Shown here in pieces: positions 1-29,430 of a stretch of DNA of 29,430 nt. Numbering within the stretch: the first letter of the stretch is position 1; the number at the start of each line of letters is the position of its first letter. The DNA comes from a virus. The notes below the pieces were generated by a model, which saw only the letters and a program-made list of their open reading frames with translations, was not told the DNA's origin and made no database searches. The stretch is taken from IMG/VR virus record IMGVR_UViG_3300020465_000067, positions 1 through 29,430 of that record; one strand, 5' to 3'. The position numbers and the translations under genes were made by a program.

Positions 1-146
1 AATCCCCATCCAACTAAACCAAAAAGAACTAAACCAAAGAATAAAATAAATCCTTGATCAGGAGTAAGGTTTAAATGTTGGATCATAGGTTGTTTCTCCC
101 ATGTACCAGGTAAATTATACACTGATGGTTTTGATAAAAAAATCAT
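1..146 (-). CDS. Small single-pass membrane protein, C-terminus cut by window edge
   Basis: The reading frame starts at an ATG (146-144) that overlaps the TGA of the upstream oxygenase gene as ATGA, so the two are probably translationally coupled. It stays open for 48 codons to the window edge. The visible part begins with a polar stretch of about 32 residues and then a hydrophobic run rich in F, L, G and V (about residues 33-48), typical of one membrane helix. I do not recognise the family. A photosystem-like or other small cyanophage membrane protein is possible, but nothing here proves it. The stop codon lies outside the window. Confidence 0.6.
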   Translation of the reverse strand, partial: MIFLSKPSVYNLPGTWEKQPMIQHLNLTPDQGFILFFGLVLFGLVGWG

Positions 147-706
147 TTGTATTTTTTAAATAATGTTGATGCAGATTCTTCAGTTAATATTTCCATATTA
201 ATAGAGTATCTCCAATTTTGAGAAGTAGTTCTCGCAGCGTTATGATTTAAATCATTAGGAAAAATAAGTAATTCTCCTTGTTGAGGTATATAATGGAATT
301 CTTTTCCATTACGTTCAAAGAAAATCCCATCTCCCTCTACTTGATAATAGTATACACCATTTATAGTAGAACTGTAAAGATGATTATGCCACCCAGATCT
401 GAAATCATTTATATTACTCCTATAACACCAACACGTAGTTTTATTTTGTGGGGTAATATGAAAGTTTCCAAAAAGTTCATAACACAATGATTTATATTGT
501 TCATATAGATACGAAAAAAATGAAGTAGGATCATCATATAAAGGGAATTGATTATTCGTAGAATCATCAAAAGGATTTTGGGAATAATTTTTCTCAATAG
601 AATTATTAATTAGTATTCTCTCTTGCGAATTTACCTCCGCAAAATTCTCAACACTAATTAAACTCCATTCAGGTAGGTTTTTAACTATCACTGATGGTCT
701 TATCAA
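143..706 (-). CDS. 2OG-Fe(II) oxygenase-like protein
   Basis: A 187-aa protein with the layout of the 2-oxoglutarate/Fe(II) oxygenase families common in cyanophages (PF13759-like). An HNH metal-ligand motif (H107, H109) is followed by a GVYYY strand, a second histidine near residue 155 in FPNDLNH, and an arginine (R166) before a strand, suited to binding the 2OG carboxylate. Such enzymes hydroxylate proteins or small molecules; the substrate here is unknown. The start is uncertain: the furthest start is TTG at 706, with no clear ribosome site, and a GTG at 691 is an alternative. The upstream 74-aa gene overlaps by about 26 nt and the next gene by ATGA. It is one of three such oxygenases in this window, the others ending at 16614 and 23908. 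Confidence 0.75.
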   Translation of the reverse strand: MIRPSVIVKNLPEWSLISVENFAEVNSQERILINNSIEKNYSQNPFDDSTNNQFPLYDDPTSFFSYLYEQYKSLCYELFGNFHITPQNKTTCWCYRSNINDFRSGWHNHLYSSTINGVYYYQVEGDGIFFERNGKEFHYIPQQGELLIFPNDLNHNAARTTSQNWRYSINMEILTEESASTLFKKYK

Positions 707-905
707 AAAACTGTTTTTGAAATTCTTCTACTTGGTTTTGTATCTCATTAGGAATTGGAGAGACTTCATTTACAGGAGTAATCATAGCAGATCCTGCATC
801 TTCACGAATAATTCTCCAACAAACACGTTGTGTATCTGTTAGACTCAAAATAAAGTCAAAGTGTTCTTCTGCTTGACGTTGTGTGATTCCAATAGGTCCA
901 ATCAT
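681..905 (-). CDS. Small conserved-type hypothetical protein (74 aa)
   Basis: No family recognised. I prefer the ATG at 905 because it overlaps the stop of the upstream gene as ATGA, the dominant coupling style here; an upstream ATG at 920 would create a longer overlap. The protein is soluble-looking, begins MIGPIGIT, has a Q/E-rich amphipathic segment and ends KTISDS. It sits downstream of gp5 and a 65-aa gene and upstream of an oxygenase, probably on the same late transcript. A virion or tail-accessory role is possible from position only. Confidence 0.6.
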   Translation of the reverse strand: MIGPIGITQRQAEEHFDFILSLTDTQRVCWRIIREDAGSAMITPVNEVSPIPNEIQNQVEEFQKQFFDKTISDS

Positions 906-1099
906 GTTACAGCATAGCAATAAGTGATCATATCAGGATCAAGAATATCTTCGATATCCTTTACAGTTTCAGAGAAACCTTCAGAACCTTCGTTATCCCA
1001 TTTCCAATTTACGGTCTTATCATATCCTTCATCATCAACGACCTTGATCGTTCTTTTTGAAAAGTTGACAAAAACGTGTGCTAGTTCAGATTCCACCAT
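902..1099 (-). CDS. Small acidic hypothetical protein (65 aa)
   Basis: No family recognised. The ATG at 1099 has a GGAG Shine-Dalgarno four bases upstream. The longer reading frame would need a TTG at 1150 without such a site, so I use the ATG. The protein is acidic, with a DDEGYDK turn and an aromatic KWDNEGSEGF segment, and ends DMITYCYAVT. Its stop overlaps the next gene's start. It lies 55 nt downstream of gp5 and is probably co-transcribed with it. Confidence 0.65.
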   Translation of the reverse strand: MVESELAHVFVNFSKRTIKVVDDEGYDKTVNWKWDNEGSEGFSETVKDIEDILDPDMITYCYAVT

Positions 1100-1153
1100 G
1101 TGACTCCATACTATAGTATCTAGTATAGCAGTCAAGAGATACCCTGTCAAGGA

Positions 1154-3703
1154 TCAATTTATAAAGACTGTCTTACCAAGGATTAGGACTGCTGCTTTTG
1201 CCTCAAGAAGCATACCAGTACCACAGGTTATTGTACAAGCAAGACTTGCGTTCATAATCATTGCACCTGCTAGAACATTAACATTATACATTCCAGTCAC
1301 AACATTACAGTTATATCCTGTTGCACCGCATGTCAATGAAATTGGTCCTACAGGGTTACCAACAATATATCTGGGAATAGAATCAGCAGACATACCAGGA
1401 ACCATAATTGTTTCAACAGAACCACCAACCATTCTACGAATACCTGTAATTGCCTTAGGAATAGGAGAAGGTGGTGAGTTAATCATTTCAACTAATGAAG
1501 GTGTAATAAGATCAATAGAGTTATCTCCACTAATAATAACTTCTCCTGCAGAAATAGCTGCTTGTCCACCACTAGATTCAAAAACACTACTGGTAAATTT
1601 ACTAGAAACAGATCCTACATTAAATTCTGCACCTTGAACTTCAAACTTAGCACCAACAGTATTGATGTCAACATCAGATTCAAATTTGATTGTATGTTTT
1701 TGAATTTTTTCGTTCTTCTTATTACCTTTTTTGTCTACAATTTTAGGAGCACCTGTAGCAGTAAAGAAGAAACCACCACCAACTTCAACATGACAATCAC
1801 CAGTAACTTTTAAGAAATAATCACCATCGACGTTATGAACAAGATCACCATCAATTTGTTTACACTGGTCACCATGAGTTTCTTCTGTATAATTACCAGC
1901 AAATGATGTGTGATCAGCAACTAAAGAACCAGTATCACCCTTACCATTATTTGCTGCCTTTACGGAAGCATCTACTTGTTTTTGAAGTTCTTCGTCATCT
2001 ATGTCTGGATTTTGTTCACGAATTGCTTTAGCAGCAACATACTTTGCGTATTCGTTTTGATTACAGCATATAGATGTTGATGTTGTTCCACTTGCTTTTT
2101 TGTTTACACTTGCCTGACGACCAGGAGTTCCAACAAATAGTTCATAAGAACCGTCTAAGAAAGTTTTAGCAGCAGTTAAATATGGATCTGCTTCATTGAA
2201 AATATTATCAAAAAGACCACCAGATCCAGCATCTCCACCACAAGTTCCTCTACTCTGTCCTCTAATTGCATTAATTTCTGCAAGTTCTTCAGGAGTACAA
2301 TGAGTAACACCAAATAAAGGATACCAACCTACCGTATCTTTACCACCATCAGGTTTACGATCACAATTACTACCAGCAAACTTAATGAAGAGTGCAATTA
2401 ATCCAGTAATACTGGTGATACCTTTCTTAAGAAGGTCAGTTCCCGATTCAAAAATTTCACTACCTGCTTTCCATGCATCAATAATTTCTTTTGCTTTACC
2501 AATACCATCTACGATTGTTGTTACTTGATCAACAATACCTAAAACTGAATCAAGAAGGTTTTGAACCTGACAGATAACACCATCGATTGCTGCCTGAACA
2601 CCCTGCATAACCATGGTTGCTTTATCAATAATTCCATCAAGAAAACTTTCAAGAATCCCAACAACACTTCCTACAGGATCTGAAATAAAACTAAGTAACC
2701 TACTATCAACATTACAAAGAGATGAAAGAATTAATTTAACTGCTGCTTGAATTGCCGTAAACACAACAAATGGCACACCAGTTGCACCACCAAGAAGATT
2801 AACCAACTCTAATTGTTCGGCAAGATTAGCAAGTGCTTGACGCATTGCAGAAATTACTTGAGCAAATACTGAACTTAAAAAGTTTTGAAGTTTTACAGTA
2901 AGTTGTTTTGCACTAACTAACTTACCAGTAACAACATCTAAGAAATCACCATCCTCTGCACGAATCAAAGAACCAGCATGATCTGCAAGATCTTCTACAA
3001 GGTATGATAACTTATACTCTAACGTTTTCCAAGGACCACCAACACCATTAGCAGCAGGATTGGGTTTGTTTGAATTTCTTGGTTTGACGGGATTACCACC
3101 ACTACCATTCATTACAGTTCCTACATTATTAGGAGAACCAGCACCAGAAATTTGACCAGAACCATTCTGACCTTTTTGATTAGGAAGATCTACAGTGTTA
3201 TCTATTTTTGCCCTAGTATGTCCTTCCGCTTTTGTTCTTGCAGTACTTGTAGTGGGATAGCTAATTAGGTTGGTTGTTGTATTAACACCAGTTCCAACTT
3301 CCATCTTTTCACCAGTAAAAGCAAATTGCTTCGTCTCTTTTGATTCTGGAGATTTTTTAACTCTCATAACACCAATAACTATTGGCATTTGAGCGTTCTC
3401 TCCATCCATGAAGAAACCCATAACAATAGCACCAGGTTGCAGTTGACCAGAACTTTCACCCTGACCATCATTTCCTGGTTGGCATGTGTGTTGTAAAACT
3501 GTTGCCCATGGGAGATTTTCAGTAGGAAGATCTGCTGTAGTACCACCACGAACATTAGTATAATATCCAAGCACACGAACTCTAACCCTACCCAATTCCA
3601 TAGGGTCTTCATTATCTTCGACTTCTCCAACCCACCAGAAAAATCCGTCTTTCCCTACAAAGTTTACCGCAGGTTCATTAATGATTCCTTCAATTGAAGA
3701 CAT
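1154..3703 (-). CDS. gp5: Baseplate hub/spike protein gp5, no lysozyme domain visible
   Basis: An 849-aa protein with the ends of T4 gp5 but a different middle. Residues about 15-110 form the OB-fold-type domain (FFWWVGEVED, RVRVRVLGYYTNVRGG, GAIVMGFFMDG, PIVIGVMR), which in T4 packs on gp27. Residues about 620-849 carry the repetitive GDxxxxVxGD pattern of the trimeric beta-helix spike. T4 gp5 has a lysozyme domain of about 170 residues between these parts. Here the middle (about 225-440) is a long hydrophobic/amphipathic helical region followed by a Cys/Gly-rich linker, and I see no lysozyme Glu-Asp-Thr motif. Translation starts at an ATG with AAGGAT upstream, 24 nt downstream of a late promoter at 3727-3734. 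Acts at the tip of the tail during cell-envelope penetration. Confidence 0.88.
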   Translation of the reverse strand: MSSIEGIINEPAVNFVGKDGFFWWVGEVEDNEDPMELGRVRVRVLGYYTNVRGGTTADLPTENLPWATVLQHTCQPGNDGQGESSGQLQPGAIVMGFFMDGENAQMPIVIGVMRVKKSPESKETKQFAFTGEKMEVGTGVNTTTNLISYPTTSTARTKAEGHTRAKIDNTVDLPNQKGQNGSGQISGAGSPNNVGTVMNGSGGNPVKPRNSNKPNPAANGVGGPWKTLEYKLSYLVEDLADHAGSLIRAEDGDFLDVVTGKLVSAKQLTVKLQNFLSSVFAQVISAMRQALANLAEQLELVNLLGGATGVPFVVFTAIQAAVKLILSSLCNVDSRLLSFISDPVGSVVGILESFLDGIIDKATMVMQGVQAAIDGVICQVQNLLDSVLGIVDQVTTIVDGIGKAKEIIDAWKAGSEIFESGTDLLKKGITSITGLIALFIKFAGSNCDRKPDGGKDTVGWYPLFGVTHCTPEELAEINAIRGQSRGTCGGDAGSGGLFDNIFNEADPYLTAAKTFLDGSYELFVGTPGRQASVNKKASGTTSTSICCNQNEYAKYVAAKAIREQNPDIDDEELQKQVDASVKAANNGKGDTGSLVADHTSFAGNYTEETHGDQCKQIDGDLVHNVDGDYFLKVTGDCHVEVGGGFFFTATGAPKIVDKKGNKKNEKIQKHTIKFESDVDINTVGAKFEVQGAEFNVGSVSSKFTSSVFESSGGQAAISAGEVIISGDNSIDLITPSLVEMINSPPSPIPKAITGIRRMVGGSVETIMVPGMSADSIPRYIVGNPVGPISLTCGATGYNCNVVTGMYNVNVLAGAMIMNASLACTITCGTGMLLEAKAAVLILGKTVFIN

Positions 3704-3718
3704 TGTATACTTTTATCC

Positions 3719-4435
3719 TTACGATTTATTTATTACGTTTGTGTCAAAGAGAATTTCATTAATGTAATCCTCTGCCCATTGGGGATCGAACCATTGACTC
3801 AAAACTGCTTTAGTCTTTTTATTCTTTCTCTGTTGTTTAGAGTAATAAATCTGATCATCAATTCTCTTCATAGTATTAATCCACTGCATATCAAACTCAG
3901 AGTTTTCTACTATACCTTTATAGAGTTGAATAGATTCTTTAATTAGATTCATATACATTTCTCTTTCTTCATCCGTTCTGATACGCATAAACTTACATCC
4001 TTGTGAGAAAACCTCATCAGTCCATAAAGGTAAAACTCTATTCTCTTTAAACTTATACTTGTATGCTATGTCCTTATATACATCCACATATTTTTGAGTT
4101 CCAAACACAGGTGATATATCAACAATTGCTGCAGTAACTGCATGAGGAGTTTCTACAACATCAGCACCAAAAATAGGTATAGGATAATCAGGAATAGGAT
4201 ATAATACACAATGCATTACAGAAATATTTTCCGTATATCCAGTTTCCAAATGCATCTTTCTAAGTTTCTTACTCTGATGCATTTCATTGATAATGAATAC
4301 ATTATCATTTTCCACAATAGGATATTTGTTTTCCATATGTGTAACATCAGGAAAACTTTTTAATTCTTCTCTCAAGTAGTTGGCAACTTCAATTGAAAGA
4401 CGAACCCATGGTTTTATATACTTTCCAGAATCCAT
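3719..4435 (-). CDS. pcyA: Phycocyanobilin:ferredoxin oxidoreductase PcyA
   Basis: A 238-aa ferredoxin-dependent bilin reductase that converts biliverdin IXalpha to phycocyanobilin using reduced ferredoxin. It aligns by eye with Synechocystis PcyA through most of its length: KMHLE, MHCVLYP, PIFGADVV, AAIVDISP, LPLW...FSQGCKF, then KQQRKNKKTKAVL and the end motif YINEILFD. The catalytic residues known in PcyA as Glu76, His88 and Asp105 correspond to E64, H75 and D92. It looks complete and active, and is closer to PcyA than to the phage two-step enzyme PebS. It starts at an ATG 2 nt after the cpeT-like stop. The last codons contain the late promoter for gp5. It is the third gene of a cp12/cpeT-like/pcyA cassette inserted between gp27 and gp5. 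Confidence 0.93.
   Translation of the reverse strand: MDSGKYIKPWVRLSIEVANYLREELKSFPDVTHMENKYPIVENDNVFIINEMHQSKKLRKMHLETGYTENISVMHCVLYPIPDYPIPIFGADVVETPHAVTAAIVDISPVFGTQKYVDVYKDIAYKYKFKENRVLPLWTDEVFSQGCKFMRIRTDEEREMYMNLIKESIQLYKGIVENSEFDMQWINTMKRIDDQIYYSKQQRKNKKTKAVLSQWFDPQWAEDYINEILFDTNVINKS
3727..3734 (-). promoter_or_regulatory. T4-type late promoter AATAAATA upstream of gp5
   Basis: AATAAATA on the minus strand differs by one base from the T4 late consensus TATAAATA. It lies inside the last codons of pcyA, 24 nt before the gp5 ATG. A start about 7 nt downstream would leave a short leader containing the gp5 AAGGAT ribosome site. Confidence 0.65.
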
Positions 4436-4437
4436 AA

Positions 4438-4869
4438 TTAAACTCTTACAAACTTATATATTTCATCTGCACCCCAAACAATCCTACCTTTAGAGTCTAA
4501 GAATTTATCTCTCATAAAAAGTTTAGTGCCATACACAGCAAGTTCAGCATGAATATTATCAGTATCAAACTGACCCATCCATACTGTACCATCAAATTTT
4601 AATACCATATCACATTCTTCATTGCGAGTTAAACCACTATAGGTTCCACCCCAATGTTCTAAAATAACTTCTTTATCCGACACCTCTACCAATTTCTTAT
4701 AAGTTTTTAAATACGGATCATCAGATTTTCTTCTACCCCAATGAATCGAATTTATAAACTCATCATTTTGCTCCCACTTAACAGTTACAGATTTATACAA
4801 AGTAGGAGCTGATTGTGCTTGATGCTTATTAGACCAAGTTCCAAGTAACCATGATAAAAAGTTTGTCAT
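4438..4869 (-). CDS. CpeT/CpcT-like phycobiliprotein lyase (probable)
   Basis: A 143-aa protein whose start, FLSWLLGTWSNKHQA, closely matches the opening signature of the CpeT/CpcT chromophore lyase family (L-x-G-x-[FW]-S-N-x-x-Q-A), followed by an LYKSVTVKW strand. The end, with an aspartate pair and VWGADEIYKF, resembles the C-terminal VWGS...F motif of the family. These lyases attach or chaperone bilins to phycobiliproteins and are known cyanophage-carried genes. The ATG at 4869 overlaps the cp12 stop as TGATG; a TTG one codon upstream is not needed. Its neighbour pcyA makes the bilin, which supports the call. The middle is divergent, so lyase activity itself is inferred. Confidence 0.65.
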   Translation of the reverse strand: MTNFLSWLLGTWSNKHQAQSAPTLYKSVTVKWEQNDEFINSIHWGRRKSDDPYLKTYKKLVEVSDKEVILEHWGGTYSGLTRNEECDMVLKFDGTVWMGQFDTDNIHAELAVYGTKLFMRDKFLDSKGRIVWGADEIYKFVRV

Positions 4870-5096
4870 CAATCGTCATATACTAAGCACTCTGGCTCGT
4901 CTGGATGCTGGTCACACCATAGTTCTATTGTGTTGGGATCGTGATGATCTCCTGCTTTGATCTCTGCTGCATGATGTGAAGCATACTCTTCTAAGTCATG
5001 TAGTTCGCCTTCAATGTGACGACGCATCTGTGGATTAGTAGTTGGATCGCCAAGAATCTCTTGGTCTTTTTCAATATGCTGTTCTATTGTTTTCAT
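4869..5096 (-). CDS. cp12: CP12-like Calvin-cycle inhibitor
   Basis: A 75-aa acidic protein with a helical middle and a C-terminal motif C61-x8-C70 ending ECLVYDD, the hallmark C-terminal loop of CP12. CP12 is a redox-controlled linker that binds GAPDH and phosphoribulokinase and shuts down carbon fixation. Cyanophages carry it to divert reductant toward nucleotide synthesis. The N-terminal cysteine pair of many host CP12s is absent. The ATG at 5096 has GAGG seven bases upstream; an ATG at 5117 would lie almost at the predicted transcription start from the late promoter at 5121-5128 and is rejected. First gene of the cp12/cpeT-like/pcyA cassette. Confidence 0.85.
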   Translation of the reverse strand: MKTIEQHIEKDQEILGDPTTNPQMRRHIEGELHDLEEYASHHAAEIKAGDHHDPNTIELWCDQHPDEPECLVYDD

Positions 5097-5120
5097 TGTT
5101 GTACCTCGTTGATACATTAG

Positions 5121-5128
5121 TATTTATG
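5121..5128 (-). promoter_or_regulatory. Late promoter CATAAATA ahead of cp12 cassette
   Basis: CATAAATA on the minus strand, between the gp27 stop (5139) and the cp12 ATG (5096), fits the T4-type late promoter pattern. It would start the metabolic cassette independently of gp27. Confidence 0.65.
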
Positions 5129-5138
5129 AGCATTAATA

Positions 5139-6527
5139 CTAGTTTCTTGGTATCGAATCTTTCAATAATAATGCTTCGGTAGACATTGTAGTGCCAACAA
5201 TCTTATGTGTCAACCCACCAATGACATATTTTCCACTATATTTCCTATCCACATCTGTGGTTTGATTCCTTTTATATGTTGCAGGTATAATTATATTAAT
5301 TCCATTTCCTGCATACAGATCAAGATTACCAGGAAATTTAATCATTAACTTAATATTCTTTAAAGATTCAAACCTCATCCATTGATATGCCTGAAGTTCT
5401 ACCAATTCCTCATAATTTTTTTGAGGATTATTTTGAAATTTTGGATCAAAAATTTGATTTGATAGAATAGTATATCTTGTGCGTCTTGGATAGTCAACAA
5501 TACTTTTAATTGAAGTATCTAATTGTGATAATGGATTGACCGATCCACTTTCATTTAAATGTGACATCTTTGGCCACATAACATTAATACCATAACGGTA
5601 AGCATCCACTGACATATCTGTACTCAATCCCATCTTAGATTGTGTTACAGTAACAGGATCAAACCCTATACTAAATCCTGCCCAAGCACCGTTACGCAAT
5701 CCAGTTAAGAAATCTCTCTCTTCTGGAAATACTATAGTTTCAATTTTAAATTGATCACTTTCTTCCGAACCAGATGATTTTGTTGAATACACATAGGTGT
5801 ACAACTTACTATCACCTGAAGTAAAATTAGTATCTGATTCAGTTTGATTGTTTACATCATCAATAATTTTATCAATAGACTTAAAATTAAAACCTAAACC
5901 ATTTTCATAGAAAACAAATCCATTTTGAAGAGTACCACCCTTTCTTGCTTTTCGCACTGACCTTTGTGAAAGCCAATAGATACAATCATATGGTCTCCAA
6001 TTTGTTGCTATAAACTGCTGTTTATTTGTAGATTCTTCAATATAAATCTTCTTTTTAGTGTTTATATACCTATTATCTGTTTTTAAAATTTGTTCTACAA
6101 TTTCAGAAGATGATGTAGAATTAAATACAACCTGACTATTTCCAAATACGTTAGTGATCTCATTCTGGAAAAATTCATCACTAGCACAATTAACTATAAA
6201 TGAATCTGTAGTGTTTAGTCTTGATCTTGCCTCAATATCATATGCCCGAACATAATAAACTCTATCAAGAATTGTTCCTCTAATTATAATTCTAAACTGT
6301 TCAGATCCAGTCATAGCACCTATGAATCCTGAACCATCATTAAAAAGAAGTTTTGCCTCTACAGTTGATGAAGTAATACTTTCATAGATTTCAATACCTG
6401 TAATAAAATCGTATATATCATCAGCACCATCAGAACTTTGAAGTTTCTGACCATTTCTAAAGACATTAACTTTTACCTCAACATCACCTGATTCACTTCT
6501 TCTAATACTTCCGCTTTGTGTGCTCAT
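5139..6527 (-). CDS. gp27: Baseplate hub subunit gp27
   Basis: A 462-aa protein matching the cyanophage version of T4 gp27, the trimeric hub ring that holds gp5 and joins the tail tube. Typical features are an N-terminal beta-rich domain (EVKVNVFRNGQ, FITGIEIYESI), the RVYYVRAYDIE strand, an ATNWRPYDCIYWLSQRS helix in the middle and a late KFPGNLDLYAGNGINI barrel segment. It is longer than the 391-aa T4 protein. Its ATG overlaps the stop of the upstream tape-measure-like gene as ATGA. In T4, genes 27 and 5 are separated; here only a metabolic cassette lies between them. Confidence 0.85.
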   Translation of the reverse strand: MSTQSGSIRRSESGDVEVKVNVFRNGQKLQSSDGADDIYDFITGIEIYESITSSTVEAKLLFNDGSGFIGAMTGSEQFRIIIRGTILDRVYYVRAYDIEARSRLNTTDSFIVNCASDEFFQNEITNVFGNSQVVFNSTSSSEIVEQILKTDNRYINTKKKIYIEESTNKQQFIATNWRPYDCIYWLSQRSVRKARKGGTLQNGFVFYENGLGFNFKSIDKIIDDVNNQTESDTNFTSGDSKLYTYVYSTKSSGSEESDQFKIETIVFPEERDFLTGLRNGAWAGFSIGFDPVTVTQSKMGLSTDMSVDAYRYGINVMWPKMSHLNESGSVNPLSQLDTSIKSIVDYPRRTRYTILSNQIFDPKFQNNPQKNYEELVELQAYQWMRFESLKNIKLMIKFPGNLDLYAGNGINIIIPATYKRNQTTDVDRKYSGKYVIGGLTHKIVGTTMSTEALLLKDSIPRN

Positions 6528-9139
6528 CTAAGTAAACCTCTCAAAGGATTAAGAGTGGATTGTAAAATGGATGCAATCGATCCTGAGTTTGAACCACCTC
6601 CACCAGAAGAAATCATCTGTGGTTGTCCACCACCAGAACTAGCACTAGCAACTTGTGCCAATGCTTGTTGTGCTGCTTGGATTGCTTGACTATTTACCCC
6701 ATTTTGTTGAGCAACTGCTGCCATGACTTCTTTAATCATTTCTTGACTTCTTTCAGTTACTTGACGACGTGCATCATTTCTACTTTTTGTTTGTTGCTCT
6801 AGTTTTTTCTGTTGCCTTGTTTGTTGGAATTGACTTGCAGGAGCAGAACCACTAGCACCTCTACCACCACCAATTCTCATTCCTGCAGAACTTGATGATT
6901 TTCCAAACATCTCTGCCATTTTTTTCACTTTTGGAGATAATTCTTCCTGTTTCTTTTTAGCACCATCTCCATGAGAACCTTCACGAGAACCTTCACCTAT
7001 ATGTCCTTCAAGACTATTACCACCAGCATATTCCTTACCAGCTTCTGATAAAATCGGTGTAGTACCTGATTTAGCACCAACATACTTAAAGTGAGCACTG
7101 TCAGGATTATGATTGTAAACATATTGCCAACCAAAACGTTTACCATTTGCTTTCAACCATTGATATCCTTTACCATTAATATCAAGTGCTTCACCATATA
7201 GATGATGTGAATTAGGATCTCCACCAATTTCATCGTTTTTAGATTTACTTCTACCAGAACTTGCAACATATGATCCTAGATCGATTCCAGAATCTCTCAT
7301 TGCTGCAGCAAACATTTGTGCTGCTGGTTGTGAAAATACTAGAGGTCTACCACTTTGATCCCTTGTTCCTGCAACAGTAAATCCAGAACCTGTATCAGGG
7401 TGTGATGCAGGTTTGATTGCCTTTACTTTATTTTGTGTTTTTGTCTTCTTATTACTCTTATCTGTTTGAGCACCAAATCCAAAGAAACTCTTAACACCAC
7501 CCATAAAGTTTGAGAAGATGTTACCACTCTTTCTTTGTCCCGAACCACTATTAGAAGATTCAAAACTTTGATCTTTCAAATTATTAATATCAAACCCACC
7601 AACTTTTAATGCTCTAACCATTCCTTTACTCCACTTGTCATTGAAAAATCCTTTTTTAATCTTTTCAGGATCTGCATCAGGAGAAAATGATGGAGCAATT
7701 GAGGCAATACCATCTAAAACATTACCAAAAGCATTAAAATTATTAGAATGTTTACCTGTATCATGCCAAAGACTAATATTATCTTTTACTGCACTGAATA
7801 AATTGTTATATTTTGACCAACCTTCATTATGACCCTTTCTATCAATAGTACCAAATCCTCTGTCACCTATTTGACCAAAAGCATTAGTTCTATTTGTACC
7901 AACATAAACACTTTTCTTCTTCCTAGGATTCAAATATCCTGTTTCGTTCATTGCTGAAGCAGCAACAAGTTCAGGATACTTTGCTCCTCCTGCATCTTTT
8001 GCTAATCCAAATATATGATCAAATGCACTTTTTGGCGAAAGTTTCTTAAGTTTTGGTAGGGTTCCTCCTCTATCAAAACCAGGTAAACTAAATCCCTGAC
8101 TCTTAGCTTCACCTAGTCTCTTTTGGGTTAGGTTTGGTTGTGTTTTTGTTGCAGGAGTATTAAAAGGAACGACGAAAGCTCCCCCATCTGCCTTTCTAGC
8201 AACGTACTCAGTGCCGTGTCCGATGAACGAAGTGGATCTCCCTCCATCCAATGAAACTCCATATCCTGATTGTGGTCCACTAATCCATCCTCCTTGTGCA
8301 AATGAAGGTAAGATCTTGACTTTACCACCCTGAGACTTTCCTTCTTTATCATTTGGATCAGGTTTTCCACCAGACCCATCTTCATTTAGGTGAGTATAAA
8401 GTTTATATCCTCCATAAGCAACACCTGCTAGTAATCCAAGTGCTCCAGCTCTACCTAGTAATCCCCTTCTACCTCTAATTAGATTATTATGAAGGAAAAT
8501 TAGTACATTACCAAAATCTGTAATAATTCTAGTTGGATTACTTAACCAACGCATACCCAATAATAAAGTTCCAAGTCCAGTTAATCCTCGTACAAGTCCT
8601 CCTATCTTCTCCCAAGGACTAGATTGATCTGATAGTAACGTATATAACCCTTCAATAGTATTAACAACACCAAATTCCGCAACTTTAAAGATGAACGTTG
8701 CCAACTTAGAAAGGGCTTCGATCATCCTTGCTACTTTATCCCTGTTCTTGGGATCACTCAACCATTTCAGAGCAGGAATAACAATCGCTGCTTTAATCAG
8801 TCCACTCAACATCTTGAACAGACCTTCTAACCAACTAGGTTTTTTTACTAAAGCAGCAGGACTAAATCCAGCAAAAGATTTCTTTTTTTGTGTTTTTGTA
8901 TAGTTTGCTTCAAAATCCTTTAGAGATTTCCTTGAAAGTACTAACTTTTCAAGTTGAATCTTTTTAAAATCGTTAACGATTACTGCAATAGAATTTACAG
9001 TTGCACCCAAATTATTGATAGCGACAGTATTCGAAATAATGGGTTTCAACTCCATTTTCGTTTTTGCACTAACATTAGGTACCTGTACCTGTACAAACTT
9101 GTAGAAATTAATTTTTGAATTTTTTCGTATAGTTGCCAT
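6524..9139 (-). CDS. Tape-measure-like tail protein with two peptidoglycan hydrolase domains
   Basis: An 871-aa protein. The N-terminal 230 residues (NLGATVNSI, WLEGLFKMLSGL, WLSDP, hydrophobic helices) are paralogous to the upstream 932-aa protein and resemble a tail-internal/tape-measure region. Residues about 375-510 look like a glucosaminidase or lysozyme-type domain, with a likely catalytic Glu399 in the motif AMNETG. Residues about 580-690 look like an M15/VanY peptidase, with the zinc motif HxxGxAxD (H646...D653) and DxxH (D680...H683). The C-terminus is Gly/Ser/Gln-rich. The ATG overlaps the upstream stop as TAATG. Inference: it is carried inside the tail and opens the cell wall at infection, a job done in T4 by the gp5 lysozyme. 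Confidence 0.75.
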   Translation of the reverse strand: MATIRKNSKINFYKFVQVQVPNVSAKTKMELKPIISNTVAINNLGATVNSIAVIVNDFKKIQLEKLVLSRKSLKDFEANYTKTQKKKSFAGFSPAALVKKPSWLEGLFKMLSGLIKAAIVIPALKWLSDPKNRDKVARMIEALSKLATFIFKVAEFGVVNTIEGLYTLLSDQSSPWEKIGGLVRGLTGLGTLLLGMRWLSNPTRIITDFGNVLIFLHNNLIRGRRGLLGRAGALGLLAGVAYGGYKLYTHLNEDGSGGKPDPNDKEGKSQGGKVKILPSFAQGGWISGPQSGYGVSLDGGRSTSFIGHGTEYVARKADGGAFVVPFNTPATKTQPNLTQKRLGEAKSQGFSLPGFDRGGTLPKLKKLSPKSAFDHIFGLAKDAGGAKYPELVAASAMNETGYLNPRKKKSVYVGTNRTNAFGQIGDRGFGTIDRKGHNEGWSKYNNLFSAVKDNISLWHDTGKHSNNFNAFGNVLDGIASIAPSFSPDADPEKIKKGFFNDKWSKGMVRALKVGGFDINNLKDQSFESSNSGSGQRKSGNIFSNFMGGVKSFFGFGAQTDKSNKKTKTQNKVKAIKPASHPDTGSGFTVAGTRDQSGRPLVFSQPAAQMFAAAMRDSGIDLGSYVASSGRSKSKNDEIGGDPNSHHLYGEALDINGKGYQWLKANGKRFGWQYVYNHNPDSAHFKYVGAKSGTTPILSEAGKEYAGGNSLEGHIGEGSREGSHGDGAKKKQEELSPKVKKMAEMFGKSSSSAGMRIGGGRGASGSAPASQFQQTRQQKKLEQQTKSRNDARRQVTERSQEMIKEVMAAVAQQNGVNSQAIQAAQQALAQVASASSGGGQPQMISSGGGGSNSGSIASILQSTLNPLRGLLR

Positions 9140-11937
9140 TATTTCATTCGCTCAAGTAATGAATTAGGTGCAGTTATTACTATTTGGTTACCACCAGTAT
9201 TTATTGCTACTCCTTGAGGGATAGGAACAATCTTCTCAATGATCGTGGGAATAGGAATAAATTCCATAGCTTGTTCCATAGCATATTCAGCAGAAATACC
9301 ACCTTCACTTAGTGCTTGCTGATGTACCGACTTTACTGCACCAAGAACTTTAGGATCGATACCCATCTCTGATGCAATTTGTGTTAGAGCAGTAATCTTA
9401 TCTCCACCACCAAACAGACCAGTAACTGCCTTAAGGACTCCTCCCATACCCTGTTGTTCTGCAATATTAGTAATTAAACCCATAGGATCTTGCCTAAATG
9501 AGTCTATCATTGCCATTCCCTTCGTAACCATCGCACCCATTTCAGGATTGAAAGCACTTAAAGCACCTCCATAATTACCATCCATAATATTTTGAGCAAT
9601 ACCACCCCACTTAGGATTGAATGTATTTAAAGCACCCATATAGTTGCCACTCATAACATCACCAGCAATACTACCCCACTTTGGATTGAATTGACTTATA
9701 CCACCAGTGATAGCAGCAGCATAATTACCACTCATAAGATTACCTGCTACCTGACCCCAAGGACTAGCCATAAAGTTCTGGACTTGACCTACTACTCCTC
9801 CCACACCAGGAATCATACTCAACGCACCTAAAGGATTACCACTAGCAACCATGTTAAGTCCCGCCATGATTGGGGCAGCACCAGGAATAAAGGATGCTCC
9901 AATTTGAACTATAGGATTACTAATTACCTTACTAACGGTTTTCTTAATACCCTTCCATAGACCACCAAGGAACATCTCTTGAGGTTTTTTCTTTCTGTTT
10001 GGAAATAAGTCAAGAAAATCCCACCATTGATTTTTCTTAATTTCGTCAGTTTGTTTATCTTTTGGTAAAGGTTCTGTTTTATCTTTACCAGTAAACACTC
10101 CTGCAAAATCCCACCATGCCTTTTTACCCTTCTTACTCTCCTTTTCTTCTTCCTTTTCTTCATCACTCTTAAATGGACTCATAAGTGTATTAACAATCGT
10201 ACCAAGACCAGGTAACTTAGATAAAACCTTATCAATACTATCTTTAAATCCCCTTAATCCCATAGCATCGACTACTGCTTCTTCACCTTGTTGTAATTGA
10301 GGAACAAAGTCACGAACGAACATGTATCCATCCATAAGCATGGATATAACACTAGTAGCACCAGCAGTAGCAAGACCAAATACATCCAAAATACCAGAAG
10401 TACCTTCAATCAATCCACCGATAGAATCACCTTGTGAAAAACGTTGATATGCAAAGAAAAGGTTTACAAGACCACCAACAACAGGAAGAATTGCTGCTGC
10501 TCTCTTTCCTAATTTACTACCCGCCTTTGCAATACCCTCAAAACCAGCAATACCTTTCTTTCTAAGAACATCCGCTGCCTTATCCATGCCAGGAATCTTC
10601 ATCAAACCATCCATCAATCCCTGACCAATTGCTTTGGCTTTATTACCAATTGGTTTAATAATTGGTTCAAGAGGTTTTAATACTTTTTCTTGAAGATATT
10701 TTCTAGCACCAGATTTAAGACCCTTCATTCCATCATTAAATTTATCTCCTGCCTTAGCATAAGTTCTTGTACCCCAATCTGAAATTGCATTACTTGCTTT
10801 AACAACATTATCCCAACCTTTTTGAGCATGTTTTGATAAATTTTTATATTGATCTCCTGCCCAAGCAGGTAAATTTCTTAGAGTTTTGTTAACAGTACCA
10901 GCAAAATCCTTGGTTTTTTGAACACCAGAATCAAAAAGACCTGTAAAGAAATCCCCAGCTTTCTGTAATCTTGTTGGTTTGTATACTACTGGTTTTAAAT
11001 TAAGTCTTCTCCATGCCTTTAATGCTTTTGCGGCATCACCACCAGCATTGTTTAATGCATTGGCATATGCTCTAGCAGCATCATCACCGTATTCTGCAAG
11101 AATCTTCTTATATTGTTTTGCTGCTGCTTCACCAAACTGATCAGCAATAGTTTTTACTCTAACTCTACCCCTAGGTCCATCTATATTAGGATCAGCACCA
11201 GATGGATTTTTGGCTGATGGTCTATTATTATAATTCTTAGGTTTCTTCGGTTTCCCTAAATCTCCACCACCAAGTAAATCGACTAATCCTAAAATATCTG
11301 TTATAAGACTAAATGGGTTCATCAGGTACTTTAACCCGATCAAACCCTTCATTATATTTCCAATACCACCTAATCTCTCTGCAAATGTCCCATTAGGATC
11401 CGTTAAAGAAGAAAATCCGTCTAGAATATTGTTAGTAAATCCTGCTGCCCAACCAAATAGTTTTTTAAAGACAAAGTGCGTCTTCTCTAGAAAAACTGTT
11501 AATTTCTCAATATTAGCAGGATCTGATACCCATTCAAGTATTTCCTTTGTAATAGCAAATTTAAATAGTCCACCAAGAAATTTTCCAATCGGTGCTAAAA
11601 ATTTTTCTACCCAACTAAGACTACCCTTAGCAATCTTTAAGGATCTTTTGGTTAATTTGGGTTTTCGTTTTGCTGCCTTCTTATTTTCTATTGCTTCTTC
11701 TGCCGCCTGATCTAATTCTCTTCTTTCTCTGCGACGTTCTGCTTTTGCTCTTAACCTATCATTCTTAATTTGAGCAATTGAAATTTTCTCTATATCACTA
11801 ACAACCGTTCCTATTCCAGAAATTGTACTCCCTAGTCTATTCAATGCTAAGGTTTGTTTTCTTGCAGCAGCAACTGTTGGAGATTTCGTATTTGAAACTC
11901 CAGGATTTACAAATTTATAGGTTTGTAATTTAGCCAC
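9139..11937 (-). CDS. Tape-measure-like tail/hub protein (gp29 position)
   Basis: A 932-aa protein with a GTG start at 11937 overlapping the end of the gp51-like frame. It opens with coiled-coil, Lys/Arg-rich sequence (residues 55-100), then hydrophobic helices (WVEKFLAPIGKFLGGLFKF, WVSDP, LMNPFSLI) matching the paralogue downstream, then long amphipathic helical segments. Near residues 725-796 are three tandem copies of a 23- to 26-residue repeat. Length, helical content and position directly after the gp26/gp51 chaperone-like genes point to the tape measure, as T4 gp29. A second paralogue follows with a TAATG overlap. Whether one or both measure length is unknown. Confidence 0.7.
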   Translation of the reverse strand: MAKLQTYKFVNPGVSNTKSPTVAAARKQTLALNRLGSTISGIGTVVSDIEKISIAQIKNDRLRAKAERRRERRELDQAAEEAIENKKAAKRKPKLTKRSLKIAKGSLSWVEKFLAPIGKFLGGLFKFAITKEILEWVSDPANIEKLTVFLEKTHFVFKKLFGWAAGFTNNILDGFSSLTDPNGTFAERLGGIGNIMKGLIGLKYLMNPFSLITDILGLVDLLGGGDLGKPKKPKNYNNRPSAKNPSGADPNIDGPRGRVRVKTIADQFGEAAAKQYKKILAEYGDDAARAYANALNNAGGDAAKALKAWRRLNLKPVVYKPTRLQKAGDFFTGLFDSGVQKTKDFAGTVNKTLRNLPAWAGDQYKNLSKHAQKGWDNVVKASNAISDWGTRTYAKAGDKFNDGMKGLKSGARKYLQEKVLKPLEPIIKPIGNKAKAIGQGLMDGLMKIPGMDKAADVLRKKGIAGFEGIAKAGSKLGKRAAAILPVVGGLVNLFFAYQRFSQGDSIGGLIEGTSGILDVFGLATAGATSVISMLMDGYMFVRDFVPQLQQGEEAVVDAMGLRGFKDSIDKVLSKLPGLGTIVNTLMSPFKSDEEKEEEKESKKGKKAWWDFAGVFTGKDKTEPLPKDKQTDEIKKNQWWDFLDLFPNRKKKPQEMFLGGLWKGIKKTVSKVISNPIVQIGASFIPGAAPIMAGLNMVASGNPLGALSMIPGVGGVVGQVQNFMASPWGQVAGNLMSGNYAAAITGGISQFNPKWGSIAGDVMSGNYMGALNTFNPKWGGIAQNIMDGNYGGALSAFNPEMGAMVTKGMAMIDSFRQDPMGLITNIAEQQGMGGVLKAVTGLFGGGDKITALTQIASEMGIDPKVLGAVKSVHQQALSEGGISAEYAMEQAMEFIPIPTIIEKIVPIPQGVAINTGGNQIVITAPNSLLERMK
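9550..9765 (-). repeat. Three tandem ~23-residue repeats inside the tape-measure-like gene
   Basis: The encoded segment repeats the pattern [N/S]P-x-W-G-x-[IV]-A-x-x-[IVL]-M-x-G-N-Y-x-x-A-[IL] three times (26, 23 and 23 residues), followed by a partial NPEMGAM. The pattern is visible in DNA as recurring antisense copies near 9570, 9640 and 9730. Tandem repeats of this kind could change tail length if units are gained or lost. Confidence 0.85.
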
Positions 11938-12154
11938 CAGATGCTTGTTGCTCCTTCATTCTACGTTCCTCTTCTTTAAGGAAATTAACTAACAAATTCA
12001 CGTAGATCTCCTTTTCCCAAGGCATCAGATTATCGATATGAGCGATACTCCATTTATGATGATGCATTAAGGAAAAGTTTCCTTCATAATAAGCCTGTAG
12101 ATTGGTGTGAAGAAGAGCTATTCGAAAAAACTCGCTAGACCCTCCAATACAACA
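11930..12154 (-). CDS. gp51: gp51-like baseplate hub assembly frame, probably read by -1 frameshift from gp26
   Basis: An open frame of 74 codons between gp26 and the tape-measure-like gene, at the place of T4 gene 51. It contains HTNLQAYYEGNFSLMHHHKW and MPWEKEIYVNLL, then a basic/acidic tail KEEERRMKEQQ. There is no ATG, GTG or TTG before the internal ATG at 12067, although the conserved-looking sequence extends upstream of that ATG. The frame is exactly minus 1 to gp26 at a T TTT TTC site (12130-12124). Slippage there would fuse gp26 residues 1-234 to 64 residues of this frame, giving 298 aa. Alternatives are a rare ATT/ATA start or a short 45-aa product from the internal ATG. The frame ends inside the start of the next gene. 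Confidence 0.7.
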   Translation of the reverse strand, partial: CCIGGSSEFFRIALLHTNLQAYYEGNFSLMHHHKWSIAHIDNLMPWEKEIYVNLLVNFLKEEERRMKEQQASGG

Positions 12155-12825
12155 TCACTTTCAACTCCAGTATTAGGGTTAGTAACCTTAACAGTATGAG
12201 TCAATTTAGGCATTTTCTCAAAGAACTCTTGAATCATCATAAATTGCTTACTATTCAATTGATCAAAAAATTCTAGCAGTTCCTTTTGAGGAATGTTAGA
12301 ACAATCATAAACTTGATTAGCATCAGAAATTGATTCCACACAACTTGCTGCCATATCAAAAACCTGATCAACACCAGCTTCATCACCAAAATTCATTTGA
12401 ACAAATGTTTCAAGACTGGGGTATCCCATCGTAATAGCAACTTCATCAGAAATTTTAAGATCTTTTTTATGACCTCTAGTCTTCTTGACTTTAATTTCGT
12501 CTAAGGGAATTGAGACTGATACAGTAGTTTCGTCATCATCAGGACAAGTTACAGTGACATCAACACTTTCACCAACAGATTTTGTGCGAATCTGTAAGAA
12601 AACGAATTCAATGTCAAATGTGGCAAGTTTATCTACATCGGTAATGTCTGTACAATCTTTGATAATATCTTTGATTGCTTCAACAATAGTAGCTTGTTCA
12701 CCACTTTCAGTAGCTAAGAGAAGGATTTTCTCCTCCTTTACAAGAAATGGTCTAAAATTCACAGTTCTACCGTCTGAAGGTAGTTTCAATTTGTACTTAG
12801 GTACACTAATCTTAGGTAATGCCAT
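12118..12825 (-). CDS. gp26: Baseplate hub subunit gp26
   Basis: A 235-aa protein of the T4 gp26 baseplate family (PF12322 type), needed for assembly of the hub and probably acting as chaperone for the tape measure. Characteristic stretches are the start PKISVPKYKLKLPSDGRTV, FRPFLVKEEKILLLA, the DIEFVFLQIRTKSVGE region and the terminal segment EFFEKMPKLTHTV. The ATG at 12825 lies 22 nt from a CCTAAATA promoter-like site. Two codons before the stop the gene contains T TTT TTC, which could send ribosomes into the gp51-like frame. Length is close to T4 gp26 (208 aa). Confidence 0.85.
   Translation of the reverse strand: MALPKISVPKYKLKLPSDGRTVNFRPFLVKEEKILLLATESGEQATIVEAIKDIIKDCTDITDVDKLATFDIEFVFLQIRTKSVGESVDVTVTCPDDDETTVSVSIPLDEIKVKKTRGHKKDLKISDEVAITMGYPSLETFVQMNFGDEAGVDQVFDMAASCVESISDANQVYDCSNIPQKELLEFFDQLNSKQFMMIQEFFEKMPKLTHTVKVTNPNTGVESDVVLEGLASFFE
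12124..12130 (-). promoter_or_regulatory. Predicted -1 ribosomal frameshift heptamer T TTT TTC
   Basis: Minus-strand bases 12130-12124 read T TTT TTC, in phase with gp26 codons AGT-TTT-TTC-GAA-TAG. This is a classical X XXY YYZ slippery site. The minus-1 frame continues straight into the gp51-like frame. About 45 nt downstream is a possible hairpin, AAGGAA-ACTT-TTCCTT. Lambda G/GT uses the same logic directly before its tape measure gene. Confidence 0.65.
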
Positions 12826-12846
12826 AGATATTCACATCAGTACATT

Positions 12847-12854
12847 TATTTAGG
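12847..12854 (-). promoter_or_regulatory. Late-type promoter CCTAAATA upstream of gp26
   Basis: CCTAAATA, with the TAAATA core of the late promoters, lies 22 nt before the gp26 ATG and overlaps the gp54 stop. A shifted AATAAATG is also present. The same CCTAAATA octamer precedes gp4 and gp32. Confidence 0.45.
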
Positions 12855-13692
12855 TGTTTCCAGTGACAGTCAATACTTCGTTATTTGCAGCTAAGGTGAT
12901 TGTTTGGTTATTGGAAGTTGATTGATCGGTACTATTATCAATTCCAGAACCAACAGTAAGGAATTGAATAGTATCCTGATCAAACCTATCAGCAGTATAG
13001 AATCTATATCTCTCATAGTAGAATCCTACACTCAAAGTCATTGTCTGAGCATTAGAGTTATTCAACTGAATCGAACCAATATTATATGGATATAAATTCC
13101 TAAGTTCCCAAGCAGCAGTTAATTGATACTTTCTTGCCAATAATATATCTGCGTTTCCACTTTCTCTTATAGAAGCAATTAACTCAGGATCACTAACTGC
13201 TAAACCTCCACCACCTCTTTCCCACTTATAAATCATCATTTTAGGACAAACATAATCATTATAATATCTTGTATATTGCTCACTATCGCTTGCCATCAAG
13301 GTTGTCCATCTCTCAAAGAAGTTTCTTGAATACTGAGAACGTGGCATTCTAAATTGTATACTAATCTGACTATATGCTGTATTTGTTGCATACTTAAATG
13401 GTGATCCAACATAAGGAGTTTGTGAAGTAGTAATCTGCTTACTTGGAAGATTTACAGTATCAGCATAGTAATCAAGTAACCATTCCAAATCATTAGACAT
13501 ACCAATATCAAATTTTTCAGTTTGAACTGGTCCTAGAAAATTTGCTGGTGTATAAGTTCTCATCATACTCGGTGACATAAATCTGACCGAATATAAATTG
13601 GTAAAACTAGGAGCATTGTCTTTGCCCTTTGTTCTAGATATAAACTCCTGAAATGAAGGATATCTTGCTCCTTGAGGATTTGGGATTGACAT
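12850..13692 (-). CDS. gp54: Baseplate tail tube initiator gp54
   Basis: A 280-aa protein matching cyanophage gp54, which caps the hub and starts tube polymerisation. Supporting features: an N-terminal FTNLYSVRFMSP strand like the T4 gp54 TNMFSVVF segment, a central SISIQFRMPRSQ-type strand pair (QISIQFRMPR), ARKYQLTAAWELRNLYPYNIG and a late MTLSVGFYYERYRFY strand. These are the tube-protein fold elements shared with gp19, gp48 and gp54. The ATG overlaps the gp4 stop as TAATG. The tail of the protein is Thr/Asn-rich. Confidence 0.8.
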   Translation of the reverse strand: MSIPNPQGARYPSFQEFISRTKGKDNAPSFTNLYSVRFMSPSMMRTYTPANFLGPVQTEKFDIGMSNDLEWLLDYYADTVNLPSKQITTSQTPYVGSPFKYATNTAYSQISIQFRMPRSQYSRNFFERWTTLMASDSEQYTRYYNDYVCPKMMIYKWERGGGGLAVSDPELIASIRESGNADILLARKYQLTAAWELRNLYPYNIGSIQLNNSNAQTMTLSVGFYYERYRFYTADRFDQDTIQFLTVGSGIDNSTDQSTSNNQTITLAANNEVLTVTGNT

Positions 13693-14111
13693 TAGATTTT
13701 AAGTTCCTTTTCTGTGACTACCATAAATTCCCAACCGTGATCTTTACAAAACTCATCTGCTGCTTTAAACTTTGCTTGATTTACAGCATAAGTCATAACT
13801 TCACTTATATATTTTTTAGTGTTTCGCTTTTGAGTTTTTGGTTCTTTCGTTTGATAAGATGGTTTAACTTCTGCAATATATTTCTTTTTTCCTACTTTAA
13901 CGTAAAAATCTGGAAAATATCTATGTCGTTTACCATCAACAGGTGAAATATAAGGTATAATAATTTCTTCACTAGCCCATTCTTCTACAGAAGGATGAGA
14001 ATCACACCATTCCATAAATTTATATTCCCACGAGGAGCGATATACCACGTTTCGTGCATCACCTTTGTATTTCCTAGGATTGGAAACACGATACTTACCT
14101 CGATATCTCAT
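13692..14111 (-). CDS. gp4: Head completion nuclease-like protein gp4
   Basis: A 139-aa protein with the hallmark T4 gp4 motifs: NPRKYKGD, VVYRSSWEYKFMEWCD, SEEIIIPYISPVDGK and HRYFPDFYVK, followed by AEVKP. E29, D68 and E81-x-K83 give a TnsA/PD-(D/E)XK-type nuclease pattern. In T4, gp4 acts with gp50 to finish the packaged head so a tail can join. The ATG at 14111 is used; the longer frame would need TTG at 14123. The promoter-like CCTAAATA at 14133-14140 is 22 nt upstream. Confidence 0.9.
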   Translation of the reverse strand: MRYRGKYRVSNPRKYKGDARNVVYRSSWEYKFMEWCDSHPSVEEWASEEIIIPYISPVDGKRHRYFPDFYVKVGKKKYIAEVKPSYQTKEPKTQKRNTKKYISEVMTYAVNQAKFKAADEFCKDHGWEFMVVTEKELKI

Positions 14112-14116
14112 AAATA
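14109..14116 (+). promoter_or_regulatory. Late promoter CATAAATA for gp48-gp53
   Basis: CATAAATA on the plus strand, overlapping the gp4 start codon and 32 nt before the gp48 start. It faces a minus-strand CCTAAATA site at 14133-14140. Confidence 0.6.
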
Positions 14117-14132
14117 CATACAAGTCACGTAG

Positions 14133-14140
14133 TATTTAGG
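14133..14140 (-). promoter_or_regulatory. Late-type promoter CCTAAATA for gp4-gp54
   Basis: CCTAAATA on the minus strand, 22 nt upstream of the gp4 ATG. Its predicted start (about 14126) lies nearly on top of the opposing plus-strand start (about 14123). Confidence 0.45.
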
Positions 14141-14147
14141 TAAAAAG

Positions 14148-15092
14148 TTGACAATATATCGTTACCCCCTAAGTCCACCCGCTACTGGAAGCACTTCTGT
14201 AGATAATCCTACGGAGATGATTGACTATGTAATGTTTCAGAGAAAAAGAATTCAGTATGATGATAGTAATGGTAGTTCTTATTATGGTTTAAACATCCCT
14301 AACAATAATGTTGCGATGGAGAAGAATACTGATCGCATCTATATTAACATGCCTCAGAATCTCTCAACTCAGTATGCACCAACATATCGTACAGTTGATA
14401 TGGGTGTCACTGGAATGGCAGCGGCTAGTGGATTAGGTACTGAAGGTTTTGATGATCTAGCTAAAGCATTACAGCAAGCTGCTAAAGATGCAATTCCAGA
14501 ATTTACAGCAGGTGCCATATCGGAGGTTGCTTCTGGTGCTGCACAATTTTTAGGACTAGCAGGTAATGCTACTAGGAATGATATAATGGCATTAGCTAAA
14601 GGAAAGGTTTTTAACCCTTACCAAGAGCAACTATTCAGCAATATGCAGTTTAGAAATCACATGTTCTCATTTAAGTTTTTTGCTCGTAGTGAGAGAGAAT
14701 CTAAGGAAATTAATAATATTATTAAATATCTAAAGCAAGGTGCTTTACCAATATACGGAACAGTAGATGGTGATGCAGCTACTGGTGCTAACGCTTCTTC
14801 TCGTTTCTTCGAAATTCCAGATAAATTTGATATTAAATTTGTTCGTTTAGATCCCCTATCAGGTACCTTAAATTCAAGTCCAGATCTTCATTATAAAATC
14901 CATACATCTGTGTGTACTGGAATTGATGTAAATTACACTCCAGATGGTCAATATAATGCTATTGGTGGTAGAAATATTAACAGTGTTGGTGTAGGAGACA
15001 ATAGACCATTACAAGTTCCTGCAGTTACCGTAAACTGTAGATTTACAGAGACTCAACTTGTAATGCAATCTAATATCACAGAGGGATACTAA
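14148..15092 (+). CDS. gp48: Baseplate tail tube cap gp48
   Basis: A 314-aa protein whose central motif NPYQEQLFSNMQFRNHMFSF, followed by KFFARSERESKEINNIIKYL, is typical of the tube-fold cap protein gp48 of T4-like phages. In T4 it sits between gp54 and the tail tube. The N-terminus includes the MIDYVMFQRKRI strand, and residues about 95-145 are an Ala-rich helical insertion. No ATG exists before residue 24. The best start is TTG at 14148, with AGG seven bases upstream and an in-frame stop at 14130. T4 gp48 is 364 aa. First of two plus-strand genes, with gp53 2 nt downstream. Confidence 0.78.
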   Translation: MTIYRYPLSPPATGSTSVDNPTEMIDYVMFQRKRIQYDDSNGSSYYGLNIPNNNVAMEKNTDRIYINMPQNLSTQYAPTYRTVDMGVTGMAAASGLGTEGFDDLAKALQQAAKDAIPEFTAGAISEVASGAAQFLGLAGNATRNDIMALAKGKVFNPYQEQLFSNMQFRNHMFSFKFFARSERESKEINNIIKYLKQGALPIYGTVDGDAATGANASSRFFEIPDKFDIKFVRLDPLSGTLNSSPDLHYKIHTSVCTGIDVNYTPDGQYNAIGGRNINSVGVGDNRPLQVPAVTVNCRFTETQLVMQSNITEGY

Positions 15093-15093
15093 A

Positions 15094-15975
15094 ATGGCAG
15101 GATACTTTTCTTATTTTCCTAACGTATATGTTGGTGAGGGTGTCGAAGATGATGAGGCATTCAAATACCGACTAGTTAAAAATATTTTTAGAAAAATTAG
15201 AGCAAGACCCGATTTAAATCAATATACAACTCTTTTTGAACAATATTCAATTAGAGTTGGAGAAACTCCTTCTACACTTGCATCAAGGTTATTTGATGAT
15301 CCTAAGTTAGATTGGGCAATCCTCTTAATTAATGACATCACTGACGTATATGAAGAATGGCCAAAGGAGCAAGACCAATTAGAAGATTATGTAGATGAAG
15401 TATATACCTCTGAAAGAAGAGATGACATTCATCATTGGGAAACTAATGAGATTCTACTTGATGATGGTACACCAGTTATCAAAGAAGGTATTGAAGTAAC
15501 TGAAGACTGGAGAACTATAATGCCAAATGGTGATGTAAAAGATGCAGAAACATCAATATATCAAGTAACTAACTATGAGTACGAATATTTTAAGAATGAA
15601 TTAAAAAGACAAATTTTACTTCCAGTTGGTAATATGCTGGAAATCATGGTTGAAGAGTTTGAGGACTTAGTTGCATATGAACCCCATATTGAACTTGATG
15701 CTGCAAATAATAAAAAGACAGTATTGAATATTACCTCTAGATTCTTAGATAACACTGGATCTGTCAGTTTTGCTAGTGCAGCTCGTTCTGTAATAAGTGG
15801 AAGTTCTGAACTTACCTATGATGATGGACCTGGTAACGTTAATACTGTAAATACATTATCATTGACTGCTGGAGTTAGTAGTGCAGTAACTACCACTTCT
15901 AGCACAAGTACAAGTAGTAGTTCTTCAAGTTCTAGCAGTAGTTCTTCTTCAAGTTCTAGCGGCGGCGGATACTAA
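15094..15975 (+). CDS. gp53: Baseplate wedge protein gp53 with Ser-rich tail
   Basis: A 293-aa protein whose first 190 residues follow the T4 gp53 pattern (FSYFPNVYV, YSIRVGETPSTLASRLFDDPKLDWAILLINDI, a late YEYFKNELKRQI helix). gp53 joins neighbouring baseplate wedges around the hub. T4 gp53 has 196 aa, so about 100 residues are extra here: a beta-rich segment and then a Thr/Ser tract (18 consecutive serines broken by none, after TTTSSTST) ending GGGY. The ATG has a GAGGGAT ribosome site. It ends 18 nt before a strong bidirectional terminator. Confidence 0.85.
   Translation: MAGYFSYFPNVYVGEGVEDDEAFKYRLVKNIFRKIRARPDLNQYTTLFEQYSIRVGETPSTLASRLFDDPKLDWAILLINDITDVYEEWPKEQDQLEDYVDEVYTSERRDDIHHWETNEILLDDGTPVIKEGIEVTEDWRTIMPNGDVKDAETSIYQVTNYEYEYFKNELKRQILLPVGNMLEIMVEEFEDLVAYEPHIELDAANNKKTVLNITSRFLDNTGSVSFASAARSVISGSSELTYDDGPGNVNTVNTLSLTAGVSSAVTTTSSTSTSSSSSSSSSSSSSSSSGGGY
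15916..15960 (+). repeat. Imperfect direct repeat encoding the gp53 poly-serine tail
   Basis: A 21-base unit (AGTAGTTCTTCAAGTTCTAGC) at 15916-15936 is followed by a 24-base version with one extra TTC/TCT step at 15937-15960. The repeat mixes TCT, TCA, AGT and AGC codons and all read as serine. Confidence 0.8.
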
Positions 15976-15993
15976 AAAAACCCTACAGACAAA

Positions 15994-16024
15994 AAAATAC
16001 CCCGATTTTTTTTCGGGGTATTTT
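15994..16024. terminator. Bidirectional intrinsic terminator between gp53 and the converging minus-strand operon
   Basis: A 12-bp perfect stem (AAAATACCCCGA / TCGGGGTATTTT) with a T-only loop of 7 nt. A runs precede and T runs follow, so it can end transcription from both sides. It sits exactly between two converging genes. Confidence 0.92.
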
Positions 16025-16048
16025 GGTAATTAAAAGTCGAATAATATA

Positions 16049-16570
16049 TCAACCTCCATCAATATCACAACCTATCACACTACCACTGACAATTCCAAGA
16101 GGGATTGCCCACCAACGTCCATCTCCTTGAGACATTGCTGCTGCAGCTCCCCCACCTAGTATTCCACCAAGGATTGCACCTTCACTACACTCATTACCAT
16201 CAGGTGATGGTTCTCTTTGCCAAATTGGTGGTGATGGTCTCGATGGTCTGCGTCTCCAGCATGGTACTTCAACAGTATCATACCATGAGTTAATATAACC
16301 TGGATTTCTTGCTGTGCCAGGAACATACTCTTCTCTATACTCTTTACGAGTACATGTACTACTAGATGAATAACCTGGTTGATAACTGTTTCTCGCTACT
16401 CTATCATTGTAAGGAGTAGAACTTGATGGTGGTCCAAGTATACTATCAAACCAATTCCAATTTCTAGAGGGAGCATCTTCATATGCTTTACGATTACTAC
16501 GATCACCAATACTCTCTGCACTAACAGGAGCAATTAGAAATGGTAGTAACAACAGAGGTAATGCTTTCAT
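16049..16570 (-). CDS. Secreted glycine-zipper protein
   Basis: A 173-aa protein with a clear Sec signal peptide (MKALPLLLLPFLIAPVSA, cut expected before ES). The mature part has a Trp/Arg/Ser/Pro-rich middle with several cysteines and a C-terminal GAILGGILGGGAAAA segment plus IPLGIVSGSVIG, a double glycine-zipper typical of small outer-membrane or periplasmic proteins. The ATG at 16570 has AAGGA upstream; a longer frame with N-terminal MYNSLF extends through the promoter and is rejected. The role is unknown; modification of the infected cell envelope is a plausible inference. Transcription probably starts at the TGCTATAAT at 16593-16601. Confidence 0.75.
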   Translation of the reverse strand: MKALPLLLLPFLIAPVSAESIGDRSNRKAYEDAPSRNWNWFDSILGPPSSSTPYNDRVARNSYQPGYSSSSTCTRKEYREEYVPGTARNPGYINSWYDTVEVPCWRRRPSRPSPPIWQREPSPDGNECSEGAILGGILGGGAAAAMSQGDGRWWAIPLGIVSGSVIGCDIDGG

Positions 16571-16592
16571 TGTAATCCTTTTTAATATGTAT

Positions 16593-16601
16593 ATTATAGC
16601 A
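16593..16601 (-). promoter_or_regulatory. Extended -10 promoter TGCTATAAT
   Basis: The minus strand has TGCTATAAT, a consensus -10 box with the TGn extension, 22 nt before the ATG of the glycine-zipper gene. No good -35 is seen. The same nonamer recurs at 23073, 28428 and 29127. Confidence 0.65.
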
Positions 16602-16613
16602 TGAAAAAGGGAG

Positions 16614-17135
16614 TTATACACCCTCCTTTGTGACAGTTTTTTGTTTGTCCCACATTTGAATAGTGCAACGAAAACCTAAAGAAACTGGAGTAACACAATG
16701 ATGTTGCAAATTATCATTAAGAACTAAAAGTTTTTTCTTAGGAAGAATTGTATGATAACCATCATCATCTTCCCAGATAAACCATCCTCCATTATTAGGA
16801 TGCCATTCCTCATTAAGATATAAAGTAGCACCAAATGTTCTATCGATAGATCCTTTGTCATTATGCCAAGCAATTGCAGACATAGGTTGCCAGATATAAT
16901 ATTTACATACTAATTGTGTATATTTTGGAAGTGATGATTTTAATTCTTGATCTAATAACTGTTGTATATTATCTGATACAGGAGTAGTCATACAACTACC
17001 AATATCTCCTTGTTTTACTCCAGGATCCCAAGTTAGACTACTTGATGCCCAACAATATATGTTAACCCTTTCATCAAGTTCCTTTAAACATTTTTGGTAC
17101 AAATCATTACTGATGGCATCTTCAATCAATATCAT
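16614..17135 (-). CDS. 2OG-Fe(II) oxygenase (prolyl 4-hydroxylase-like)
   Basis: A 173-aa protein with the classical facial triad of this superfamily: HND (H91, D93), a distal histidine in LQHHCVTPV (H145 or H146) and the 2OG-binding arginine in FRCTIQMW (R156). The strand GATLYLNEEW, then GGWFIWE, is typical of P4H-like cores. The substrate is unknown; phage members have been linked to protein or cofactor hydroxylation, but nothing here decides it. The ATG at 17135 follows a terminator hairpin directly and has no ribosome site, so either it is poorly translated or the true start is a downstream codon such as TTG at residue 3. Confidence 0.82.
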   Translation of the reverse strand: MILIEDAISNDLYQKCLKELDERVNIYCWASSSLTWDPGVKQGDIGSCMTTPVSDNIQQLLDQELKSSLPKYTQLVCKYYIWQPMSAIAWHNDKGSIDRTFGATLYLNEEWHPNNGGWFIWEDDDGYHTILPKKKLLVLNDNLQHHCVTPVSLGFRCTIQMWDKQKTVTKEGV

Positions 17136-17140
17136 AGAAT

Positions 17141-17165
17141 AAAAAGGGGGTGTTTAACCCCCTTG
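17141..17165 (-). terminator. Intrinsic terminator downstream of gp32 operon
   Basis: Minus strand: GGGGG, loop TTAAACA, CCCCC, then TTTTT. It follows the 66-aa membrane protein gene and ends the gp33-gp32 unit. Confidence 0.85.
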
Positions 17166-17175
17166 TAACAGTTTC

Positions 17176-17376
17176 CTATTTGGTTTCTAGAATTGCTTCT
17201 TTAATCACCGTCTTTAATTGTCTTAGTTTTTTCTTACCAAGACCAGCACGTGTATCAATTTGTACCTTTAACCAGTATACAAAGGCAAGTACCAATATAA
17301 ATTGAATACCTTCACCCCATGATAAATTCCATGCTTCATTAAGATCTAATGAAGCAGCACCTAATAAATTAATCAA
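17176..17376 (-). CDS. Small membrane protein read from a TTG directly after the gp32 stop
   Basis: A 66-aa protein with one membrane helix (about residues 23-37, IQFILVLAFVYWLKV) and a basic C-terminal part (KKKLRQLKTVIKEAI). No family recognised. No ATG exists; the TTG at 17376 is the codon immediately after the gp32 TAA and is in the same frame. GGGGGAAG at the end of gp32 is well placed as its ribosome site, so reinitiation is the simple reading. Readthrough of the gp32 stop would add this helix to gp32, and cannot be excluded. Confidence 0.6.
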   Translation of the reverse strand: MINLLGAASLDLNEAWNLSWGEGIQFILVLAFVYWLKVQIDTRAGLGKKKLRQLKTVIKEAILETK

Positions 17377-18300
17377 TTAATCTTCCCCCGCAAGTTTAGC
17401 AAAGTATGAAAGAGTGTCTTCGGAATCCTCAACAGGAGACGAAGCAACTGCATTCTTAAGACCAGCAAGGTCAGAATCATTGAAACCAGCAGAAGGTTTT
17501 GGTTCATACTCCTCACTATCCACACCAAGGTTAGGACGTACAGGTGCAGCACCTTTACCAAGAACTAAGTTAAGACGTTTCTGTAGATCTTCATATGACT
17601 TGAAGTTCTTCTCTGCTTCAAACTCTGCAAGAGAGTAACCCTCTTTCCAGATACCTTCTAGTTTATCATCATCGAAGTTACCTAACACTTTAGGTGCAGC
17701 GAACTCAGACTTATCATAGTTCCAGTAACCATCAACCTTGCGTATCTTCAATTTGAAGTCAGCACCCTTCCAGAAATTAAAAGGATCAATAGGACTCTCG
17801 TCTGCAAATGCAGGTTGCATTGCTTCAACAAGTTTATCAAAAATCTTCTTACCAAATTTGTATAGGAAGACACGACCCTCATTCTCAGGATGAGCAGGAT
17901 CTTGAACAACATATATGTTGCTGTAGTAGGAAAGTTTACGCTTCTGAGTACGTGCGATTTCCTTATCGCTATCACGACCACTGTTCCAAAGTTCCCTGTT
18001 CAGTTCTCCAACGGGATCATCCTTACCAAGTGTAGTAAGACTGTTCTCAATGTACCACTGTCCACCTGGACCTTTAAAAGCATGACTCCAAACCTTTGCC
18101 CAAGGCATATCTTCTCCATCAGGAGCAGGAAGGAATCGTATAACTGCGTAACCGTTACCAGACTTATCAAGTTCAGGTTTCCAGAAACGCTCATCAGCAG
18201 AAGAACCAGCAGCAGGCTGATTCAATTTCTCAATCTCTCTGGATAGTTTTGCAAAGGTATCACCCTTAGATGATGCCTTTTTAAGAGAGGCAAATGACAT
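17377..18300 (-). CDS. gp32: Single-stranded DNA-binding protein gp32
   Basis: A 307-aa homologue of T4 gp32 (301 aa), the replication and recombination SSB. Visible are the basic N-terminal B-domain (SFASLKKAS), the core start (DERFWKPELDKSGNGYAVIRFLPAP), the WAKVWSHAFKGPGGQWYIENS segment, the aromatic-rich OB region and a very acidic tail ending SYFAKLAGED, which in T4 recruits partner proteins. The ATG has GGAG eight bases upstream. The zinc-binding Cys/His set of T4 gp32 is not evident. The 68-nt leader, with a small GTTAC/GTAAC stem, could hold an operator for self-repression as in T4. Confidence 0.93.
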   Translation of the reverse strand: MSFASLKKASSKGDTFAKLSREIEKLNQPAAGSSADERFWKPELDKSGNGYAVIRFLPAPDGEDMPWAKVWSHAFKGPGGQWYIENSLTTLGKDDPVGELNRELWNSGRDSDKEIARTQKRKLSYYSNIYVVQDPAHPENEGRVFLYKFGKKIFDKLVEAMQPAFADESPIDPFNFWKGADFKLKIRKVDGYWNYDKSEFAAPKVLGNFDDDKLEGIWKEGYSLAEFEAEKNFKSYEDLQKRLNLVLGKGAAPVRPNLGVDSEEYEPKPSAGFNDSDLAGLKNAVASSPVEDSEDTLSYFAKLAGED

Positions 18301-18359
18301 TTCGTATTCTCCGTATTAAGTGTGTTGTTTTGGATTGTTACTGTGTAATCGTAACATAC

Positions 18360-18367
18360 TATTTAGG
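18360..18367 (-). promoter_or_regulatory. Late-type promoter CCTAAATA upstream of gp32
   Basis: CCTAAATA on the minus strand, 60 nt before the gp32 ATG and just after the stop of the DUF1825-like gene. Same octamer as upstream of gp26 and gp4. Confidence 0.4.
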
Positions 18368-18368
18368 T

Positions 18369-18698
18369 TTAGTCAACCCCTCGTCGTGCAGTTACTTCAA
18401 GTGTCTTGATCATAGCATCCATGCACTCTAAGAGGTCTTTATACCCAAAAGCATTGGACAGGGCATTGATCCTAGATTTCATGTCTGCTGCTTCCCTGTC
18501 CTCTGATGCAGCAAGGCATAGTCTACCATAAAAAGTCTTTTGTTTGTCAATCAAGTCTTTACAATCTTCAATATGATCTAGTCTCTCTTCTCTACTCATT
18601 GTAGAAAGTTGTGCTGTCATCGCTGCAACTTCTTGATAAGTGTTGAAGATATCTTGTAGATTGTTTTGTACTTGGTCTGAGTTGAAAAATTTACTCAT
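18369..18698 (-). CDS. DUF1825-like protein
   Basis: A 109-aa helical protein. Its N-terminus (FFNSDQVQNNLQDIFNTYQ) follows the pattern FFxSxxVQ...LFxxYQ of the cyanobacterial DUF1825 family (PF08855), a set of about 90-aa proteins of unknown function in cyanobacteria and their phages. The following segments, MSREERLDHIEDCKDLIDKQ and FYGRL, match the family spacing, although the usual ELS motif is altered to LAASED. It is placed between gp33 and gp32, so a replication or transcription role is plausible. Start ATG at 18698, 2 nt after the gp33 stop. Confidence 0.6.
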   Translation of the reverse strand: MSKFFNSDQVQNNLQDIFNTYQEVAAMTAQLSTMSREERLDHIEDCKDLIDKQKTFYGRLCLAASEDREAADMKSRINALSNAFGYKDLLECMDAMIKTLEVTARRGVD

Positions 18699-18699
18699 T

Positions 18700-18951
18700 T
18701 TACAATGGTAGAACTCCTTTGGATCTTTTCTTCATGTAATTTAAACGCTCTGCTTCATGTCGCAAGCGTTCTTTGAGGGGTTTGGACATTAGTTTTGGAA
18801 CAGTTTCAATCTCAATTTCATTCTCTTGACAGTATGTTACTACTGCTTCAATGTATGAAATAAGACCGCTGCTACGCTTCACCAATACTTCAATTTCTTG
18901 AGAGAATTTAGTGGGCGTTAAAAACTTGTCCTCAACTTCTTTATCAGGCAT
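18700..18951 (-). CDS. gp33: Late transcription coactivator gp33
   Basis: An 83-aa protein matching the cyanophage form of T4 gp33, which bridges RNA polymerase to the sliding clamp for late transcription. Diagnostic segments are TKFSQEIEVLVKRSSGLISY, IEAVVTYCQENEIEIE and LMSKPLKERLRHEAERLN. The ATG at 18951 overlaps the nuclease stop by 8 nt and has GGGGAA eight bases upstream. A 122-aa version with an N-terminus from inside the nuclease gene is rejected. T4 gp33 has 112 aa. Its presence fits the late promoters seen here. Confidence 0.85.
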   Translation of the reverse strand: MPDKEVEDKFLTPTKFSQEIEVLVKRSSGLISYIEAVVTYCQENEIEIETVPKLMSKPLKERLRHEAERLNYMKKRSKGVLPL

Positions 18952-19627
18952 TCGTTCTTCCCCTAACAAATTCTTCAATATAGGATTTGAGTAATTGTAA
19001 ATAGTCATCAAGATTGTACTTCTGAAATACTTGAACAGATCCCTCTTCAGTGGCGATAAGTGTGACAATTTTCTGCACCTCTAAACCTGAACGTTCGAGG
19101 AACATTGCTGCATACGCAGTTTCTTGAACAAAATAATGTTCAACCCAATCTTCCTTCTTTTCTTTTGTTGAAGTTTTGAAATCGATTACTGCCAACTCAC
19201 CATCAAACTCAGCGATGCAGTCTACACGACCAGCAAGACCAAGGTAATGAGAGTATAGAAAAGTCTCTAAACAATGAATGTTATTGATACGATCTAACGT
19301 AGGCTTTGCTATGTGAAACATTCTAACAGACAATGGATTATTTTCCAAGTATTTGTCTGTATCTAATTCACCGTTGAAATAATCTTCAGTAATAGAATGG
19401 AATGCTGTACCTCTTTGGGTTGCTCTGGCAGTAATTCTGTTCGCTTCCGTTTCACCAATTCTCTTTCTCCATTTTGAGAAGAAAGCAGCGTTCTTAAACG
19501 ATGTGATGGAAGTTACACTCGGATAATATTTATCCGCACCAGGAATAGGGTAGAATCTAGTACCATTACGGTCAATAGCATCAACCTCAACATGTTCTTT
19601 GAGGTCAGTATCAATAAATTTAAACAT
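18944..19627 (-). CDS. PD-(D/E)XK exonuclease (RecB/Cas4-like)
   Basis: A 227-aa nuclease with the ordered motifs of the RecB-type PD-(D/E)XK family: RGTAFHSITEDY (H77), GRVDCIAEF (D136), VIDFKTSTK (D149, K151) and QETAYAAM (Q168, Y172). It probably acts in recombination, replication or degradation of host DNA. The ATG overlaps the PhoH stop as TAATG, and its end overlaps gp33. I see no Fe-S cysteine cluster as in Cas4. Confidence 0.87.
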   Translation of the reverse strand: MFKFIDTDLKEHVEVDAIDRNGTRFYPIPGADKYYPSVTSITSFKNAAFFSKWRKRIGETEANRITARATQRGTAFHSITEDYFNGELDTDKYLENNPLSVRMFHIAKPTLDRINNIHCLETFLYSHYLGLAGRVDCIAEFDGELAVIDFKTSTKEKKEDWVEHYFVQETAYAAMFLERSGLEVQKIVTLIATEEGSVQVFQKYNLDDYLQLLKSYIEEFVRGRTNA

Positions 19628-20397
19628 TAAAAACCTAGATTATACTTAGTGACAAGATAAGATTTGACCAGTCCAGACCTCACGATGTCATCAATACCAA
19701 ACTCAACGCAAGTAAACTCACGCATTTGCTGTAGGATATTAATGAAGTTTGAGATACCAGACTTCTCATACTCTCTAGTGAGATCAGTTTGAGTGATGTC
19801 ACCACAGAACATAATCTTAGAATCTTGACCAACTCTTGTTATTATACTATCAAGTTCATGATAATTCAAGTTACTGAATTCATCAACTATAACAATAGCA
19901 TTATCGAGAGTAACACCACGAATAAAACTTGTAGACCAGAAACTTATTGTTTCTTGAGCACGAAGATTTTCATAGAGCATCTGAAAAGAATTGTCATCAG
20001 GCATCTGAAACATAAATCTAACCATATTTTTGTATGGTATTTGATATAGTGCAGACTTATCTTCATGGTCACCAGGTAAGAAACCAATCTCTCTAGTAGG
20101 TACTAGAGACCTGACAATGTATATCTTATCATAAGGTGTACTCTCGTCAAGTACTTCTTTCAAAGCAAGATACAATGTAATAAAAGTCTTACCTGTACCT
20201 GCAGCACCATGTAACAGAAGGTTCTGTCCTTCTGCATACCTTTCAAACACTAACTCCTGATTAGGAGTCAATGGATTGACAGGAACCATGTAAGATGAAT
20301 CAATAGGTTTCTTTCTCTTCATCATCTTCTTTGACATTGGTTGAAGTGGTGCAGTACCATTGCCATTACCGTTGGATTTCTTTCTTGCTCTTGGCAT
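19627..20397 (-). CDS. phoH: PhoH-like ATPase
   Basis: A 256-aa P-loop protein of the PhoH family, extremely common in marine phages. Walker A is GAAGTGKT (residues 64-71), Walker B is VIVDEFSN (169-176), followed by the sensor-like MFCGDITQTD. The first 30 residues are basic and low in complexity. The biochemical role in phage is unsettled; RNA helicase or ribonuclease-linked activities have been proposed for bacterial PhoH. Start ATG overlaps the upstream stop as TAATG. Confidence 0.93.
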   Translation of the reverse strand: MPRARKKSNGNGNGTAPLQPMSKKMMKRKKPIDSSYMVPVNPLTPNQELVFERYAEGQNLLLHGAAGTGKTFITLYLALKEVLDESTPYDKIYIVRSLVPTREIGFLPGDHEDKSALYQIPYKNMVRFMFQMPDDNSFQMLYENLRAQETISFWSTSFIRGVTLDNAIVIVDEFSNLNYHELDSIITRVGQDSKIMFCGDITQTDLTREYEKSGISNFINILQQMREFTCVEFGIDDIVRSGLVKSYLVTKYNLGF

Positions 20398-20627
20398 TAT
20401 GTAAAACGACTCAAGTTTGATCGAGGGTGTGCTGCTTGGACTTTGGACATGACTTCTTTGAAACCATCATCAGCTTTAGGTTTGCCATACATATGACCAC
20501 CTATACCTGCATTCCAATCTTTATCCCAATCGGGATTGTCTTTACGCCACTGATCGTAATTACTCATTGACATAGAGAGTTCTTTTTTCTCTCCAGTATT
20601 TTTATTTAGAACAGGGTAGGTGGGCAT
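20397..20627 (-). CDS. FmdB-like small protein without zinc cysteines
   Basis: A 76-aa protein beginning MPTYPVLNKNTGEKKEL and ending GFKEVMSKVQAAHPRS, a pattern I associate with small cyanophage proteins related to the FmdB zinc ribbon, which starts MPxYxY. No cysteine is present, so it cannot bind zinc as FmdB does. The ATG has an AAGGAGG ribosome site, the strongest seen in this window. Coupled to phoH by TAATG. Function unknown. Confidence 0.7.
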   Translation of the reverse strand: MPTYPVLNKNTGEKKELSMSMSNYDQWRKDNPDWDKDWNAGIGGHMYGKPKADDGFKEVMSKVQAAHPRSNLSRFT

Positions 20628-20771
20628 TCAAGTTTCCTCCTTTTGTTGTTTTTGTTCTTGTTTAATACGCCATCTAAATTGTTTGGCATATTTAACTTCC
20701 TCCTCAGTATACCAGTCTGGGTGTTTTTTTGCAAGTTTTATAATCTTTTTCGCTGCTTTTTTATCCTTCAA
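20628..20771 (-). CDS. Very small basic protein (47 aa, TTG start)
   Basis: A frame of 47 codons reading KKAAKKIIKLAKKHPDWYTEE, then VKYAKQFRWRIKQEQ. It ends with TGA right before the next ATG, and that gene's AAGGAGG ribosome site lies inside its last codons. The only possible start after an in-frame TAG is TTG at 20771 (or ATT/TTA nearby). A CTAAATA promoter core lies 29 nt upstream. Amphipathic, Lys-rich and possibly nucleic-acid binding; no family recognised. Confidence 0.6.
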   Translation of the reverse strand: MKDKKAAKKIIKLAKKHPDWYTEEEVKYAKQFRWRIKQEQKQQKEET

Positions 20772-20799
20772 AATTAACTAGGCATTTGTACTAATCAAC

Positions 20800-20807
20800 T
20801 ATTTAGA
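20800..20807 (-). promoter_or_regulatory. Late-type promoter TCTAAATA
   Basis: TCTAAATA on the minus strand between thyX and the 47-aa gene, 29 nt before its TTG. It shares the TAAATA core with the other late sites. Confidence 0.4.
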
Positions 20808-21518
20808 TCACTCAATCCTCAAACATGGTTGTACATCTTCCCAATCAGTATAGCGACAAGGACATTCATCCTCTTCCTCAGGACACCATCCAAGTGCCTC
20901 AGAGATCACTGGGAACTGACAGGTGAAATGATCCTTAACAAGGAGTGCAATGTCTTGGTGCTCCTTCTGGGTGCCATTGGAAGAACGTAATTCGATATAA
21001 TGAATCCAGTTGCGAAGATTGCCAGTCATATACATTTTTGTTGGTACTGCAAGAGGCAATACATTCCTTGCACATTCTTTTGCAATACCTGAAGCAAGCA
21101 TTTCTTTGTAGAGATTCATCCCATCTACAAAATGTCTTTGCATTTTTAATTCGTAGTCCTGTCTGACAAATGGATCTATATCATCAATGCTATTCTGTCT
21201 ATTCTTATCATCTTGACGACGTAGTTGTGGCAAAGGAATGCTATCTCCAAGTAGAGAAGAGTCAGCATATCTCTGTGAAAATTCTTGAAATGTAAACGAC
21301 CTATGCCTCAGCACTTGAGCAGCGATAGCACGAGTAGTATGAATCTCCACAGTCATTGATGCTTGCTCAAAGACAGACCAATGACCATGCTTAATACAAT
21401 ACTTTAATAACCCTGCTACTTTAGGGTTTTCCTGATTGTTAGGATTACTCACACGAGCAATGTATCCAATGGTCTTCTCTGCATCAGGAGTAACAGAGAT
21501 TAAACATACTTTAGTCAT
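20808..21518 (-). CDS. thyX: Flavin-dependent thymidylate synthase ThyX
   Basis: A 236-aa enzyme that makes dTMP from dUMP using FAD, NADPH and methylene-tetrahydrofolate. The ThyX signature RHRx2[ST]x4SxR is present (R71-H72-R73, T76, S81, R83), preceded by HGHWSVFEQASMTVEI and followed later by GNLRNWIHYIELR. The protein ends with a Cys-rich stretch (CPEEEDECPC). The ATG at 21518 overlaps the upstream stop as ATGA; a longer N-terminus from inside the upstream gene is rejected. It supplies nucleotides for phage DNA synthesis along with glutaredoxin. Confidence 0.95.
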   Translation of the reverse strand: MTKVCLISVTPDAEKTIGYIARVSNPNNQENPKVAGLLKYCIKHGHWSVFEQASMTVEIHTTRAIAAQVLRHRSFTFQEFSQRYADSSLLGDSIPLPQLRRQDDKNRQNSIDDIDPFVRQDYELKMQRHFVDGMNLYKEMLASGIAKECARNVLPLAVPTKMYMTGNLRNWIHYIELRSSNGTQKEHQDIALLVKDHFTCQFPVISEALGWCPEEEDECPCRYTDWEDVQPCLRIE

Positions 21519-21790
21519 GAATTTCTTAATAATATACGAAAGACTACATACAATCCCATTGCAGACCAGTATCCTAGAGTTGCTAACCCAAAGAGACCTG
21601 GTATACAAGCATTCCATACTAGCATAAGAGCTAAAGGTGATAGAAATAAGTTCCCAATTGCATTGACAACTTCCCTACCCTTCTCTTCATTCCTTTCTTT
21701 TTCTGCCTTCTTATCTAGTTCTTCCTGTTTTATTTCTTCGTCTTCTTTTTTCTGTTGTTCTAAGGCACGTTTGTCAAAGTATATTGTCAC
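21515..21790 (-). CDS. Small membrane protein with charged N-terminal coiled coil
   Basis: A 91-aa protein: about 45 residues of Lys/Glu-rich helix (QQKKEDEEIKQEELDKKAEK) followed by two hydrophobic segments (LFLSPLALMLVW and GLFGLATLGYWSAMGLYVVF). The GTG at 21790 overlaps the upstream TGA as GTGA and has AGGA close by. An ATG at 21838 would cause a 52-nt overlap with no ribosome site. No family recognised. Position next to thyX is the only context. Confidence 0.65.
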   Translation of the reverse strand: MTIYFDKRALEQQKKEDEEIKQEELDKKAEKERNEEKGREVVNAIGNLFLSPLALMLVWNACIPGLFGLATLGYWSAMGLYVVFRILLRNS

Positions 21791-22062
21791 TTTTTCCTGC
21801 CTTTCTTTGGAGGTTTTGGTTTGGTTGGATCGTTCCATAATTTAGGATTAATTCTGCCCTCTGATTGTGTAAATTTTACAAAGTTCTTTTTATAAAGATC
21901 ATAATAATAATCAAAAAGTTCTACTGCTTTAGTTGCAATAGCAATATCATATGCAGGTTGATCATCTACCTTATACTCAACCAGATAGGCAGTATATGGT
22001 AGTGATTTATCCAATGCATCATCGACATTACATTTCTCTTTTAAAATTTTTACACCTGTCAA
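21787..22062 (-). CDS. Small hypothetical protein (91 aa, TTG start)
   Basis: A 91-aa protein with an aromatic central stretch (FDYYYDLYKKNFVKF) and a basic, Pro/Lys-rich end (DPTKPKPPKKGRKK). No ATG is available; the TTG at 22062 overlaps the upstream TGA as TTGA and has GGAGG six bases upstream. No family recognised. Confidence 0.65.
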   Translation of the reverse strand: MTGVKILKEKCNVDDALDKSLPYTAYLVEYKVDDQPAYDIAIATKAVELFDYYYDLYKKNFVKFTQSEGRINPKLWNDPTKPKPPKKGRKK

Positions 22063-22523
22063 CTCCTACCTCCCCACTCAATCTGAGGGAATGCTTCGGA
22101 TACCATTGCTCTAGTGATACGCTTATACTTTTTGTTTAATCCACCATCCTTGGCAAGAACTACAAGTTCTGCTTCATCCTGATGAAGTCCCTCCAAGAGT
22201 TGAACAAACATAGTTTCTCTCTTCAAACCTTTTAGTCTAGGTTCTCCACCTTTAAAGAATCTATAAAGACCACGATACTCTTGCTCAAGGCGAGAGTGAT
22301 CTGTTCCTATAGGTGCATCGTTAGCAGTGTAAGGTACATCTCCTTCTGGCATCACTGATTCAATACTCTCATCAAAATTGATGATTAACAACTGCCTGAG
22401 AGCATTGCTATTATGTTTACGAAGAAGATCTACTTTCTCCTTCTTTGTTTTTGCATTAGAGACCTTTCTCAAAATCTCACTGAGTAGTAACCTAGGGTTA
22501 CTGTTGTCCATATTACGTGGCAT
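22059..22523 (-). CDS. Conserved T4-like phage hypothetical protein (DUF6433-like)
   Basis: A 154-aa protein with the pattern LLLSEILRKVSNAKTKKEK, then LRQLLIINFDESIESVMPEG, VPYTANDAPIGTDHS and MFVQLLEGLHQDEAEL. I associate this with a protein family found throughout T4-like phages, recorded as DUF6433, from memory and not from a search. Function unknown; its constant position near replication genes suggests a DNA-metabolism role. ATG at 22523 has AGGA upstream; an ATG five codons in is an alternative. Confidence 0.75.
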   Translation of the reverse strand: MPRNMDNSNPRLLLSEILRKVSNAKTKKEKVDLLRKHNSNALRQLLIINFDESIESVMPEGDVPYTANDAPIGTDHSRLEQEYRGLYRFFKGGEPRLKGLKRETMFVQLLEGLHQDEAELVVLAKDGGLNKKYKRITRAMVSEAFPQIEWGGRS

Positions 22524-22539
22524 AATTTAATTCCTGTGA

Positions 22540-22785
22540 TTAGTCTTCTTCCTCATCTACATCCTCAAACTTCCAGTATGGATTTGTTGGTTTGATGTAG
22601 ATAAGTTCATCATGTAACATGTTACCATCTTCATCAAACATTTCAGGATGTACAACCGATTTAGAGTATGCTGCATTTTCTATGTAGTCTTCTACATATC
22701 CTTTTACCAACCAAGAAACAGTTACCCCAAGGATAAATGCTCCTATAACAAATAACACAATCAATGCAATAATGATTGGTTCCAT
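22540..22785 (-). CDS. Small membrane protein with acidic tail (81 aa)
   Basis: An N-terminal membrane helix (residues about 4-27, IIALIVLFVIGAFILGVTVSWLV) is followed by a soluble acidic domain ending DVDEEED. The ATG has GGAGG six bases upstream and an ACTAAATA promoter-like site 23 nt before it. Common type in cyanophages; function unknown. Confidence 0.75.
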   Translation of the reverse strand: MEPIIIALIVLFVIGAFILGVTVSWLVKGYVEDYIENAAYSKSVVHPEMFDEDGNMLHDELIYIKPTNPYWKFEDVDEEED

Positions 22786-22807
22786 AGGGTTCCTCCGCAG
22801 CTATTTT

Positions 22808-22815
22808 TATTTAGT
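22808..22815 (-). promoter_or_regulatory. Late-type promoter ACTAAATA
   Basis: ACTAAATA on the minus strand in the short gap between glutaredoxin and the 81-aa membrane protein, 23 nt before its ATG. Confidence 0.4.
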
Positions 22816-22817
22816 GT

Positions 22818-23054
22818 TTATATCAAGTTGTTCTCTCTCAAATATAAAACAGTTTCGGTACAACCTCCAAGAACTTTACCATCTAAGATGACTTGAGGGA
22901 ATGTACTACCATTACCAAACTGTTCATAGAAACCTTGTCTATCGAAATGTGTATCTAAACGATACTCAGTAAACTTATATCCCTTACCAGCAATAACTGC
23001 TTTGACTTTTGAGCAATAGGGACAACCGTTACGAGTGTATACAGAAAAATTCAT
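22818..23054 (-). CDS. grx: Glutaredoxin
   Basis: A 78-aa dithiol glutaredoxin with the active site C11-P-Y-C14, the cis-proline motif TFPQV (residues 51-55) and GGCTET at 63-68, where glutathione binds. It probably reduces ribonucleotide reductase, as T4 NrdC does, and may also act on other thiols. The ATG lies 19 nt from a TGCTATAAT -10 whose -35 is the loop of the upstream terminator. No clear ribosome site is present on the short leader. Confidence 0.93.
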   Translation of the reverse strand: MNFSVYTRNGCPYCSKVKAVIAGKGYKFTEYRLDTHFDRQGFYEQFGNGSTFPQVILDGKVLGGCTETVLYLRENNLI

Positions 23055-23072
23055 AAGAAATATGTTTTTAAA

Positions 23073-23101
23073 ATTATAGCATAAAAAAGGAGGGGTCGCA
23101 A
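23073..23101 (-). promoter_or_regulatory. Sigma-70 promoter built into a terminator (TTGCGA-17-TATAAT)
   Basis: On the minus strand TTGCGA (23101-23096) and TATAAT (23078-23073) are separated by exactly 17 nt, with TG before the -10. TTGCGA is the complete loop of the terminator hairpin at 23083-23109. It would drive glutaredoxin. Confidence 0.7.
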
Positions 23102-23109
23102 CCCCTCCT
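23083..23109 (-). terminator. Intrinsic terminator after the porin-like gene
   Basis: Minus strand: AGGAGGGG, loop TTGCGA, CCCCTCCT, then a T run. The 8-bp GC-rich stem is perfect. Confidence 0.92.
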
Positions 23110-23128
23110 GTAGATTCACTATGTGAAT

Positions 23129-23524
23129 TTAGAATGTGAACTTAAGTCCAGCTTTAGCACCCCAGTTACGGATTGTGTCACCGTCAGCGTCTTCGCCAGC
23201 AGTTGCACCAGAAATTTCTCCGTAAAGAGAAGTTGCTTCAGCAAGAGCAACAGAAGCACCAACCTTACCAGAGAATTCTGTCTCTGTATCATCAGTTGCT
23301 TCAGCATGGTTCAATGAAGGACCACCTTGTACATAGTATGCGATCTTACCTTCAGTACCTGTTGTACCCTCGTAACCAAGATGTACTTCAGTAGTTGCTG
23401 AAGAATAGTCTCCATCAGGATATGAAAGGTTGCTCTCAACGTTCACGTATGGACCAGCAAAAGCTGCACCAGCGAGAAGGAATGGAGATGCTGCTACTGC
23501 AGCGATTGTTGATTTGATTGACAT
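23129..23524 (-). CDS. Porin-like outer-membrane beta-barrel protein
   Basis: A 131-aa protein with a Sec signal peptide (cut expected after AGAAFA, before GPYVN). About 108 mature residues follow, made of alternating short strands rich in G, T, Y and E, ending in GLKFTF. A terminal phenylalanine is the usual signal for outer-membrane barrel insertion. The small size suggests a barrel of few strands. It may alter the envelope of the infected cell; no specific family recognised. Transcribed from a late promoter at 23640 through a leader of about 110 nt with a nested stem structure, and ended by a strong terminator, so it is a single-gene unit. Confidence 0.72.
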   Translation of the reverse strand: MSIKSTIAAVAASPFLLAGAAFAGPYVNVESNLSYPDGDYSSATTEVHLGYEGTTGTEGKIAYYVQGGPSLNHAEATDDTETEFSGKVGASVALAEATSLYGEISGATAGEDADGDTIRNWGAKAGLKFTF

Positions 23525-23552
23525 GATTGTTTTTAAGTGTCTCGCAAGGAAA

Positions 23553-23609
23553 AACCCTGCGGATGATTAGATCCCCGACATGGGATCTGTCTTACATCTA
23601 CACAGGGTT
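23553..23609 (-). promoter_or_regulatory. Structured 5' leader of the porin-like gene
   Basis: On the minus strand AACCCTG (23609-23603) can pair with CAGGGTT (23559-23553), enclosing a second perfect 7-bp hairpin AGATCCC/GGGATCT (23588-23582 with 23575-23569). The outer 3' arm is followed by T residues. No coding sequence fits here. It could be an attenuator, stabiliser or regulatory leader. Confidence 0.6.
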
Positions 23610-23639
23610 ACGATTATTTCGAGTCCTTTGTATCAGTTT

Positions 23640-23647
23640 TATTTATA
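23640..23647 (-). promoter_or_regulatory. Consensus T4-type late promoter TATAAATA
   Basis: Perfect TATAAATA on the minus strand, 116 nt upstream of the ATG of the porin-like gene. Confidence 0.8.
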
Positions 23648-23669
23648 ATAACATAACTTTACATATCTG

Positions 23670-23906
23670 TCAAGAGGGATTCGGATTATTCAACCTCTGC
23701 TCCCTTAAACGATCATGAGATTTCTTTCTTGATTCTAAAAGCATGTTAGCAACTCTTGCACGAGACTGTTGGTCTTGTTCAGGATCAAGATAATCTATAA
23801 GAATATCCATAGGATCTACAATTGCTTCGAACTCAGCATCTCCGTCACCAAGAATCTCTTTCAACTCTTTAGGTAAATTTTCGTTTTTAATTTTTGGTAA
23901 TTCCAT
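23670..23906 (-). CDS. Small hypothetical protein (78 aa)
   Basis: An acidic then basic protein: ELPKIKNENLPKELKEILGD, then DPMDILIDYLDPEQDQQSRA, then a Lys/Arg-rich helix KKSHDRLREQRL. No family recognised. ATG 1 nt after the upstream oxygenase stop, no clear ribosome site, so coupled translation is likely. Its 3' end lies just before the late promoter of the next gene. Confidence 0.62.
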   Translation of the reverse strand: MELPKIKNENLPKELKEILGDGDAEFEAIVDPMDILIDYLDPEQDQQSRARVANMLLESRKKSHDRLREQRLNNPNPS

Positions 23907-23907
23907 A

Positions 23908-24447
23908 TTATTTAATTAAGATATATCTAGAAGGGTGTTCATTTACCATATTAAAATCATCAGGATTTGTGTAAATATCAAATGCCATACTCACTCTCAC
24001 ACCATCTTCTTTATTTGGTGGAACACCATGAATATAATCATTGGGAAAAATAACTAGGGTTCCAATTTCACTTACTATCGTTCCCACTTCTTCATACCAA
24101 GTTCCAGGATTAGGTCCATATAAAAATACATTTGCACAAACAAATCCTGATTCAATTCCATCACCTGTGTAATGTTTATGGGGTTGTATTCCCTCACCAT
24201 TTCTAAAAATATTTGCCCAACATTGAACCATACATTCTCCAAATATATCTTTTATTTTTGGAATTAAAATTTTACCTGGCATATCATAAAGATAATTATA
24301 ACACCAATACCTTCCAGTTAAACTATCATCACCAGTTCCAATATAATTATCTGGTCCTATAGATTTTACATAATTTTCAGTCTCCATAATAAAACTGGAA
24401 ATAGTTTCACTTTCTTCTCCAGTAAGAAATTTTTTAATAATTTTCAT
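23908..24447 (-). CDS. 2OG-Fe(II) oxygenase (PF13759-like)
   Basis: A 179-aa protein with HKH (H90, H92), a downstream VIFPNDYIHGV (H140) and RVSMAFDIY (R151), which match the phage-rich 2OG-FeII_Oxy_5 pattern. The motif order is the same as in the 187-aa protein at 143-706, but overall similarity is low. The ATG overlaps the stop of the large upstream gene as ATGA. It may hydroxylate a virion protein, possibly its large neighbour, which is inference from coupling only. Confidence 0.82.
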   Translation of the reverse strand: MKIIKKFLTGEESETISSFIMETENYVKSIGPDNYIGTGDDSLTGRYWCYNYLYDMPGKILIPKIKDIFGECMVQCWANIFRNGEGIQPHKHYTGDGIESGFVCANVFLYGPNPGTWYEEVGTIVSEIGTLVIFPNDYIHGVPPNKEDGVRVSMAFDIYTNPDDFNMVNEHPSRYILIK

Positions 24448-27400
24448 TCAATCTCTTTGTATGTGTATCCTACAGCATCTCTAGTAGTCCAAATTAAATT
24501 ACCTCCCTCTATGAAAGGTCTTAAATCTAGAGACGAAGCTATTATAGCATTAGTGGCAACCCCTTGGTTAATTGTTCCTATATCTATGTGAGCAGTACAA
24601 CGTTGAGGATAAACAACAGATGTTATATCCCCAAGGTCTCCTTCATTTCCTAATGGATTGTTTGTATACGCAGTAAGGATTAGAAATTTGAGACTATCAA
24701 AAAGAGTTGAGTCAACAGCACCAGTCAATGACCCACCACTGTTAAGATAAGAAAGAACCCAATAAGTCATACCACTCTCATCTGGTGCTCTGCCTCTGTT
24801 TGGGAAGGTACCTGTGCGTCCAAACCTACCACTAGTATACTCTTCAGCGATTGCTCTAACAATAGGATAAAAATACGCTGTAGTATCTGTGTGATCTGTA
24901 AATCCTAAATCATTATACTCAGTAAATCCACCTGTACGATTGATCTGTACATTTCTCATGAATGTCATGTAAGCATTACTACCACTATTATCATTCAAGC
25001 AAAGTCTTTGTCCATTATTTTCAGTTCGTATATTATCTGTATAAAAAGAACTACTTGAATATGTTCTACCTTGTGCTCCACCACCATCTACTTCAATATT
25101 TTTAGTAGTAGTAACAGCAGATGTAGTCTGAATAAATGATTCTCCACCAATGTAGTAAGAAACAGCAGATGTACTACCATTAACTCTAATGGTTGCAGTT
25201 TGACTACCAGATGTGTTAGAAGTCTGAGTAAATGTTTGACCTAAGAGTATCAAAGTTCCAACTGCTCGTCCAGATATACTTACTTGGTCATTCCATGCAA
25301 AATCAAATACAACATCAGCAGATCCTGCTCCAGTTATATCGATACCAGTTCCATCAGAACTAAACGTAACACCTACATTTGAAGTACCTATCTGAGTAAT
25401 ACTTGAAATAGTCAGACTAGCATTTTCATCAAACCCACCAGAGATATCATCATCCCACATAATCTTAGTAGGAGATGCTATTTGATACCCCGAATCAGAT
25501 GAATCACCTGCGATTGTCCAATCAACACCAGTAGCAGTAGCAGCAACAGATGTAAAGGTCAATGGAACTTCTCCAAAACCTTCTCCTGTTACTAACAAAT
25601 CACCATTATTTTTAAACGTAGCTGCAATATTAGATGCACTTGCTTGAGGAGTTAGAGTCCATCCTATACCTGCAGGATTCCTAGTCCAATCATCACTTTG
25701 CTGCATCTGAGTTTGATTCTGAACGGTAACTGTTATTACATGAGGACCAGCAGTAAGATTATTAATAGTATATGTTGATGAACTTGGAGCGTTATATGTA
25801 GAGTTTACAATCTGGGTTCCATCTAATGAAATAGTTCCTTGATCATCCACAGCATATTCTAAAGTATAATTACCTGGAAAAGGAACATTAATATTATAAG
25901 ATGTTGTATGAATAGTTCCCTTCAAGACATTATTGTTGGATGGATAAACCAGATATGTATCCGCAAAATCTCCCCAAGAACTATGAGGACCAGATGGAAC
26001 CCATTCAACAGTTGATGGTGTAACACAACTAGAACCTCTACAAATTTTCAGATACCATCCACCAGGATTTCTATCCCATCTGAATGCATCTCCTGTTGGA
26101 TCACCATTAGCATCTACAAATCCAGCATCATCATTAGTACACCTAACAACCATCTTTAATTCTCCAGCAGTCAAGGATTGTTGTACAGAGTATGGGGTAC
26201 TTAATGCACCTGAGTCAAAGATACCACCATCTCCTGTAATGATAGGTGTGTTACTATTGTTTAAGAATACCTGCCAATTATAATCAGCACCACCAGTGAA
26301 TGTATATGTGTCGTCTGCTGGTATATCGATTTTATAAGTTACTTCTTGAGTTATAGTAGGTAGAGTACAAACCTCTGGATTAGTCCAAACTGCATACTTA
26401 TTCCCTTCCTCAGACCAATATCCATTTACATTAGTTACCTGAGGTTCTGGTTCAAATCTAGTAATTGATAAGGTTGCATTCCAATCTTGTCCATCAAGAT
26501 CATAAAAACCAATGTCTTTAAACTGTACTTCCTTTCCACCATATCCTGTACCAGGATTAATTGTTATTGGGTAATCAGTACTATGTGCAACCGTAAGTAT
26601 AGCATCAGTCTCTCCACTTCTTCCTGTTTGATTGAACGTAACACCATCAATAACTAGAGAACTTAGAGCAGTTCCAGCAGTGCTAGGGTTATCATTCCAT
26701 TTAAATTTAAGTCCAACAAGACCAGCAGCATCACCACTTACCCTAAGTTTTAGATCACCACCTGGTATAACTCTATTCTTAATACGTGTCTCTACAGTAT
26801 AGACACCTGCAGCTAATGTTAAAGAGATAGTTTCATTACCCACGCCAACAAGATCTCCACCATAGTTTATCTCTCTATCAATAATAGCAATAGCAGCAGA
26901 GTTTATAATCTTAATATAACCATCGTTGTCAGACTCTATCCTTATAGAATATACACCAGAAGTAGGAAAGTTAACAGTAGTAGTGTGTGTCTGCCACACT
27001 CCTATGTAAGGATCTTCCTCCGTATCTAAAGGCACTGCTGGATAGATACCATAATCAATCATGTGCTGTGTCCAACCATTACCAGGATTATTTGATGCAC
27101 CTACCTGTACCCATGAACCTTTATTGGTAACTGAAGTAGCAATTTGTGTAGAACCTTGAGTGATACGCCAGGCTAATGATGCTGGATTGCTATACCAAAG
27201 GTTATCTGAATTGACCTCTACAAAATCCGCACCAACATTTCCACTAGGAATTGTATCTACACCGCTTCTTACAGGAAAAGTTGGTGGTGAAGATCTTTCT
27301 GTTAGAACTTTCTCTACAAAAGTTCCATCAGCTCTATACATCTTTAAAGGAATTATATTAATGTCTGGATCAAAAGGAGCACAAGTAGAAGGATCCATTG

Positions 27401-27806
27401 TCTGTTCATTAAAATCATCATCCAATCCCCAAGGGGTTTTTGATATCTCTTCCCAATTATATGTTGGTTCTATTAAAGGATAACCAGTTGGTATTCCAAT
27501 TGGAGTTAACAAATCATCTACACAATCATAGTACTCTTTAGTTCCATCAGCAAGAGTTCTAACTCTACATCTTCTAGTAGTAATTGCAGGAACACCACCA
27601 CCAGTTACACGTTCTATATCACCGTAATCTACAGGACCATAAGTTATTTCTTTACCATCAATCAGTCGAACACACCGACCATTAACACAAACATATCCTT
27701 CAGGACAGTCAGTATCTGAAGAGCACCCAACACGACTATCATCATCAATTTGATAGTCACATATTGGTCCCAACGGTCCTTCTGGATAATAATATGCAAT
27801 TGCCAT
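24444..27806 (-). CDS. Large mosaic structural/adhesin-like protein
   Basis: An 1120-aa protein starting MAIAYYYPEG. Residues 22-38 carry the cysteine pattern C-x3-TDCPEGYVC-x3-GRC, like dickkopf/EGF-type modules found in bacterial surface proteins. Three or more beta-rich segments repeat a PA14-like theme of a Trp/Tyr-rich strand, Y-x-[IFL] strands and DD-x-[GY] turns (around residues 210-330, 460-590 and 600-700). Later come IgG-like repeats with FTSVAATATG and VTFSSDGTG. Near residue 1000 is PDESGMTYWVLSYLNSGG, like the PD-x-x-G-x-x-YW motif of DUF4214. Most likely a tail fibre or virion adhesin. ATG at 27806; a TTG further up is rejected. Confidence 0.7.
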   Translation of the reverse strand: MAIAYYYPEGPLGPICDYQIDDDSRVGCSSDTDCPEGYVCVNGRCVRLIDGKEITYGPVDYGDIERVTGGGVPAITTRRCRVRTLADGTKEYYDCVDDLLTPIGIPTGYPLIEPTYNWEEISKTPWGLDDDFNEQTMDPSTCAPFDPDINIIPLKMYRADGTFVEKVLTERSSPPTFPVRSGVDTIPSGNVGADFVEVNSDNLWYSNPASLAWRITQGSTQIATSVTNKGSWVQVGASNNPGNGWTQHMIDYGIYPAVPLDTEEDPYIGVWQTHTTTVNFPTSGVYSIRIESDNDGYIKIINSAAIAIIDREINYGGDLVGVGNETISLTLAAGVYTVETRIKNRVIPGGDLKLRVSGDAAGLVGLKFKWNDNPSTAGTALSSLVIDGVTFNQTGRSGETDAILTVAHSTDYPITINPGTGYGGKEVQFKDIGFYDLDGQDWNATLSITRFEPEPQVTNVNGYWSEEGNKYAVWTNPEVCTLPTITQEVTYKIDIPADDTYTFTGGADYNWQVFLNNSNTPIITGDGGIFDSGALSTPYSVQQSLTAGELKMVVRCTNDDAGFVDANGDPTGDAFRWDRNPGGWYLKICRGSSCVTPSTVEWVPSGPHSSWGDFADTYLVYPSNNNVLKGTIHTTSYNINVPFPGNYTLEYAVDDQGTISLDGTQIVNSTYNAPSSSTYTINNLTAGPHVITVTVQNQTQMQQSDDWTRNPAGIGWTLTPQASASNIAATFKNNGDLLVTGEGFGEVPLTFTSVAATATGVDWTIAGDSSDSGYQIASPTKIMWDDDISGGFDENASLTISSITQIGTSNVGVTFSSDGTGIDITGAGSADVVFDFAWNDQVSISGRAVGTLILLGQTFTQTSNTSGSQTATIRVNGSTSAVSYYIGGESFIQTTSAVTTTKNIEVDGGGAQGRTYSSSSFYTDNIRTENNGQRLCLNDNSGSNAYMTFMRNVQINRTGGFTEYNDLGFTDHTDTTAYFYPIVRAIAEEYTSGRFGRTGTFPNRGRAPDESGMTYWVLSYLNSGGSLTGAVDSTLFDSLKFLILTAYTNNPLGNEGDLGDITSVVYPQRCTAHIDIGTINQGVATNAIIASSLDLRPFIEGGNLIWTTRDAVGYTYKEIE

Positions 27807-27807
27807 T

Positions 27808-27828
27808 AAAAAAGAGGGTGTTACCCTC
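27808..27828 (-). terminator. Intrinsic terminator abutting the next gene start
   Basis: Minus strand: GAGGGT, loop AAC, ACCCTC, then TTTTTT. It ends one base before the ATG of the 1120-aa gene. The predicted late transcription start lies within its first arm. Confidence 0.82.
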
Positions 27829-27830
27829 AA

Positions 27831-27838
27831 TATTTATT
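27831..27838 (-). promoter_or_regulatory. Late promoter AATAAATA overlapping a stop codon and terminator
   Basis: AATAAATA on the minus strand contains the TAA stop of the 94-aa gene and lies 25 nt before the ATG of the 1120-aa gene, just upstream of the terminator hairpin. Confidence 0.65.
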
Positions 27839-28118
27839 CTTGCATCGCACTACCGTTTCGGTATCGTGCATTGACATGAATAGATTCGATGTAGGTGGTA
27901 TCTTTCCACTTAGATTCTTTAATTTCATCCATTGCAACAGAGACTTCACATTCCTCTGGTTGATTATAATTCTGAAGCAATCCTAGAATTCTATTCATGT
28001 CAAGTGATGACAATTCTCCTGTACTATCCCACTTCAAAGCAGAAGTGTTTGATATGCATGGTTGTCTATCGTTGTGAGTAAAATAGTCTCCTGACATTTG
28101 TTCTGTGTTGAGTTCCAC
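27834..28118 (-). CDS. Small hypothetical protein (94 aa, GTG or ATG start)
   Basis: A soluble acidic protein (LKWDSTGELSSLDMNRILGL, then EECEVSVAMDEI) with basic end YRNGSAMQE. No family recognised. GTG at 28118 is the furthest start; an ATG eight codons in (28097) is equally possible since neither has a good ribosome site. A perfect TATAAATA lies 38 nt upstream. Its TAA is embedded in the promoter of the next gene. Confidence 0.62.
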   Translation of the reverse strand: MELNTEQMSGDYFTHNDRQPCISNTSALKWDSTGELSSLDMNRILGLLQNYNQPEECEVSVAMDEIKESKWKDTTYIESIHVNARYRNGSAMQE

Positions 28119-28155
28119 ATATTATATTATAATACTTTCAACATAAAAAGGGTTT

Positions 28156-28163
28156 TATTTATA
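28156..28163 (-). promoter_or_regulatory. Consensus late promoter TATAAATA
   Basis: Perfect TATAAATA on the minus strand, downstream of the ncRNA terminator and 38 nt before the 94-aa gene. Confidence 0.78.
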
Positions 28164-28204
28164 TTGTTTTTAGATTTCCTCAATAGAAGTAAACATAATG
28201 ACAC

Positions 28205-28226
28205 AAAAAAACCCTCGTAAAGAGGG
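28205..28226 (-). terminator. Intrinsic terminator of the candidate ncRNA
   Basis: Minus strand: CCCTC, loop TTTAC, GAGGG, then TTTTTTT. Confidence 0.88.
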
Positions 28227-28421
28227 GGTGGGAGATTGGGTTTCTGTATTACCAATAAGAGCGAGGCATTACTACAGTAAGTAAGAATTTCACTCTGCCT
28301 GAGACCCGACTGGTAAGTCGATTCTGCTTTCGCAGCAGCACCACCTGTGTCTCATCACCTTATCCAGCTATATGCCAGAAAGATTATTCAGTCACTCCCA
28401 TGTTGGGTTCGTCAACTCAAC
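28205..28421 (-). ncRNA. Candidate structured small RNA, about 217 nt
   Basis: A stretch of 400 nt with no credible ORF holds a complete transcription unit: TTGACA-16-TATAAT promoter, a G start at about 28421, and a terminator with seven T residues. Several complementary arms fall in order: TGGGAG near the 5' end with CTCCCA near the 3' end; TGAGAC with GTCTCA; a CTGC-GAAA-GCAG tetraloop hairpin; CGACT-TACC-AGTCG; and AGGCA...TTACT-TACTGT-AGTAA-TGCCT. There is no tRNA-like T-arm. I do not recognise the class; known cyanophage RNA motifs or a tmRNA-like element were considered but not matched. It is between the NifU-like gene and the 94-aa gene. Confidence 0.72.
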
Positions 28422-28427
28422 AAATAT

Positions 28428-28455
28428 ATTATAGCATAAAAAAAGAGGGTGTCAA
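28428..28455 (-). promoter_or_regulatory. Perfect sigma-70 promoter TTGACA-16-TGCTATAAT
   Basis: Minus strand TTGACA at 28455-28450 and TATAAT at 28433-28428, spacer 16 with TG extension. The -35 lies in the loop and closing pair of the terminator at 28438-28460. It drives the candidate ncRNA, using the unmodified host polymerase. Confidence 0.85.
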
Positions 28456-28460
28456 CCCTC
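28438..28460 (-). terminator. Intrinsic terminator after the NifU-like gene, overlaps ncRNA promoter
   Basis: Minus strand: GAGGGT, loop TGAC, ACCCTC, then seven T residues. The loop TGAC with its closing base pair spells TTGACA. Confidence 0.9.
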
Positions 28461-28522
28461 TAGGTCAAAAAATTTGCCGAGATTTTTTTGCGGATATCTG
28501 GAAACCGAAAGTCGATTTTCGT

Positions 28523-28816
28523 TTAGAGTACCTGAACAACACCAACAACATCAGGAATTTCTTCCATCAGTTTACGTTCTATACCTTGCTTCAATGTCAT
28601 AGTACTCATAGCACATGTCTCACATGCACCACCCAACCGTACCTTAACATACCCTGTCTCCTCTTCTATCTCTACGAGCTGAAGGAATCCACCATCAGCT
28701 TCAATATAAGGAACAAGTTCTTCAAGAACCCTTACTACATTCTCTTCTGTTAATTCCATGTGTGTTGCCAGATAGTGTTGTCTCTTAAGGTATTCATAAT
28801 ATGTGTCCTCCGTCAT
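28523..28816 (-). CDS. NifU C-terminal domain Fe-S scaffold protein
   Basis: A 97-aa protein of the Nfu/NifU C-terminal family. The core is ENVVRVLEELVPYIEADGGF and LGGACETCAMSTMTLKQGIE, with the cluster-binding C65-x2-C68. Nfu proteins assemble and deliver [4Fe-4S] clusters; in cyanobacteria the clusters go to photosystem I among others. I use the ATG at 28816 because it overlaps the upstream stop as ATGA; an ATG three codons earlier exists. It looks recruited from the host. Adjacent to psbA, consistent with support of photosynthetic electron transport during infection. Confidence 0.9.
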   Translation of the reverse strand: MTEDTYYEYLKRQHYLATHMELTEENVVRVLEELVPYIEADGGFLQLVEIEEETGYVKVRLGGACETCAMSTMTLKQGIERKLMEEIPDVVGVVQVL

Positions 28817-29076
28817 CCTTGCCATATTAGATCAGGCATTGCTTGTTGACCTGGTCTCATTACAAATAATAATATACCGTAACACAGAAACCATATTATA
28901 TTAAACAACCATGCTTGTCTCCAGAAATATTTTCTTACTGCCATTGACCTGAGTATCTCAGGTGCTTTGTCCTGTGATCTGAATATCTGTTCAATGATAA
29001 ATGCAATGATTGTTGCTATCACTAAAGGATAGAATACAAAGTTTGCAAATGACATTATGAATATTAGTGTTTGCAT
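28813..29076 (-). CDS. Small membrane protein (87 aa)
   Basis: Two to three hydrophobic helices (LIFIMSFANFVFYPLVIATII, about residues 4-27, and LFNIIWFLCYGILLFVM, about 58-74) separated by a basic loop. No family recognised. The ATG at 29076 is used since a longer TTG start at 29121 would sit at the predicted transcription start of the TGCTATAAT promoter. Coupled by ATGA to the NifU-like gene. Confidence 0.7.
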   Translation of the reverse strand: MQTLIFIMSFANFVFYPLVIATIIAFIIEQIFRSQDKAPEILRSMAVRKYFWRQAWLFNIIWFLCYGILLFVMRPGQQAMPDLIWQG

Positions 29077-29126
29077 TTTATTCTGAACGAGTATTGAATA
29101 ACCATAACCATACAATGCCAAGTACT

Positions 29127-29135
29127 ATTATAGCA
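29127..29135 (-). promoter_or_regulatory. Extended -10 promoter TGCTATAAT after psbA
   Basis: TGCTATAAT on the minus strand, 51 nt before the small membrane protein ATG and downstream of the psbA terminator. The -35 is weak. Confidence 0.6.
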
Positions 29136-29170
29136 AAGACTCTTATGGAACTAGGTGAGGTATCTATCAT

Positions 29171-29197
29171 AAAAAAAGAGACCCCCGAAGGAGTCTC
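29171..29197 (-). terminator. Intrinsic terminator of psbA
   Basis: Minus strand: GAGACTCC, loop TTCG, GGGGTCTC with one G-T pair, then TTTTTTT. It follows the psbA stop by about 30 nt. Confidence 0.93.
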
Positions 29198-29229
29198 CAT
29201 TATACGGTTGTTATATTTATCTGTCAACC

Positions 29230-29430
29230 TTATCCAACAGCAGGTGCTGTTAGTGCAACCTCACTTGTCTCAGCAGATGCTAAGTCAAGAGGGAAGTTGT
29301 GTGCATTTCTTTCATGCATAACTTCCATACCAAGGTTTGCTCTGTTAAGCACATCACCCCAAGTAGGAACAACCTTACCAGATGCGTCTACGACTGACTG
29401 GTTGAAGTTGAAACCGTTAAGGTTGAATGC
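29230..29430 (-). CDS. psbA: Photosystem II reaction centre protein D1, C-terminal part
   Basis: The last 66 codons of psbA; the rest is outside the window. It reads [15 protein letters not shown], then [20 protein letters not shown], then [12 protein letters not shown], the near-invariant D1 C-terminus that ligates the Mn4Ca cluster (Glu, His and the terminal Ala carboxylate). After LDLA there is a 15-residue extension ending LTAPAVG, which the protease CtpA removes in host cells. Phage-encoded D1 keeps photosystem II running during infection. The region is highly conserved with the host. Confidence 0.97.

Follow-up and report, generated by a model that had tools for sequence, protein, structure and literature searches.

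Probable -1 frameshifting at the junction of gene 26 and a gene 51-like frame in a T4-like phage

The window analyzed here, the whole 29,430-nucleotide stretch of IMG/VR virus record IMGVR_UViG_3300020465_000067 from a marine T4-like cyanophage, carries a gp51-like reading frame that has no start codon at its head, which raises the question of how this frame is translated. The frame overlaps the end of gene 26 (12118..12825, minus strand), the short tail-assembly-chaperone form (TAC-N) of 235 aa, which was matched over its whole length by PF12322 (E=2.1e-77) and also by phrog_150, baseplate hub (E=1.8e-89), and which ends in a zero-frame TAG stop (12118..12120, minus strand). The -1 frame stays open on the minus strand between 12154 and 11930, and its first ATG, GTG or TTG is the ATG at 12067 (12065..12067, minus strand), codon 30 of the open frame. 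The match of this frame to phrog_634, baseplate hub assembly catalyst (E=9.1e-32), begins at residue 8, ahead of any start codon. The minus strand at approximately 12145 to 12116 is GGAGGGTCTAGCGAGTTTTTTCGAATAGCT, which in the gp26 phase reads GAG GGT CTA GCG AGT TTT TTC GAA TAG, so that one codon (GAA) separates an in-phase T TTT TTC slippery heptamer (12124..12130, minus strand) from the gp26 stop. An earlier note on this DNA had described a gp51-like frame without ATG, GTG or TTG before 12067, lying exactly -1 to gp26 at this heptamer, and had predicted a 298-aa gp26-gp51 fusion. Rereading of the frames agreed with the first statement, the second is seen in the sequence, and slippage at 12130-12124 would give 234 + 64 = 298 aa, the 64 added residues (11930..12124, minus strand) running RIALLHTNLQ...QQASGG to a stop. 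The frames thus imply a short and a C-terminally extended form of one protein.

As a bare 7-mer, TTTTTTC was not enriched in the window (13 seen compared with 13.45 expected), and the argument therefore rests on its phase and its conservation. In coding phase it was found once in the 8,589 codons of the window, at the gp26 junction. For conservation, a set of 80 IMG/VR loci and further loci from named phages and distant queries was clustered at 85% DNA identity, giving 69 representatives. Two of these lacked the heptamer, one T4 relative and the Vibrio phage K452. The other 67, which belong neither to the T4 branch nor to one Vibrio group, all had TTTTTT in phase, with C as the next base in 61, T in 5 and G in 1. 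Carriers included Kyanoviridae, Pelagibacter phage HTVC008M, Vibrio phage KVP40, Aeromonas phages phiAS5 and phiWae14, Cronobacter phage S13, Sinorhizobium phage phiM7, Rhizobium phage RHph_Y68 and Pseudomonas phage pf16. Loss of the heptamer in close relatives, which the earlier note had named as an outcome that would speak against slippage, was not observed, both close and distant relatives having kept it.

The form xxT TTT TTC was present at 61/67 junctions, compared with 3/258 of the remaining Phe-Phe sites in these loci. An invariant third base was found in only 2 of 230 gp26 codon columns, both of them third-base Ts of the heptamer, and the codon before the Phe pair varied in residue (Ser, Asp, Ala, Asn) while always ending in T. 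The C of TTC was the most over-conserved third base among the 230 columns (91% against 33% expected, z=10.1), and over-conservation at the three slip codons reached z values of 10.1, 6.0 and 5.8, which are rankings rather than probabilities because the lineages are not independent. The 230-column test and the Phe-Phe comparison indicate conservation beyond codon usage and protein constraint. Judged from these alignments, the heptamer at the gp26/gp51 junction is not due to chance, and slippage at the end of gene 26 appears to be conserved across distant T4-like phages.

The -1 frame was open across the next 54 codons in 104/104 loci, and both other frames contained stops in all of them. This layout bears on the proposal that the two frames are a sequencing or assembly error in the T run of a gene that is really single-frame. 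The junction does sit in a homopolymer, and one locus on a 236-kb IMG/VR contig (L049:3001-3894) has gp26 and gp51 in a single fused frame of 297 aa because its slip site has lost two bases, which points to a fusion that has become fixed or to an error of assembly. However, the identical two-frame layout was found in all 104 loci, including the isolates P-SSM7, KVP40, HTVC008M and S-CRM01, and these independent genomes effectively refute the error reading, the probability of which we consider negligible.

In the window's clade, the -1 codons that follow the slip site and precede the first ATG of the window had a median dN/dS of 0.136, with dS saturated in many pairs, and were under purifying selection. 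An HMM trained on the -1 peptide with T4 sequences left out matched the C-terminus of T4 gp51 (E=2.2e-6), and in T4-like gp51 proteins the aligned region began at model position 2, corresponding to the slip codons. The open, protein-like stretch upstream of 12067 that the earlier note had reported was therefore borne out by its openness in 104/104 loci, its dN/dS and its conserved residues. These findings also bear on the possibility that gp51 is a separate gene whose translation reinitiates, or initiates by coupling, at an internal start just past the gp26 stop. Of the 67 representatives, 47 had an in-frame start codon no more than 15 codons from the slip site, in many cases an ATG five codons past it. 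In addition, the heptamer is missing from the PF12322-type gene of the Vibrio phages K452 (L090:3680-3760) and 207E48.1 (L120:2260-2340), with 61 related records, and the overlap of the stop with TAATGATG in these two phages points to coupled initiation rather than slippage. In contrast, 20/67 representatives, the window included, had no start within 15 codons, yet their upstream residues were conserved. Start positions in the -1 frame were not conserved among the representatives, and the ATG at 12067 is replaced by Ile in P-SSM7 (L084) and in locus L002; it is not a credible universal start, and the comparative checks named in the earlier note did not refute frameshifting. Selection on the peptide upstream of the first ATG, and its match to T4 gp51 from the slip codons onward, speak against a separate gene, and reinitiation leaves the heptamer unexplained. 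Furthermore, the covarying hairpin of a sister clade, described below, includes part of the +5 ATG. We therefore consider a separate gene highly improbable and programmed -1 frameshifting at the gp26/gp51 junction very likely, as judged from comparative sequence evidence.

Public records begin gp51 at internal ATGs in P-SSM7, HTVC008M and phiAS5 and leave it out for ACG-2014d and S13 (loci L084, L085, L087, L089 and L091), and a conserved part of the protein is missing from databases for this reason. Frameshifting would explain why cyanophage gp51 has been annotated as a stub of 30 to 60 aa with arbitrary starts, or not at all.

The sequence around the slip site was compared for elements that may stimulate slippage. 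The Glu codon of a conserved Glu-Gly was GAG in 72% of sequences, against 29% expected, the second highest of the 230 columns; GAG before Gly elsewhere in the same loci reached only 24%. The enriched codon yields GAGG or GGAGG ending 10 nt before the heptamer, in the window a Shine-Dalgarno-like GGAGG (12141..12145, minus strand), and is a possible 5' stimulator. A Shine-Dalgarno-like element approximately 10 nt upstream of the slip site is the arrangement of the dnaX stimulator. On the other side, 52 sequences of a sister clade share a hairpin of 7 bp that begins 9 nt past the heptamer. Its pair 21-35 was UA in 23, GC in 16 and AU in 7 sequences, and covariation amounted to 30 doubly changed cells compared with 10 +/- 2 in shuffles. 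Slid versions of the hairpin dropped to 19-52% paired, and RNAalifold alone recovered the inner four pairs. It is this hairpin that takes in part of the +5 ATG. The window's own clade lacked the downstream hairpin, and single-sequence folds there differed between relatives.

Resemblance to the Escherichia coli dnaX cassette consists in the upstream element at approximately 10 nt and, in some relatives, the downstream hairpin. The differences are that the slip site here is T TTT TTC, not A AAA AAG, that the product would be long rather than truncated, and that no hairpin was found in the window's clade. Against frameshifting, U UUU UUC need not work efficiently as a shift site in cyanobacteria, the downstream hairpin is missing from the window's clade, and the heptamer is absent from T4, its close relatives and one Vibrio group.

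The same elements help to separate ribosomal slippage from transcriptional slippage on the six-T run as the source of the long form. The run is homopolymeric, and six Ts can in principle realign. Six bases is nevertheless short for polymerase slippage, and a longer T run would have suited it better than the C found after the six Ts in 91%. The phase of the heptamer, the Shine-Dalgarno-like element at 10 nt and the covarying hairpin are also in keeping with slippage by the ribosome, and we regard the transcriptional route as highly improbable, much like a separate gene.

The T4 proteins provide a comparison. PF12322 matches both T4 gp26 (208 aa) and T4 gp51 (249 aa), the latter being matched by phrog_634 as well. 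Because both belong to PF12322 and the C-terminus of gp51 corresponds to the cyanophage -1 frame, T4 encodes the short (gp26) and the fused long (gp51) forms as two genes. These are separate and divergent, without a heptamer, and require no frameshift. Cyanophage gp51 has been described as lacking the first ~200 residues of T4 gp51 (Sullivan et al. 2010, PMC3037559); these residues correspond to gp26, and frameshifting would therefore explain the gap. A T4 review describes gp26 and gp51 as hub assembly chaperones, gp51 being essential and absent from the particle (PMC3004832). One T4-like genome (L105:2983-3760) has its gp51 gene broken into two frames, 126 and 153 codons long. T4 gp26 (L082:7803-8429) was in addition weakly matched by phrog_1140, the family of the gp28 hub distal subunit (E=9.4e-4), possibly a sign that a third hub protein is related.

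The neighbors of gene 26 were considered with respect to function. Upstream lies a tail-tube-like gene (12850..13692, minus strand; phrog_45, E=1.6e-58), whose family also holds T4 gp54 as a fragment; the principal tube protein, gp19, was not shown as a neighbor. Downstream lies a tape-measure-like gene (9139..11937, minus strand), the GTG start of which overlaps the end of the gp51-like frame; it was matched over its full length by phrog_790, labeled endolysin, and in part by phrog_167, tape measure (E=6.5e-9). The window order of tube-like gene, chaperone and tape-measure-like gene is that of lambda V-G-T-H, and the gene downstream in HTVC008M matched several tape-measure families. The large proteins encoded at 9139-11937 and 6524-9139 are adjacent and share N-terminal similarity (phrog_790, phrog_1200 and related families); both are labeled endolysin, though one resembles a tape measure protein, and they are possibly duplicated.

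An AlphaFold model based on the naturally fused L049 protein was confident, with a pLDDT of 85.6. The alignment used for it contained gp26 and fused rows only, separate -1 peptides having been left out because MAFFT misplaced them against gp26. A PDB fold search with the model gave no significant match; the highest-probability entry was 3fgx (E=2.9, probability 0.41), with an rmsd of 1.9 over 52 columns, a weak match in a comparison with the HK97 gp13/YqbN/Rbstp2171 fold. The entry 3fgx has been grouped with tail assembly chaperones (PMC9603447), and the modeled likeness is only suggestive of a chaperone. A search of solved structures by sequence found nothing relevant, and the best matches in a BFVD search, run as a sanity check, were only gp26-type hub proteins and unnamed phage proteins.

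The lambda G/GT design invoked by the earlier note held for the gene order and for the T4 homologues. As in lambda gpG/gpGT (Xu, Hendrix and Duda 2004; review PMC5009743), there is a short form and a -1 extended long form, the slip site lies a few codons before the stop of the short form, and the locus sits between tube-like and tape-measure-like genes; likewise, the homologue gp51 is absent from the T4 virion. The differences are that no sequence relation to lambda G/T was detected and that the system is found here in a contractile T4-like phage, with T TTT TTC as slip site and a Shine-Dalgarno-like element upstream. From comparative evidence, we consider it likely that the gp26/gp51-like system is a lambda G/GT-type tail assembly chaperone in this phage. 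The 2016 review described the G-T frameshift as widely conserved except in T4 (PMC5009743). The earlier note knew of no such fusion in T4-like cyanophages, a claim of novelty that falls at the level of kind because Vladimirov, Gautam and Davidson (2022, Virology 566:9-15), as cited in PMC10885494 and PMC12846349, are credited with identifying T4-like phage tail assembly chaperones and poly-T signals. According to PRFect, that work describes a short gene together with a fused one in some T4-like phages, and the phage Adele paper credits it with poly-T -1 signals in T4-like TAC-N genes. The gene family is apparently the one described here, and on these citing accounts a lambda G/GT-type chaperone made by -1 frameshifting in T4-like phages is largely prior art.

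In the mechanism that we infer, from slippage itself and its rate to the roles of the stimulators and the chaperone function in this phage, genes 26 and 51-like would constitute one tail-assembly-chaperone gene. Most ribosomes would terminate at the gp26 stop, giving the short form, and a minority would pause at T TTT TTC, aided by pairing of the GGAGG 10 nt upstream with 16S rRNA and, in some relatives, by the hairpin 9 nt downstream. The two Phe tRNAs would then slip back one base, producing the 298-aa long form with its gp51 domain. If the parallel with lambda gpG/gpGT extends to assembly, the tape-measure protein made from the neighboring gene would be coated by numerous short copies and a few long ones, which would recruit tube subunits and then leave the particle.

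More tentatively, and with a chance that we place slightly short of even, frameshifting may be the ancestral T4-like state, given up later in the T4 branch when duplication produced gp26 and gp51. The junction would then be an ancient recoding cassette of three parts: GAGG ending 10 nt ahead of the slip site, the T TTT TTC itself and, within a single large clade of cyanophages, a covarying hairpin over part of the only nearby ATG. If this is true, the stimulator elements and their distribution would be new details, and the T4 branch would offer a natural case of a frameshift gene replaced by a gene pair. Identification of gp26 and gp51 as one chaperone system would also suggest what the two T4 proteins, which have been described as hub assembly factors without a clear function, may do, namely act as the short and the long tail chaperone.
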